From contig NZ_CP073760.1 in the NCBI RefSeq assembly GCF_018399035.1, positions 248,001 through 312,000 on the forward strand: 64,000 nt of DNA. Reading direction: 5' to 3'. A model generated the notes under the pieces. The model worked only from the letters and a program-made list of their open reading frames with translations. It was not told the origin of the DNA and ran no database searches. Each line of letters begins with the position of its first letter. The stretch's first letter is position 1. The translations under genes were made by a program, and so were the position numbers. The stretch is from Thiocapsa sp. Its GTDB lineage: Bacteria; Pseudomonadota; Gammaproteobacteria; Chromatiales; Chromatiaceae. Positions 1 through 64,000 of this stretch are shown here, piece by piece.

Positions 1-93
1 GTTTTCCGTCTTTCGCTTCTGCTTATCTTCTTTTTTCTTTTTTTTCTGCAGGTCGCGCTGACGTTTCTCGAACGCATAATTTGTTTTAGCCAT
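1..93 (-). CDS. small Lys-rich hypothetical protein, 3' end outside window
   Basis: The minus strand opens with ATG at 91-93 and reads MAKTNYAFEKRQRDLQKK and then an almost uninterrupted run of Lys, Glu, Arg and Gln for 31 codons before the window ends. I recall short basic proteins with this MAKTNYxFEKRQ start as a conserved hypothetical in gammaproteobacteria; no function is known to me. No membrane segment or signal peptide is visible. The C-terminus and stop are outside the window. Initiation at this ATG is the only plausible choice in the visible sequence. Confidence 0.6.
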   Translation of the reverse strand, partial: MAKTNYAFEKRQRDLQKKKKKEDKQKRKTEN

Positions 94-642
94 CGTGATG
101 TTCTCGCTATTCGGCGCCGAGACAGTCGAGACTGCCGGTCGGGCACCGGAAAAGGGGGTTTGAAGAGGAGGCGAGGAGGTCGGATCCCTTCGTTGTGGTG
201 GAAAGGTCTCCTTACTCTTGCCTTCGTGGCGTGCTCCCGACGGATGGGGACTGGATCCATGGGCGCGATCCGGCATGGCTTGCGCGGTTCACGAATACGC
301 ATCGAGAAGCGCGGCTGCCTCGCTTCGTCCATGCCGGAGAACCAGTCCTCGATCAAGCCGATCACCGAGCGTAACAGCATCGGCTCGGATGCTCTAGCGA
401 GAAGGGCTGCCGATGACCGATGCGGTTCGCAAACGCTCGGAATCCTCGGGGCATGTGCAAGGGTAGAGCGAACAGCCTGTCAGGTCTGCGATGACTCCCG
501 ACGATTGCAAGCTAACGGGAGCATTCTTGCGGTAGCTCGGCGGGGTGGGCGGGGGTGGCTCGGCGTCTTTCAAGCCGACGCCGGGGGCCTTTCCTCGCGG
601 ATGGCCCTCGGCCCCGGCAACGGTCGTCGCCTGCAAGGCCGG
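94..642. other. 549-bp stretch with no recognisable gene
   Basis: Both strands contain open frames here, but none has a convincing start site, domain or amino-acid composition; they are Arg/Ala/Gly-rich as expected of non-coding high-GC sequence. I see no tRNA, terminator or palindromic repeat family member. It borders truncated gene fragments on its right and may be decayed coding sequence. Confidence 0.5.
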
Positions 643-870
643 TCAGCCGACGCCGCCGAACCAAAAGGCGGTGTCTGCCCCCAAGAATTGGCCGTGGGGC
701 ATGTAGTGAGAGCCGTCGCAGGAGAAGGTCAGGCCCACCATGCCGTTGAAGAGGTTGATGGACGACTGACGCAGGTAGATATTCTCGTCCACCAGCCGCA
801 AGCCCTTTAGGCGATCAAGGACCGGGACGATGTCGGTGCTCGGGATCACTGCGTCGATCGGATAGCGGCA
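643..870 (-). pseudogene. C-terminal fragment of an unrecognised gene
   Basis: The minus-strand frame that stops at 643-645 is protein-like from about 865 downward, with segments such as LRLVDENIYLRQSS and FNGMVGLTFSCDGSHY and a C-terminus ending AFWFGGVG. Upstream of about 865 the same frame is simply the antisense of the DUF3141 gene. It therefore looks like the 3' end of a gene cut off where it meets the DUF3141 fragment. I do not recognise the family. Confidence 0.35.
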
Positions 871-2179
871 GATCAGCTGGATCGTCGAGAATCTCTTCGT
901 CGGCAATCGTCTCGGACGCGGCTGTGCGAATCTCAACGAGCGCACCCATGTGGATCTGCGCAACATCAACTCCCCCATCATCATCTTCGCCTCGCACGGG
1001 GACAACATCACTCCGCCGCAGCAGGCGCTGGGATGGATCGCCGATCACTACAAGGATGTCGAGGAGATCCGCGCCCGCGGACAACGCATCCTCTATACGC
1101 TCCACGAGAATGTCGGCCACCTGGGAATCTTCGTTTCCTCGTCGGTCGCCAAGAAGGAGCACGATCAGATCATCTCCACACTCAAGGCGATCGAGGCCCT
1201 GGCGCCCGGACTCTACGAGATGGTCATCGCCGAGGTGCAGGGCGAAGGGGTCGAGAAGACCTTCAAGGTCGCCTTCGCCGAGCGCAGCATCGAGCAGATG
1301 ATGGAGCAGGCCGGCGGGGACGATTCCAACCGACCCTTCGCGGCGGTCGCGCGCTTCTCCGAGATCGGCACCGAGCTGTATGACCTGACCCTGCGTCCCT
1401 TCGTCCAGGCGATCAGCAACGAGACCAGTGCCAAGTTTCTCGCCGATACCAGCCCGATGCGGATGCAACGCTGGCTCGAGAGCGATCGCAACCCCTTGAT
1501 GCAGGCTGTCCAGGGGTTCGCTGAAGAGGTCCGCAAGCAACGTCGCCCGGCTGCGGACGACAACCCCTTCCGGATCATGGAGCGGGCCGGCGCCGGCTTG
1601 GTCACCCAGTGGCTGGACAACGCGCGCGACATGCAGAACGCCGTGATCGAGTGGAACTTCCACCTGCTCTGGGGTGCACCGCCCGTGCAGGCGATGGGCG
1701 AGCAGCTCAGCCGCACCGTGAGCGAGGCGCCGCGCGAGGATCTGCGGACCCTGACCTCGGTCCAGGATGCGCTTGATCGAATCGAGCTCGGCGATTTTGC
1801 GGACGGTGTGATCCGGATGCTGATCTTCCTGGCGCACTCGCGTAAAGAGGTGCGGCGTTCCCGTTTGGAGCGCTCCAACCGCATGCTCATGGCGACCGAG
1901 CCCTTCGCGAGCATGAAGGCGAAGCACCGCACCCGCATGATCCACAAGGAAAGCCTGATCGTCGGCTACGAGCCCGAGGCCGCGATGGACGCCTTGCCGA
2001 AGCTGATCGTCTCGATGGAGGATCGGCGCCGCGCGATGGCCCTCTGCGAAGAGATCGCCGGCTCGCGCGACGAGATGAGTCCGGAGACCCTCGCGATGCT
2101 CGATCGCTTGGCCCGGGCGCTCGAGCTCGATCCGGCGCCGGTGTTGGTCGAAACCGAGACCCTGCGTAAGATCGCCTGA
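866..2179 (+). pseudogene. DUF3141 (PHA-synthase-like alpha/beta hydrolase) gene, 5' truncated
   Basis: The frame is open from 866 (an in-frame TAG lies at 863-865) and encodes QISWIVENLFVGNRL followed by DLRNINSPIIIFASHGDN and ITPPQQALGWI. This is the C-terminal half of DUF3141 proteins, large proteins with a polyhydroxyalkanoate-synthase-like alpha/beta hydrolase fold, usually around 700-800 residues as I recall them. Only about 437 codons remain; the N-terminal half, including the nucleophile region, is missing. The first ATG (950) has no ribosome-binding site. The break at about 865 coincides with the start of an unrelated minus-strand fragment, which suggests a deletion or rearrangement. 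A draft-assembly join cannot be excluded. Confidence 0.7.
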
Positions 2180-2284
2180 GGGAGCAGAGCAGGGCGGGGC
2201 GGTCGACAGCGGATTGGCCTGCCCCGCAATCGAGGCCGAACCGCCACGCCGGCGAGATCAATCCGCGATCGAGCGAGGACAAGA

Positions 2285-3235
2285 ATGACGAACGAGCGTG
2301 ACGAGCGGATCCCGCAGCCTCTGCGGGATTGGCTTTTTGCCCAACGCGAAGCCAAGCACAAGGCCCGTGAGCATGGCTATCGACGCACGGCCACCAATAC
2401 CCGCGAAGGATGGGATTTGCTGACCAGGCGGTTCGTGACCGAGTCCCCCGAGGTCGCTTGGGTGCGCGACGACCTGATCCCGGGTCCGGACTATCGGGTT
2501 CCGGTCCGCGTCTATCACCCGCAACCGGATCGGCCGCTCCCCGTGGCCCTCTTCGTCCACGGCGGCGGCCACATTGCCGGCGGTGTCTCACTCTACGATC
2601 CGATTGCGCGGCGCTTGGCGCTCGCGGCAAATCGGGTGGTGGTCTCGATCGAATACCGGCTGGCACCCGAATGCCCCTATCCGGCCGCACTCAAGGACAC
2701 TATGGCCTGTGCCAAACGTGTTTTTCCGCTGCTTGAGAATCTGGACATGCCGCATGAGCCGCGACTGGCGCTGATGGGCGACAGCGGCGGGGGTGCGCTC
2801 TGCGCGACCGTGTCGCATCTGGCGCAGTTCGACGCGGGCATGACGATCGAGCGTCAGGTGCTCCTGTACCCGAGTCTGGATTACACGCTCTCGCAACCTT
2901 CCGTGACCGAGAACGGCGACGGATACCTGCTCGAGCGCGAGCGGATCCTCTGGATGTTCGATGCCTATCTTCAGAATGCCGAGGACCGGCGTGCCATCTC
3001 GCCGTTCTATATGGACCTGACCCTGGACTATCCCGCGACCCTGGTGATCACCGGGGAGTTCGATCCGTTGCGCGACGAGGGCATTGCCTACGCCGACCGC
3101 TTGGAGCTTCAAGGGATCCGCGCGGAGAAGCGGGTCATGTCGGGGATGATCCATGGGTTCCTGAACCTCGAGGCCATGGTCCCGGATGCCTGTGCCGAGG
3201 TGTATGCAGCAATCGGGACCTTTTTGAACGCCTAA
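2285..3235 (+). CDS. alpha/beta hydrolase, HSL/acetyl-esterase family
   Basis: This 316-residue protein is a serine esterase of the hormone-sensitive-lipase type, probably cytoplasmic because no signal peptide is seen. The oxyanion motif HGGG is at residues 92-95, the nucleophile elbow GDSGGG at 165-170 (Ser167), the acid is likely Asp260 in GEFDPLRDEG, and the base His290 in MIHGF. Length and motif order match Aes-like acetyl esterases; the natural substrate cannot be deduced. A GAGGAC stretch just upstream of ATG 2285 serves as ribosome-binding site. The gene follows the DUF3141 remnant by 105 bp. Its TAA stop forms the first bases of a family-A palindromic repeat. Confidence 0.88.
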   Translation: MTNERDERIPQPLRDWLFAQREAKHKAREHGYRRTATNTREGWDLLTRRFVTESPEVAWVRDDLIPGPDYRVPVRVYHPQPDRPLPVALFVHGGGHIAGGVSLYDPIARRLALAANRVVVSIEYRLAPECPYPAALKDTMACAKRVFPLLENLDMPHEPRLALMGDSGGGALCATVSHLAQFDAGMTIERQVLLYPSLDYTLSQPSVTENGDGYLLERERILWMFDAYLQNAEDRRAISPFYMDLTLDYPATLVITGEFDPLRDEGIAYADRLELQGIRAEKRVMSGMIHGFLNLEAMVPDACAEVYAAIGTFLNA

Positions 3236-3318
3236 ACCGCGCCAGCTCCGACGGTCGTCGGAGCCGGCGCGGCCAATCCACTCCAACACATGACGCATGC
3301 CGCACCGGGCGCGGTTTA
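3233..3318. repeat. family-A palindromic element, copy A1
   Basis: An 86-bp element begins TAAACCGCGCC and ends GGGCGCGGTTTA, its reverse complement. Its first three bases are the stop codon of the upstream esterase. Further copies are at 23996, 24104, 28811 and 42847, with partial copies at 36712, 20058 and 6060. Confidence 0.75.
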
Positions 3319-3355
3319 AGCCGAAGTTCCAGCCTTCAACGAGCATAAGCCAACT

Positions 3356-3381
3356 GATTTTCTGATGGTTTTCAGAAAATC
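3356..3381. repeat. perfect 10-bp inverted repeat
   Basis: GATTTTCTGA and its reverse complement TCAGAAAATC are separated by 6 bp. It lies 18 bp past the stop of the chimeric Rpn/IS1634-type gene on the minus strand. It could be a weak terminator or part of an insertion-sequence end; the stem is AT-rich and no clean U-run follows. Confidence 0.4.
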
Positions 3382-3398
3382 GCGGTGTAAGCGTCTGG

Positions 3399-4382
3399 CT
3401 ACACGCGGATCGCTTTGATCAGATCCAGCGCGGCAGACTGCTTGGGCGTAGGTGTCGTGTCGATGTCGAAAGTGGCCTCGTCGGATGGCGCGTTCGGGCG
3501 CCGACAGGTGTTGCGCACGATGGTCGCAAGGTCGTTCAAAAGGGTGCGAAAGCTGTGTGCCGGGGAGCCGTCCGGCAGCTGCTTGGTGGCGGCCTTGCGC
3601 AAGGCCGCCTCGGAGCGGGTGGCCGGCGCCACCGGATCACGCCGGGTCAGACGCTCCTGATCCTCGTCGGCGAATAAGAGCCCGCGCCAGGCTTCACTCA
3701 TATGCCATTTCACGTAATAGGCGAGCATGCACAAGAACAGATGCGCGCGGACCCGATCCGCGCTGTAATGATAGATCGGCCTGATCTGCAGATCATCGCT
3801 TTTGAGCGAGCGGAATGCCGCCTCCACGTGACTGAGGCTTTTGTATCGACGCACCGTCTCGTCATCGCTGGACTGCTCAGCCGGCAGCGAGGTGCGAATC
3901 ACGTACAGTCCATCGAGCGCGGCCTCCGCGGTCACCTTCGCCTCATCGATGTGAAAATCAAAGTGTTCGGCAGCAATGTCCAAGATGAGGTGTTTGGCCA
4001 TCTTGTATGTGTTGACGACGCGCCAGATCGCATAGGTCGGTTTGAGGATGCTGTAGTCTTGACCGCGACGCAGTTGTCGGCGGTACAGGTCCGCCCGGGC
4101 GTACAGCATGCGTGTGGTCAGATCCGCATAGACCACCAACTGGATCTCGATCTGAAAGACCCGGCCGGCGGCGTCGCGGGCTTTCACGTCGACGATGGTG
4201 AGTTTGTCCTCGAGGGTTTCCCGTGGGTTGTAGGGATCGAGGATCCGCACCGCGCTGATCGGACGGGGGAGCGTGTCGATCAGCATCGCATTGAGAAAGT
4301 CGATGAGCAGCGCGCGGTTCTCCTCCGCGCCCAGCAGGGCTTTGAAGGCACAGTCGACTTTTGGATTGATCTTGTGCTGCAT
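3399..4382 (-). CDS. chimeric ORF: Rpn/PDDEXK nuclease N-terminus joined to IS1634-type transposase C-terminus
   Basis: The first about 120 of 327 residues match Rpn (PD-(D/E)XK) recombination-promoting nuclease/putative transposase proteins: INPKVDCAFKALLG, LLIDFLNAML, KLTIVDVKARD, FQIEIQ and GQDYSILKPTYAIW. From about NTYKMAKHLILDI onward it matches the C-terminal third of IS1634-family transposases, including YKSLSHVEAAFRSLK, which carries the catalytic Glu and a YREK-like signature, and DRVRAHLFLCMLAYYVKWHM. The two catalytic Asp residues of a complete IS1634 transposase are absent, so transposition is unlikely. The nuclease motif residues of Rpn appear present. The joint is in frame. I used ATG 4382; another in-frame start lies at 4415, and neither has a clear ribosome-binding site. 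Confidence 0.75.
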   Translation of the reverse strand: MQHKINPKVDCAFKALLGAEENRALLIDFLNAMLIDTLPRPISAVRILDPYNPRETLEDKLTIVDVKARDAAGRVFQIEIQLVVYADLTTRMLYARADLYRRQLRRGQDYSILKPTYAIWRVVNTYKMAKHLILDIAAEHFDFHIDEAKVTAEAALDGLYVIRTSLPAEQSSDDETVRRYKSLSHVEAAFRSLKSDDLQIRPIYHYSADRVRAHLFLCMLAYYVKWHMSEAWRGLLFADEDQERLTRRDPVAPATRSEAALRKAATKQLPDGSPAHSFRTLLNDLATIVRNTCRRPNAPSDEATFDIDTTPTPKQSAALDLIKAIRV

Positions 4383-4518
4383 GCGAAGAGTGTACGGCTG
4401 CCGAACGACATGCACAATGCCAAGAGCTCAACCGACGGGTGCGGAGTCTCAGGGTCGGTCGAGGGTCGCATCGAGGGCGACGTCGGCCTTGTTTGTCGCT
4501 CCAGCTCAGCCAGCACGG

Positions 4519-4571
4519 GGCGCAGAGCGCCAGGGGCATGCGTGACACCGCCGCAGAGCGGGTGTCACGAG
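4519..4571. repeat. family-B double-palindrome element, copy B1
   Basis: Two palindromes in a row: GGCGC-AGA-GCGCC, then GTGACACC...GGTGTCAC. The order and spacing are the same at 6671-6722 and 59733-59782. Confidence 0.65.
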
Positions 4572-4597
4572 AACATCGATCCGAGCCGGTTGCAGGC

Positions 4598-4888
4598 TCA
4601 GGCTGCGTCGTGCAGGACCTTCGCGACAGCTTCGGGCATGCGAGCAATCACGCGTAAGTAGCTCTTGGCGGCCGTATCCGGTGCCTTGCGCCCCTGTTCC
4701 CAATCACGAAGAGATTCGGCGGGGATGCCGAATTGCTCTGCAAAGTTCTGTTGAGAGAGGCCGGCTGCAGCCCGGGCGCGGCGCGCCAACATCGCCCCGA
4801 GACCGCGCTCGAACTCGTCGTCGGAGAGCGGAGTATCGGGTTCAAGTTCAACGGGGTGTGCAGTGGTATCGTCGTGATTCGCGATCAT
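4598..4888 (-). CDS. XRE-family antitoxin partner of BrnT-like toxin
   Basis: This 96-residue protein has an acidic, probably disordered N-terminus (ELEPDTPLSDDEFERG) and a helix-turn-helix: AAAGLSQQNFAEQFGIP followed by AESLRDWEQGRKAPD, at about residues 40-75. It overlaps the 3' end of the BrnT-like gene by 41 bp on the same strand, so the toxin gene is promoter-proximal. HTH antitoxins of such pairs usually bind their own promoter and neutralise the toxin; that role is inferred from family and arrangement. Most BrnT toxins pair with BrnA ribbon-helix-helix proteins, so the XRE partner is a variant arrangement. Confidence 0.75.
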   Translation of the reverse strand: MIANHDDTTAHPVELEPDTPLSDDEFERGLGAMLARRARAAAGLSQQNFAEQFGIPAESLRDWEQGRKAPDTAAKSYLRVIARMPEAVAKVLHDAA

Positions 4889-5123
4889 TTGCTTTTCTCA
4901 CGCTGAAGATTCGGTATCGGTTTCCGCGTTGGGTGAAAACGCACAGCCAGACTCGCCGCTCCACCATGCCGTAGGCGATGAAACGCTCCTCGGCGTAGTC
5001 AAAGCGCACGTCCAGGATGTCCAACCGGTTGGAATCGGCAAGGATCTCGATCCCGAACGCGAGGGAAGCTCCGTGCTTTTGTTGATTGGCCGAATCCTTG
5101 TCGGGATCGAACTCGATATCCAT
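4848..5123 (-). CDS. BrnT family (DUF497) ribonuclease toxin
   Basis: This 91-residue protein starts MDIEFDPDKDSANQQKHG, the typical BrnT opening, and continues with FGIEILADSN, DVRFDYAEERFIAYG and a C-terminal RIFSVRKANDRESRRY. BrnT toxins are small RelE-like ribonucleases that arrest growth when the antitoxin is lost. Length is normal and no frame disruption is seen, so it may be active. The downstream XRE gene overlaps it. The pair sits among truncated genes and repeats, a usual setting for mobile toxin-antitoxin cassettes. Confidence 0.8.
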   Translation of the reverse strand: MDIEFDPDKDSANQQKHGASLAFGIEILADSNRLDILDVRFDYAEERFIAYGMVERRVWLCVFTQRGNRYRIFSVRKANDRESRRYHCTPR

Positions 5124-5228
5124 GTGGGAACTATGTGGTAACAGTGAGCGGGGAGCAAGGGGATCAAGAATTCAGAGGGAAAGGAAGATCAGGTTCAAAT
5201 GTCGCTCAACTTAAGGTCGGCCCCCTGC

Positions 5229-5339
5229 AGGTCGGACTTCAGTCCGACCTGCTCTCGGCGTCATCGCGCAGCGCGGGTGTCGCGCTCGACGCCGAGCGCT
5301 GGGTGGCCTGAGAGGGCATTGTCGGGCTGAAGCCCGATC
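5229..5339. repeat. two short perfect hairpins (GTCGGACTTCAGTCCGAC type)
   Basis: AGGTCGGACTTCAGTCCGACCT at 5229-5250 is shown here only by its half-site AGGTCGGACT and complement; a related GTCGGGCT/AGCCCGAC hairpin lies at about 5320-5337. The rest of the 5124-5427 interval holds no gene that I can recognise. Confidence 0.5.
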
Positions 5340-5427
5340 CACTTCAGATGTCGTGATCGCAGGCAGTCACGCGCCGCAGTTCATCGCGCTGCACCGTCGA
5401 TGTCACCAGCTCGAAGCGCGCCGCCCG

Positions 5428-5508
5428 CTAGGCACGATAGATCGTTTCAAGCGGGCCGTGCGCCGAGGTCAGCGCGGCGAGCAGCACATTGGTGTCCAGA
5501 TAGCCCTT
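5428..5508 (-). pseudogene. PIN-domain (VapC-like) toxin, N-terminal fragment only
   Basis: The minus frame encodes KGYLDTNVLLAALTSAHG and stops eight residues later. LDTNVLLAAL with its Asp is the start of a PIN ribonuclease domain, normally about 130 residues; only about 26 remain. No start codon precedes the Lys codon in a sensible position. The frame upstream (5510-5690) is open but unrecognised and could be remains of the cognate antitoxin. Confidence 0.5.
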
Positions 5509-5817
5509 AGCGGATTCGCGGATCTCCGAGTGGTGCGTCGGACTCTCCTGCGATATCGGCGCGAGCACTAAGGCGTCGTCCTCGGACAGGAGGTCGTCCA
5601 GTGTCCAGCCTAGCCCGTCCGCGGCCCGCTTGTGCTTGGTTCGGGGAATGCCGCGTGCCTTCCATGCTGGTTGCGTGTGTGAACGAGGCTCGATCCCGGC
5701 GCCGGCATGGGCGGGCTGCGGTTTGGGGGTCGCGCCGCCCGCGCCGGCAGCAAGCTGCGAGGTCCGTGGAGCACAGTTCCGAGTTTTCATCGCCGCATCG
5801 ACGCGAGGGCACTGATC

Positions 5818-6084
5818 ATGACCACAACGGCAGAGGAGGTTTGGGGATTGTTGAGGGAGTTGACTCAATCGCAGCAGGAGACCGATCGGCTCATGAAAGA
5901 CACCGATCGGCGAATGCAGGAAACCGATCGCAGCATGAAAGACACAGATCAGAGAACTCGGCAAGCAGATTGGCGGCTTGGGCGAGAAATTCGGCAGCTT
6001 CACCGAAGGCTTGGCGTTGCCCTCGATGGAAAACATCCTGCGCACGCGCTTCGGCATGACGCATACCGCACCGGGCGCGGTTGA
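5818..6084 (+). pseudogene. DUF3782-like coiled-coil protein, frameshifted and truncated
   Basis: From ATG 5818 the frame encodes MTTTAEEVWGLLRELTQSQQ and then repeated ETDRxMK(D/E)TD heptads. Near 5945 the homologous sequence jumps to the +1 frame, which reads IRELGKQIGGLGEKFGSF and TEGLALPSMENILRTRFGM, the continuation expected for this family (DUF3782-like is my recollection). After that motif the sequence runs into a partial family-A repeat, and the rest of the gene, which would carry the PD-(D/E)XK-like region, is missing. One frameshift plus truncation make it a pseudogene. Confidence 0.6.
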
Positions 6085-6108
6085 ATGAGCGAGGCCCGGA
6101 AAGAGTCT

Positions 6109-6462
6109 TTATAGCCATTTTCCGGCGGCGATGATGAGCGCGGCGATGGTCGTGATGAAGCCGATCAGCCACATGAACTGATGGTCGTGACGCTTGATGA
6201 GATCCTCGATGCGTTTGTCGCTTTGTTCGAAGCGTTTGTCCATCTGCTCGAAGCGCTTCTCCATCAGCTCGAAGCGCTTCTCCATCTGCTCGAATCCCTG
6301 CCGCATCAGCTCGCCCTGATGTTTGAGCGCCTCCTCGACGCGCACCATGCGCTCGCGCAGCTCGATCTCATAGACGACGGAGGGTTTTCCGAGGCTTTGC
6401 TCGGCGAGCCACTCGCCCATGTGGGCTTTGATGAATTGGATATCGTCCTGGGAGAGGGCCAT
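6109..6462 (-). CDS. coiled-coil protein with C-terminal membrane anchor
   Basis: This 117-residue protein contains a long amphipathic coiled coil built from near-identical heptads (FEQMEKRFELMEKRFEQMDK, residues about 60-85) and a C-terminal hydrophobic helix FMWLIGFITTIAALIIAAG that would anchor it in the inner membrane. Its start at 6462 is chosen because GGAGG lies five bases upstream; a longer frame runs back to 6555 without a ribosome-binding site. Function is unknown. It resembles the coiled-coil proteins often found near PD-(D/E)XK transposase-like genes, and the neighbouring plus-strand fragment (5818) has a similar heptad style. Confidence 0.6.
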   Translation of the reverse strand: MALSQDDIQFIKAHMGEWLAEQSLGKPSVVYEIELRERMVRVEEALKHQGELMRQGFEQMEKRFELMEKRFEQMDKRFEQSDKRIEDLIKRHDHQFMWLIGFITTIAALIIAAGKWL

Positions 6463-6670
6463 GGTGACCTCCGTTGCAACACCGCCGGGCTTAAACTTAC
6501 AGACATGATCCACCGGGGACGTGGATTGCGCAATGACCGGTCGCCTGAGGGTCAATGGGCGGTTTTCTCATGGACAGGGATCCGCGGTACCGCGGAGAAT
6601 CCTCGTGCCCGGCCGTTGTGTCGACGAGACCCCGGCAGGTTCGCTTGTGACTCGGGCCAAAGTTTGCGCG

Positions 6671-6722
6671 TGGCGCAGAGCGCCACGGGGCATGCGTGAC
6701 ACTGCGCAGCGGGTGTCACGAG
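6671..6722. repeat. family-B double-palindrome element, copy B2
   Basis: TGGCGC-AGA-GCGCCA followed by GTGACAC...GTGTCAC, as at 4519 and 59733. It lies about 70 bp upstream of the DAHP synthase start. Confidence 0.65.
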
Positions 6723-6794
6723 TCCTCTTCAGGCTTGGGGGCCGGTCTCATGATCGACGCCACCCCGGGCCTTCGTTTGAATTCTTCAAGGTGA

Positions 6795-7877
6795 ATGCGC
6801 GTGCAGAAAACGGAAAACCTCAACGTCAGCGGCTTCGATCCGATGCCTTCGCCGCTGGAAATCCATCGTGCCGTGCCGACCTCGGATCAGGCATCGGCGA
6901 CCGTGCTCGCAGGTCGCGAGAGCCTGCAGGCGATTCTGGATCGGCGTGATCCTCGGATCTTTGTCGTCGTCGGGCCTTGCTCGATCCACGATCCGGTCGC
7001 CGGCTTGGATTACGCGCGGCGGCTCAAGGTTTTGGCGGATGCGGTCTCGGATCGCTTGGTCTTGGCGATGCGGGTCTATTTCCAGAAGCCACGCACGACC
7101 ACCGGATGGAAGGGTTATATCAACGATCCGAACCTGGACGACACCTTCAGTATCGCCGAGGGCATGGAGAAGGCGCGGCGATTTCTGCTCGAGGTCACCG
7201 AGCTGGGTTTGCCCACCGCGACCGAGGCGCTCGACTCCATCGCCCCGCAGTATCTGTGGGACCTGATCTGTTGGACGGCGATCGGTGCGCGGACCTCGGA
7301 GTCGCAGACCCATCGCGAGATGTCCTCCGGGTTGTCGACCCCGGTCGGCTTCAAGAACGGCACGGACGGCTCGGTCGACACCGCGATCAATGCGATCCTC
7401 TCGGCGGCCCAGCCGCACAGCTTTTTGGGCATCAATGCCCAAGGTTTGACCAGTATCGTCAGGACCCGCGGCAACCGCTACGCACATCTGGTGCTGCGTG
7501 GCGGGGGCAATCGCCCCAACTACGACACCGTCAGCGTCGCGATGGCCGAGGAGGCACTGGTCAAGGCCGGGCTTTCCGCGAACATCGTCATCGACTGCTC
7601 GCATGCCAACAGCTTCAAGCGACCGGAGCTTCAGCCGCTGGTGATGCACGATTGCGTGAACCAGATCGCCGGCGGAAACCGCTCGATCGTCGGCTTGATG
7701 GTGGAGAGCTTCATCGAGGCCGGACAGCAATCGATCCCCGCAGACCTCGAACAGTTGCGCTACGGCTGCTCGGTGACGGATGCCTGTGTCGACTGGCCGA
7801 CCACCGAGCGCATGATCCGCGATGCGCACGCCGCGCTGCCCGACTCGGTCCTGTCGCGGCGCATGCTCGATTTGTGA
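6795..7877 (+). CDS. 3-deoxy-7-phosphoheptulonate synthase (class I, AroF/G/H type)
   Basis: This enzyme condenses phosphoenolpyruvate and erythrose 4-phosphate, the first step of the shikimate pathway to aromatic amino acids (and, in phototrophs, quinones). The 360-residue protein has the class I alpha signatures VVGPCSIHDP (about residue 58), RVYFQKPRTTTGWKG (about 93), SESQTHREMSSGLSTP with the metal and substrate residues, and GFKNGTDGS. Length is normal for E. coli-type isozymes. Which amino acid feedback-inhibits it (Phe, Tyr or Trp) cannot be decided by eye, so no symbol is given. It is a single-gene unit flanked by a family-B repeat upstream and a family-C repeat directly at its stop. 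Confidence 0.92.
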   Translation: MRVQKTENLNVSGFDPMPSPLEIHRAVPTSDQASATVLAGRESLQAILDRRDPRIFVVVGPCSIHDPVAGLDYARRLKVLADAVSDRLVLAMRVYFQKPRTTTGWKGYINDPNLDDTFSIAEGMEKARRFLLEVTELGLPTATEALDSIAPQYLWDLICWTAIGARTSESQTHREMSSGLSTPVGFKNGTDGSVDTAINAILSAAQPHSFLGINAQGLTSIVRTRGNRYAHLVLRGGGNRPNYDTVSVAMAEEALVKAGLSANIVIDCSHANSFKRPELQPLVMHDCVNQIAGGNRSIVGLMVESFIEAGQQSIPADLEQLRYGCSVTDACVDWPTTERMIRDAHAALPDSVLSRRMLDL

Positions 7878-8005
7878 CGGTTCCGAGACAGGGTGAGCAC
7901 GTTGATTGACGGGTCGTGCCGCCGTCCGGGTTGGGCGTTTGAGCTGTGAGGATGGGTTTCGCTGCGCTCTACCCATCCTACGCGTTTCGGGTGTTTTTGG
8001 ATCGT
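7877..8005. repeat. family-C composite element, copy C1
   Basis: The element begins ACGGTTCCGAGACAGGGTGA, contains the core GGATGGGTTTCGCTGCGCTC with its complement CCCATCC, and ends GTGTTTTTGGATCGT. The ends are imperfect inverted repeats of each other. It fills the gap between the convergent DAHP synthase and folE genes. Confidence 0.6.
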
Positions 8006-8022
8006 CAGTTGGATCGTCGCGA

Positions 8023-8661
8023 TCATCCCTTGATAAACGACATGAACTCGGAGCGCGTGCGCGGATCGGTCTCGAAGGTGCCGCGCATCGCGCTCGAGAC
8101 GGTCGAGCTGCGTTGTTTCTGCACGCCGCGCATCATCATGCAGGTGTGGCTGGCTTCCATGACGACGGCGACACCGTGCGCGCCGAGATGCTCCATGAGG
8201 GAGTCGGCGACCTGGCTGGTCAGGCGTTCTTGGACCTGCAGGCGGCGTGCGAAGACGTCGACCACGCGGGCGATCTTGCTCAGGCCGACGACCTTGCCGT
8301 TGGGCAGATAGCCGACATGGGCGTGGCCGAAGAAGGGCAGCATGTGGTGCTCGCACATCGAGTAGAACTCGATATCGCGTACGACCACCATCTCCCTGAC
8401 GTCTTCCTCGAAGAGCGCCTTCTTGATGATCTCCTCGGCGGACATGGAATAACCGCTGGTGAGGAAGTCCATGGCCTTGGCGACCCTCAAGGGCGTGCGG
8501 CGCAGACCCTCGCGATCGGGGTCTTCGCCGATCTCGCCGAGCATGCTTTTGACCAAAGCCTCTTTGCGCTCGTCGTAGACCTCGTCGTCGGAATCGGCCT
8601 CGAAGCTGGTGGCGTAATGGCTGTGCGTGAAAACCTGAGTGAGCTTGGGTTTCTCTGCCAT
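8023..8661 (-). CDS. folE: GTP cyclohydrolase I
   Basis: FolE converts GTP to 7,8-dihydroneopterin triphosphate, the entry to folate (and other pterin) synthesis. The 212-residue protein shows the zinc and active-site motif [10 protein letters not shown] (Cys103, His106), the second zinc Cys174 in [10 protein letters not shown], and conserved [10 protein letters not shown] and [15 protein letters not shown]. The start at 8661 gives [10 protein letters not shown] and the normal type IA length; a longer frame reaching back to 8994 has no FolE homology. It is transcribed toward the DAHP synthase gene. Family-C repeat C1 separates the two convergent stops. The 623-bp gap upstream, before the NAGGN operon, holds only repeat D1 and no recognisable gene. 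Confidence 0.94.
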
Positions 8662-8788
8662 GGTGTTGCCTAAATGGTCCTGGTGAGGTGATCCGGGAGA
8701 TGTCTTTGGGCACCCTGCCGGATGTCGACTTGAACAGATGCTGGACAAGAGGGTGGGGCCACGCCGGACAAATGGAACTAGCGCAGCC

Positions 8789-8906
8789 GTGCAGAGTTTC
8801 CGAGACCGTCCCAGATCATTTCGTTGTCGTTGTCGTAATCGTGGTCGCCGTCGTATCGATGGTCGATGACGACAACGACAACGACAACGAACGGTTTCGA
8901 CAGCAC
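8789..8906. repeat. family-D element with GTTGTC microsatellite hairpin, copy D1
   Basis: Left end GTGCAGAG...CGAGACCGT, then repeats of GTTGTC, a short spacer with TCGATGGTCGATGA, then the complementary GACAAC repeats, and right end ACGGTTTCGACAGCAC. The ends are inverted copies. It lies between the divergent folE and NAGGN operon starts. Confidence 0.65.
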
Positions 8907-9284
8907 TTGGCGACCCGCGGCGTCCGTTCGACGGGTCTGCCGACGCTCCGGGGGTGGTCGCGCGGTGGCCAGACGCGCCCGCATTCGGTATCATCTATGC
9001 GTGTTCATCGTGAATTTCCAGATCCGCGGACGAACGGCGATGCCGATCCCGCAGGTCTTGCTGCCCCGCTTTCGTATCGCCTGCACACGGCGTCGTCCCT
9101 GTGTTTCGGACCCCTGCGTCGGGTTCGATCCCTAAGCGCCTCGCACCAAAACCCCGCCCCGCCCGAATCGATTTCGTGCCATCCGAGTGCAGCGGCCGAG
9201 CCAGGGCGACGCCGGCGCACGACTCAGTGCCCTCGCGTCTGCCAGCCCGCCACATCCTGTACTCCGGACCTTCAGGAGAGCCTC

Positions 9285-11060
9285 ATGTGTGGACTTTGCG
9301 GTGAGATCCGCTTCGACGACAACCCGATCGACCTCGGCGCCTTGAGCGCCATGAGTGCGGCCATCACGCCGCGCGGCCCGGACGGCGACGGCCTCTGGCA
9401 GCAGGGACGGGTCGCGCTTGCGCATCGCCGACTCTCGATCATCGACCTGAGCAACCATGCGGCGCAACCCATGGTCGACAGCGCGCTGGGTCTCTCGATC
9501 GCCTTCAACGGCTGCATCTACAACTACAAGGAGCTGCGCGCCGAGCTGGAAGGCAAGGGCTATCGGTTCTTCTCCCACGGCGACACGGAGGTGGTCCTGA
9601 AGGCGTTTCATGCCTGGGGCGATGCCTGCGTGGATCGCTTCCACGGCATGTTCGCCTTCGCCGTCGCCGAGCGGGACTCCGGTCGTCTGACCCTGGTGCG
9701 CGACCGTCTCGGCATCAAGCCGCTCTATTACGCCGAGGTGCCGGGCGGGCTGCGCTTTGCCTCGACCTTGCCGGCGGTGCTCGCGGGCGGCGGTGTCTCG
9801 ACCGAGATCGACCCGGTGGCCCTGCATCACTACATGCACTTCCATGCCGTGGTCCCGGCACCGCACACCATCCTGAGCGGCGTGCGCAAGCTCGCGCCCG
9901 CGACCATTCGGACCATCGAGCCGGACGGACGCCAGCGCGATCGCTGCTACTGGGATATCCGCTTCGTGCCTCGCCCCGAGGAACGTGATCTGTCCTTCGA
10001 GGATTGGCAGGAGCTCACCCTGTCCGCATTGCGCACCGCCGTTGCGCGCCGTCTGGTGGCGGATGTCGATGTCGGCGTGCTGCTGTCCGGCGGGTTGGAT
10101 TCGAGCCTCATCGTGGCCCTGTTGGCCGAGCAAGGCCAGCGCGGCATCAACACCTTCTCGGTCGGCTTCGAGACGGTCGGGTCCGAGGTGGGCGACGAGT
10201 TCCAGTATTCGGACATCATCGCCGACACCTTTGCGACCCGTCACCACAAGATCCGGGTCGACTCGGCCACGCGTCTCCTGCCCGAGCTGCCCAACTGCGT
10301 GCGCGCCATGGCCGAGCCCATGGTCAGCCACGACGTCATCGGCTTCTATCTGCTCTCGCAAGAGGTCGCCAAGCATGTGAAGGTGGTGCAGAGCGGGCAG
10401 GGCGCCGACGAGGTCTTCGCCGGCTATCACTGGTATCCGCCGATGCTCGGCAGCACCGATCCGGTCGGCGACTATGCCCGAGCCTTCTGCGATCGCACGC
10501 ACGAGGACTATCGTCGCGCGGTCGATCCGCGGTTTCACGGCGAGGACGCCAGCCGTGCCTTCATCGCCGCGCACTTTGCCCGGGCCGGTGCGGATGCCCC
10601 GGTCGACAAGGCGTTGCGGATCGATCAGCAGATCATGTTGGTCGACGACCCGGTCAAACGCGTCGACAACATGACCATGGCGTGGGGCCTGGAGGCGCGC
10701 GTCCCTTTCCTCGACCACGAGCTGGTCGAGCTGGCCGCGCGCATGCCCGATCGGCACAAGCTCTGCGACGAGGGCAAAGGCGTGCTCAAGGCGATCGGTC
10801 GTCGGCTGATCCCGACGTCGGTCATCGACCGGCCCAAAGGCTACTTCCCGGTGCCCGCGCTCAAGTATCTGCGCGGCGATGTCTTGGCGACCGTGCGCGA
10901 TCTGCTGCATTCACCGCGCGCCCGCGAGCGGGGTCTCTTTCAGCCGGCCTATCTCGACACCCTGCTGGCGGCGCCGGACGATCACCTGACCCCGCTGCGC
11001 GGCTCCAAGCTGTGGCAGGTCGCGCTGTTGGAAATGTGGCTGCAAGAGCAAGGGGTCTGA
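9285..11060 (+). CDS. N-acetylglutaminylglutamine amidotransferase (asparagine-synthetase-like)
   Basis: This 591-residue class II glutamine amidotransferase starts MCGLCGEIRF with catalytic Cys2 and has the N-terminal hydrolase motifs ITPRGPDGDG and HRRLSIIDLS. The C-terminal synthetase domain has the PP-loop VLLSGGLDSS at about residues 262-271 and EARVPFLDHELVELA. AsnB homologues next to a GNAT/ATP-grasp protein form the NAGGN system, where this enzyme amidates the dipeptide to N-acetylglutaminylglutamine amide, an osmoprotectant. The start is fixed by the required Cys2 and by CAGGAGAG upstream. The synthetase gene follows after 5 bp and the M42 peptidase overlaps that one, so the three form an operon, probably osmotically induced. 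Confidence 0.9.
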   Translation: MCGLCGEIRFDDNPIDLGALSAMSAAITPRGPDGDGLWQQGRVALAHRRLSIIDLSNHAAQPMVDSALGLSIAFNGCIYNYKELRAELEGKGYRFFSHGDTEVVLKAFHAWGDACVDRFHGMFAFAVAERDSGRLTLVRDRLGIKPLYYAEVPGGLRFASTLPAVLAGGGVSTEIDPVALHHYMHFHAVVPAPHTILSGVRKLAPATIRTIEPDGRQRDRCYWDIRFVPRPEERDLSFEDWQELTLSALRTAVARRLVADVDVGVLLSGGLDSSLIVALLAEQGQRGINTFSVGFETVGSEVGDEFQYSDIIADTFATRHHKIRVDSATRLLPELPNCVRAMAEPMVSHDVIGFYLLSQEVAKHVKVVQSGQGADEVFAGYHWYPPMLGSTDPVGDYARAFCDRTHEDYRRAVDPRFHGEDASRAFIAAHFARAGADAPVDKALRIDQQIMLVDDPVKRVDNMTMAWGLEARVPFLDHELVELAARMPDRHKLCDEGKGVLKAIGRRLIPTSVIDRPKGYFPVPALKYLRGDVLATVRDLLHSPRARERGLFQPAYLDTLLAAPDDHLTPLRGSKLWQVALLEMWLQEQGV

Positions 11061-11065
11061 TACCA

Positions 11066-12811
11066 ATGAGCAGAGATCGAATGCGTCATCGACTCGAGCG
11101 CAGTCGTGCTCCGTCGCTCAAGAACTGGGACCGCCAGCCGCGCGCGGATCAGGCGTTCGGTCAGCCCGCGATCGTCGACTGCGGCTGGGGGCGGTTGCTC
11201 TTCGGTCAGACCTTTTCGGACCCCAGGGCACTCGCCGATGCGCTCCGCGAGGAGCACCGCGGCAAGCGCGACGTGGCGCTCTATCTGAGCGATCCCCATG
11301 TGGTGCTCTCCTACGCGCCGCGGGACCTGTTCCTGGACCCGTCCCACACCTTCCGCCTCTGGTTCGAGCGCTATCAGTGCTCGCCGCGTCGGCCCAAGGG
11401 CTTTCATGTGCGCTTGCTCAACAGTCGCGACGACGCCGAGGCGATCCACCGGCTCTATGTCGGCCGGCGGATGGTGCCGCCGAGCGTGGACTTTATCCGG
11501 GAGCAGCGCACCTCCAAGATCCTGACCTACTGGGTCGCGGAAGAGGAGCAGGACGGCCGTATCCTGGGTGCGGTCACCGGCGTGGATCATGTCGCGGCCT
11601 TCGCCGATCCCGAGAACGGGGCCAGCCTTTGGGCGCTCGCCGTCGATGCCCAAGCGCCCTATCCGGGCGTCGGGGACGCCTTGGTGCGACAGGTGATCGA
11701 GTACTATCAGGCGCGGGGTCGCGGCTTTCTGGACCTTTCGGTCATCCACGACAACACCCAAGCCATCCGGCTCTATCGCAAGCTCGGTTTCGAGCGGATC
11801 CCGGCGTTCGCGCTCAAGAACAAGAACGCCTTCAACGAGCCGCTCTTCATGGGGCAACAGCCCGAGGCCAAGCTCAATCCCTACGCGACCATCATCGTCA
11901 ACGAGGCGCGTCGGCGCGGGATCGCGATCGAGGTGCTGGATGCCGAGGGTGGTTATTTCGCCCTGGTGCTCGGCGGGCGCCGCATCGTCTGTCGCGAGAG
12001 TCTGAGCGAGCTGACCAGCGCCGTGGCCATGAGCCGCTGCGACGATAAGGCGGTGACGCATCGGCTGTTGCGCAACGCCGGTCTGCGGGTCCCGGAGCAG
12101 ACCCGTTTCGAGGCGTTGGATCAGGCCGAGGCGTTTCTCTCCAAGCTCGGCCGCGTGGTCGTCAAACCCGTGCGCGGCGAGCAGGGTGCCGGAATCAGTG
12201 TCGACGTGCGCGATCCCGAGACCCTCGAGCGTGCGATCGCCGCGGCACGGCGGGTCTGCGACCAGGTGATCCTGGAGGAGTATGTCGCGGGCGATGATCT
12301 GCGCATCGTCGTGATCGCCGACCAAGTGGTCGCCGCCGCGATCCGTCGACCGGCGCAGGTGGCCGGGACCGGTCAGCACAGCGTGCGTGACCTCATTCAG
12401 GCCCAAAGTCGACGTCGCCGCGCGGCAACCGGCGGGGAGAGCAGCATCCCGATGGACGACGAGACCAAGCGGTGCGTCGTCTCCTCCGGCTACGATCTGG
12501 AGACGATCTTGCCGGAGGGCGAGGTGCTCGTCGTGCGCAAGACCGCGAATCTCCACACCGGCGGGACCATCCACGACGTCACCGCGCAGCTCAATCCCGT
12601 CCTCGCCGAGGCCGCCGCGGCTGCGGCGCGGGCGTTGGCGATCCCGGTCACCGGGCTCGACTTCCTTGTTCCTTCGGTGCGCGGGACCGATTATGTGATC
12701 ATCGAGGCCAACGAGCGGCCCGGCTTGGCCAATCACGAGCCCCAACCGACCGCCGAGCGTTTCGTCGACCTGCTGTTTCCTCAGACCGCCGCCCGGGAGT
12801 CCATGTCTTGA
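11066..12811 (+). CDS. ngg: N-acetylglutaminylglutamine synthetase (GNAT + ATP-grasp)
   Basis: This 581-residue protein joins two enzymes. Residues about 110-270 form a GNAT acetyltransferase (acetyl-CoA loop region VGDALVRQVIEYYQARGRGF, then LYRKLGFERIP). Residues about 285-575 form an ATP-grasp ligase (VVVKPVRGEQGAGIS, VILEEYVAGDDLRIVV, VTGLDFLVPS, IIEANERPGL). This fusion is diagnostic of the NAGGN synthetase, which acetylates glutamine or the dipeptide and ligates two glutamines. Its start ATG is 5 bp after the amidotransferase stop, and its TGA overlaps the TTG start of the M42 peptidase. Confidence 0.9.
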   Translation: MSRDRMRHRLERSRAPSLKNWDRQPRADQAFGQPAIVDCGWGRLLFGQTFSDPRALADALREEHRGKRDVALYLSDPHVVLSYAPRDLFLDPSHTFRLWFERYQCSPRRPKGFHVRLLNSRDDAEAIHRLYVGRRMVPPSVDFIREQRTSKILTYWVAEEEQDGRILGAVTGVDHVAAFADPENGASLWALAVDAQAPYPGVGDALVRQVIEYYQARGRGFLDLSVIHDNTQAIRLYRKLGFERIPAFALKNKNAFNEPLFMGQQPEAKLNPYATIIVNEARRRGIAIEVLDAEGGYFALVLGGRRIVCRESLSELTSAVAMSRCDDKAVTHRLLRNAGLRVPEQTRFEALDQAEAFLSKLGRVVVKPVRGEQGAGISVDVRDPETLERAIAAARRVCDQVILEEYVAGDDLRIVVIADQVVAAAIRRPAQVAGTGQHSVRDLIQAQSRRRRAATGGESSIPMDDETKRCVVSSGYDLETILPEGEVLVVRKTANLHTGGTIHDVTAQLNPVLAEAAAAAARALAIPVTGLDFLVPSVRGTDYVIIEANERPGLANHEPQPTAERFVDLLFPQTAARESMS

Positions 12812-13917
12812 AGTTGCCCGCCATCGATACGCGCTATCTGGTCGAGATCCTGCTCAAGCTGCTGCATACGCCCAGCCCGTCCGGCTATACGGATCGCGTG
12901 GTTCATCTGGTGTGCGAGGAGCTCGAGCGCTTGGAGGTCCCCTTCGAGCTGACCCGCCGGGGTGCCATCCGCGCGACGCTCAAGGGCGACGTCTCCCAGC
13001 CCGATCGTGCCATCGTGGCCCACATCGACACGCTCGGAGCCATGGTGAAGTCGCTCAAGGAGAACGGTCGTCTGCAACTGGTCCCGGTCGGGCACTGGAA
13101 TGCGCGCTTTGCCGAGGGTGCGCGTGCGACGCTTTTCACCGACAACTGCCAATGGCGCGGTACCATCCTGCCGCTCAAGGCATCGGGCCACACCTTCGCG
13201 CCCGAGATCGACAATCAGCCCGGCGGATGGGATTTCGTGGAGTTTCGCATCGACGCGCGCGTGCGCGACATCGCCGACCTCCTGCGTTTGGGCGTGCATG
13301 TCGGTGACTTCCTGGCGATCGACACCAGCCCCGAGATCACCGACACCGGCTTCATCAACGCACGCCACCTCGACGACAAGGCCGGCACGGCGGTCCTGCT
13401 CGCGGCGATCGAGGCGGTGCGACGCGAGGGGCTCGAGCTGCCGGTCGACTGTCACCCGCTCTTCACCATCTCCGAGGAGGTGGGGTCCGGCGCGTCGGCC
13501 GCGCTTCAGCAGGATGTCGCCGAGATGCTGACCATCGACAACGGTACGACGGCCCCGGGGCAGAACTCGAGCGAATTCGGCGTGACCATCGCCATGGCGG
13601 ACGAGGTCGGCCCCTTCGATTATCACCTGACCCATCGCATCATCCAGCTCTGTCAAGAGTTCGCGATCCCGCATCAGCGCGATGTCTTCAAGTACTATCG
13701 CTCCGACAGCGCCGCGGCCCTGACGGCCGGCAACGATGTGCGCACCGCGCTCGTGACCTTCGGTGTGGATGCCTCGCACGGCTACGAGCGCATCCACTTC
13801 GATGCGTTGGAATCGCTCGCCCGACTCGTGAGCGTCTACATGCAGGGTCCGCCCCTGTTCATCCGCGATCGCTTCGAGATGGGTCCGCGCACGGGCTTCC
13901 CGATCCAACCCGGTTGA
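12808..13917 (+). CDS. M42-family peptidase of the NAGGN operon
   Basis: This 369-residue metallopeptidase belongs to the M42/M20-like group associated with NAGGN operons. Metal-ligand and catalytic signatures are IVAHIDTLGAM (about residue 71), NARHLDDKAGTA (about 190), FTISEEVGSG (about 227) and DASHGYERIHF near the C-terminus. It probably trims or recycles the osmolyte dipeptide; that role rests on gene context, not on proven biochemistry that I can cite. The start is TTG at 12808, overlapping the ngg stop as TTGA; no ATG gives the expected N-terminus KLPAIDTRYLVEILL. Translational coupling is likely. Confidence 0.85.
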   Translation: MKLPAIDTRYLVEILLKLLHTPSPSGYTDRVVHLVCEELERLEVPFELTRRGAIRATLKGDVSQPDRAIVAHIDTLGAMVKSLKENGRLQLVPVGHWNARFAEGARATLFTDNCQWRGTILPLKASGHTFAPEIDNQPGGWDFVEFRIDARVRDIADLLRLGVHVGDFLAIDTSPEITDTGFINARHLDDKAGTAVLLAAIEAVRREGLELPVDCHPLFTISEEVGSGASAALQQDVAEMLTIDNGTTAPGQNSSEFGVTIAMADEVGPFDYHLTHRIIQLCQEFAIPHQRDVFKYYRSDSAAALTAGNDVRTALVTFGVDASHGYERIHFDALESLARLVSVYMQGPPLFIRDRFEMGPRTGFPIQPG

Positions 13918-13948
13918 GACGCGGATCAGTCGAGACGCGGAAAAGACG

Positions 13949-15052
13949 ATGCTGCACGCCCTGACCTTGATCCTGCTGTGCCAGCTCGCCGGCGAGACCG
14001 TTGTCCTGCTGACCGGGCTGCCGGTCCCCGGGCCCGTGCTCGGGATGTTGCTCCTGCTGGGGTGGCTGTTTCTGCGCGGCGGGATCTCGGAGGAGGTCGG
14101 GCGCACGGCCGATACGCTGCTCGCGCATTTCTCGCTCTTGTTCGTCCCGGCCGGGGTCGGCGTGATGCTGCACTGGGAGCGTCTTCAGGGTCAGTGGCCG
14201 GCGATCGCCGCGGCGCTGCTGCTCGGCACACTGCTCACGCTGGCGGTGACCGCATTGACGATGGCCGGCGTGCAGCGGCTCCTCGCGACGGTACGCCGGC
14301 GTCGAGGGGTGCCGCCGGTGACTGACAGTCCCTTCACCGAGATTTGGGTCTATCTCTCCGCTTCGCCGCTGCTCTGGCTCACGGCGACATTGGTCTGCTA
14401 TCTGGCGGCCGATCGGCTCTACCGGCTCGGGCGCGGGAGCCCGCTCCTGAATCCGGTCGCGGTGGCGGTCGCGCTCTTGATCGGAATCCTCACGCTCACC
14501 GGGACGCCCTACGCGGTCTATTTCGACGGGGCGCAATTCGTCCATTTCCTGCTCGGTCCGGCGACGGTCGCGCTGGCCATCCCGTTGTATCGCCAGCGCG
14601 AGCGGCTCGGCGCATTGGCCGTGCCGATCGGTGCGGCCCTGTTGGTCGGGGTGCTGACGGCGAGCGTGAGTGCGATCGGACTCGCGGCCTGGCTCGGTGC
14701 CGATATCGCCACTCAGATCTCTCTGGCCCCCAAGTCCGTCACGGCGCCGGTGGCGATGGGCATCTCGGAGAAGCTCGGCGGGATCCCGTCGCTCACGGCG
14801 GTTCTGGTGGTGAGCACCGGCATCGTGGGGGCGGTCTTCGGTACGGGCGTGCTGAGACTGCTGCGGATTCGCGACGATGCGGTCAAAGGGGTCGCCATGG
14901 GCGTGACCTCGCACGGGATCGGAACCGCGCGTGCGTTCCAGGTCAGCCCGACCATGGGTGCCTTCTCGGGTCTGGCGATGGCGCTGTCGGCCTTCTTGAC
15001 CGCCGCGCTGCTGCCGTCGGTCTTGGATTGGCTCGGGTTGATCGGCGGATAA
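13949..15052 (+). CDS. fused LrgA-LrgB (CidA/CidB) membrane protein
   Basis: Residues 1-115 match LrgA/CidA (LILLCQLAGETVVLLTGLPV, PGPVLGMLLLL, LLFVPAGVGVM). After a linker, residues about 130-367 match LrgB/CidB, with many membrane helices, APKSVTAPVAMGISEKLGG and GVTSHGIGTARAF. In Gram-positives the two are separate holin/antiholin-like proteins. The fused form resembles plant PLGG1, the plastid glycolate/glycerate translocator. In a CO2-fixing host a role in glycolate or other small-acid transport is plausible but unproven. It follows the NAGGN operon by 31 bp in the same direction, so co-transcription is possible. Confidence 0.85.
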   Translation: MLHALTLILLCQLAGETVVLLTGLPVPGPVLGMLLLLGWLFLRGGISEEVGRTADTLLAHFSLLFVPAGVGVMLHWERLQGQWPAIAAALLLGTLLTLAVTALTMAGVQRLLATVRRRRGVPPVTDSPFTEIWVYLSASPLLWLTATLVCYLAADRLYRLGRGSPLLNPVAVAVALLIGILTLTGTPYAVYFDGAQFVHFLLGPATVALAIPLYRQRERLGALAVPIGAALLVGVLTASVSAIGLAAWLGADIATQISLAPKSVTAPVAMGISEKLGGIPSLTAVLVVSTGIVGAVFGTGVLRLLRIRDDAVKGVAMGVTSHGIGTARAFQVSPTMGAFSGLAMALSAFLTAALLPSVLDWLGLIGG

Positions 15053-15055
15053 GCG

Positions 15056-15218
15056 ACGATTCAGAAGCAAGGCGAACACCTTGATTCACGCGTAGGATGG
15101 GGCGAACGCAGCGAAACCCATCTTTTCCGCGCCGCCACCCGGATTGGGCGTCTGAGCTGTGAGGATGGGTTTCGCTGCGCTCTACCCATCCTACATGTTT
15201 CGGTTGTTTTTGAATCGT
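15056..15218. repeat. family-C composite element, copy C2
   Basis: Left end ACGATTCAGAAGCAAGG, two GGATGGG/CCCATC core palindromes in opposite orientation, right end GTTGTTTTTGAATCGT, which is nearly the reverse complement of the left end. It starts 3 bp after the LrgAB stop. Confidence 0.7.
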
Positions 15219-15274
15219 TCCTCGGCGGGGAGGGCTGCGGCGCCGCGGTAACGCGGCGCGCAAGACGGGAGCCC

Positions 15275-15466
15275 TTATTTTTTCTCGACGGTGCTCATCG
15301 TCATGAGGCTGTAGGCCGGGCAAGAGCGTACGTAGGCGGTGGCGATCAGGACGAGTCCGACGAGGCCGAGCCAATTGCTGTCGAACAGACCCCAGAGGAT
15401 GATCAGGGCGCCGGCCGCAAAGCGAATCTTGCGGTCTGTCTCACCGATGTTTTTGGTCAGTTCCAT
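15275..15466 (-). CDS. DUF2892 / YgaP-like small membrane protein
   Basis: The 63-residue product MELTKNIGETDRKIRFAAGA begins with the NIGxxDRxIR signature of DUF2892 and has two hydrophobic segments (ALIILWGLF and WLGLVGLVLIATAYV) with Cys in VRSCPAYSLM, as in the membrane tail of YgaP rhodanese-like proteins. It would be an inner-membrane protein; the role is unknown, although relatives are often near sulfur-metabolism genes. ATG 15466 is preferred because GAGGTG lies 7 bp upstream; a GTG three codons earlier overlaps that site. Confidence 0.8.
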   Translation of the reverse strand: MELTKNIGETDRKIRFAAGALIILWGLFDSNWLGLVGLVLIATAYVRSCPAYSLMTMSTVEKK

Positions 15467-15678
15467 GCGATGCACCTCGTTCAGTGATGGTTTTGGAGGA
15501 TTCGATGCCGATCCGACCTCCGATCGCGTGACCGCTTGCGGGCCGATCCCGACTCGATAGCGCCGTGACGTCGTCAGGCCGCGTAACCATACACTTCCTA
15601 GGGGTTATAGGGAACCCCTGGGAAGGGTGAAAAAATAGGTAAAACAACTCGACGAAAGTACACCTTTGCCACGCTTTC

Positions 15679-15736
15679 CGTTGTCGTTGTCGTTGTCGTT
15701 GTCGATTACGGTTGCGACAACGACAACGACAACGAT
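15679..15736. repeat. GTTGTC/GACAAC microsatellite hairpin, copy D2
   Basis: Tandem GTTGTC units face tandem GACAAC units across a short spacer. The flanks differ from D1 and D3. The right flank (AACGATTAGG...GGTGCTCACCTT) resembles 31617-31660 near nadK. The surrounding 15467-15896 gap contains no gene that I can support. Confidence 0.6.
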
Positions 15737-15778
15737 TAGGGTAGGTGCTCACCTTTTTTCCGACATGTGACTTAGCGG

Positions 15779-15826
15779 CGATTCGGAAACAAGGTGAACA
15801 CCTTGATGACGGTTGTTTTTGAATCG
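15779..15826. repeat. family-C element lacking its core, copy C3
   Basis: Only the two ends remain: CGATTCGGAAACAAGGTGAA and GTTGTTTTTGAATCG, joined directly. This minimal form helps define the termini of the larger family-C elements. Confidence 0.65.
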
Positions 15827-15896
15827 TGACATCGGTTGGCTGCACCTCGGGTGCGCTTCCGCGGAATCGCCCCGATGCGCAATCCTCGATCGCGGG

Positions 15897-16901
15897 TTAT
15901 TTCTGGTCGTCGGTCAGGGTCTTGCCCTGCTCGATCCAGAACTTCTGGGCGCCCGCATGGACCGGCGTGACGACGCCCTCCAACCCGCTTGCCAGCGTCA
16001 TGGCCGTCGCCGCCTGCGAGACGCTGTGCATAAAGGCCAGACCCTGCTCGGAATAGATCTCGCTGATGGCCTGGTACATCAGATCCTCGGAGATGTGACG
16101 GCCTGCGACCCACAGGGCGCCGTCGGAGATGGTGACGACGTCGTAGTCCACGCCCGAATAGGTCCCGGCGGGGATGGTGACCTTGACGTAGTAGGGATGG
16201 TCCTGCGGCAGGCTGCCTTGCTGAGCGGCATCCCAGACCTGGAGCAGGCGAACCTTGTTGCTGGTCGCCGCCTGGATCACGGAGGCATTCGGGAAGCCGG
16301 CGAACACCCAGAGCGCGTCGATCTGGCGATCGCCCAAGGCGGAGGCCCCTTGGTTGTAGCCGATGAACTGCGGGCGAATCTTGTCCCAAAGGCCCAGGCT
16401 TTCGAAGAAGCGTTGCGCGGATGCGGCGGCACCCGAGCCTGCGGGGCCGACGGCGACCTGCTTGCCTTCGAGCTGCGCGACCTCGGTGATGCCCGAGCCT
16501 TCGAGGACGAGCAGATGTGCCGGCGCACCATAGAGGAAGGATGCCGCGCGGGTATTGCGGTATTGGGCGGTGTCGTTGGTCAACTGGCCCTGCACGCCGA
16601 GATAGAGGTCACCGGCGTAAACGATCCCGAAATCGGCATCGCGCGAGTTGACGCGACGCAGGTTTTCGACCGATCCGGCCGAGGCCATGTTGGAGACATC
16701 CACGCCCTCGACGTTGCGCGACAGCAAGGTCGCGATCCCGTTGGAGAAGAACTGGAAGGTGCCGCCGTCCGGTCCGCCCGAGAAGGCCAGTCGTTGAATA
16801 TTGGCATTGGCGATCGGCACGCCGGCAAGGACGACCGCCGTGATCGCGGCGGCGGCGAGACCGGTCACGCGGGTGAGCTTGAACCTCTGCTTCTTGATCA
16901 T
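15897..16901 (-). CDS. TAXI-family TRAP transporter solute-binding protein
   Basis: This 334-residue periplasmic protein starts MIKKQRFKLTR, followed by a hydrophobic signal segment (VTGLAAAAITAVVLAG) and cleavage near ANA. The mature part has the TAXI signatures LAFSGGPDGGTFQFF, DFGIVYAGDLY and VGPAGSGAAASAQRFFESLG. It captures a small organic acid, possibly a C4-dicarboxylate or glutamate/2-oxoglutarate, for the fused permease encoded two genes upstream; the substrate cannot be read from sequence. The start at 16901 has AGGA about eight bases upstream. Order in transcription is permease, UspA, binding protein, which suggests one operon on the minus strand. Confidence 0.88.
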   Translation of the reverse strand: MIKKQRFKLTRVTGLAAAAITAVVLAGVPIANANIQRLAFSGGPDGGTFQFFSNGIATLLSRNVEGVDVSNMASAGSVENLRRVNSRDADFGIVYAGDLYLGVQGQLTNDTAQYRNTRAASFLYGAPAHLLVLEGSGITEVAQLEGKQVAVGPAGSGAAASAQRFFESLGLWDKIRPQFIGYNQGASALGDRQIDALWVFAGFPNASVIQAATSNKVRLLQVWDAAQQGSLPQDHPYYVKVTIPAGTYSGVDYDVVTISDGALWVAGRHISEDLMYQAISEIYSEQGLAFMHSVSQAATAMTLASGLEGVVTPVHAGAQKFWIEQGKTLTDDQK

Positions 16902-17092
16902 TCTCGATTCCTCATGGTGTTGCGACAGACGGTCGCTGGGACATTGGCGGAGACGATGTCCGCCGGTTTTCCCGATGGCGGCCAAGTCGCGGCTTTCGGC
17001 AGACGCCTCGACACCCGATCCGGATGCGTCGTGCATCCGGTTGTCGGGCATCGGTGCGTGCAGGATCGGCGCGGCGTGGCGGCCGGGGAACC

Positions 17093-17530
17093 TTACTCTC
17101 TGACGGTGAGTACGGGAATGGGCGAGCTGCGGACCACCTTTTCGGCCGTCGAGCCCATCAGCATCTTCTCGATACCGGCCCGTCCCTGAGTGCCCATCAG
17201 GATGAGATCGGCACCGATCTTCTTGGCTTGTCGGATGATCTCCTCGTGACTCTTGCCGACCGCGATTTCGGTGTTGACCGGCATGTCCTTGAAATAGCGT
17301 TCACGAAACGTCTCCATGTCCTCGACGGCGTGTTTCTCGATCTCGGCTGCGAGCCTTTCGTAGACCTCGGCGGATAACTTGCGCGCGTTGCGATCGGAGA
17401 ACTCGTTGATGACATGCAGCAGCGTCAGGGAAGCCCCGCAGGTATTCGCCAAGGAGCGTGCGAGCTCGCAGGCACGCGCGGATCCTTTGGAGAAGTCGGT
17501 TGCAAAGAGGAGGGTCTTGATCTCGGCCAT
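17093..17530 (-). CDS. universal stress protein, UspA family
   Basis: This 145-residue Usp domain starts MAEIKTLLFATDFSKGS and ends with the ATP-binding signature MGTQGRAGIEKMLMGS (G-x2-G-x9-G-S/T), so it is predicted to bind ATP. It lies between the TRAP permease gene and the TAXI binding-protein gene. UspA proteins in TRAP operons (TeaD is the known example) are thought to modulate transporter activity in an ATP-dependent way; here that is inference from context. Single domain, normal length, no disruption. Confidence 0.9.
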   Translation of the reverse strand: MAEIKTLLFATDFSKGSARACELARSLANTCGASLTLLHVINEFSDRNARKLSAEVYERLAAEIEKHAVEDMETFRERYFKDMPVNTEIAVGKSHEEIIRQAKKIGADLILMGTQGRAGIEKMLMGSTAEKVVRSSPIPVLTVRE

Positions 17531-17661
17531 AGGGATTCACCAGCGGTTGGAGAAAACGGATCGGGTCGTCGGGATGCGCGTCGCCGCCGGCGAAGTCATT
17601 CGCAGCGAAGGACTTCGGGGTTCGGGCGTTGCGCGCAGCTTCGTCCCTCATCTAGTGGAGC

Positions 17662-17790
17662 AGTGCAGAGATTCCGAGACCGTCCGAAATCATTTTCGTT
17701 GTCGTTGTCGTTGTCGTATCGATGGTCGATTACGACAACGACAACGACAACGACAACGAACGGTCTCGACACATCTGCCGTGCTGCACTA
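17662..17790. repeat. family-D element with GTTGTC microsatellite hairpin, copy D3
   Basis: Left end AGTGCAGAGATTCCGAGACC, GTTGTC repeats, spacer TCGATGGTCGATTA, GACAAC repeats, then CGAACGGTCTCGACA and the end GCTGCACTA. The last bases are the TAG stop codon of the TRAP permease on the minus strand. Unit numbers differ from D1. Confidence 0.7.
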
Positions 17791-19986
17791 GGTCCTTGCG
17801 GCGGGGCTCAATGGTGTCGCTGCGGCATCGCGTTGCAGCCACCAGACCAGCGCAACCACGGTCAGCCCGGCGGCGTCCGTGACAAAGCCCGGCCAATAGA
17901 GCAGGAAGGTTGCGATCCCCAACAACACCCATTCGACGAGTGTCGTCCTGCGGCGCAGGAAGCCCATAGCAAAGGCACCGAATGCGATCGTTCCCAAGGT
18001 CGCCGAGAAAAAGGCGCTGACGATCTCCCAGGTCGTTCCGTCCAGGAGAATGGCCGGCACGTAGGCGAACAGGAGCGGCATCACGTAGAGCATCTTGGCG
18101 AATCGGAAGGCCGTCCAGCCGGTTTTCCAGGGGTCCGCTCCCGCAATGGCCGCCCCCGCATAGGCCGCGACGCACACGGGAGGGGTGATGTTGGAGTCTT
18201 GAGACAGCCAGTAGACGATCATGTGCGCCGCGATCGCCGCCACACCGAAGTGCCCGAGCGCCGGCACCGCGAGCACCGCGACGATCAGATAGGCGGCGGT
18301 CACCGGCACGCCCATGCCGAGCACCAAGGAGGCGATCGCGATCAGCACCAGGGCCAGGAACAGACTGTCGCCGGCCATCGAGATCACGAGATCCGAGAAC
18401 TTCAGCCCCATCCCGGTCAGTGAGATGACGCCGACGATGATGCCGATCACGCCCAGCGTCGCCCCGATGATCAGGGTGTTGCGCGCACCCAGCTGGATCG
18501 CCTCCCAGATCGCGCGTGGCCCCATCCGCGTGCTCGGGTGCGCCCAGCTCACCAGGATGCAGGACAGGGTGGCCCAGAAGGCGGCATTGCCGGGCGAGCG
18601 CCCCATCAGCATCAAGGCCGTGATGATCACCAACGGCAGCGCATAGAACCAGCCGCTCTTGAGCACCGGTTTCCAGTTCGGGATCGTCTCGCCGGGGATA
18701 CCGACCAAGCCCTGCTTCTTGGCCTCGAAATGGACCATGAAGAACACCGACAGGAAGTAGAGCAGGGCAGGGCCGACCGACAGGAGCATGATCTGCGAGT
18801 AGGGCATCCCGGTCAGCTCCGCCATCAGGAAGCCGCCCGCACCCATGATCGGCGGCAGGAACATGCCGCCGATGGAGGCTGCCGGCTCGATCGCCCCCGC
18901 CACATGCGGCTTGAATCCCGCGCGCTTCATCATGGGGATCGTGAAGGCACCCGAGGAGACGGTGTTCGCGATTGCACTGCCGGAGACCGAGCCGAACAGG
19001 GCCGAGGAGACGACCGCCACCTTGGCGGGTCCGCCGGTCGAGCGTCCGGTCAGCGCCAACGGCAGATCGATGAAGAACTTGCCGGCCCCGGACTTCTGCA
19101 GGAAGGCGCCGAAGAAGATGAAGAGGATGACATAGGTCGCGAGCACGCTCGCCATGACCCCGAAGACGCCGTTGGTGGTGAGAAAGAGCGAGGTCGCCAG
19201 GCGCTCGAAGCGGAAGCCGCGATGTGCGAACAGCTCGGGCAGGTACGGTCCCAGCAGGGCAAAGGCGATCATGCCGATGCCGATCAGGGTGATCGACCAA
19301 CCCAGCACCCGTCGGCAGATTTCGAGCGACAAGAGCAGCCCGATGATGCTCACCAGCATGTCGACCTGATTTTCGGCACCGGCACGGTAGTTCAGCGCCT
19401 CGAACTGGCTGATCCAATAGACCACGGTGCCGGCGACGATCACCGCCATCAGCACATCGCTCGCGGTGGGGCTTTGGCGGAAGCGTCGTGACAGCCATTG
19501 ATCGAGCGGCAAGAGCACGACGGCGAAGGGCAGGATCAGGGTCAGGGTCGTGCGCAGGTCGCCGAAGTCATCGGCCCAAGCCTTGGCGAGACCGTCGTAG
19601 TCCCAGGTCTCGCGAAACAGCGTGATCTGATTGTAGAAGGCGGTCGGCGAGTCGAAGACCCAGAAGCAACTGACCAAGACCGCGAGCATCGCGGCGGTCC
19701 AGACCGACATGGTCCCGACGGCGAAGCGCCCGCCCGCCGGATAGAGCAGGAACACCAGCACAAAGGTGATGAGGACGTAGACGCCCAGGTGATATTGGGT
19801 GTCGAGTGCCTGAACCCCGGCGCCGTAGAAGTAGATCAAGACCATCGCCGCACCCAGCAGCGATGTCAGCCAGAGCCAGGGGCCGCGGACCCGTCGCTCG
19901 GCCTTCGCATCCTTCTGCATCAACTCCTGGACCTTCTTGCGCTCCTCGCTGCTCAGGCCATCGAGAGACTGATCCGATTGCGCCAT
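17788..19986 (-). CDS. TRAP transporter fused permease (DctQ-DctM type, TAXI-associated)
   Basis: This 732-residue inner-membrane protein has an N-terminal soluble segment (MAQSDQSLDGLSSEERKKVQ), an additional four-helix region in place of a separate small subunit, and a C-terminal DctM-like domain with GPALLYFLSVFFMVHFEAK, PPIMGAGGFLMAE and QDSNITPPVCVAAYAGAAIAG (shown in part). Such 4TM/12TM fusions work with TAXI binding proteins to import organic acids with sodium or proton gradients. UspA and TAXI genes lie downstream on the same strand. Its stop codon forms the end of repeat D3. Confidence 0.9.
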   Translation of the reverse strand: MAQSDQSLDGLSSEERKKVQELMQKDAKAERRVRGPWLWLTSLLGAAMVLIYFYGAGVQALDTQYHLGVYVLITFVLVFLLYPAGGRFAVGTMSVWTAAMLAVLVSCFWVFDSPTAFYNQITLFRETWDYDGLAKAWADDFGDLRTTLTLILPFAVVLLPLDQWLSRRFRQSPTASDVLMAVIVAGTVVYWISQFEALNYRAGAENQVDMLVSIIGLLLSLEICRRVLGWSITLIGIGMIAFALLGPYLPELFAHRGFRFERLATSLFLTTNGVFGVMASVLATYVILFIFFGAFLQKSGAGKFFIDLPLALTGRSTGGPAKVAVVSSALFGSVSGSAIANTVSSGAFTIPMMKRAGFKPHVAGAIEPAASIGGMFLPPIMGAGGFLMAELTGMPYSQIMLLSVGPALLYFLSVFFMVHFEAKKQGLVGIPGETIPNWKPVLKSGWFYALPLVIITALMLMGRSPGNAAFWATLSCILVSWAHPSTRMGPRAIWEAIQLGARNTLIIGATLGVIGIIVGVISLTGMGLKFSDLVISMAGDSLFLALVLIAIASLVLGMGVPVTAAYLIVAVLAVPALGHFGVAAIAAHMIVYWLSQDSNITPPVCVAAYAGAAIAGADPWKTGWTAFRFAKMLYVMPLLFAYVPAILLDGTTWEIVSAFFSATLGTIAFGAFAMGFLRRRTTLVEWVLLGIATFLLYWPGFVTDAAGLTVVALVWWLQRDAAATPLSPAART

Positions 19987-20139
19987 TGTCGTTACCCCAA
20001 GGTTTTTTTATGGCCCCGTCACGGCGTCTTATCGGGGATACGGGAGCGTGCCGCATCGCGGTTTAGGCGTCAACGGGAGTCGTTTCGGGCGGACGGATCC
20101 TTCTGCCCGCCTGCCTTCGATCGATCCCGGCGCGCGCGG

Positions 20140-21012
20140 TCACGTCTCGACGAGACGGTCGTAGTAACGTGCGCGATACAGCAAGCGTGGCTTCGGGCCG
20201 TCGGTAAAGCCGGTGCGGGTGTGGAGCACGTTGTTCGAGATCAGACCCCAGCCGGAGTCGAGGCGGCCTGTGAAGTGCCACGGCGATGGCGTGCGCAGGA
20301 TTGCCTTGAGGCAGGTCACGGCGGCGGTGGTGGGGGGATCGTCGCGCCAGAGGATGTTGCGGCTGCGGTCCGTATAACGCATGTGCAGGCGTCCGTCCGG
20401 GCGGATCGAGAAGACGGGGCCCGTCCGCTCCGGGCGGAGCTCGATGCCGTCGACGACATTGGCGGGGATCGTCATGCAGGCCGGATGCATCAGGGTCCGG
20501 ATATGCTCCGGATCACGATCGCGCACGAGGATGTAGACGATCTCGTGGTCGAGCAGCGCGTTCTCGCCGCCCGTCTCGGCGGGCTGGACGCAGTGCAGGA
20601 GCAGGCCATGGATCTGCTGCTCCGGCGTGTTGTAGTAGCCGTCGGTGTGCCAGGCGATGGGACGATTGGAGTAGGGGATGTAATTGCGGTGCGCGGCGTC
20701 GGTCTGCACGGTGAGCGAGGTCACGGCATCCTCGTCGGCGCCGCGGTTGTGATCGAGCCGGTGCAGCCCGAAGCGAGCGCCGAGCGCGATCGGGATCGCC
20801 TTGTCCGGGTCGTCGCCGCTCGTGCCGATATAGACGGCCATGTTGGCCCGACGGCAGCGCTCGAGGATGGCCGCATGCTCGGCGTCGCTCAAGGCGCGCG
20901 GATCGCCGATCTCGACGACGAGGTCCGTCAGGGCGGTCGGGGCCGCCGCGAGCTTGCGCTCTTTCCAGCGTTGATAGGCGTTGTCGTTGTCGAGGTCGAA
21001 GGGGTTGCTCAC
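20140..21012 (-). CDS. TauD/TfdA-like Fe(II)/2-oxoglutarate dioxygenase
   Basis: This 290-residue protein carries the iron facial triad as HTD at residues 122-124 (IAWHTDGYYNTP) and the distal His264 in NNVLHTRTGFTDG, with an Arg-containing C-terminus (LLYRARYYDRL) for 2-oxoglutarate. That fits the TauD family of hydroxylases. The substrate is unknown. The start is GTG at 21012 with GGAGATCCCG just upstream. It lies 153 bp upstream of the TRAP permease in the same direction, so the imported compound might be its substrate, but this is only a guess. The gap holds a partial family-A repeat end at about 20058-20065. Confidence 0.8.
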   Translation of the reverse strand: MSNPFDLDNDNAYQRWKERKLAAAPTALTDLVVEIGDPRALSDAEHAAILERCRRANMAVYIGTSGDDPDKAIPIALGARFGLHRLDHNRGADEDAVTSLTVQTDAAHRNYIPYSNRPIAWHTDGYYNTPEQQIHGLLLHCVQPAETGGENALLDHEIVYILVRDRDPEHIRTLMHPACMTIPANVVDGIELRPERTGPVFSIRPDGRLHMRYTDRSRNILWRDDPPTTAAVTCLKAILRTPSPWHFTGRLDSGWGLISNNVLHTRTGFTDGPKPRLLYRARYYDRLVET

Positions 21013-21218
21013 CGGGATCTCCGCGAAGTGTCGGGGGGATTGGACCCTAGCCCCTGCGCTGGCTTACGGCATTGATCCGCGTCAGTCGGGTCGACGAGCA
21101 GGGTGATCGGACCTTTCGTCGATTGTCCCCGGGGCCTGTGTCTGCTCGTGTGGATAAGCTGTGAGGGCATCGGCTAAGTCGCGGGCGGGCGTAGCCGATC
21201 TCGGCGCTGATCGAATCT

Positions 21219-21542
21219 TGACCGGTGTGGATGCGTTGGCGATCCGCGAGGCCGCCGAAGAGACCGGGCTCGCGGTGACACTGTGCACCTTGCTCGGGGT
21301 CTATTCGGATCCGGCGCGCGATCCGCGCGGCCATACGGTTACCGCGGTCTATGTGGCCGAGGCGCGCGGCGAGCCGCGGGCGATGGACGATGCGCGCGCT
21401 GCAGGTCTTTTTCCCGGATGCGCTTGCGCCGGTGCTGGCGTTTGATCATGCGTTGGTGCTGGCGGATTACCGACGTTGGCGGGCGGAGGGCCTGCCCGCA
21501 CCGCTGCGGCTCGATGCAGAGCGCGCCGACGGGAGCGATTGA
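21219..21542 (+). pseudogene. Nudix hydrolase, N-terminally truncated and frameshifted
   Basis: The Nudix helix survives as AIREAAEETGLAV, followed by LLGVYSDPARDPRGHTVTAV and YVAEARGEPRAMDDA. The beginning of the Nudix box (the Gly-rich loop) and all N-terminal sequence are replaced by unrelated codons. Near 21395 the match moves to another frame, which reads FFPDALAPVLAFDHALVLAD, YRRWRAEGLP and ends at 21542. With truncation and frameshift the gene cannot make an intact enzyme. Confidence 0.7.
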
Positions 21543-21681
21543 TTCGGCCCATGCGCAGGGCTCGAATCGGCTATCCTGATTCGAGTAAAACCCAGTCCGA
21601 CACGGAAGGCTGTCTGCGCATCGACGCACCCGGACAGACCGCGCCGAACGGGCGAATCGGAACCGAGACCGGAGATCCCAG

Positions 21682-22332
21682 ATGCAAGCCGTGATCGACC
21701 GAGGCTTCTGCCTCAAGAACCCCGTCAAGATCATTCAACTGTTCGGCCTCGACGTCTTCATCGGGATGCTGCTGAGCAAGGACAAGACCCTGCTGCAGCG
21801 CATCGCCGAGAAGTATCAGGCGCGGCGCGTGCCCATGCCCGGGGCCATCGGCAACGCCTACAAGCTCTCGGCGCTCTTCGAGTTCCGCGTGGCGCATATC
21901 TACGCGGCCATGGCCGAGCGCTTCAAGTCCAATCCCGACGTGCAGCGTTTCTTCCTGGATCTGCGCGACGAGGAGATGGAGCACGGGCGGCTCATGCTCG
22001 CCTGTCTCTACCAGGTCGCCGTCAATCGCGAGGTGGAGTTCGTGCCCAGCGTGCGGGACCGAGAGATGCGCGAATCACTCAACGCGCTACGCGAGGTCGA
22101 GCGCCGCGTCCCCGAGATGAGCCTGGAAGAGGCGTTCAAGGTCACGAACGAGCTGGAGGCCGGCGAGGTCAACGTGATCTTCGGTCGTCTGCTCACGCAG
22201 GTCGGTCGGGCCGAGACCGAGCTTTTCGCCGAGCAGCTCAAGGGCGCGCAGAGTCACCCCGAGTCGGTCCCGAGACGGATCAAGGAGCTGAAGGCACGGT
22301 TGGGTCCGGACGGGCTGGCCGCCGCGGCTTAA
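21682..22332 (+). CDS. ferritin-like / rubrerythrin-like di-iron protein
   Basis: This 216-residue, largely helical protein has metal-ligand patterns of the ferritin-like superfamily: FEFRVAHIYAAMAERF (Glu ligand in the first helix pair), LRDEEMEHGRLML (an ExxH motif), and a second half with ELEAGEVNVIFGRLL. The arrangement suggests a di-iron four-helix bundle, possibly for iron handling or peroxide reduction. No rubredoxin-type CxxC site is present, so it is not a full rubrerythrin. The start gives MQAVIDRGFCLKNPVK. It is not in an evident operon; radA follows after about 190 bp. Confidence 0.65.
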   Translation: MQAVIDRGFCLKNPVKIIQLFGLDVFIGMLLSKDKTLLQRIAEKYQARRVPMPGAIGNAYKLSALFEFRVAHIYAAMAERFKSNPDVQRFFLDLRDEEMEHGRLMLACLYQVAVNREVEFVPSVRDREMRESLNALREVERRVPEMSLEEAFKVTNELEAGEVNVIFGRLLTQVGRAETELFAEQLKGAQSHPESVPRRIKELKARLGPDGLAAAA

Positions 22333-22348
22333 CGCCCGTGGCGCGGCC

Positions 22349-22384
22349 GTAGGATGGGTAGAGCGATAGCGAAACCCATCCTCC
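22349..22384. repeat. family-C core palindrome, copy C4
   Basis: GTAGGATGGGTAGAGCGATA and the complement GCGAAACCCATCCT form the family-C core hairpin without the outer ends. Confidence 0.55.
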
Positions 22385-22521
22385 AGTTCCGATCAGCGCA
22401 GTGGCCGGGTTTCCGGCCGAGGCCCGCCGGCCCGTCCGATCCGCTCCGGATCGGCCTCGGATCGGCCCAGCCGAATCGGCCTACAATGGCGCCCATTCAG
22501 CGAACGAAGCGGACCTGCCCG

Positions 22522-23883
22522 ATGAGCAACCGAAAGACCCGCAGCAGCTATGTCTGCAACGCCTGTGGTGCGCGTCAGCCGAAGTGGGCGGGTCAGTGCC
22601 CGGATTGCGGGGCCTGGAACAGCATGGTGGAGACCGCGGAGATCGCGCGCCCCGTCGTGCGCGGCGGCTATGCAGGCGCGGCCGAGTCCCCGCGCGTGGA
22701 GAGTTTGGCCGAGGTCAGCCCCGAGGATCGGGTGCGCATCCAGAGCGGGATCGGCGAGCTGGATCGGGTGCTGGGCGGCGGTCTGGTGACGGGCTCGGTG
22801 GTGTTGATCGGCGGGGATCCGGGGATCGGCAAGTCGACCCTCTTGCTCCAGGCGAGCGCCTCGCTGGCGCGCAGCCTGCCGGTGCTCTACGTCAGCGGCG
22901 AGGAGTCGCCCCAGCAGATCGGGCTGCGCGCCCACCGGCTCGGGCTGGCGGGCGAGGGCATCCGTCTGCTTGCCGAGACCAACGTCGAGGCGATCCTCGC
23001 GGCTGCGTCGCAGGAGCGGCCGCGGGTGATGGTCGTCGACTCCATCCAGACCCTCTACACCGATACGCTGCAATCGGCCCCGGGCTCGGTCTCGCAGGTG
23101 CGCGAAGCGGCGGCGCAATTGGTCCGCTTCGCCAAGCAGCAGGACACGGTCGTCTTCCTCGTCGGCCATGTGACCAAGGACGGAACGCTCGCCGGTCCGC
23201 GGGTGTTGGAGCACATGGTCGACACCGTGCTCTATTTCGAGGGCGAGCCGGGCGGTGCCTTCCGCTTGGTGCGCTCGGTGAAGAATCGCTTCGGTGCGGT
23301 GCACGAGCTCGGTGTGTTCGCGATGGGCGACCGCGGGCTGCGCGAGGTGAAGAACCCCTCGGCGATCTTTCTCTCGCGCCACGACGAGGCGGTTCCGGGC
23401 AGTCTGGTCATGGTGACGCGCGAAGGGACGCGGCCGCTCTTGGTCGAGGTGCAGGCGCTGGTGGACGAGAGCCCGCTCGCCAATCCGCGTCGGGTGGCCT
23501 TGGGGCTCGACGGCAACCGTCTGTCGATGCTGCTGGCGGTGCTGCATCGTCACGGCGGCGTGGCCATGTTCAACCAGGATGTCTTCGTGAACGTGGTCGG
23601 CGGGGTGCGGATCACCGAGACCGCCGTCGACCTGCCGCTCGTCATGGCGGTGCTGTCGAGCTACCGCGACCGACCGCTTCCGCTGGATCTCGCGGTCTTC
23701 GGCGAGGTCGGCCTGTCGGGCGAGGTGCGCCCGGTCCCCAATGGTCCGGATCGGCTGCGCGAGGCGGCCAAGCACGGTGTCCGTCGGGCGATCGTGCCGG
23801 TCGGGAATGTCCCCAAAGAAGGGGTAGATGGGTTGGAGATCACGGCCGTGAAGACCCTCGCGGAGGCCCTCGACGGGGTCTGA
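22522..23883 (+). CDS. radA: DNA repair protein RadA/Sms
   Basis: RadA is a RecA-like branch-migration ATPase acting in recombinational repair. The 453-residue protein begins with the zinc finger (CNACGARQPKWAGQCPDCG, Cys12, 15, 26, 29), then the Walker A GGDPGIGKST, Walker B VMVVDSIQTLY, the RadA-specific KNRFG motif (VRSVKNRFGAVHELG) and a C-terminal Lon-protease-like domain (FGEVGLSGEVRPV). The start at 22522 gives MSNRKTRSSYVCNACG and the standard length; an open frame extends upstream but without homology. It stands alone, followed by repeats F1, A2 and A3. Confidence 0.96.
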   Translation: MSNRKTRSSYVCNACGARQPKWAGQCPDCGAWNSMVETAEIARPVVRGGYAGAAESPRVESLAEVSPEDRVRIQSGIGELDRVLGGGLVTGSVVLIGGDPGIGKSTLLLQASASLARSLPVLYVSGEESPQQIGLRAHRLGLAGEGIRLLAETNVEAILAAASQERPRVMVVDSIQTLYTDTLQSAPGSVSQVREAAAQLVRFAKQQDTVVFLVGHVTKDGTLAGPRVLEHMVDTVLYFEGEPGGAFRLVRSVKNRFGAVHELGVFAMGDRGLREVKNPSAIFLSRHDEAVPGSLVMVTREGTRPLLVEVQALVDESPLANPRRVALGLDGNRLSMLLAVLHRHGGVAMFNQDVFVNVVGGVRITETAVDLPLVMAVLSSYRDRPLPLDLAVFGEVGLSGEVRPVPNGPDRLREAAKHGVRRAIVPVGNVPKEGVDGLEITAVKTLAEALDGV

Positions 23884-23887
23884 GACG

Positions 23888-23997
23888 ATTAGGCGAATTC
23901 CGGGAATGATCATCCCGGCCGTACGTGTTGCCAATGCTTACCGGGCGACTAAAGTCGCCCCTACATGTTGGTCGATGCTTTCCCGGAAATCACCTTA
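23888..23997. repeat. family-F element, copy F1
   Basis: Ends TTAGGCGAATTCCGGGAA and TTCCCGGAAATCACCTTA are inverted copies. The centre carries the hairpin GGGCGACT/AGTCGCCC. Its right end abuts family-A copy A2. The same F-then-A order recurs at 28697-28895. Confidence 0.65.
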
Positions 23998-24080
23998 AAC
24001 CGCGCCCGGCGCGGCATGTGATGTTTTTGGATGGGATCGGCCCCGGCAGACTTGACGAGCGCTGGAGTCTGCGCGGTTTA
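23996..24080. repeat. family-A palindromic element, copy A2
   Basis: 85 bp, from TAAACCGCGCCC to GCGCGGTTTA. It is separated from A3 by about 23 bp of AT-rich sequence that is itself a small imperfect hairpin (GATGATA...TATCATT). Confidence 0.7.
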
Positions 24081-24103
24081 AGAGATGATAAAATCTATCA
24101 TTC

Positions 24104-24187
24104 TAAACCGCGTCCCCGCTAAGGGCAGCGGATGCAACACACATCGAGCACACTCGACAGTGAGCATCTCGCTCTGGACGCGGTTTA
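24104..24187. repeat. family-A palindromic element, copy A3
   Basis: 84 bp, TAAACCGCGTCC to GGACGCGGTTTA. The last three bases are the complement of the TAA stop of the CNNM/CorC gene. The interior (CCGCTAAGGG, ATCGAGCACACTCGA) is clearly related to copy A6 at 42847. Confidence 0.75.
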
Positions 24188-25465
24188 GACGAGCGCCCGC
24201 GCCTTGCGGGCCGGGCGGGTCACGACCTTGACGGTCTTGACCCCGTTGTCGGCTGTTTGAAGGATCTCGATCGCATGATCGTGGAGCTTGAGACTGGTGC
24301 CGGGCTCCGGAATGGTCTCGAGGTATTCCAGGATCAGTCCGTTCAGTGTCCGGGGTCCATCGGTGGGAAGCGTCCAACGCAACGCTCGGTTCAGATCACG
24401 CACGCCGATGCTGCCGTCGATCAAGAGGCTGCCGTCTTCGCCGCGATGGATCTCCGGGATGCTGTCGGCCGGGTCGGTCGTAAACTCCCCGACGATCTCT
24501 TCGAGCAGATCGGTCAGGGTGAGGAGTCCGAGAAAGTCGCCGTATTCGTCGACCACCAGAGCGACGCGCCGCTTCCCGCGCTGGAAATTGAGCAGTTGTT
24601 GATAGAGCGGCGTGCCTTCCGGGACATAGTAGGGCTCGCGGGCGATGGCGCGCAGATGCTCCTTGTCCAGGCCCTGCTCCAGCATCGCATGCAGGGCGTG
24701 CTTTGCGTGGAAGACACCGATGACGTTGTCGATGCTGCCGTCGAACAGCGGCATGCGCGTATAGCTGGAGTTGCGGATCGCATGCAGGATCTCGTCCTCG
24801 CTGTCCTGGATGTCGATCCCTTCCACCTCGTTGCGCGGGATCATGATGTCTTCGACCGTGGCGCGCTCCAGATCCAGGATGCCGAGCAGCATGGAACGGC
24901 TGCGCTCCGGGATCATGGCGCCCGCCTCGCTCACCACGGTACGCAGCTCCTCGCGGCTCAGCGCCGTGCCCTGAGCGCCTTCCTGTGTGATCCCCATCAG
25001 GCGCAGTAGCCCGTTGGTGAAGAGATTGACGAACCAGACGATCGGATAGAGCAGCTTGAGCAACGGCTTGTAGATGTAGGCCGCCGGAAAGGCCAGGCGC
25101 TCGGGATGCAGCGTGGCGTAGGTCTTGGGCGTCACCTCCGCGAAGATCAGGATCACCAAGGTCAAAAGGCCCGCGGCGATGCCGATCGCCGCCTCGCCGC
25201 CGAGGCGCAAGGCGATGATGGTCGCCAAGGACGAGGCCATGATGTTGACGAAGTTGTTCCCGAGCAGGATGAGCCCGATCAGGCGATCGGGTCGTTCCAG
25301 CAGTGCGCGGGCCATGCGGGCGCCGCGATGGCCGCCGTCCGCGAGGTGTTTGAGCTTGTAGCGGTTGATGGTGAGCAGGGCCGTCTCCGATCCGGAGAAG
25401 AAGGCCGAGAGCATGAGCAACAGGACGAGCGCGAGAAAGAGGCCGGGTAGCGAGAGTTCATCCAC
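24185..25465 (-). CDS. CNNM/HlyC-CorC family transporter-like membrane protein
   Basis: This 426-residue protein has an N-terminal DUF21 membrane domain (LVLLLMLSAFFSGSETALLT, LLGNNFVNIMASSLATI, FAEVTPKTYAT), a pair of CBS domains (IMIPRNEVEGIDIQDSEDEI, then RRVALVVDEYGDFLGLLTL) and a C-terminal CorC_HlyC domain. The family (YfjD, YtfL, CNNM) is linked to Mg2+/Co2+ homeostasis. I chose the GTG at 25465 (VDELSLPGL) because the family starts just before the first helix; an open frame extends to 25636 without homology. Its stop codon is the terminus of repeat A3. Confidence 0.88.
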   Translation of the reverse strand: MDELSLPGLFLALVLLLMLSAFFSGSETALLTINRYKLKHLADGGHRGARMARALLERPDRLIGLILLGNNFVNIMASSLATIIALRLGGEAAIGIAAGLLTLVILIFAEVTPKTYATLHPERLAFPAAYIYKPLLKLLYPIVWFVNLFTNGLLRLMGITQEGAQGTALSREELRTVVSEAGAMIPERSRSMLLGILDLERATVEDIMIPRNEVEGIDIQDSEDEILHAIRNSSYTRMPLFDGSIDNVIGVFHAKHALHAMLEQGLDKEHLRAIAREPYYVPEGTPLYQQLLNFQRGKRRVALVVDEYGDFLGLLTLTDLLEEIVGEFTTDPADSIPEIHRGEDGSLLIDGSIGVRDLNRALRWTLPTDGPRTLNGLILEYLETIPEPGTSLKLHDHAIEILQTADNGVKTVKVVTRPARKARALV

Positions 25466-25705
25466 CTTGGATTCCGAGCTTGGCAATGGGACGAGCGTCG
25501 CTACAGTATACCGGGCGCGTTGCGAATCCGTGTTTCCGTGTCGGTATCCAAGCCGAGTCCGACCGCGTCCCGCCTCCGGCTCTCTCGCGCCGATCGCCCC
25601 GACGCGACCCGCGGATCGGCGTCCCGGCGCGTCCACATCTCGAGGCGGCGCTTGCAGTTCGGCGAGGCTCGGTCATAATCCCGGCCTTTTTGACCGGGGC
25701 CGAAG

Positions 25706-26722
25706 ATGTTCAAGAATGTACGACTGTATCGATTGGGACGCCCGTTCGGTCTGGACGCCGACACGCTCGAGGCCCGTCTCGACGAGCGCCGCTTTCGGCC
25801 CTGTGGTCCGCTGGAAACCGCGACGATGGGCTGGGCGGCGCCGCTCGGCGATGGCTCGACCGCGCTCGTGCATGCGGTCTCGGGATGCTTCCTGATCTGC
25901 TCGCGCAAGCAGGAACGCCTGCTCCCCTCGGCTGCGGTCGCCGAGGCGTTGGATGAGCGCGTCAACGATCTGGAGACGGCGGAGTCCCGCGACGTGGGTC
26001 GCGCCGAGCGGCGCCGACTGCGCGAGCAGATCATGGCCGAGATGCTCCCGCGGGCCTTCACCCGCTCGCGTCGCACGCTGCTCTACGTCGACACGGAGGC
26101 CGGTTGGCTGGTGGTGGACTCGGGGAGCGATCGGCAGGCCGAGGACGTGATCTCGCTGTTGCGCGAGACCATCGAGACCCTTCCTGCCCGGCCCCCCGCA
26201 CCGCGCATGGAGCCGCCCAAGGTCATGACCGGCTGGCTGTTGAACGGCGATGCGCCGAGCGATTTCCAGATCGGCGATGCCTGCGAGCTGCGCGATGTCA
26301 GCGACACCGCAAGCCTGATCCGTTGTCGCGGACAGGATCTCGGCAGCGAGGAGATCCTCGCCCATCTGCGTGTCGGCAAGCAGGTCCTGAAGCTGGCCCT
26401 GAGCTGGGACGAGCGACTCGACTTCGTCCTGGCCGAGGACATGTCGCTCAAACGCCTGCGCGTCGGTGACGCCCTGCTCAACGAGCTCGACGACGGCGAT
26501 CTCGAACCGGCAGCGCGCATGGACGCCGAGCTTGCGATCCTCGCACTGCAGTTGCGCGAGCTGATCGCCCGGCTGGACGCGATCTTCGGCCTCGTCGGCG
26601 ACGAGGATGCGGTCGGCACGCCGGCCCCGGTGCCGCAGGCCGAACCTGCATCCGCATCCGCATCCGCATCCGCTCCCGCGAAGGTCGCGCCTTCGGCGGC
26701 GGAGCCGCCGCCGTGGGTGTAG
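25706..26722 (+). CDS. rdgC: recombination-associated protein RdgC
   Basis: RdgC is a ring-shaped nucleoid DNA-binding protein that limits RecA filament formation. The protein starts MFKNVRLYRLGRPF and continues with ETATMGWAAPLGDG, CFLICSRKQERLLPSAAV and EMLPRAFTRSRRTLLYVDTE, all typical of the family. At 338 residues it is longer than the usual roughly 300 because of a C-terminal Ala/Ser/Pro tail (EPASASASASAPAKVAPSAA), encoded in part by a GCATCC hexanucleotide tandem at 26648-26671. The stop codon lies in palindrome F3. It is transcribed divergently from the CNNM/CorC gene. Confidence 0.9.
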   Translation: MFKNVRLYRLGRPFGLDADTLEARLDERRFRPCGPLETATMGWAAPLGDGSTALVHAVSGCFLICSRKQERLLPSAAVAEALDERVNDLETAESRDVGRAERRRLREQIMAEMLPRAFTRSRRTLLYVDTEAGWLVVDSGSDRQAEDVISLLRETIETLPARPPAPRMEPPKVMTGWLLNGDAPSDFQIGDACELRDVSDTASLIRCRGQDLGSEEILAHLRVGKQVLKLALSWDERLDFVLAEDMSLKRLRVGDALLNELDDGDLEPAARMDAELAILALQLRELIARLDAIFGLVGDEDAVGTPAPVPQAEPASASASASAPAKVAPSAAEPPPWV

Positions 26723-26744
26723 GGGCGACTTAAGTCGCCCCTAC
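26719..26744. repeat. perfect 26-bp palindrome, family-F core, copy F3
   Basis: GTAGGGGCGACTT and its exact reverse complement AAGTCGCCCCTAC lie back to back. The rdgC stop codon TAG (26720-26722) is inside it. It could act as a bidirectional terminator between the convergent rdgC and esterase genes. Confidence 0.7.
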
Positions 26745-26795
26745 CGCGCATTCGGAGATCCGCCATCTGCGCCATGACCGCGGCGCAAACGGCCC

Positions 26796-28076
26796 TCAAG
26801 GCGCGGCAGTGCGGGGGTGCTCCATGAAGAACCGCAGCATTTCGCGGCTGGCGTCGGGTCCGCGCGGCTCGGTATAGGAGCCGTCGGAGCTGCCGCCGGA
26901 CCAGGCATGGCCGGCGCCGTGCAGGATCCACTGCTCCAGCTGTGTCCGTCCGTTCTCGTCGGCGTAGAGGCTGCGGGTGTAGCGGATGCCCCCGGCCGAT
27001 TCGCCCTGAACGAGCGTCTTGCGAAGACGCGCGACCCCCGGCGTCCCGACGATGACCTGATCGGCGTTGACCGGGTTGACCGTGGTGTCGCCATCACCGT
27101 GAAAGACGATGGTCGGGACCAAGGGTGCCTTGCCGTCCGACCCTTGGTACCGATGGCGCGAGGTGTCCGGAGACGCTCCGCCCTGATGCATCGCGACGAG
27201 CGCGGACGGCATGTCGTCGGCGGCCCCGTAAGCCAGCCCGGAGTGCACGCCGATCGCGGCGTAGAGGTCCGGGTAGGTGGCTCCCATGATCGCGGCGGCG
27301 GCCCCGCCGGCGGAGAGTCCGGCAATGTAGACGCGATCGGGATCGACCGCGTAATCGCGGATGATCTCGCGGGTGATGCCGGCGATCAGCGCAGGCTCGC
27401 CGCGACCGCGCTGCTGGTCCTCGGGGCTGAACCAGCTCCAGCATTTCATGGCACTGCTCGACAGGGACTGCTCCGGATAGGCGACCAGGAGCTGCTTCTG
27501 CTCGGCCAGGCTGTTCATGCGGGTGCCGTCGGCAAAGTCGTCGGGCGACTGGTTGCAGCCGTGCAGCATCACCACCAGGGGCAGCGGCTGGCCGCGGTAG
27601 CCGCTCGGGATGTAGAGTTTGTAGGCGAGGGTGCCCGCGGCGGCGGTGTAGCGATGTTCCTCGAACCGCGCCCCCTCCGGGAGCGCGACCGGCGCGCGGT
27701 CGATCGGGAATCCGGTCCTTCGACCGGGCATGCGTCCCGCGAGCCGTTGTTTCATCCGACCGAGCACGCCGCGCAAGGCTTCGGGGATCTTAGGTGCTGC
27801 AACGCCGCTGCGATGCCCCGAGGTACGCTCGGCGGGGGCCGGATCGCCGTCGGATTCAGGCGCAGTCCAGGCGCCTCCGGTGTGCGGGTCAGGCGGCTGC
27901 ATGTCGAGCACGCGCGAGGTGCCGCCCGACGGCGTCGGCTCCGCATCGTGCGCCGAGCCGGGCGCCGCAGGCGCATCGACCTGAGCGCCGCGCAGCATGG
28001 CCATGGCGTCCCGGAGCCGGCCTTCGCGGGTCAGGCGGGTCACTTCGGCCATGTCGATCTTGGGCAAACGGGTCAT
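26796..28076 (-). CDS. PHB-depolymerase-family esterase (LpqC-like)
   Basis: The 426-residue protein has about 130 residues of low-complexity N-terminus and then an esterase domain: LVVMLHGCNQSPDDFADGTR (oxyanion region), YIAGLSAGGAAAA (nucleophile Ser), FHGDGDTTVNP (acid) and HGAGHAWSGG (base His). This is the Esterase_phd family, whose members cleave short-chain polyhydroxyalkanoates or related esters. No signal peptide is visible, so it may be intracellular; purple sulfur bacteria store PHB. ATG 28076 (MTRLPKIDMAEVTRL) is chosen over the longer frame because it matches the usual start. The CopG-type regulator gene lies 71 bp upstream on the same strand. Confidence 0.85.
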   Translation of the reverse strand: MTRLPKIDMAEVTRLTREGRLRDAMAMLRGAQVDAPAAPGSAHDAEPTPSGGTSRVLDMQPPDPHTGGAWTAPESDGDPAPAERTSGHRSGVAAPKIPEALRGVLGRMKQRLAGRMPGRRTGFPIDRAPVALPEGARFEEHRYTAAAGTLAYKLYIPSGYRGQPLPLVVMLHGCNQSPDDFADGTRMNSLAEQKQLLVAYPEQSLSSSAMKCWSWFSPEDQQRGRGEPALIAGITREIIRDYAVDPDRVYIAGLSAGGAAAAIMGATYPDLYAAIGVHSGLAYGAADDMPSALVAMHQGGASPDTSRHRYQGSDGKAPLVPTIVFHGDGDTTVNPVNADQVIVGTPGVARLRKTLVQGESAGGIRYTRSLYADENGRTQLEQWILHGAGHAWSGGSSDGSYTEPRGPDASREMLRFFMEHPRTAAP

Positions 28077-28147
28077 GGGTCGGGTCCTCGGGTCGAGAAA
28101 TACGGCGCGGGCGCGCCTTGCGGCCGTGCCGCGCGGTGGCTGTGCCC

Positions 28148-28576
28148 TCATCGGATGCGGTCGCGCAACGCGGCCTTCACCGCGGGATCGGCCTGGAGGG
28201 CGCCGAGCACATGGATCGAGGCGATGGTCTCGCGTGCGAGATCGGCAGGCACGTCATCGGCGATGACGACGAGACCGAGCACCTGGATGTGGAGGGTCTC
28301 GCCCGCCGCCTGCACCCGTTCCAGCTCGTGCCGGTCGTACCGGCGCAGACCCAGGTCGAGACGGTGTCTGGCGACCGATTGACGCACCGCCTCGCCGTGA
28401 CGATCGAGCTGGCTGCGGATCGCGGTGCGGATGAAGTCGGTGCGGTTGGAGTAGAAGCCCTCCTGCACCAGCAAATCGACGTGTCCCAGGTCGACGTATC
28501 CGAGGTTGATCGTGATCTTCTCGCTGTCGACCGGTTTTCGACGGGTCTCTTGAAGCTCGCCTGACATCTTTACCAT
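28148..28576 (-). CDS. CopG/NikR-like ribbon-helix-helix regulator
   Basis: This protein of about 142 residues has an N-terminal ribbon-helix-helix: KITINLGYVDLGHVDLLVQEG then YSNRTDFIRTAIRSQLDRHG. The C-terminal part contains IQVLGLVVIADDVPADLARE, which resembles a small sensory or oligomerisation domain but lacks obvious metal ligands. Two starts are possible, ATG 28576 or ATG 28567. The first overlaps a TACCATC repeat. Position directly upstream of the PHB-depolymerase-like gene suggests that it controls this gene and itself. Confidence 0.75.
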   Translation of the reverse strand: MVKMSGELQETRRKPVDSEKITINLGYVDLGHVDLLVQEGFYSNRTDFIRTAIRSQLDRHGEAVRQSVARHRLDLGLRRYDRHELERVQAAGETLHIQVLGLVVIADDVPADLARETIASIHVLGALQADPAVKAALRDRIR

Positions 28577-28601
28577 CCGTTTACCATCTGTATGGATGGT
28601 A
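28571..28601. promoter_or_regulatory. candidate operator: three TACCATC half-sites
   Basis: TACCATC occurs at 28571-28577 and 28582-28588 as direct repeats 11 bp apart, and its complement GATGGTA at 28595-28601. The spacing of one helical turn suits cooperative binding of ribbon-helix-helix dimers. The cluster overlaps the start of the CopG-like gene, as expected for autoregulation. This is inference only. Confidence 0.5.
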
Positions 28602-28696
28602 TTGGGGTGCGGATTGGGATTGCAAGGAAAAGCCCAGGGCGATCAGGCGCCGATCGCCGCCTTCCGAGTGCGGTGCGTGAATACACGAGAAATCAC

Positions 28697-28809
28697 TTAG
28701 GAGAACACCGGGAATCAGTATCCCGACTGCGGATACTTGCAAGGCATGTAGGGGCCTCGGGGCGACTGAAGTCGCCCCTACAGGTCGGAAGATCCTTTCC
28801 CGGAATCAC
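28697..28809. repeat. family-F element, copy F2
   Basis: Ends TTAGGAGAACACCGGGAA and TTTCCCGGAATCACCT, centre GGGGCGACTGAAGTCGCCCC. It directly precedes family-A copy A4, as F1 precedes A2. Confidence 0.65.
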
Positions 28810-28810
28810 C

Positions 28811-28895
28811 TATACCGCGTCGACTCCCGGGCTCGCGGGTCGTCGTAAGCCCGAGCACCCGCTCGAACAATACATGTGGCTCAAGACGCGGTTTA
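28811..28895. repeat. family-A palindromic element, copy A4
   Basis: TATACCGCGTCGAC to AGACGCGGTTTA. The last three bases are the complement of the TAA stop codon of the epimerase gene on the minus strand. Confidence 0.7.
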
Positions 28896-29900
28896 GACGC
28901 GGTAGAAGCCCCGATACCACTCCACGAAACGCGCCACGCCTTCGCCGACCGGAGTATCCGGGCAGTAGCCGGTGTCGCGCACCAGGTCGGTGACATCCGC
29001 GTAGGTGTCCGGGACATCGCCGGGCTGCAGGGGGAGCAGGTTCATCTGCGCCTTGCGACCCAGGGCCTCTTCCAGGAAGCCGATGTATTCCATCAGCTCG
29101 ACCGGCGTGTTGTTGCCGATGTTGTAGATGCGATAGGGTCCCTGACTGGTCGCGGGATCGGGCTCGGCCCCGGACCACGTCGGATCCCCGGTCGGGACGC
29201 GATCCAGGACGCGGATGACGCCTTCCACGATGTCGTCGACGAAGGTGAAGTCGCGACGGTGCTTGCCGTAATTGAAGACGTCGATCGGCTTGCCGGCAAG
29301 GATGGCGCGGGTGAACTTGAAGAGCGCCATGTCCGGCCGCCCCCAGGGACCGTAGACGGTGAAGAAGCGCAGGCCGGTGGTCGGGATCCGATACAGATGG
29401 CTGTAGGTGTGGGCCATCAGCTCGTTGGCCTTCTTGCTGGCGGCGTAGAGGCTCAAGGGGTGATCGACGTTGTGATGGATCGAGAAGGGCATGGCGGTAT
29501 TGGCGCCGTAGACCGAGCTGCTCGAGGCGTAGACCAGGTGCTCCACCCCGATATCCCGACAGCCTTCCAGGATGTGCGCGAAGCCGACCAGGTTGGTGTT
29601 GACGTAGGCCATCGGGTTTTCGATGGAGTAGCGCACCCCGGCTTGCGCTGCGAGATGCACGACCCGATCCGGGCGGTGCAGGGCGAAGAGCTCGTGCATG
29701 CGCGCACCGTCCTCGATGTCGACGCGCTCGTCGCGGAAGCCTTCGAAGGGGAGGGTGCGGGCGAGTCGTGCCTCCTTGAGCGCGACATCGTAATAGTCGT
29801 TGAGATTGTCGATCCCGATCACCTCGTCGCCGCGGGCGAGGAGGCGTAGGGACAGGGCCGAGCCGATAAAACCGGCGCTGCCGGTCACCATGACTTTCAT
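28893..29900 (-). CDS. NAD-dependent epimerase, UDP-glucuronate 4-epimerase-like
   Basis: This 335-residue extended SDR protein has the NAD-binding [11 protein letters not shown] at residues 6-16, [30 protein letters not shown] (the RYSxENP feature of GalE-like UDP-glucuronate 4-epimerases), the catalytic SSSSVYG and [12 protein letters not shown] (YxxxK), and [15 protein letters not shown]. It probably converts UDP-glucuronate to UDP-galacturonate for lipopolysaccharide or capsule. Length is typical. It follows recN by 24 bp on the same strand, a chance grouping rather than a pathway. Confidence 0.88.
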
Positions 29901-29924
29901 GCGTTTACTCCGTCGTGTTGAGCG

Positions 29925-31592
29925 TCATCCGGCCCAGCCGAGCATCTCGCAGGCGTGGTCGCGGGTGCGTGCGGTGATCTTGGTGCCGCCGAGCATGCGG
30001 GCGATCTCGTCGACCCGCGCATCCGGGTCGAGTGTCTCGATGCGGGTGTAGGTCTGGCCGTCGAGGGTTTCCTTGCGGACCCGAAGCTGTTGGTGGGCCT
30101 GGGCGGCGACCTGGGGGAGATGGGTCACGCAGAGCACCTGGCGCGAGTCGCCGAGTCGGCGCAGCAGACGCCCGACGATCTCCGCGATCCCGCCGCCGAT
30201 GCCGACATCGACCTCGTCGAACACCAGGGTCGGGACGCTTCCGCACTCGGCGGTCGCGACCTGAATGCCGAGACTGATGCGCGAGAGCTCGCCGCCGGAG
30301 GCGACCTTGGCGAGTGGCTGCAGCGGCTGGCCCGGGTTGGCGCTGACCAGGAAGGCGATGCGTTCGAGTCCGCCCGTGCCCGCGCGCTCGGACGACAGCG
30401 TCTCGATCTCCACGGCGAAGCGCCCGCCCGCCATGCCGAGCTGCTGCATCGCCTCCGTCACCGTTCGGTTCAGGCGCTCTGCCGCCTCCGCCCGTGCTTC
30501 GCCGAGGTCGCGCGCTTGGGCGAGAAAGGCGTTCAGCGCGGTGTCGCGCGACGCGCGCAGATCGCCGAGGCGCAAATCGGCCCGCTCGAGCGTCTCCAAC
30601 TCGGCTTGGCGCGCAGTCAGGGCGTCCGGCAGCTCGACCGGCAGGACGCGGAATTTTCGCGCCAGGTCGTGAAGCTGTGCGATGCGGGTCTCGACCACTT
30701 CGAGGGCGGCGGGATCGACCTCCAGGCCGTCGAGATAATGGCGCAGACTGGCAGCGGCCTCGCCGGCATGGATGGCGGCTGTTTCCAGCAGGTCGCGAGG
30801 TTCGGTCAAGGCCGGGTCGATGGCGGCCAGATCGGCCAGATCGGAGCCGGCCGAGCGCAGCTGATCCGAGATCGCCGGCTCGGCCTCGGACAGAAGATCG
30901 AGGATGCGCGCGGCGGTCTCCTGCAGGCGCCCCAGATGGCTCAGGCGTCGCTGTTCCAGGTCGAGCGTCTCGATCTCCGCGGCGCTCAGTCCCAGTGCCG
31001 AGAGCTCTTCGACCTGAAAGCGCAGCAGATCGAGCCGCTCCGCCCGTTCCTGTCGCGCCGACTCCAGTGCCCCGAGCTGTTGGTCGAGCGCGCGGTAGTC
31101 CCGAAAAGCCGCGGCGACCGACCCCGCGAGGACCGCATGGCCCCCGTAGGCATCCAAAAGATCGCGCTGGGCGTTGGCTCGCAGGAGCGATTGGTGGGCG
31201 TGCTGGCCGTGGATGTCGACCAAGAGGTCGCCGAGGTCGCGCAGTTGGGTGCCGGTGGCGGGTCGGCCGTTGACATAGGCGCGCGAGCGTCCTTCGCGCA
31301 CGATCAGCCGGCGCACCAGACAGTCGCCGTCCTCGTCGAGATCCTGCTCGGCCAGCCAGGCGCGCGCACCGGGGACGGCCGCCAGGTCGAAACCGGCGAC
31401 GATCTCCGCGCGCTCGCAGCCGGCGCGGATCATGGCGGCATCCGCCTTATCGCCGAGGGCGAGGCCCAAGGCATCGATCATGATCGACTTGCCCGCGCCG
31501 GTTTCGCCGGTGAGCGCCGTCATGCCCGAGGCGCAGTCGAGCTCGAGCGAGCTGACGATGGCCAGGTCTTTGACAAGGATGTGTGTCAACAT
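29925..31592 (-). CDS. recN: DNA repair protein RecN
   Basis: RecN is an SMC-like ATPase acting early in double-strand-break repair. The 555-residue protein starts MLTHILVKDLAIVSSLELD, has Walker A TGETGAGKSIMIDAL (residues 28-42), long helical coiled-coil arms in the middle with abundant Ala, Glu, Leu and Arg, the ABC signature LAKVASGGELSRISLG and Walker B VPTLVFDEVDVGIGG. The start at 31592 matches the family; a 12-codon upstream extension is not conserved. No LexA box was recognised with confidence upstream. nadK is 74 bp upstream on the same strand. Confidence 0.95.
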   Translation of the reverse strand: MLTHILVKDLAIVSSLELDCASGMTALTGETGAGKSIMIDALGLALGDKADAAMIRAGCERAEIVAGFDLAAVPGARAWLAEQDLDEDGDCLVRRLIVREGRSRAYVNGRPATGTQLRDLGDLLVDIHGQHAHQSLLRANAQRDLLDAYGGHAVLAGSVAAAFRDYRALDQQLGALESARQERAERLDLLRFQVEELSALGLSAAEIETLDLEQRRLSHLGRLQETAARILDLLSEAEPAISDQLRSAGSDLADLAAIDPALTEPRDLLETAAIHAGEAAASLRHYLDGLEVDPAALEVVETRIAQLHDLARKFRVLPVELPDALTARQAELETLERADLRLGDLRASRDTALNAFLAQARDLGEARAEAAERLNRTVTEAMQQLGMAGGRFAVEIETLSSERAGTGGLERIAFLVSANPGQPLQPLAKVASGGELSRISLGIQVATAECGSVPTLVFDEVDVGIGGGIAEIVGRLLRRLGDSRQVLCVTHLPQVAAQAHQQLRVRKETLDGQTYTRIETLDPDARVDEIARMLGGTKITARTRDHACEMLGWAG

Positions 31593-31666
31593 CGGGGAAG
31601 GTCCGACGGCACCCCTAAGGAACGACAACGATTGGATTCGGTGCTCAACTTATTTCCAAGACGTTG

Positions 31667-32560
31667 CTAAGTCATGATGGGGGGCATGTGGCCGCCCCAG
31701 CCGAGTTTCGCCCGCAGGATCTGATAGTGATCGTGTCCCCGCGGGTGAAGCAGATGGGCGGAATGTGGATGTCGGACCACCTCGACGGACGCGCGCGGGG
31801 GTAGCTGCAGGTCCGCCTGTCCGTCGCAGGTTACCTGCACATGCCCCTGGTCGAGCCCGCGCACCCTGACCTCGATCCGCCGATCGCCCGGGACGACCAG
31901 CGGCCGGTTGCTCAGATCGTGCGGGCAGATGGGCACCAACAAGAGCGCATCCAGGGCCGGGTCGACCAGCGGGCCGCCGCCGGAGAGCGCATAGGCCGTC
32001 GATCCGGTCGGGGTGGCGATGATCAGGCCATCCGAGCGTTGGGCGGAGACGAAGACGCCGTCGATGTCCATCTCGAGCTCGATCATGCGGGCCGTATTCC
32101 ATTTGTGGATGACGACGTCGTTCAGGGCCGAGTAGCTGCGCTCGAAACCGTCCTCGGCAATGACGCGCACCGACAACATGGCGCGGCGGTCCGATTGGTA
32201 CTCGCCGGCGAGGATCGGGTCGAGCGCGGACTCGATATCCTGCGGCGAGACATCGACCAGGAACCCGAGTCGACCGAGGTTGATCCCGACCAGAGGGACG
32301 CCGTAGGCGGCCATCATACGCGCGGCGTGCAGGAGGGTCCCGTCCCCGCCGACCACGATGACCAGATCGCATCCTGCGCCGAGCTGCGCGACCGGGACCG
32401 CGGCCCCGACCTCCGCACCGAGCAGGTGGGCGCTCTCGGCATCGAGTCGCACATGGATGCGCCGCGAACGCAGGTAGGTGACGAGATGACGCAAGGTCCC
32501 GACCACCTTCTCCGGGTCGCCTTGTTTCGCGATGATGCCGACGGTGTTGAATTGCGGCAT
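31667..32560 (-). CDS. nadK: NAD kinase
   Basis: NadK phosphorylates NAD to NADP. The 297-residue protein has the GGDGT motif at 71-75 (VIVVGGDGTLLHAAR), GINLGRLGFLVD, the conserved TPTGSTAYALSGGGP, and the C-terminal DLSNRPLVVP, so all family hallmarks are present. Its start MPQFNTVGIIAKQGD at 32560 is standard. It is divergent from hrcA; the CIRCE operator and promoter lie between. The nadK-recN pairing and its position beside hrcA-grpE-dnaK is the usual arrangement in many gammaproteobacteria. Confidence 0.95.
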   Translation of the reverse strand: MPQFNTVGIIAKQGDPEKVVGTLRHLVTYLRSRRIHVRLDAESAHLLGAEVGAAVPVAQLGAGCDLVIVVGGDGTLLHAARMMAAYGVPLVGINLGRLGFLVDVSPQDIESALDPILAGEYQSDRRAMLSVRVIAEDGFERSYSALNDVVIHKWNTARMIELEMDIDGVFVSAQRSDGLIIATPTGSTAYALSGGGPLVDPALDALLLVPICPHDLSNRPLVVPGDRRIEVRVRGLDQGHVQVTCDGQADLQLPPRASVEVVRHPHSAHLLHPRGHDHYQILRAKLGWGGHMPPIMT

Positions 32561-32652
32561 GAGGTCTGTCAGAGGCTGGGATCCGGGAAGGGCTTGCGAC
32601 CACTAAAGCTAGCATGGGCGAGGGATGGCGCCAATAGGCGCGCCGAGCAGCC

Positions 32653-32681
32653 TTGACAGGCTTGGCCCGAATCCCTAAATT
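32653..32681 (+). promoter_or_regulatory. sigma70-type promoter of the hrcA-grpE-dnaK cluster
   Basis: TTGACA at 32653-32658, 17-bp spacer, TAAATT at 32676-32681. The CIRCE operator begins seven bases further downstream, so HrcA bound there would cover the start of transcription. Confidence 0.7.
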
Positions 32682-32687
32682 GCGGTG

Positions 32688-32714
32688 TTAGCACTCTGTC
32701 GAGGTGAGTGCTAA
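32688..32714 (+). promoter_or_regulatory. CIRCE operator (HrcA binding site)
   Basis: TTAGCACTC, nine bases, GAGTGCTAA: an exact match to the CIRCE consensus inverted repeat. It lies between the promoter and hrcA. HrcA repressor binds CIRCE with GroEL help and is released on heat shock. Confidence 0.95.
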
Positions 32715-32803
32715 ATCGCGTCCGGTCGGTTCGAACGCGCTCCGACGACGTCGCTCGTTGCGGTCGGAATCCATATCATCGCCGGTTTCATGGCAGACGC
32801 ACC

Positions 32804-33856
32804 TTGTCAATCGAGACACGTAATACCGAGGGCCAGGTCAGCGAGCGTGCGCTCCATTTCCTGAAGGCGCTCGTGGAGCGTTACATTCGGGAGGGTCAGC
32901 CGGTCGGCTCGCGGACCTTGGCGAAAGACACCGGGTTGGATCTCAGTCCGGCCACGGTGCGCAATGTCATGGCGGATCTCGAGGACCTGGGTCTCGTGGT
33001 CTCGCCGCATACCTCCGCGGGACGGGTTCCGACGGTGGCGGGCTATCGGCTGTTCGTCGACACGCTGCTGACCGTGCGTCCGCCGTCCGAGGTCGACATC
33101 GCCAGTCTGCGCACCCGCTTCGATGTGCGCTCCGACGCCAAGTCGCTCGTCGAGATGGCGTCCACACTCTTGTCGGGCATCACGCACCTGGCCGGTGTCG
33201 TCATGCTGCCGCGTCACGAGCGCAATGTGTTTCGCCAAATCGAGCTGTTACCCTTGTCGGGGACACGGGTGCTGGCGATCCTCGTGACCAGCGAGGGCGA
33301 GGTCCACAACCGCATTATCGCCACCGAGCGCCGTTTCACGGCGTCGCAGTTGGAGCAGGCATCGAATTATCTGAACGAGATCTTCACCGGCCAGGACATG
33401 AAGGACGTGCGCAAGCGTCTCGTCGAAGATCTCAAGAACACGCATCGGAATATGGATCAGCTCATGATGCGCGCGGTCATGCTGGCCCACGAGGTGATCG
33501 AGTCGGCCGAGCGCAAGGACGACTGCTTCATTGCAGGTCAGACCAATCTTATGGAATTCGGCGAGCTGGCCAGCATGGAGCGGCTCAGGCAGCTGTTCGA
33601 AGCCTTCAACGAGAAGCGCGAGATTCTTCACATCCTCGACCGGTGCATCGCCGCGGACGGGGTGCAGATCTTTATCGGCGAGGAGTCGGGTTATGCGCTG
33701 CTCGACGACTGCAGCGTCGTGACCCAGACCTATCGGGTGGACGACGAGGTCGTCGGGGTGCTGGGCGTGATCGGCCCGACGCGCATGGACTACGAGCGCG
33801 TCATCCCGATCGTGGACGTCACCGCGCGACTGCTGGCGGCGGCGCTCCGACAATAG
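32804..33856 (+). CDS. hrcA: heat-inducible transcription repressor HrcA
   Basis: HrcA represses heat-shock genes by binding CIRCE. The protein of about 350 residues has an N-terminal winged helix (LKALVERYIREGQPVGSRTL, ATVRNVMADLEDLGLVVSPH, TSAGRVPTVAGYRLFVDTLL) and a GAF-like dimerisation domain with FIGEESGYALLDDCSVVTQT and GVIGPTRMDYERVIPIVD. No ATG is in frame near the homologous start; TTG at 32804 (LSIETRNTEGQVSER) is the best candidate, though its ribosome-binding site is weak, so the start is uncertain by several codons. It is the first gene of the cluster and is autoregulated through the perfect CIRCE about 90 bp upstream. Confidence 0.93.
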   Translation: MSIETRNTEGQVSERALHFLKALVERYIREGQPVGSRTLAKDTGLDLSPATVRNVMADLEDLGLVVSPHTSAGRVPTVAGYRLFVDTLLTVRPPSEVDIASLRTRFDVRSDAKSLVEMASTLLSGITHLAGVVMLPRHERNVFRQIELLPLSGTRVLAILVTSEGEVHNRIIATERRFTASQLEQASNYLNEIFTGQDMKDVRKRLVEDLKNTHRNMDQLMMRAVMLAHEVIESAERKDDCFIAGQTNLMEFGELASMERLRQLFEAFNEKREILHILDRCIAADGVQIFIGEESGYALLDDCSVVTQTYRVDDEVVGVLGVIGPTRMDYERVIPIVDVTARLLAAALRQ

Positions 33857-33941
33857 TTTCTGGTTTTTGGGGTCGGTCGTACGGCCGAGACGCCGACATC
33901 GAGGCGCGGCGCGACGGCGGACCGGGATACGGGAGAGTTTA

Positions 33942-34550
33942 ATGAGTACGGAATCAGCAAAACAGACCGAATCGAACGCGTCGGTGGCGGACGAGGCGGC
34001 CCTTCTCGAGGATGCCTCGGCGCCCCGTGCGGGCGACGCCGAAGGCGATCGCGCGAGTGCAGCGCAGGCGCCGACGCCCGAGCAGCTCCAGTCGGAGCTG
34101 GCCGCCGCGCGCGCCGAGGCGGAATCGCTTCGCGACCAAGCGCTGCGGGTTCGCGCCGAGATGGAGAACCTCCGGCGGCGCCACACCATCGAGCTGGAGA
34201 AGGCGCACAAATACGCGCTCGACAGCTTTGTCCGCGAGCTCCTGCAGGTGCGCGACAGCCTCGAGCTGGGACACGATGCCGCGCTGGCGGACGGGGCGGA
34301 TATCGCCAAACTGCGCGAAGGCACGGAGCTGACGCTGAAGCTGCTCGGCGACGTGATGGATCGCTTCGGCGTGGTCCCGGTGGATCCGATCGAGCAACCC
34401 TTCGACCCGGAGTTTCATCAAGCGATGACGGTGCAGCCGCGCTCGGATCTGCCGCCGAACACCGTCGTGGCGGTCATGCAGAAAGGCTACACGCTCAACG
34501 GACGCTTGGTGCGCCCGGCGCTGGTCATGGTCTCTCAACAGGCATCCTGA
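33942..34550 (+). CDS. grpE: nucleotide exchange factor GrpE
   Basis: GrpE releases ADP from DnaK. The 202-residue protein has an acidic, disordered N-terminus, a long helix (LAAARAEAESLRDQALRVRA), the conserved EMENLRRRHTIELEKAHKYA, and the C-terminal beta wing DPEFHQAMTVQP and NTVVAVMQKGYTLNGRLVRP. ATG 33942 is preceded by GGGAGAG. It is 85 bp after hrcA and 92 bp before dnaK in the same direction, consistent with one heat-shock transcription unit. Confidence 0.95.
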   Translation: MSTESAKQTESNASVADEAALLEDASAPRAGDAEGDRASAAQAPTPEQLQSELAAARAEAESLRDQALRVRAEMENLRRRHTIELEKAHKYALDSFVRELLQVRDSLELGHDAALADGADIAKLREGTELTLKLLGDVMDRFGVVPVDPIEQPFDPEFHQAMTVQPRSDLPPNTVVAVMQKGYTLNGRLVRPALVMVSQQAS

Positions 34551-34642
34551 TATCGGCTTGAACGATCGGGGATTTTCCCCAACCTCCGAGGCAACTTCGA
34601 GGCCGTTCGGCCACACAAGACACATTTTTGGAGAATATGCTC

Positions 34643-36580
34643 ATGGGAAAAATCATCGGTATCGACCTCGGGACGACCAACTCCTGCGTCGCCGTGATGG
34701 AAGGCGACAATGTGAAGGTGATCGAGAACGCCGAAGGCGATCGCACCACGCCGTCCATCGTCGCCTACACGGGTGACGGCGAGGTGCTGGTCGGACAGTC
34801 CGCCAAACGCCAGTCGGTCACCAACCCGGCCAATACCCTCTTTGCGATCAAGCGTTTGATCGGACGTCGCTACGAGGACAATGTCGTCAGCAAAGACAAG
34901 GACATGGTCGCCTACAAGATCGTCAAGGCGGACAACGGCGACGCCTGGGTCGAGGTGAACGGCAAGAAGATGGCCCCGCCGGAGATCTCGGCGAAGGTCC
35001 TTCAGAAGATGAAGAAGACCGCCGAGGACTACCTGGGTCACGCGGTCACCGAGGCCGTCATCACGGTCCCGGCCTACTTCAACGACTCGCAGCGCCAGGC
35101 GACGAAGGACGCGGGGCGGATCGCCGGTCTCGAGGTCAAGCGCATCATCAACGAGCCGACCGCGGCGGCGCTCGCCTACGGGATGGACAAGAAGCGCGGC
35201 GACCAGAAGCTCGCGGTCTACGATCTGGGCGGCGGCACCTTCGACGTGTCCATCATCGAGATTGCCGAGATCGAGGGCGAGCATCAGTTCGAGGTGCTCT
35301 CGACCAACGGGGATACCTTCCTCGGCGGCGAAGACTTCGACATGCGCATCATCGACTTCCTGGTGGCCGAGTTCAAAAAGAGCCAGGCCGTGGATCTGCG
35401 CAACGATCCGCTGGCCCTGCAGCGCCTGAAGGAGGCCGCCGAGAAGGCCAAGATCGAGCTCTCCACGAGCCAACAGACCGACATCAATCTGCCCTACATC
35501 ACGGCGGATCAGACCGGGCCGAAGCATCTCAACGTCAAGCTCACGCGCGCCAAGCTCGAATCCCTGGTCGAGGAATTGGTCGACCGCACCATCGAGCCCT
35601 GCCGGATCGCGTTGAAGGACGCGGGTCTGACGGCGGGCGAGGTCGACGAGGTGATCCTGGTCGGCGGTCAGACCCGGATGCCCAAGGTCCAGGCCAAGGT
35701 CGAGGAGTTCTTCGGCAAGACCCCGCGCCGTGACGTGAACCCGGACGAGGCCGTCGCGATCGGTGCGGCCATCCAGGGCGGCGTGCTCGGCGGCCAGGTC
35801 AAGGACGTTCTGCTGCTCGACGTCACCCCGCTCTCGCTCGGCATCGAGACCCTCGGCGGCGTCATGACCAAGCTGATCGAGAAGAACACCACCATCCCGA
35901 CCTCGGCCCAGCAGGTCTTCTCGACCGCCGACGACCACCAGACCGCGGTGACCGTGCATGTCCTGCAGGGCGAGCGCGAGCGTGCGATCCACAACAAGTC
36001 GCTCGGGCGCTTCGACCTCAGCGATATCCCGCTGGCACCGCGCGGCGTGCCGCAGATCGAGGTCAAGTTCGACATCGACGCCAACGGCATCCTCAACGTC
36101 TCGGCCAAAGACAAGGCGACCGGCAAGGAGCAGTCGATCATCATCAAGGCGTCCTCGGGTCTGTCGGACGCAGAGATCGCGCAGATGGTCAAGGATGCCG
36201 AGGCCCATGCCGAGGAAGACCGCCAGTTCCACGCGCTGGTGGCCGCGCGCAACCACGCCGACACCATGATCCATGCGACGCGCAAGTCCATGGAGCAGCT
36301 CGGCGATAAGATGGAGTCCGGCGAAAAGGACTCGATCGAGGCCGCGATCAAGGAGCTCGAGGAGGTCATGAAGGGCGAGGACAAGGACCGTATCGAGTCG
36401 CTGACCAAGACCCTCGGCGACGCTTCGGCGAAGATGGCGGAGCGGCTCTATGCACAGAGCAGTGCCGGCCCCGGCGCTGCCGGCCCGACCGGTGCCGGCG
36501 AGCCCGAGGGTTCGAGCGGTCCGGCGCGTGACGACGTGGTCGACGCCGAGTTCGAAGAGGTCAAGGACGACAAGAAGTAA
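34643..36580 (+). CDS. dnaK: molecular chaperone DnaK (Hsp70)
   Basis: The 645-residue Hsp70 starts [20 protein letters not shown] and has the phosphate motif [16 protein letters not shown], the adenosine motif [14 protein letters not shown], a linker [13 protein letters not shown] and a C-terminal lid ending in a Gly/Ala/Pro-rich tail and [19 protein letters not shown] 34643 is used because TTTGGAGA lies about eight bases upstream; an in-frame ATG at 34628 has no such site. It works with GrpE and DnaJ encoded on either side. The 150-bp gap to dnaJ ends in a half family-A repeat. Confidence 0.97.
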
Positions 36581-36711
36581 ATCACCCAAAGCGGCCGGCC
36601 GGATCGAAATCACCGCCGGACATGTCGATATCTCGATCAGTGCTCGGCGGTTTCGAGAAGATGCTCGGCCCCTGTTACCGGTCATGCTGCAGCGCCCTCG
36701 GTCATGACTCT

Positions 36712-36723
36712 GGACGCGGTTTA
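36712..36723. repeat. family-A right end only, partial copy A5
   Basis: GGACGCGGTTTA lies 7 bp before the dnaJ start. A matching left end at the dnaK stop (TAAATCACCC) is too diverged to call. Confidence 0.4.
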
Positions 36724-36730
36724 GGATTCA

Positions 36731-37861
36731 ATGGCAAAACGCGATTATTACGAGGTCTTGGGCGTCGCGCGCAACGCGAGCGAGGCTGATCTCAAGAAGG
36801 CATTCCGTCGCCTGGCGATGAAGTATCACCCGGATCGCAACAGCGGGGATGCGGATACCGAGGCGAAGTTCAAAGAGGCCAAGCTGGCCTACGATGTCCT
36901 GAGCGATCCGAAGAAACGCTCGGCCTACGATCAGTTCGGCCACGCCGGGGTGGATGCCGGCGCGGGCGGATTCGGTGGTCCGGGCGCGGACAGCGGGGCC
37001 TTCTCCGACATCTTCGGGGACGTCTTCGGGGACATCTTCGGCGGGCGCTCGGGCGCTCGACGGACCCTGCGCGGGGTGGATCTGCGCTACGACATGTCGC
37101 TCAGTCTCGAGGACGCGGTCAGCGGCAAGGAGGTCAAGTTCCGCATCCCGGTTCAGGTGGACTGTCAGTTCTGCGGCGGTACCGGGGCCAAGCCGGGCAC
37201 CAAGCCCAAGACCTGCTCGACCTGCGGGGGCAGCGGCCAGGTGCGGATGCAGCAGGGCTTCTTCTCCATCCAGCAGACCTGTCCGACCTGTCGCGGGACG
37301 GGCAGCGTGATCGAGGAGGCCTGCAGCCATTGTCGGGGCCGGGGCCGGATCCAAGAGGAGAAGACCCTTTCGGTGCGGGTGCCTGCGGGCGTCGACACCG
37401 GCGACCGGATTCGCCTTGCGGGTGAAGGCGAGCGCGGCGAGTACGGCGGGCCTCCCGGCGATCTGTATGTCCAGATCCAGGTCAAGGCGCACCCGATCTT
37501 CACCCGCGAGGACAGTCATCTGCACTGCGAGGTGCCGATCGGTTTCGTGACCGCCGCACTCGGCGGCGAGCTCGAGGTTCCGACGCTCGACGGCAAGGTG
37601 ATGCTCAAGATCCCGGGCGGCACCCAGACGGGCAAGATGTTCCGCGTGCGCGGCAAGGGCGTCAAACCGGTCCGCGGCGGTGTGATCGGCGATCTCATCT
37701 GTCGCGTGACGGTCGAGACGCCGGTGAATCTCACCGAGCGCCAAAAGGACCTGCTGCGCGAGTTCGAGACCAGCATGACGGAGGGCGGTTCGCGGCATAG
37801 TCCGCAGTCGCATTCCTGGCTCGATAGCGTGAAGAGCTTTATCGACAAGATCGGGCTCTGA
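36731..37861 (+). CDS. dnaJ: molecular chaperone DnaJ (Hsp40)
   Basis: The 376-residue type I J-protein contains the J domain with HPD ([20 protein letters not shown]), a Gly/Phe-rich linker ([20 protein letters not shown]), four zinc motifs [24 protein letters not shown] and CSHCRGRG, and the client-binding C-terminal domain. Start [20 protein letters not shown] is canonical. It follows dnaK by 150 bp, with only a partial repeat between. Its TGA is immediately followed by family-C element C5. Confidence 0.97.
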
Positions 37862-38076
37862 ACCAAGGCGAACCTTGATGAACGGGTAGGATGGGTAGAG
37901 CGCAGCGAAACCCATCCTCCAAACCGCCGCGTTGCCGGATGTCGGCCTTATGCCCTCGGCGCGGGCTGGATGGGTTTCGCTGCGCTCTGTCGGTGCCGGG
38001 ATCGGGGCGTTGGAGCGTATAGGATGGGTTTCGCTGCGCTCTACCCATCCTACATTTTCTGTTGGTTTTGAATCGT
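37862..38076. repeat. family-C composite element with three cores, copy C5
   Basis: Left part AACCAAGGCGAACCTTGATG, then three GGATGGG/CGCAGCGAAACCC-type cores, then GTTGGTTTTGAATCGT. It fills most of the gap between dnaJ and dapB. Confidence 0.6.
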
Positions 38077-38134
38077 TCCTTATCGCGGCGGGCGGGTACG
38101 CGTATTGGTTGATCGCTGTTTCCGCGATCGGTGA

Positions 38135-38971
<837 letters not shown>

Positions 38972-38997
38972 GTCCTTCCGCTTAGGAGGCTCCTCGG

Positions 38998-39827
38998 ATG
39001 CCCCACGACATTCGAATCCGCGCCTTCTTACGGCGTTCCTCGGTTGCCATCGCCGTCGCAGCGGTCATCATCGGCGGGATCACCTACGGGCCCGTCTGCA
39101 ATGGCCAGATCGCGACCTACGCGGTCAAGGATCAGTTCTGGGTCTTCTTCCTGGATCCGGCGCACGATGTCTCGGTGCGGGATCCGAGCTTGGGTCTCGA
39201 CGGATGCTGCGACAGGAGCAGTTCGAGGACGGTTTCCTCGGGTTGCTTCCGCGCGATGAGCGCGAGCGGATCCGCCACCAATGGACGCGCGGCATCGGCT
39301 CCGTGGCCCTGAGTCTGATCCCGTTCGAGACCGCGGACCAGCCGACCCGGGTCGATGTTCGCGGGCCGGATCCGCTCCTCGACCTGGTCGAGCAGATCGC
39401 GCAACGCTTCGGGCCGCGCATCAGCGGTCTGCCGGATCGGCTGAACCCGCGGGTCAAGCCCGAGGTCGCCGTCGATGCCCCGATCGATGACTTCGACGAC
39501 TGGGAGGCGGCCGTCTCCATGCTGACGGCCGTTCAGGGACAGCCCTTCGTGCCCGAGCTGCCGAGTGGCATGCCCCCACTCTGGACTGTCATGCAAAGAC
39601 AAAGCCTTATCCAAGCCGCTCATCAAGCCTGCTCGATCCTCGGCGGGTTTGCCCCCGGAAGCCTTGCCGGGGCCAACCTCGCCGGAGCCCCCGCGCATCC
39701 GTGCTTGCGGTTGTGTCGCGGCGGGGGCCGTCGCGATGGCGGCGCCTGCTGGCCGTCTCCTGCGTCCTGTTCGCGGTTGTCGGTTGCGCCACGGCACCCG
39801 AGACCGGCCGACGCCAGGTCCTGCTGA
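38998..39827 (+). pseudogene. hypothetical membrane-anchored protein, frameshifted
   Basis: A good ribosome-binding site (AGGAGG) precedes ATG 38998. The first part, MPHDIRIRAFLRRSSVAIAV with one membrane helix (AVAAVIIGGITYG), is protein-like to about DPSLGLDG (39203). From 39204 protein-like sequence continues in another frame: MLRQEQFEDGFLGLLPRDER, ERIRHQWTRGIGSVALSLIP, DPLLDLVEQIAQRFGPRISG. The two look like one gene with an indel near 39200, though two overlapping genes are possible. The C-terminal boundary is unclear; the frame runs to 39827, inside the M48 gene. I do not recognise the family. Confidence 0.5.
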
Positions 39828-40513
39828 TCGACAGCGCGCAAGAGGCTCAGCTGGGACTCCAGGCGTTTCAGCAGATCAAGCAGGACACGCCCGTCTCGCG
39901 AGACCGCCAGGCCAATGCCCAGCTCCAATCCGTCGGCAGGCGCATCGCGAGCGTCGTGAACATCCCGCATGCGGACTGGGAGTTCGTCCTCTTCGAGTCC
40001 GACGAGCCCAACGCCTTCGCGCTGCCCGGCGGCAAGATCGGCATCAACACCGGTATCTTGCCGATCACGCAGACCGAGGCCGGACTCGCCACCGTCATCG
40101 CGCACGAGATCGCCCATGTGACCGCCCGCCACGGGGCCGAGCGGATGTCTCAGGACCTACTCGTGCAGGTCGGCGGCACGGCGCTGTCCGCCGCACTCGG
40201 CAGCCGATCGCCGGTCACCCGTGATCTGGCCATGCAGGCTTACGGCATCGGTACGGAGGTCGGTGTCATGCTCCCCTATTCACGCACCCAGGAGTACGAG
40301 GCCGACCGAGTGGGCTTGCTCTATATGGCCCGAGCCGGCTTCGATCCAACCGAGGCGGTCGGGTTCTGGGAGCGCTTTCAGGCCAAAAATCGGGGCAGCG
40401 GGACCCGCACTCCGGAGTTCCTGAGCACGCACCCGCTCGACGATGCGCGTATCGCCCAGATCCGGCGGTTCCTCCCGCAGGCAATCGCCGAATATGAAGC
40501 AGCGCGGCGTTGA
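39701..40513 (+). CDS. M48-family metalloprotease lipoprotein
   Basis: The protein of about 270 residues is a membrane-anchored zinc protease. It has a basic start, a hydrophobic segment and lipobox AVVGC with Cys29 for lipid attachment, the zinc motif HEIAH at 135-139 and the third ligand Glu200 in EYEADRVGLLYM. YAxxG-type substrate strand and THPLDDARIAQ are as in the YcaL/LoiP/BepA-like group that handles outer-membrane protein quality control. I place the start at GTG 39701; a second GTG at 39713 is equally possible. The upstream frame overlaps it, which supports the view that the upstream gene is damaged. Confidence 0.88.
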   Translation: MLAVVSRRGPSRWRRLLAVSCVLFAVVGCATAPETGRRQVLLIDSAQEAQLGLQAFQQIKQDTPVSRDRQANAQLQSVGRRIASVVNIPHADWEFVLFESDEPNAFALPGGKIGINTGILPITQTEAGLATVIAHEIAHVTARHGAERMSQDLLVQVGGTALSAALGSRSPVTRDLAMQAYGIGTEVGVMLPYSRTQEYEADRVGLLYMARAGFDPTEAVGFWERFQAKNRGSGTRTPEFLSTHPLDDARIAQIRRFLPQAIAEYEAARR

Positions 40514-40520
40514 TGCAGTC

Positions 40521-41278
40521 ATGAAGCCGCTTTTGGTCGTGATCAGCCTGTTGGCCCTGCTCGCGGGTCTCGCCTCCCTCTGGACCCTTGGTTCTCGGGG
40601 CCCTGAATCGATGCCGGGGCCTTCGGTGGACGTCCTGCTCGATCTCGATCTCGGCGCGGAGGGCTTTGGCGAGGTTGTCGAGGATCGACCATTGCGCTTC
40701 CCGGCGGATCATGGCGCCCATCCCGAGTATCGGGGTGCGGTCGGCCGAGCGGCTGACGCGTGCCGCCTCGGGCCTCGCCGGAGCCGGCTCGCAGCCCACG
40801 TCGGTCTGGATCGAGGACTGGTCTCTGTCGCTTGCCTCATGCCTGGGGGACGCTTCCGAGGAGCGGGGGGCAGGTCGGTTTGAATCGATGCGCGATCCAG
40901 CTCGACCAAGACATCGAGCTGGTCTGTCTCCAACTGCGTCGCGAAGACGGCACGGGCACACCCATCCCCGCCTGCGCCTTGATCCTCGCCGACGGACAGG
41001 TGCAGGGTTTTCGGCGCCGCGAGATCCGGCTCGAGCCGTTCGAGCGCTGGCTTAGCCCGCGCAGCGGGGCAGGGTACCCGGTGGCTTGGCGGTTGAGCAT
41101 CCCCATCCTGGATTTGGAGCTGACGCTCGTCCCGCTCACCCGGGATCAAGAGGCCGACGACACGGTCCGACTCTGGAGCTGCGCGGTGCAGGCGAAGGGT
41201 CGTCTGGGCGGAGAGACCATCGCCGGGCACGGGCGGATCGAGGCCACGGCCGAGGCCGTTGCTCCGTCCGGGACCTGA
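40521..41278 (+). pseudogene. CrtC/AttH-like lipocalin-type secreted hydrolase, with two internal deletions
   Basis: Three parts of one family appear in three successive frames. First, MKPLLVVISLLALLAGLASL and RPLRFPADHGAHPEY (the start, signal anchor and conserved PADHGxHPxY). Second, ERLTRAASGLAG and TSVWIEDWSL. Third, IQLDQDIELVCLQLRREDGT, FERWLSPRSGAGYP and WRLSIPILDLELTLVPL. Family members (CrtC_N lipocalin-like, predicted secreted hydrolases) have roughly 80 and 100 further residues at the two joints, including EWWYFTGNL. So two deletions, each changing frame, have destroyed the gene. Intact relatives are usually about 360 residues and near ABC transporters. Confidence 0.7.
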
Positions 41279-41310
41279 GCGCGTTAACCTTTCAATCAAA
41301 CCGGATCATT

Positions 41311-42849
41311 ATGGTGTTCCCCATCCGTTTCATACCCAATACGTGCCGGTTTTTCGGCTTCCAGGTCGCTAAGTCACTGTTCAAGAATTCGTTTCCAGCC
41401 ACTCACCACTCGCCACCCACCACTCACCGCTCTCCATTGCTTCACGTCCTTCTGATCCTGCCGACCCTGGCCTTGCTCGGCTGCGATCGCGGTCCGACCG
41501 AGAAGGACGGTGTCTACAAGGCCGAGGTCGGGGAGATCCCGGCATCGCCCCAGCGTCCGGGCGACCCCGACACGGGTTACGACGCGCTCCTCAACCGCTC
41601 GGTCGTCACCTGTGGTCTACCCTACGGTGCCTATCTCAAGACCCGGGGTGCCGCGCAGGATGCGGGTCCGCAGTTCCCGGGCCGCACGGGACGCAACGCC
41701 GAGCTTCCCTACATGCTGACCTCCCATGTCGCGGCCTCCGGTGTCGAGATCGTGACCTCGAACTGTCTGGCCTGCCATGCGTCGACCTTCAACGGCGAGC
41801 TGGTCATGGGTCTGGGGAACGAATTTCTCGATCTGACCGCCGACCCCTGGGTCGGGATCGAGGCCGCAGCCGCGTTGGTCGAGGACGGACCCGAAGCGAC
41901 GGAGTGGCGACGCTGGGCCGATCGGGTCGGCGCCATCGCCGACTCCATGATGACGGACACCGTCGGCGTGAATTCGGCAAACAACCTCACGCCGGCCCTG
42001 ATGGCGCACCGCGACCCGGAGACGCTGGCCTGGTCCGACACCCCGCTGATCGAGCCGCCGCCGCAGACACCGCTTCCGGTGAGCGTTCCGCCTTGGTGGA
42101 ACGTCGGCAAAAAGCACGCGATGTTCTACAATGGCGAAGGGCGCGGCGACCATGTTCGCTACATGATCCTCGCCTCCACCACCTGCACCGATTCGGTCGA
42201 GGAGGCCGCCGAGATCGACGCCTGGTTCGTCGACGTACGTGCCTATCTGGCCAGCCTGCAGCCGCCCGAGTACCCCTTCCCTATCGATCGGGCGCTCGCC
42301 GAACGCGGCGCAGCGGTCTTCGAGAAGACCTGCAAGGAGTGTCACGGGACCTACGGCGAGACGCCGACCTATCCGAATCGCGTCATCGCACTCGGCAAGG
42401 TCGAGACCGATCCCGAGCTCGCGCGCAAGGGCTTCAGCGATGCGGACCGTTTCCTGAAGTGGTTCGGAAGATCCTTCTACGGCGAGCTGTCTCAGGCCGC
42501 GCCGGCGCTCGGCTATGTGGCTCCGCCGCTCGACGGGGTCTGGGCGACCGCGCCCTATCTGCACAACGGCTCGGTACCGACGCTTGCAGCCCTGCTCGAC
42601 AGCCGCTCGCGCCCGACCTTCTGGCGGTTCGATCGGGAAGGCGACGGTCGGCCCGCGTATGATGAGGTCGGCCTCGGCTGGACCTATCGGGCGTTGGACC
42701 ATGGCAAGGCCGGCGCCATGAGCTGGGAAGAGCGCAACCACATCTACGACACCGGGCTTCCCGGCTACGGCAATCAGGGCCACACCTTCGGCGACGATCT
42801 GACCGGCCCCGAGCGCCTGGCCCTGCTCGAGTATCTCAAGACCCTTTAA
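41311..42849 (+). CDS. di-heme c-type cytochrome lipoprotein (RoxA-like)
   Basis: This protein of about 512 residues has two heme c motifs, CLACH and CKECH, and ends with APYLHNGSVPTLAALLDSRS and the FW pair, features of RoxA-like di-heme oxygenases/peroxidase-like cytochromes. A hydrophobic segment with LLGC (LLILPTLALLGC) looks like a lipoprotein signal. The approximately 40 residues before it (from ATG 41311) are odd and Pro/His/Ser-rich, encoded by an ACTCACCACTC-type simple sequence, so the true start may be nearer to 41434. Substrate is unknown. The stop codon is the first triplet of repeat A6. A small cytochrome gene follows. Confidence 0.78.
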   Translation: MVFPIRFIPNTCRFFGFQVAKSLFKNSFPATHHSPPTTHRSPLLHVLLILPTLALLGCDRGPTEKDGVYKAEVGEIPASPQRPGDPDTGYDALLNRSVVTCGLPYGAYLKTRGAAQDAGPQFPGRTGRNAELPYMLTSHVAASGVEIVTSNCLACHASTFNGELVMGLGNEFLDLTADPWVGIEAAAALVEDGPEATEWRRWADRVGAIADSMMTDTVGVNSANNLTPALMAHRDPETLAWSDTPLIEPPPQTPLPVSVPPWWNVGKKHAMFYNGEGRGDHVRYMILASTTCTDSVEEAAEIDAWFVDVRAYLASLQPPEYPFPIDRALAERGAAVFEKTCKECHGTYGETPTYPNRVIALGKVETDPELARKGFSDADRFLKWFGRSFYGELSQAAPALGYVAPPLDGVWATAPYLHNGSVPTLAALLDSRSRPTFWRFDREGDGRPAYDEVGLGWTYRALDHGKAGAMSWEERNHIYDTGLPGYGNQGHTFGDDLTGPERLALLEYLKTL

Positions 42850-42929
42850 ACCGCATCTCCGCTAAGGGTTGTGGATCACCAAACGTCGAGCTCACTCGAA
42901 CATGAGTACCTCGCGCTGGACGCGGTTTA
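42847..42929. repeat. family-A palindromic element, copy A6
   Basis: 83 bp, TAAACCGCATCTCC to GGACGCGGTTTA. The first TAA is the stop codon of the di-heme cytochrome gene. The interior closely resembles copy A3. Confidence 0.75.
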
Positions 42930-42974
42930 GACCATCGGAAAACCTTCAACACAATAGAAAAGAGGACAACGCAG

Positions 42975-43457
42975 ATGATTCGAACGACGAGCGTCCCAGT
43001 GATCCTGGTTGCCGCACTCCTGACCGGCCCGCTGCCGGTCCTTGCCGGAGACGACGAGCATGATCTCGGGCTGGTGACCTGGATGGGGCAACTTCAGTAC
43101 TACACGCACAAGCTCGGCATCTCCGTCGACGCCGGAAACAAGCCGCTGATCGCCTACTACATCCACGAGGTCGAAGAGGTCATCGAGGCGATCGAGGACA
43201 TCGACGAAGCCGACGGCATTCCCATCGGCAAGCTCGTCAAAGAGATCCTTCTGCCGACCTTCGAGAGCCTCGAGGCGTCCTTCAAGTCAGGCGACGAGGC
43301 GCGTGTCGATGCCGACTACAACGGGCTGCTCGGTGCCTGCAATCAGTGTCACGAGAAATCAAACCGTCCCTATCTGCTCGTCGAGCGACGGCACGACAAT
43401 CCCTACATGCAACGCTTCAAACCGAGCAGGGCGGCGGTCTCGCCCGCTTCCGAGTAA
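42975..43457 (+). CDS. class II-like monoheme cytochrome c, periplasmic
   Basis: This 160-residue protein has a Sec signal (MIRTTSVPVILVAALLTGPL, cleavage after VLAG or LAG), a helical body and a single heme motif CNQCH near the C-terminus (about residue 129), the placement typical of class II (cytochrome c'-like) proteins. It would be a periplasmic electron carrier or gas-binding cytochrome. It lies 125 bp after the di-heme cytochrome gene in the same direction, with repeat A6 between. Partners cannot be named from sequence. Confidence 0.75.
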   Translation: MIRTTSVPVILVAALLTGPLPVLAGDDEHDLGLVTWMGQLQYYTHKLGISVDAGNKPLIAYYIHEVEEVIEAIEDIDEADGIPIGKLVKEILLPTFESLEASFKSGDEARVDADYNGLLGACNQCHEKSNRPYLLVERRHDNPYMQRFKPSRAAVSPASE

Positions 43458-43549
43458 GCCGCAGCCTTCTTCGAATCGAGATTCTGCCGCGCACGAAGGG
43501 GATGCCGGATGCCGGATGCGGGTCGAGCGAATCGACGATCAAAAAGCGC

Positions 43550-43578
43550 TTGCGCTTTCGGCCTTTCCCCTGTAATCT
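43550..43578 (+). promoter_or_regulatory. sigma70-type promoter of the initiator tRNA gene
   Basis: TTGCGC at 43550-43555, 17-bp spacer, TAATCT at 43573-43578, 12 bp before the mature tRNA 5' end. Confidence 0.65.
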
Positions 43579-43590
43579 TGTCGACTCAGT

Positions 43591-43667
<77 letters not shown>

Positions 43668-43678
43668 AAAATAAAAAA

Positions 43679-43711
43679 GGCTTACGGTTCATCACCGTAA
43701 GCCTTTTTTTT
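43679..43711 (+). terminator. intrinsic terminator after tRNA-fMet
   Basis: Perfect 10-bp stem GGCTTACGGT/ACCGTAAGCC, 5-base loop, followed by eight T. An A-rich run precedes it, so it may also work for minus-strand transcripts. Confidence 0.9.
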
Positions 43712-43807
43712 GTTGCCCGTTGCGTAAGCGCTGGTGTAAGCCAATTTCGGCAACGCGGATTCTCGGCCAAACCATGCCGGGTGACCGATCGCAAGGCGGA
43801 TTGCACC

Positions 43808-43954
43808 ATGTCCCCGGACGACTTCATCGCCAAGTGGCAGGGCGTGACGCTCACCGAGCGCGCAGCGGCTCAAGAGCATTTCGGCGATCTCTGCAGGATG
43901 CTCGGGGAGCAGACTCCGACCGAAGCGGATCCATCCGGCTCGACCGCCCCTTGA
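43808..43954 (+). pseudogene. class I DNA methyltransferase, N-terminal stub
   Basis: ATG 43808 begins MSPDDFIAKWQGVTLTERAA, AQEHFGDLCRMLGEQTPTEA, DPSG, the characteristic first 45 residues of large class I SAM-dependent DNA methyltransferases that normally continue with a Tyr/Phe-Glu-Lys-Gly stretch for several hundred residues. Here the match ends at about 43940 and a stop follows at 43954. The defence locus starts about 100 bp later. A stub that looks like the C-terminus of the same family lies at the other end of the locus (57279). Confidence 0.6.
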
Positions 43955-44058
43955 CCCATCGCACTGGTTCGCCGTCCTCTTGGCGTATACCATCCGAGTC
44001 CGGACTCATCGCGCCGGTGCGTTCGATTCTCCAGGGACAACAGGAGGGCCAGCCGACC

Positions 44059-47637
<3,579 letters not shown>

Positions 47638-47667
47638 TCGGCCGACTGCTCGCCTTTCCGGGAATAT

Positions 47668-47685
47668 GTTTACTTAGATGTAAAC
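47668..47685. promoter_or_regulatory. candidate operator, GTTTAC-N6-GTAAAC palindrome
   Basis: A perfect 6-bp inverted repeat 30 bp after the helicase stop and about 160 bp upstream of the XRE regulator. The AT-rich 47640-47847 gap could hold the promoter of the inserted regulator-ATPase-TOPRIM module. No assignment of the binding protein is possible. Confidence 0.3.
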
Positions 47686-47847
47686 CCTATGCTTGAATAC
47701 CCGTAACTCGAGGTCAGGCTTGGAGCTGTGGAGCAGCTCCCAGGCGTTGACTGCGGCGAATGGAGGCTTCGAATTAGGGTTTCACTCGCATCTCTTAAAG
47801 GAAGCCGGATGATCGTCGACTTGTAAATGGCTTGAGGGGTAAGAACC

Positions 47848-48150
47848 ATGACCGATTTCTTGGAGCGTTGGACGAGCAAGAGCGAAGAGAACAAAAAGCT
47901 CGTAGCCCAAGAGCTACTGATCGCCGAGGTCACCGAAATGATCTGGTCTGCCATGCAGACCGGGGGAATCACCAAGACCGAGTTGGCAAATCGTCTTGGC
48001 TCGACGAAGGGATACGCCTCCCAGGTTCTGAATGGTTCACGCAATATGACCCTTCGCACCCTGTCGGATATCTGCTATGCCCTGAATCACAAGCTGACGA
48101 TTACAATCTCGCCGCAATGCCTCGAATCTCAAAAGATGATCCGTCGCTGA
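47848..48150 (+). CDS. XRE-family transcriptional regulator
   Basis: The 100-residue protein has a helix-turn-helix near the C-terminal half: GGITKTELANRLGSTKGYAS, QVLNGSRNMTLRTLSDICYA. A helical N-terminus (ERWTSKSEENKKLVAQELLI) may dimerise. GAGGGG precedes the ATG. It lies between the helicase and the ATPase gene in a region with lower GC than the flanks, and probably controls the ATPase-TOPRIM pair or the whole downstream part. It has no adjacent HigB-like toxin gene, so I do not call it an antitoxin. Confidence 0.75.
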   Translation: MTDFLERWTSKSEENKKLVAQELLIAEVTEMIWSAMQTGGITKTELANRLGSTKGYASQVLNGSRNMTLRTLSDICYALNHKLTITISPQCLESQKMIRR

Positions 48151-48232
48151 TTTTTCCGTATCACATCAGGCTGTAAAACGATCTCCAGCTCGCCACAGCA
48201 AAGCGAAGAGACTCAGACGATTTCGAAGGGCA

Positions 48233-49357
48233 ATGACCATGACAGATCTTATAAGAACCCTCGAAGTCGGCGGATTTCGCGCTCTCGCCGATTTGCGGGT
48301 CAATGGCTTCGGCAAGGTCAACTTGGTGACCGGCAAGAATAATTCGGGTAAATCCTCGCTGTTGGAGGCCATCCGAATTCTCGTCACCGGTGGCGCGCCG
48401 GAAACAATCTATGACATCCTCGACTACCGCGAGGAGCTTGGTTCCGCGGGTGAAGCAGAGCGCCTTTATTCCCCAACGGATTTGGAGCCATTTTGCAATC
48501 TCTTCAACGGATTCCCTGACCTAGCAAGATCCGCGAAAGGTTTCTCGATCTCGGCAGTAGGCTCCTTGCCTGAATCTATTTCCCACATCAACGTCAGCAT
48601 CAATTGGTTCATCAGAAAGAGTGATCCAGTAGGGCCGTCGTCAAGATACGAACCCGCATCAAACGATGCCTTGGACGACGTTGACAGTTTCCCCGCCCTA
48701 CAGATTCAGATCGCGGCAAGGACGCGAGTCTTACCAATGGACAGATTTCGGCGCAGGTACGCGATGAGGCCGGAATCCGATGCTGCCTCTCGACCCTGCA
48801 TCTATCTTGATCCCTTCAGTTCTCGCTCTACGAGCCAGATGGGCGCCCTGTGGGATGCTATTGCGCTGACGGACGCCGAGCAGGAAGTCGTCAAGGCTTT
48901 GCAGGTTATCTCCCCGGAGATCCAGGCTGTGTCGATGATTGCAAGGGATGGCAGGTCCAGTTCAAGAAAGGCGATTGCGAAAAGCAGCTTGTATCCCGAG
49001 CCGTTACCTTTGCGGACGTTCGGGGATGGCATGAATCGCTTGTTCGGGGTGATCCTGTCGCTCTGTAACGCACGTAACGGTGTCGTGCTGATTGATGAAA
49101 TCGAAAATGGCCTGCACTACTCGATCCAAACCGATGTATGGCGCACCGTCTTTCGTCTGGCCAGGGATCTGAACGTCCAAGTGTTCGCCACTTCTCATAG
49201 CTGGGATTCCGTGCGCGCCTTTCAGAAAGCGGCGACCGAGAGCCCTGAGGACGGGGTGCTGGTTCGGCTATCCAGAAAGGACGACAAAATCATCCCGACC
49301 CTGTTCACGGAAAGGGAGTTGGAGATCGTGACCCGCGATCAGGTCGAGGTGAGATAG
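48233..49357 (+). CDS. AAA_15/OLD-like ABC-type ATPase of a two-gene TOPRIM module
   Basis: The 374-residue SMC/ABC-class ATPase has Walker A TGKNNSGKSSLLEA (residues 33-46), a signature-like LRTFGDGMNRLFGVILSL (about 262-279), Walker B GVVLIDEIENGLHY (about 283-296) and the H-loop FATSHSWDSV. OLD nucleases carry this ATPase and a TOPRIM domain in one chain. Here the TOPRIM-like protein is separate and begins 3 bp downstream, as in PARIS (AriA/AriB). It probably senses phage activity and licenses the partner. An ATG at 48233 or 48239 may be used (GAAGGG upstream). GC is visibly lower than in the flanking helicase. Confidence 0.8.
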   Translation: MTMTDLIRTLEVGGFRALADLRVNGFGKVNLVTGKNNSGKSSLLEAIRILVTGGAPETIYDILDYREELGSAGEAERLYSPTDLEPFCNLFNGFPDLARSAKGFSISAVGSLPESISHINVSINWFIRKSDPVGPSSRYEPASNDALDDVDSFPALQIQIAARTRVLPMDRFRRRYAMRPESDAASRPCIYLDPFSSRSTSQMGALWDAIALTDAEQEVVKALQVISPEIQAVSMIARDGRSSSRKAIAKSSLYPEPLPLRTFGDGMNRLFGVILSLCNARNGVVLIDEIENGLHYSIQTDVWRTVFRLARDLNVQVFATSHSWDSVRAFQKAATESPEDGVLVRLSRKDDKIIPTLFTERELEIVTRDQVEVR

Positions 49358-49360
49358 GCC

Positions 49361-49987
49361 ATGGCCGGCACGCATGTTTTGATGGTGGAAGGCCCGGATG
49401 ACGCGCATGTCGTCAAACACATCTGCGGTAGGCGGGCGCTCGGCGAGATCGAATGCATCAAGCCGTATGGCGGCAAGGATGCTTTGATTGATGGCATCGG
49501 TGTTCGCCTCAAAGAGAGTGACATCGGAGCGCTGGGCATCATTCTGGATGCCGACACCGACCTTCACGCTCGATGGCAATCGGTGGCTGCTCACCTGCTG
49601 GCCGCCGGTTACGGAAATGTCCCGACTCGACCTGAGCCTGATGGGACGATCATCGACTCGCCGGCGAACTCCCTGTTGCCCCGTGTCGGCGTCTGGCTCA
49701 TGCCGGACAACACACTGCCAGGCATCCTGGAGGACTTTCTCACCTTCCTGATTCCGGATGGAGATGACTTGCTCACTCATGCAGATCAGGCGATCGCCAG
49801 CATTCCAGAAGGGCAACGTCGGTTTTCAGACACGAAAGTGGCAAAGGCACGTATTCACACCTGGCTCGCCTGGCAAGACGAGCCGGGCAAGCCCTTTGGA
49901 CAGGCGATTTCCGCACGGTATCTCGACCCTCACATGCCCGCAGCGAATGTCTTCGCGAGTTGGTTGGAAAGGACATTTTTTTCGTGA
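49361..49987 (+). CDS. DUF3226 TOPRIM-like protein, partner of the AAA ATPase
   Basis: The 208-residue protein starts MAGTHVLMVEGPDDAHVVKH, with the TOPRIM Glu10, then ALGIILDADTDLHARW with DxD at 63-65, and WLMPDNTLPGILEDFL. DUF3226 proteins share the metal-binding TOPRIM fold of OLD/AriB nucleases. With the ATPase gene 3 bp upstream it is predicted to be the nuclease effector of a split-OLD or PARIS-like pair. Its TGA stop overlaps the GTG start of the DUF1156 methylase (GTGA), so all three genes are translationally coupled. I know of no demonstrated function for DUF3226 in this exact arrangement. Confidence 0.78.
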   Translation: MAGTHVLMVEGPDDAHVVKHICGRRALGEIECIKPYGGKDALIDGIGVRLKESDIGALGIILDADTDLHARWQSVAAHLLAAGYGNVPTRPEPDGTIIDSPANSLLPRVGVWLMPDNTLPGILEDFLTFLIPDGDDLLTHADQAIASIPEGQRRFSDTKVAKARIHTWLAWQDEPGKPFGQAISARYLDPHMPAANVFASWLERTFFS

Positions 49988-52908
49988 CGCTTCCCAAGAA
50001 AAAACTCATCGAAGTCGCCCTGCCACTTGAGGCCATCAACAAGGCCAGTGCGCGGGAGAAGTCTATCCGGCACGGGCATCCGTCCACGCTGCATCTATGG
50101 TGGGCGCGGCGACCCTTGGCGGCGGCGCGGGCGGTGATCTTTGCGCAGATGGTCGATGACCCTTCGGCGCATCCGGATCTGTTCCCGACCGAGAAGGCGC
50201 AGGAGAAGGAGCGGCAGCGGCTGTTTCGGATCATCGAGGATCTGGTGCTGTGGGAGAACACGACCAACGAGACCGTGCTGCAGCAGGCGCGCGACGAGAT
50301 CTGGCAGAGCTGGCGCTATACCTGTGCCGAAAATGCCGACCATCCGAGGGCGAAGGAGTTGTTCGATCGGTACAGGCTGCCGGCGTTTCATGACCCGTTC
50401 GCGGGTGGCGGGTCGCTGCCGTTGGAGGCGCAGCGGTTGGGGCTCGAAGCCTATGCCTCGGATCTCAACCCGGTGGCGGTCTTGATCAACAAGGCCATGA
50501 TCGAGATCCCGCCCCGATTTGCCGGGCGGCCGCCGGTGCATCCGGAGGTCGCGGAGGACGGCAAATCGGGAAAGACTCTTGGAAAGCTGTTCGATCGCGA
50601 GTGGAAGGGGGCTGAGGGGCTCGCGGAGGATGTGCGCTATTACGGCAAGTGGATGCGGGACGAGGCGGAGCGGCGGATCGGGCATCTCTATCCCAAGATC
50701 GAGGTCACGGCCGACATGGTCGAGGATCCGGAGAATCCGCGGCCGGATCTGGCGAAGTATGTCGGCGGGAAGCCTCTTACCGTCATCGCTTGGTTATGGG
50801 CGCGCACGGTCAAGAGTCCTAACCCGGCCTTTGCAGATGTCGATGTGCCGCTCGTCTCGACTTTTATACTTTCCGCCAAGGCCGGGAAGGAAGCATATAT
50901 CGAGCCGATCCTCATGGAGGATAGCTACCAGTTCATAGTCAAGGTGGGTAAACCGACCGATCCGGAGTTTTCAAAGAACGGCACCAAGCTGGCTCGTGGC
51001 GCAAATTTCAAGTGCTTAATGTCTGGCGTGCCAATGGCACGCGAGTACCTTAAACATGAAGGCAAAGCGGGCCGAATTGGCGCACGAATGATGGCCATGG
51101 TTGTTGACGGTGGTCGTGAGCGCATATACATGTCACCGACTCCGGAGATGGAGCAAATCCTAGAGCAGGTGATAGCGACATGGCGGCCGGAAGGATCATT
51201 TGTTGAAGACGCAAGGGCCTTTACCCCCTGTATTTATGGAATAAAAGAGTGGCGGCACCTCTTTACATCCCGTCAGCTTGTTGCGCTTACCGTTTTTTCG
51301 GATCTAGTGCATGAAGCTAGATTAAAAGTTAAGAGTGATGCAATATCAGCCGGCCTGTTAGGCAACGCCAAGAGCATCACTGAAGATAATGGCATTGCCA
51401 TAGCCTACGCTGATGCTGTGGCCGTTTTCCTGGCGCTCGCACAAAGTCGTTTATCGGATATGTGCAATGCGCTATGTGGCTGGGAAATTTCTAAAACACA
51501 GGTACGCCATCTCTTTACGCGTCAAGCGATACCGATGCTCTGGGACTTTGCGGAGAACAATGTCTTTGGCGGGGCTGCCGGTGACTACCTTGTTAGTCTC
51601 TCGAACATGACCAAGGCGCTAGAAAAAATGCCAGCTTTTGGAAAGGGCATTGTGTGCCAAGATGATGCACAGAGCCAATCGATCAGCAAAGATACTCTTG
51701 TTTCAACCGATCCTCCTTACTACGATAATGTTCCATACGCGGACCTATCGGATTTTTTCTATTTGTGGTTGCGCCGTTGTCTTAAAACGTTTCTGCCTGA
51801 ACTTTTTGCAACACTGGCAGTACCGAAGGCTGAAGAGCTGACCGCCTTTGCCTATCGACATGGCGGAAAGATCGGGGCTGAATCATTCTTTCTTGGTGGT
51901 ATGACGCAAGCGATGCGGCGCCTGTCTGAGCAGGCTCACCCAGCTTTCCCGGTCACTATTTACTACGCTTTCAAGCAGGCCGAAAGCAACGGCGATAAAG
52001 GCACTACCAATACTGGTTGGGATACGTTCCTCGGTGCTGTAATCGAGGCCGGTTTCGCTATAACCGGGACTTGGCCGATGCGCACAGAGCTTGGCAATCG
52101 CATGCGTGGCATTGACTCGAACGCCCTTGCCTCCAGCATCGTCCTCGTCTGCCGCCAGCGCCCCGCCGACGCCCCGACGGCCACCCGCCGCAACTTCATC
52201 ACCGCACTCAAGACCGAGTTGCCCGCCGCGCTCGCTCACCTGCAACGCGGCAACATCGCCCCGGTGGACTTAGCCCAGGCGGCCATCGGCCCCGGCATGG
52301 CGGTCTATACCCGCTACTCCCAGGTGCTCGACGCCGAGGGCAAGCCGCTGCCTGTGCGCGCCGCGCTGGCCCTAATCAACCAAACCCTCGACGAGGCACT
52401 GGCCGAGCAGGAGGGGGACTTCGACGCGGATACCCGGTGGGCCCTGACCTGGTTCGAGCAGATGGCCTTCAACGAGGGCGAGTACGGCGTCGCCGAGCAG
52501 CTCGCCACGTCCAAGAACACCAGTGTCTCCGGCCTGGCGGATGCCGGCATTCTGCGGTCCAAAGCCGGTAAGGTCCGCCTGCTGAAACCCGCCGAATTCC
52601 CCGTCGATTGGGAGCCGACGACCGACAAGCGCCTCACCGTCTGGGAGATGGTGCACCAACTGATCCGCGCCCTCGAGTCGGGCGGCGACGTCGCGGCGGC
52701 GGCACTGGTCGCCAAGCTCGGCAGCGAATCGGAGACGGCGCGCGAGCTGTGCTATCGCCTCTACACCCTCTGCGAGCGCAAGAAACGCGCAAACGAGGCG
52801 ATGTCCTACAACGGCTTGGTTCAGAGTTGGCCCGAGATCGCCAGACTGGCGCGGGAGACTGGCAGCACGGCACCTCAGGGTACCGGGGATCTGTTTGCAC
52901 AACCTTAA
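49984..52908 (+). CDS. DUF1156 DNA methyltransferase (Hma-like methylase)
   Basis: The 974-residue protein opens with the DUF1156 signature KKLIEVALPLEAINKASARE, KSIRHGHPSTLHLWWARRPL. SAM-binding motif I is FHDPFAGGGSLPLEAQRLG (about residues 134-152) and catalytic motif IV is STDPPYYDNVPYADLSDFFY (about 573-592), so it is an amino-methylase of the DPPY class. It likely marks self DNA for the locus. The start is GTG 49984, overlapping the DUF3226 stop. The centre (about 50860-52080) is distinctly AT-richer than the 5' and 3' thirds, which suggests recombination that replaced the middle of the gene. Confidence 0.85.
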   Translation: MTLPKKKLIEVALPLEAINKASAREKSIRHGHPSTLHLWWARRPLAAARAVIFAQMVDDPSAHPDLFPTEKAQEKERQRLFRIIEDLVLWENTTNETVLQQARDEIWQSWRYTCAENADHPRAKELFDRYRLPAFHDPFAGGGSLPLEAQRLGLEAYASDLNPVAVLINKAMIEIPPRFAGRPPVHPEVAEDGKSGKTLGKLFDREWKGAEGLAEDVRYYGKWMRDEAERRIGHLYPKIEVTADMVEDPENPRPDLAKYVGGKPLTVIAWLWARTVKSPNPAFADVDVPLVSTFILSAKAGKEAYIEPILMEDSYQFIVKVGKPTDPEFSKNGTKLARGANFKCLMSGVPMAREYLKHEGKAGRIGARMMAMVVDGGRERIYMSPTPEMEQILEQVIATWRPEGSFVEDARAFTPCIYGIKEWRHLFTSRQLVALTVFSDLVHEARLKVKSDAISAGLLGNAKSITEDNGIAIAYADAVAVFLALAQSRLSDMCNALCGWEISKTQVRHLFTRQAIPMLWDFAENNVFGGAAGDYLVSLSNMTKALEKMPAFGKGIVCQDDAQSQSISKDTLVSTDPPYYDNVPYADLSDFFYLWLRRCLKTFLPELFATLAVPKAEELTAFAYRHGGKIGAESFFLGGMTQAMRRLSEQAHPAFPVTIYYAFKQAESNGDKGTTNTGWDTFLGAVIEAGFAITGTWPMRTELGNRMRGIDSNALASSIVLVCRQRPADAPTATRRNFITALKTELPAALAHLQRGNIAPVDLAQAAIGPGMAVYTRYSQVLDAEGKPLPVRAALALINQTLDEALAEQEGDFDADTRWALTWFEQMAFNEGEYGVAEQLATSKNTSVSGLADAGILRSKAGKVRLLKPAEFPVDWEPTTDKRLTVWEMVHQLIRALESGGDVAAAALVAKLGSESETARELCYRLYTLCERKKRANEAMSYNGLVQSWPEIARLARETGSTAPQGTGDLFAQP

Positions 52909-52920
52909 GCGGAGCGAATC

Positions 52921-53175
52921 ATGCGAGTCGCCGTTGATCTTCCAAATGATTTTGTCGAGATGCTGACTGAGCAGGCGATCGCCAAAGAGATGCGACTGGC
53001 CTATGCGCTGGCCTTGTTCAAGGACGCACGGATCACGATCGCCAAGGCGGCAGAGCTGGCCGGGATCACGATTTACGAGTTCATGACTGCGTGTAAGGCG
53101 AATCGGATCCCGGTCATCGAGGTTTCACGTGAGGAGCTTGTTCAGGAGTTGCAGTCCATTGGGCGCAAGCCATGA
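52921..53175 (+). CDS. UPF0175 family antitoxin-like protein
   Basis: The 84-residue protein reads MRVAVDLPNDFVEMLTEQAI, then LAYALALFKDARITIAKAAE, LAGITIYEFMTACKANRIPV, the UPF0175 pattern with a putative helix-turn-helix. UPF0175 genes usually precede a DUF3368 PIN toxin gene. Here a DUF3368 start codon overlaps its stop by 4 bp, but the toxin is truncated after about 16 residues. The antitoxin is therefore an orphan. It lies 12 bp after the methylase gene. Confidence 0.8.
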   Translation: MRVAVDLPNDFVEMLTEQAIAKEMRLAYALALFKDARITIAKAAELAGITIYEFMTACKANRIPVIEVSREELVQELQSIGRKP

Positions 53176-53285
53176 TTCTGGTCGCGGACTGCTCCGCCTT
53201 GATCGCCCCGGCGACGACGGCGCAGGAACTCGCGGGTAGCCATTTGCGGTCGCTACAGGAGAGCCCCTCATGCATCACATCTTGA
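53172..53285 (+). pseudogene. DUF3368 PIN toxin, N-terminal remnant
   Basis: ATG 53172 overlaps the UPF0175 stop. MILVADCSALIAPATT matches the first residues of DUF3368 PIN toxins (MILVADSSALIALA), including the first catalytic Asp. The remaining codons to TGA 53283-53285 are unrelated. A deletion of roughly 130 residues has inactivated the toxin, and the joint runs into the start of the MNT gene. Confidence 0.65.
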
Positions 53286-53569
53286 CTCTCGATGAGCCGG
53301 TTCTCGCCCGGTTTTGCGAGAAACACCGGATCCGCCGTCTGTCTTTATTCGGCTCGCAGCTTAAGGGAACGGCGGGGCCAGACAGCGATATCGATCTGCT
53401 GGTGGAGTTCGATCCCGATCACACACCGACGCTGTTCGGGATTGCCGGCATGGAGATCGAGCTGACGGACATGCTGGGCCGCAAGGTGGATCTGCGAACC
53501 GCCGGCGATCTGTCGCGCTATTTCCGCGACGAGGTGGTGCGCACGGCCGAGGTGCAGTATGCGGCCTGA
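53270..53569 (+). CDS. MNT-domain nucleotidyltransferase antitoxin (MntA-like)
   Basis: The 99-residue minimal nucleotidyltransferase has the GSxxxG...DxD motif: [20 protein letters not shown] (residues about 27-46), and [20 protein letters not shown]. In HEPN/MNT pairs the MNT protein neutralises the HEPN ribonuclease, in known cases by adenylylating it. The HEPN gene overlaps its 3' end by 11 bp. The 5' end overlaps the decayed DUF3368 remnant. Length and motifs are intact. Confidence 0.88.
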
Positions 53570-53900
53570 AGATCGGATACGGATCGAGCACATGCTGGAT
53601 GCGAGCCAATCCGTGGCGCGGTTCATCGCGGGTCGCACGCGCGAGGATCTGGATTCGGACGAGATGTTGCGCTTCGCCTTGGTGCGCGCCATCGAGATCA
53701 TCGGAGAGGCTGCCAGCAAGGTATCGCAGGAAGGGCGGCAGGGCCTGCCGGAGATTCCCTGGCGGGAGGCTGTCGGGATTCGCAATCGCTTGGTCCACGC
53801 GTATTTCGATATCGACCTGGATGTGCTCTGGAAAACGGCTTCGACGGCCATCCCGTCCCTGATGAGACAACTGGAAGCGATCCTTTCGCACGGAGGCTGA
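53559..53900 (+). CDS. HEPN-domain ribonuclease toxin (HepT-like, DUF86)
   Basis: The 113-residue helical protein carries the RX4HXY catalytic motif in [20 protein letters not shown] (residues about 84-103), typical of HepT toxins that cut [23 protein letters not shown] is the family core. It overlaps the MNT gene and is followed 4 bp later by the DUF499 ATPase gene. So this toxin-antitoxin pair sits inside the defence operon between methylase and ATPase, perhaps guarding the locus. Confidence 0.88.
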
Positions 53901-53903
53901 GTA

Positions 53904-57248
<3,345 letters not shown>

Positions 57249-57278
57249 CGGACCGGGCCGCAACTGGGTGGGTCCGAG

Positions 57279-57353
57279 ATGCCTGAGATGTCCGACGAGG
57301 AGATCCTTGCGCGGCTCTTGGCGCTCAACTTGGAGCGATCGAGCGGCGGGTAA
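57279..57353 (+). pseudogene. DNA methyltransferase, C-terminal stub
   Basis: The frame MPEMSDEEILARLLALNLER, SSGG, stop resembles the last residues of class I DNA methyltransferases (SDEEILARLLALNLERA) as I remember them. The N-terminal stub of that family is at 43808. If both come from one gene, the 13-kb defence cluster replaced or interrupted its middle. The ATG at 57279 may be fortuitous. The next 190 bp contain no recognisable feature. Confidence 0.45.
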
Positions 57354-57546
57354 GCGAGGGCAAGGGCCAGCTCGACCGGGCTGTGCTCTGCTGGCAAGAT
57401 CTCAGCCGATGGGCTACCGTCTCGGAGCCCCTGCGGAGCGGGTCGAAGTCGGGTCGAGACCATCGGCATCGGTAGATGCGGAAAATCATTCAGTCTCAAA
57501 AGCCGCGCAAAAACCGCCACGCGGGTGGGCGTTCCTGATGGCACCC

Positions 57547-58584
57547 TTATGGATCTGCGCTCTCGTGCCATCCGTCCTGAACGAACTGCCAAGCCGCGTC
57601 GATCTCGCCATACTCGACCGACTCCAGGCCGAGCAAGCCGTTGATGGCTTCGTCGAGACAACAGTCATAGCGCGGCCAGATCGAAGCGTAGAGCGTCCAG
57701 AAGAGCAGGCCATCACCTCCCATGACTCCCAGCGCCGACAAGACATCGGTGCGCGCCTCTTCCGTGAGTGCGAGGACGGCTTCCTGAAGTGCTTCATCGA
57801 TGTCTGCGCACTCATCAGGCGGTGATCGGTCCGAACGGCTCAGGGCCTCGGCCGCCTGATAGCCGATGAACAGACGATCCATGTCCAGAGCTAACGCGAC
57901 ATCTGCCGGATCGAAGTCGTTGAAGCCATTCCCGCTTGCGGCGTCGAAGCCATGCAGCCATTCGCACAGCGCGGCGGCTTTGACCTGAATCTGGAATGAT
58001 TCATAGGGCAAATCTCCACGCTCCATGTCTTCCAGGGCAAGCCCTTTGGCGAGAATCTCCAGCCAGGCATCCCCGCGCTTCCAATGCGGGGCAGGTAGAA
58101 GCTGGCTGAAGCGGTCGGGATCAAATGGCCACTCGCGTGCACCACCTGTCGCCTCGTAGCCAATCCACCACCATTCGATTTCGCGGTAGGAGGCAAGCTC
58201 TTCTTGATCCGTTGTGAGGATGCCCCCTAACGGCAGTGATCCGGGATGATGCTGCGTGACCCAACGTCCCAGATCGTCGCCGATGGTCTCATCGTAGTCT
58301 TCGGTCAAAGTGATACGGCCATTCTCATCCGGTGTCAGATCCTCATCCTCGGCGACAAAGCGAACTTCGCAGCCAGGGAATCCATAGCTGCACATGGCTT
58401 GCTTGACCGACTCCTGGTCGCAGGCACCGTAGACCAGAAACACGAAGCGGTCCTCGATGTCTTCGCGCTGGCGCCGAGAAGCCAGGTTCGCCGCGCGCAA
58501 CAGCGCAATATCCCGTTTCGAGTCCTTGTCTGGCGGTAGAAACGGGGCTAGCAGATCCAGCGCGAACAGGTAGTGGGCTCCCAT
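57547..58584 (-). CDS. hypothetical acidic protein, unrecognised
   Basis: This 345-residue, acidic protein (MGAHYLFALDLLAPFLPPDK, FVFLVYGACDQESVKQAMCS, TLTEDYDETIGDDLGRWVTQ) has no signal peptide, membrane helix or motif that I can place. Trp-rich segments (REIEWWWIGYEATGG) and a Cys/Trp-containing C-terminal part (YASIWPRYDCCLDEAINGLL) suggest a folded globular protein. ATG 58584 is chosen because codons upstream are low-complexity. It is convergent to the defence cluster and may be cargo of the island; its function is unknown. Confidence 0.55.
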   Translation of the reverse strand: MGAHYLFALDLLAPFLPPDKDSKRDIALLRAANLASRRQREDIEDRFVFLVYGACDQESVKQAMCSYGFPGCEVRFVAEDEDLTPDENGRITLTEDYDETIGDDLGRWVTQHHPGSLPLGGILTTDQEELASYREIEWWWIGYEATGGAREWPFDPDRFSQLLPAPHWKRGDAWLEILAKGLALEDMERGDLPYESFQIQVKAAALCEWLHGFDAASGNGFNDFDPADVALALDMDRLFIGYQAAEALSRSDRSPPDECADIDEALQEAVLALTEEARTDVLSALGVMGGDGLLFWTLYASIWPRYDCCLDEAINGLLGLESVEYGEIDAAWQFVQDGWHESADP

Positions 58585-58756
58585 CGTCACGATCCTCGCA
58601 GCGTCAGGGCATCGGAAAACCGCCACGCAGGCGGGTACAGGTGCCGTGTGATTGTGCGCCGCGATTGCCGCGATGGCCGCGATGGGGAATGAGGGGAAAG
58701 TCGCCGATCTGCACCGTGCCAGCAGCCGATCCGCCTTCTCGCGCGCGCCCGCGCAG

Positions 58757-59148
58757 TCATATCGGTCTGCGCTGGTGCGTTCCTTGTGGTGCGCGTGACG
58801 GGGTAAATACAGGAGCGGGCGCATCGCCCATCTCCTCGTCCATCATGGCATCAAGCTCGTCGTCCGTGAAGGACTCCAGTTGCGCCTTTATGCCATCACG
58901 GCCAGGTCGAACAGATCCGGTTCCGGATCCGGTGTCTCCGTCTCCGCCAGAGGGTAGTCCGTCATCCCGCTCAACCACTCCGCCAGGTGATCGTCCGCCG
59001 TCGCCAGGTCCAACAGTTCCTTCAGGCTGCCCGGTGGAGTCGACAGGATTCCCTTCTGGTACAGGATCCAGCCCGCCTCGCGGGCCGCGGCCTCCGGGTC
59101 TTGTTCCAGTTTGGCCGCCTGCTCCAGTGTGTTGGCCAGCGCCAGCAT
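58757..59148 (-). pseudogene. fragment of unknown protein split between two frames
   Basis: The minus frame starting at 59148 reads MLALANTLEQAAKLEQDPEA, AREAGWILYQKGILSTPPGS, LKELLDLATADDHLAEWLSG and stops at 58888 after DLFDLAVMA. Protein-like sequence goes on in the neighbouring frame as KAQLESFTDDELDAMMDEEM and ends at 58757. A single indel near 58895 explains both. The upstream part is cut off near the 24-bp inverted repeat at 59177. I cannot name the family. Confidence 0.45.
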
Positions 59149-59176
59149 CAGGTCCGATCGCGTTCGTGTCGGTGTC

Positions 59177-59310
59177 GGGCCTCGATCATCGTTTGGTCCA
59201 CCTAGCCGGAAGGAGCAAGGCGTCCCGGCGTAAGTCGCTGATTAGCAATCTTAGAACGCAGCTATCCTTACGCTTGCACTGGGTTTTGGACCAAACGATG
59301 ATCAAGGCCC
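59177..59310. repeat. 24-bp inverted repeats bounding 86 bp
   Basis: GGGCCTCGATCATCGTTTGG...CCA at 59177-59200 and its reverse complement at 59287-59310 differ at one base (C/T). The inside is unrelated to other repeats in the window. It looks like a miniature inverted-repeat element or the collapsed ends of an insertion sequence. Confidence 0.6.
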
Positions 59311-59479
59311 CGGCCCCTTCGATTGTCCGCTGCGCCAAGATCGCTACGATCGATTCGCGCGATGCAATCTATTTGGGTCGTGTGACCTCCGAGGTGTTTG
59401 CCGACGTGCCTCGACACCTCATCGCCAGGTTGGCATGTGACGACATCCAAGACGATCGGTGACCACCATCATCACCCCT

Positions 59480-59636
59480 AAAGAATAAACTCATTGAAGT
59501 CGCCCTCCCGCTTGAGGCGATCAACACGGCCAATGTGCGGATGACGCCGGATCTGCATCGGCGGCTCGCCATTCGCGCGGCCGAGGCGAATGTCAGCCTG
59601 AACCGGATCGTGAGCGATCAGCTTGCGAAACCTTGA
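59480..59636 (+). pseudogene. DUF1156 methylase N-terminal relic fused to HicB-type antitoxin C-terminus
   Basis: KNKLIEVALPLEAINTANVR is the DUF1156 opening seen at 49990-50050, at DNA level also nearly the same (ACTCATTGAAGTCGCCCT). After 20 residues it changes to MTPDLHRRLAIRAAEANVSL, NRIVSDQLAKP, the C-terminal ribbon-helix-helix of HicB-family antitoxins. An in-frame TGA (near 59459) and lack of a start make the DUF1156 part untranslatable. It marks a recombination scar at the right edge of the island. Confidence 0.65.
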
Positions 59637-59732
59637 GCCTGAGCGCATGAATGGTTTGCAGTCCGAGCGAGAGGGTCTGAGTGGCTCGATTCACTCCGCC
59701 TTCAACCAGGCGCGGTCATGCGCTGAGCTACG

Positions 59733-59782
59733 TGGCGCAGAGCGCCATGGGGCATGCGTGACACCGCGGAGCGGATGTCACC
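59733..59782. repeat. family-B double-palindrome element, copy B3
   Basis: TGGCGC-AGA-GCGCCA and GTGACACC...GATGTCAC, as in B1 and B2, 124 bp past the stop of the EF-G paralogue. Confidence 0.6.
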
Positions 59783-59905
59783 AGCTCCTCGAGGTTGGGG
59801 TGGTCGGTCGTTCTAATGTCCGACGAGACTGCCGGGAGGTCCCGAGCCTCGATGCTCGCGATGAAACACGGACCGACGTCGAGCGCCAGTCCGTGCGGGG
59901 CGGGG

Positions 59906-61951
59906 TCAGTCTTCCGCGCGCTGGTAGGCGTCGGCGAGCTGCTTTTGGATGTTGGCGGGCACCGTGTCGTAGTGACTGAGCTCGATGCTGTAGGTGCCTT
60001 CACCGCCCGTGAGGGCCTTTAGGCGTGCATCGTAGCCGTTGAGCTCCGCCAGCGGGACCTCGCCCTCGATGACGATCCGACCGCGGCTCTTGCTGTCGCT
60101 GCCGTTGATGCGGCCGCGGCGGCTGGAGAGGTCGCCTGCGAGGTCGCCCATCGCGGTGCCTTGGGCAGTGATGCGGATCTTCACGATCGGCTCGAGCAGG
60201 ACCGGGCGGGCCTTCTCGATCGCCTCGATGAACGCCTTGCGTCCTGCGGTCGAGAAGGCGATGTCTTTGGAGTCGACGGGGTGGAACTTGCCGTCGTAGA
60301 CGGTTACGCGGACATCGTGCATCGGATAACCGGCGATGGCGCCTTCCTCGAGCACCTGGCGCACGCCTTTCTCGATCGAGGGGATGAAGTTGTTCGGGAT
60401 CACACCGCCGACGACGGCATCGACGAACTCGAAGCCGGCGCCGCGCTCCATGGGCTCCACCCGCAGATAGACCTCGCCGAACTGTCCGGCACCGCCGGTT
60501 TGTTTTTTGTGGCGATGATGTCCCTCGGCGTTGGCCGTGATGGTCTCGCGGTAAGGGATGCTCGGCGGGTGGCTCTCGACCTCGACATGGTACTGCTCCG
60601 AGAGTCGGCGCAAGAGCACGCGCAGATGCAGCTCGCCGAGTCCGCGCATGACCGTCTCGTTCGCGGCGGCGTTGTGCTCGACGTGGAAGCAGGGGTCTTC
60701 GGATTCGAGCTTGTGCAGGGCATCGGTCAGCTTCTGCTCGTCGCCGCGTTTGGTCGGGTGGATGGCGAGGCCGAATAGCGGGACGGGGCACTCCAGGCTC
60801 GAGAGGTGGAAATGGTCCTCCTCGTGCGAGTCGTGCAGGACGGCGTCGAAATGGATGTCGTCGATGCGGGAGACCGCCAGGATATCACCGGGAACGCCTT
60901 CGGGGACCTCGATCTGCTCGGCGCCGTGGAGGCGATACAAATGGTTGACCTTGAATGGCTTGCGCGCGTCGCCGATGTAGAGCTGGCTTTGCGCCGTGAT
61001 GCGTCCCTGATGGATACGGAAGATTCCGAGCTTGCCGCGGAAGGGGTCGTTGATGATCTTGAAGACGTGCGCGATGGCGTGCTTGCCGGGGTCTGGATCG
61101 ACGGTCACCGGAGTCATGTCGGCACCTTCGCCCTTGAGGAAGGGCGGGGGATTGCCTTCCGAGGGATTCGGCATCAGGCGCGTGATGATCTCGATGAGCT
61201 CATTGACGCCGGCCCCGGTCGTTGCCGACACGTAACAGATCGGGATCAGGTGGGCCTCGCGCAGCGCCGCCTCGAAGGGATCGTGCAGCTGCTCGGGTTT
61301 AAGCTCCTGGCCCTGCTCGAGATAGATCTCCATCAAGGCTTCGTCGACCTCCACCACCTGGTCGATGATCCGGCTGTGGGCCTCGGCGACGGATGAGAAG
61401 TCGGCACCCTCGCCGCTCGGCTGGAAAAAGCAGTCGATGACCCGCTGACCGCCTTCGGCAGGCAGGTTGATCGGGAGACATTCGGCGCCGAAGGTCTCGC
61501 GGATCTGATCGGTCAGTTGGGCCAGATCGACCTCGGGCGCGTCGATCTGATTGACGATGATCATCCGGCAGAGGCTTCGGTTGTCGGCTGCCTTCATCAT
61601 CCGCAGGGTCATCGGCTCGATCCCGGACTGCGCGTTGATGACGATCGCGGCGGTCTCGACGGCCGGCAGGACCGAAATGGAGCGTCCCAGGAAATCCGGA
61701 TACCCGGGGGTGTCGATCAGGTTGACATGCTTTTCGTGTGCGTCGAAACTGGTGATCGAGGCGTCCAGGGAGTGGAGCAGCTCTTTCTCCATCGCATCGA
61801 AGTCGCAGACCGTGGTCCCTTTGGTCACGCTGCCGGGTGTCGAGATCACTCCGGTCGCGGCGAGCAGCGCTTCGACCAGCGTAGTCTTGCCGGATCCGGC
61901 GTGACCGACCAGGGCAATGTTGCGGACGTCCTCGGCGTTGTAATCAGACAT
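59906..61951 (-). CDS. elongation factor G-like GTPase (EF-G paralogue)
   Basis: The 681-residue translational GTPase has G1 GHAGSGKTT at 16-24, G3 DTPGYPDF at 80-87 and a variant G4 NQID at 134-137 in place of NKxD. Domains II to V follow, ending EGEVPLAELNGYDARLKALT and GGEGTYSIELSHYDTVPANI. It matches the divergent EF-G-like (FusA2-type) group rather than canonical EF-G of the str operon: shorter, with RRHKKQ-type insert (HHRHKKQTGGAGQFGEVYLR) in domain IV. Its role may be in ribosome recycling or stress; unproven. It stands alone. Confidence 0.88.
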   Translation of the reverse strand: MSDYNAEDVRNIALVGHAGSGKTTLVEALLAATGVISTPGSVTKGTTVCDFDAMEKELLHSLDASITSFDAHEKHVNLIDTPGYPDFLGRSISVLPAVETAAIVINAQSGIEPMTLRMMKAADNRSLCRMIIVNQIDAPEVDLAQLTDQIRETFGAECLPINLPAEGGQRVIDCFFQPSGEGADFSSVAEAHSRIIDQVVEVDEALMEIYLEQGQELKPEQLHDPFEAALREAHLIPICYVSATTGAGVNELIEIITRLMPNPSEGNPPPFLKGEGADMTPVTVDPDPGKHAIAHVFKIINDPFRGKLGIFRIHQGRITAQSQLYIGDARKPFKVNHLYRLHGAEQIEVPEGVPGDILAVSRIDDIHFDAVLHDSHEEDHFHLSSLECPVPLFGLAIHPTKRGDEQKLTDALHKLESEDPCFHVEHNAAANETVMRGLGELHLRVLLRRLSEQYHVEVESHPPSIPYRETITANAEGHHRHKKQTGGAGQFGEVYLRVEPMERGAGFEFVDAVVGGVIPNNFIPSIEKGVRQVLEEGAIAGYPMHDVRVTVYDGKFHPVDSKDIAFSTAGRKAFIEAIEKARPVLLEPIVKIRITAQGTAMGDLAGDLSSRRGRINGSDSKSRGRIVIEGEVPLAELNGYDARLKALTGGEGTYSIELSHYDTVPANIQKQLADAYQRAED

Positions 61952-62206
61952 CGGTGATCCTGTAGTGGCGTTTGGGTGAGGTGCGGGGCGTCGTTCGGCT
62001 TCCCGTCGAGGTGTATTGACGGGGCGAAATTATACCGTAACTCGGGTGTTACCCTGATTGGAGATCGGGCCGAATTCGCGTCTCGGCCTGTCGCGGATCA
62101 ATTTGCAGCCGTGGTGTCGGCTCGATGAGCGCGTGCCGGAGGGCGCGCGCGGATCCGCGTCCGTGCCCGAGATGCGGCCCCGATTCGCAAGCCCGAACCG
62201 CAGGCC

Positions 62207-62231
62207 AAAAAAAGGCGGCCGATCGGCCGCC
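62207..62231 (-). terminator. orphan intrinsic terminator on the minus strand
   Basis: The palindrome GGCGGCCGATCGGCCGCC (62214-62231) followed on the minus strand by seven T. No minus-strand gene lies between it and the PEBP start at 62478. The rest of the 61952-62477 gap shows no coding gene. Confidence 0.6.
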
Positions 62232-62477
62232 GAAGGACGCACAGCTATTGAGAGGAAAAGCGATCTCGAGGTCATCGTGTCCGCCTGTCCGGACGAATCG
62301 ATCTCTGGGCTCGACGGTCTGTATTCGCGTTATCCTTAAAAAGGGGTCCGGGAGCGTGGGCTCGACCGATGTGGCCGAGCGACTTGCGCTCGGTCAAAAC
62401 TCCGCGACCCGAAGCGCTGTCGAAACGAGACGACGGGGCACTGATGCCCCATAGGCTAGCACATCTGTGGAGAGGTC

Positions 62478-62951
62478 ATGATGTCAATGGTTCTGAAATC
62501 GGACGCTTTTGTCGACGGAGCGCGCATCCCGGTGCGCTACACTTGCGAGGGTGACGACATCTCGCCGCCTCTGTCGTGGTCGAGTCTTCCCGAAGGTACC
62601 GCGAGCCTGGTCTTGATCGTCGATGATCCGGATGCCCCGGATCCCGCCGCTCCGCGGATGGTCTGGGACCATTGGATCCTCTATAACCTACCGCCCGAGG
62701 CCACGCTTGCCGAGGGAATGACCTCCGATCATCTACCCGCCGGGACCGGGGAAGGGATCAACAGTTGGGGCCGGGTCGGCTATGGCGGGCCTTGCCCGCC
62801 GATCGGTTGTCACCGCTATTTCCATTGTCTTTACGCGCTCGATGTGCGCCTGCCGAGCGAATTGGGGACCCCGACCAAAGACGAGCTTCTGCTTGCCATG
62901 GACGACCATATCCTCGGCCACACCGAGCTGGTCGGCATCTACGAGGTTTAG
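62478..62951 (+). CDS. YbhB/YbcL (PEBP) family protein
   Basis: The 157-residue phosphatidylethanolamine-binding-protein-like product has RIPVRYTCEGDDISPPLSWS, VLIVDDPDAPDPAAPRMVWD (DPDxP motif), HWILYNLPPEA and GYGGPCPPIGCHRYFHCLYA (GxxPPxGxHRY). These are the anion-binding site motifs. Bacterial members have no settled function. GAGAGG precedes the ATG pair at 62478/62484. Its stop overlaps the stop of ccmI, which runs toward it. Confidence 0.93.
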   Translation: MMSMVLKSDAFVDGARIPVRYTCEGDDISPPLSWSSLPEGTASLVLIVDDPDAPDPAAPRMVWDHWILYNLPPEATLAEGMTSDHLPAGTGEGINSWGRVGYGGPCPPIGCHRYFHCLYALDVRLPSELGTPTKDELLLAMDDHILGHTELVGIYEV

Positions 62952-64000
62952 GGCCTGATACGGTTGATGGTGACGGCGACCTGGGTGTTTCCGGCGCTGT
63001 CGATCGGCCCGGTTTCGCCTTCGAGGTCGCCGGGTTGCGGTGTCGCTTGGCCGCTTCTGGCCACACGTGCACCGATCATGACCTGCGGAAAGGCGGAGAG
63101 GCTCATCTCGGGCATCATGGCCATGCTGTCGTCGAGGGTGACGCGGGTCGGTAAATCTTTGACCCGAACGCGTTGGACGGCGAGCGGCATCGGCGGGCCG
63201 ACGAGGGCGCGCGCGAAGACGAATACGATGTCGTCCGGCGCGGCACCGGCCGAGATGGCCTGATCCAGGCTGACGTCGGCGGTGACCGACGCGGCCGCAA
63301 CCGGCTCGGATGCCCCCTCGGAGGCGGGTGCTGCGGTCTCTGGCTGCTGCGCGGCGGCTCCCGTCCCTCCGGAGGTTGCGGCAGAGGAGTCTGTTTCGGC
63401 AGCGGCGTTTGTCGCCGGCGCGCCCGCACGCGTCCGCGCCTCCGTAATCATCTCGCGCATGTCAGCAGCGTCCTCCGACGCGGGATCCATCTCGTCGAGG
63501 ATGCGCTGCCAAGCCGTCGCCGCGGCGGTGTATTGCCCGCGTTGGTAATAGAGCATCCCCGACAGCCAACGGGCGCTGGCGTTGTCGGGCTCGGCCTCGA
63601 GGACGCGCTCGATCAGCGCGGCCGGCTCGCCTTCCAGGCTATTGTTGTTGTTTGCGGCCGTGGCCTCGGCAAAGGCGAGCATCACATCCGGGCGCTCCGG
63701 CGCCAAGGCATAGGCCTTGGAGACGGCGTCGAGTGCTTGGCCCGGTCGGCGCATGGTGAAGTAGGTCCGGCCGATCATCAACCATCCGTCGACGTTGTTC
63801 GGATCCTCGGCCAAACGCTCCTCGAGACGCTGGACCAAGACCTCAAGCGGCGGGAGCTCCTCGCCATCGGGTCCGATCAGGGTCTGTGGTGTCTCGCCGC
63901 GCAGCGCGACGCCCTCGAAGCGCTCGATGATCTCGCGGTGGCCGATCTCTTTGTAGATCAGCACCGCCGATGTCGGCACCGCCACGGCCAGCACGAGCGC
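62948..64000 (-). CDS. ccmI: cytochrome c-type biogenesis protein CcmI, 5' end outside window
   Basis: CcmI (CycH) delivers apocytochrome to the heme-ligation complex of system I cytochrome c maturation in the inner membrane. The visible part of about 350 residues starts in a membrane helix (LAVAVPTSAVLIYKEIG), has tetratricopeptide repeats (DGWLMIGRTYFTMRRPGQAL, ARWLSGMLYYQRGQYTAAAT), an Ala/Ser/Thr-rich linker and a C-terminal domain (VFVFARALVGPPMPLAVQRV, PQVMIGARVARSGQATPQPG). The reading frame continues past 64000, so the first helix and start are missing. It fits the c-type cytochromes encoded at 41-43 kb. Confidence 0.85.
   Translation of the reverse strand, partial: ALVLAVAVPTSAVLIYKEIGHREIIERFEGVALRGETPQTLIGPDGEELPPLEVLVQRLEERLAEDPNNVDGWLMIGRTYFTMRRPGQALDAVSKAYALAPERPDVMLAFAEATAANNNNSLEGEPAALIERVLEAEPDNASARWLSGMLYYQRGQYTAAATAWQRILDEMDPASEDAADMREMITEARTRAGAPATNAAAETDSSAATSGGTGAAAQQPETAAPASEGASEPVAAASVTADVSLDQAISAGAAPDDIVFVFARALVGPPMPLAVQRVRVKDLPTRVTLDDSMAMMPEMSLSAFPQVMIGARVARSGQATPQPGDLEGETGPIDSAGNTQVAVTINRIRP

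Follow-up and report, generated by a model that had tools for sequence, protein, structure and literature searches.

An in-phase chimera of Rpn nuclease and IS1634-family transposase sequence in Thiocapsa sp., very probably left by a deletion

One uninterrupted reading frame in Thiocapsa sp. begins like an Rpn nuclease and ends like the transposase of an IS1634-family insertion sequence (IS). Does it encode a new fusion protein, or is it what remains after a recent deletion between two neighbouring elements? A sequence-only reading of the window (the whole 64,000-nucleotide stretch that was analysed) had raised both possibilities. We propose that the chimera is, with little room for doubt, an ordinary deletion scar in which a single illegitimate deletion joined two neighbours lying on the same strand.

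Two truncated parents in one open frame

The minus-strand open frame comprises 338 aa when it is counted from a GTG at 4415. Its start, however, is probably the ATG at 4382, which aligns with the start of an intact Rpn paralogue (L128:1562-2452) and yields a reading of 327 aa; because the Met of the intact paralogue corresponds to this ATG, we take 3399-4382 to be the right extent of the gene. The 327-codon frame is intact across the joint, which is in phase and free of stops, exactly as the sequence-only reading had described it. In the 338-aa reading, the Pfam profiles PDDEXK_2 (residues 18-135, profile positions 1-117 of 229, E 1.7e-27) and DDE_Tnp_1 (residues 105-233, E 2.7e-5) both match. 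The NCBIfam models TIGR01784 (Rpn; residues 19-139, profile positions 1-117 of 273, E 3.6e-24) and NF033559 (IS1634 transposase; residues 128-333, profile positions 317-479 of 483, E 2.1e-30) each exceed their own cut-offs. Automatic naming is therefore ambiguous: annotation could call the chimera an Rpn nuclease or an IS1634 transposase, and chimeric pseudogene is the better label. Nothing in PADLOC matches the chimera at E 0.01, and a scan of 3200-4700, which is weak on non-sigma-70 promoters, gave no promoter and no terminator (0.4 and 1.1, respectively, in shuffled sequence). The features of the locus are collected in Table 1.

Table 1. Features of the chimera locus, in window coordinates.
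Feature	Position	Strand	Basis
Chimeric open frame	3399..4415	-	Open-frame reading; start placed by intact Rpn paralogue L128:1562-2452
Rpn/PDDEXK_2 N-terminal part, 120 codons	4023..4382	-	Pfam, NCBIfam, 94.6% DNA identity to paralogue, conservation comparison
Joint region, where the matches to both parents overlap	4022..4027	-	Alignments to Rpn paralogue and IS
IS1634-family transposase C-terminal third, 207 codons	3402..4022	-	DNA/protein match to intact relative, NF033559, motifs
Surviving IS right end; inverted repeat CCGAAGTTCCAG at 3321-3332, TTAA outside at 3316-3319	3317..3335	-	Compared with L127 and L179 ends
Dispersed repeat of about 87 bp with hairpin; its first bases are the esterase stop codon	3233..3319	+	Genome pattern counts, flanks

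That the first 120 or so residues are Rpn/PDDEXK-like had been proposed from the letters, and it is borne out by Pfam, by NCBIfam and by DNA identity to a paralogue. The closest match to the Rpn part lies in the same genome (G000:C1:1032811-1033221) and shares 94.6% DNA identity with it over 411 bp; a second own-genome match, at 546613-547161, takes in the upstream DNA as well at 85.8% identity. The nearest paralogue encodes an intact 296-aa protein, of which the 176 C-terminal residues have no counterpart in the chimera. The chimera thus resembles the Rpn family (PF12784 PDDEXK_2 / TIGR01784) in its first 120 or so residues, where its protein identity to the own-genome paralogue is 90%, but beyond them neither the remainder of the domain nor the variable tail at the C-terminus is present, both profiles being covered to position 117 only.

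What is present is the N-terminal PD-(D/E)XK core with its conserved D and ExQ. D65, E79 and Q81, which we take to be the catalytic nuclease motif of Rpn, are all retained in a comparison of 21 distinct close sequences from the loci of this analysis (tblastn matches with E no higher than 1e-15, the shorter ones left out), one row of which is the chimera itself, entered via locus L132. Three substitutions in the chimera, V12A, L83V and W96R, fall at positions that at least 85% of these 21 rows conserve, and the last of these replaces a Trp found in all 20 other distinct close Rpn sequences compared. E. coli RpnA and its relatives belong to PF04754. For these E. coli proteins, one report places the PD-(D/E)XK core at the N-terminal side of a conserved domain that extends further, and describes truncation of the RpnD tail as reducing, but not eliminating, recombination activity and toxicity (PMC5350276). 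A second report describes the C-terminal segment of E. coli Rpn as also being translated separately, as the inhibitor RpnS (PMC10327210); no counterpart of this segment is left in the chimera. Because the rest of the conserved Rpn domain and the tail are both gone, a nuclease function of the chimera seems unlikely, albeit not impossible. Elsewhere in the genome, Rpn genes and fragments of such genes are clustered at G000:C1:1038970-1049356, where an internal TAG occurs in three matched pieces.

The rest of the frame had been read as the C-terminus of an IS1634 transposase with the Glu region and without the Asp motifs, and both NF033559 and a motif comparison agree. The transposase part begins at residue 378 of an intact 584-aa relative, whose 377 N-terminal residues are gone. 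Absent from the chimera are the motifs YDLSS (187) and VGDRGM (264), which presumably carry the two Asp of the DDE triad, and retained is SHVEAAFRSLK (441), which presumably carries the Glu; of a complete catalytic triad, the Glu-region motif alone is left. The best relative is a same-genus element on a 221-kb contig, in which inverted repeats CCGAAGTTCCAG, themselves flanked by direct TTAG copies, enclose an unbroken 584-aa transposase (L127). Identity to this element is 93.1% over 711 gapless bp of transposase part and IS end, and 95% at the protein level. The same arrangement recurs in a copy from G196 that is more distant, at 76% protein identity, and there the flanks are direct CTAG (L179); from these two copies we read a four-base direct repeat at the flanks of the IS. 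An annotated IS1634 family transposase on a plasmid of Candidatus Thiodictyon syntrophicum shares 77% protein identity with the last 207 residues. In the own genome, the next matches to the transposase part, with every candidate scored, share 44-45% identity with it over 67 residues, and a DNA search gave no second match among the 40 of 486 candidates that were scored.

The chimera is therefore like IS1634-family transposases in its last 207 residues and in the retained right inverted repeat, but residues 1-377 of the transposase, two of its three catalytic motifs and the left IS end are missing. The right-end sequence CCGAAGTTCC is present once in the window, at 3321, and the left-end complement GGAACTTCGG is absent from the entire window, leaving one terminal inverted repeat at the chimera locus in place of two. 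Since the two Asp motifs and one end of the IS are missing, we do not expect the product to transpose. The DNA-binding regions of such transposases are usually N-terminal. What remains here is the C-terminal third, and the DNA-binding tail suggested by the sequence-only reading finds no support.

The joint and the proposed deletion

Identity to the IS relative spans 3317-4027 of the window and identity to the Rpn paralogue spans 4022-4432, so that the two overlap by 6 bp. Read in the direction of the gene, with a slash at the joint, the chimera has ATCTGGC/GCG, the two nearest Rpn paralogues have ATCTGGC/TGC, and the IS has GTCGGGC/GCG; the longer reads are ATCTGGCGCGTC for the chimera, ATCTGGCTGCTC and ATCTGGCTGCTT for the paralogues, and GTCGGGCGCGTC for the IS. 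The bases GGC (4024-4022) are common to the chimera, the Rpn paralogues and the IS. The last Rpn codon is codon 120, and it is followed in phase by transposase codon 378.

We propose that the IS lay either beyond the 3' end of the Rpn gene or within its 3' part, and that an illegitimate deletion occurred at about three shared bases (GGC). Such a deletion would have taken the last 176 Rpn codons, anything that lay between, and the left 1.24 kb or so of the IS together with its left inverted repeat; with lost parts of the length seen in the relatives, this would amount to at least about 1.8 kb. For the two frames then to be in phase, the chance was one in three. Truncated and chimeric genes commonly arise from deletions at insertion sequences, and the scars that such deletions leave, including chimeric pseudogenes, are of a known kind. 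The chimera is like them in that a truncated, one-ended IS is joined to a truncated neighbour at a few shared bases, and it differs in that its two frames happen to be in phase. We favour a deletion scar because both parents exist intact elsewhere (the Rpn gene in the own genome, the IS in the same genus), because their matches meet with so short an overlap, and because the right inverted repeat survives with the left one nowhere in the window. The suggestion of a recent deletion between neighbours thus stands as far as the deletion is concerned, now that the parents have been located, the joint has been mapped to a few bases and the right IS end alone has been found; that the deletion was recent we infer as probable.

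The distribution of the chimera also argues for a deletion scar, as it was found nowhere else searched. Although 39 of 210 genomes of the order match the chimera at E 1e-20 (up to 10 candidates scored per genome), residues 1-338 are covered in just one, its own. The transposase part alone is matched in 18 of 93 genomes including its own, and besides that genome only G010 is close. None of 232 matching plasmid records and none of five matching phage records covers 80% of the chimera in one place, and viral contigs scanned with the chimera gave three pattern matches and no relative. Across genome contigs, 459 stretches encode a confirmed relative of the transposase part; no Rpn match at E 1e-5 accompanies it at any of the 80 of these loci that were examined. 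Instead, at least 60% of the transposase N-terminal part is present upstream at 71 of the 80. Five of the remaining nine have fewer than 450 bases of DNA before the match, and the last four comprise two that continue into transposase upstream (L123 and L124), one that runs into masked letters (L065) and one with a stop eight codons upstream (L103). The search for the joint in other genomes, which the sequence-only reading had recommended, thus recovers it from nowhere beyond its own genome among the 210 genomes, the plasmids, the phages and the 80 loci, and a conserved fusion family, with the same domain order in independent genomes, was not seen. Among the papers listed by our literature search, none dealt with an Rpn-transposase fusion of this kind, which is no proof of its absence in print.

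A similar argument for the deletion scar comes from the esterase next to the chimera. When 29 genomes were searched for it, four others of the same genus had the esterase, with 93-96% identity. Over the 3.2-4.9 kb past the esterase in these four, blastn with window 1-12000, a search that a much diverged Rpn would escape, gave no match to the Rpn or the IS part; the window match there is a copy of the dispersed repeat, in G008 alone. The parents were not found intact at the chimera locus. No genome searched showed the arrangement that would have preceded the deletion, and this we count against a deletion scar.

Frame integrity, selection and competing explanations

An intact frame across the joint had been called unexpected for random decay. 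This expectation fails: a third of all joints between frames on the same strand are in phase, and neither part would naturally contain stops, which makes an intact frame unsurprising. When 22 random substitutions were placed on 327 codons in a simulation of substitutions only, 59% of the frames stayed stop-free, and with 10 substitutions 79% did so. Polarised by outgroups, the branch leading to the chimera carries 9 changes within its Rpn sequence; for the transposase part the number is 13 by three of four outgroups and 16 by the other one. Some of these changes, we think, predate the joint, in which case the chance of a stop-free frame would be higher still. We infer that the main reason for the open frame is its young age.

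In the Rpn part, the chimera branch has 6 non-synonymous and 3 synonymous changes and the paralogue branch has 3 and 4, with 1 unresolved; the 6:3 ratio, which includes W96R, is a further reason to favour a deletion scar. In the transposase part (outgroup L047), the chimera has 3 non-synonymous and 10 synonymous changes and the intact IS has 6 and 9, with 8 unresolved. The transposase part therefore looks constrained, and we count this against a deletion scar together with the intact nuclease D, E and Q and with the fact that, on the chimera branch, the ratios of the two parts do not differ significantly (Fisher p = 0.079). We ascribe the transposase-part changes to a time when the IS was intact and active, before the deletion, although a selected fusion would look the same.

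Such a fusion would combine the PD-(D/E)XK core with a transposase-derived oligomerisation or nucleic-acid-binding tail and would be kept by selection. An in-phase joint without a stop, the intact D65, E79 and Q81, and the 3 non-synonymous against 10 synonymous changes of the transposase part are all consistent with it. However, the chimera occurs in one genome alone among those searched, the match to PDDEXK_2 ends at profile position 117 of 229, three well-conserved positions are altered (including an Arg at an otherwise invariant Trp), and most simulated frames stay open under 22 neutral substitutions. The new fusion protein of the sequence-only reading, with its nuclease domain halved, is thus left with no positive support, and we regard it as highly improbable. 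Just as improbable is that the 327-residue chimera is expressed and active as a newborn fusion that has not yet spread, its Rpn core freed from the C-terminal inhibitory segment. If active, the chimera would exemplify the separation of a toxic nuclease core from the inhibitor built into it; by itself, it is of little significance.

An assembly error linking an Rpn paralogue to an IS1634 copy is slightly less probable again. Although Rpn genes are multicopy in this genome, its sequence consists of one 5.7-Mb contig. It contains no other close copy of the transposase part, and the nearest copy of the Rpn part is 5% divergent in DNA, so that an assembler would have met no long identical repeat at the joint to mislead it. 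Direct insertion of the IS into the Rpn gene, at codon 120 or close to it, with later loss of its own left part, would explain a joint that lies inside the Rpn gene and has few shared bases, but we give it scarcely any credence, because the dispersed repeat and the esterase, and not the rest of Rpn, lie beyond the right IS end and further loss would be needed.

The dispersed repeat and neighbouring genes

The right end of the IS directly adjoins the dispersed repeat, whose ends are TAAACCGCGC...GCGCGGTTTA. In the own genome, the hairpin part of this MITE- or REP-like repeat occurs 43 times and its tail 54 times (at most 2 mismatches), and a reversed-pattern control gave 0. A G or an A follows the terminal TTTA in all of the 23 repeat copies that were compared together with their flanks, which fits the TTAG, CTAG and TTAA at the IS ends. 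The IS appears to have inserted at the far end of the repeat, opposite the esterase side. The tail of the repeat also occurs at 6057-6084 (1 mismatch in 28), where it ends a short open frame (5707-6084) with ETDR/MKDTDR repeats. This frame has no Pfam match at E 0.01 and, by eye, resembles a gene that has been truncated and frameshifted.

Just upstream of the chimera, 4598-5123 on the minus strand encodes a BrnT toxin (PF04365, E 2.7e-21) and then a helix-turn-helix protein (HTH_31, E 5.5e-7) in which BrnA gave no match; the two are likely to form a toxin-antitoxin pair. Between this pair and the Rpn part, a stretch of about 59 bp (4513-4571) recurs in other loci at 88-93% identity and in varying orientation, mostly near Rpn genes of the own genome and also near an IS locus in a genome of the same genus (L028). 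It is more likely to be another dispersed repeat than a promoter.
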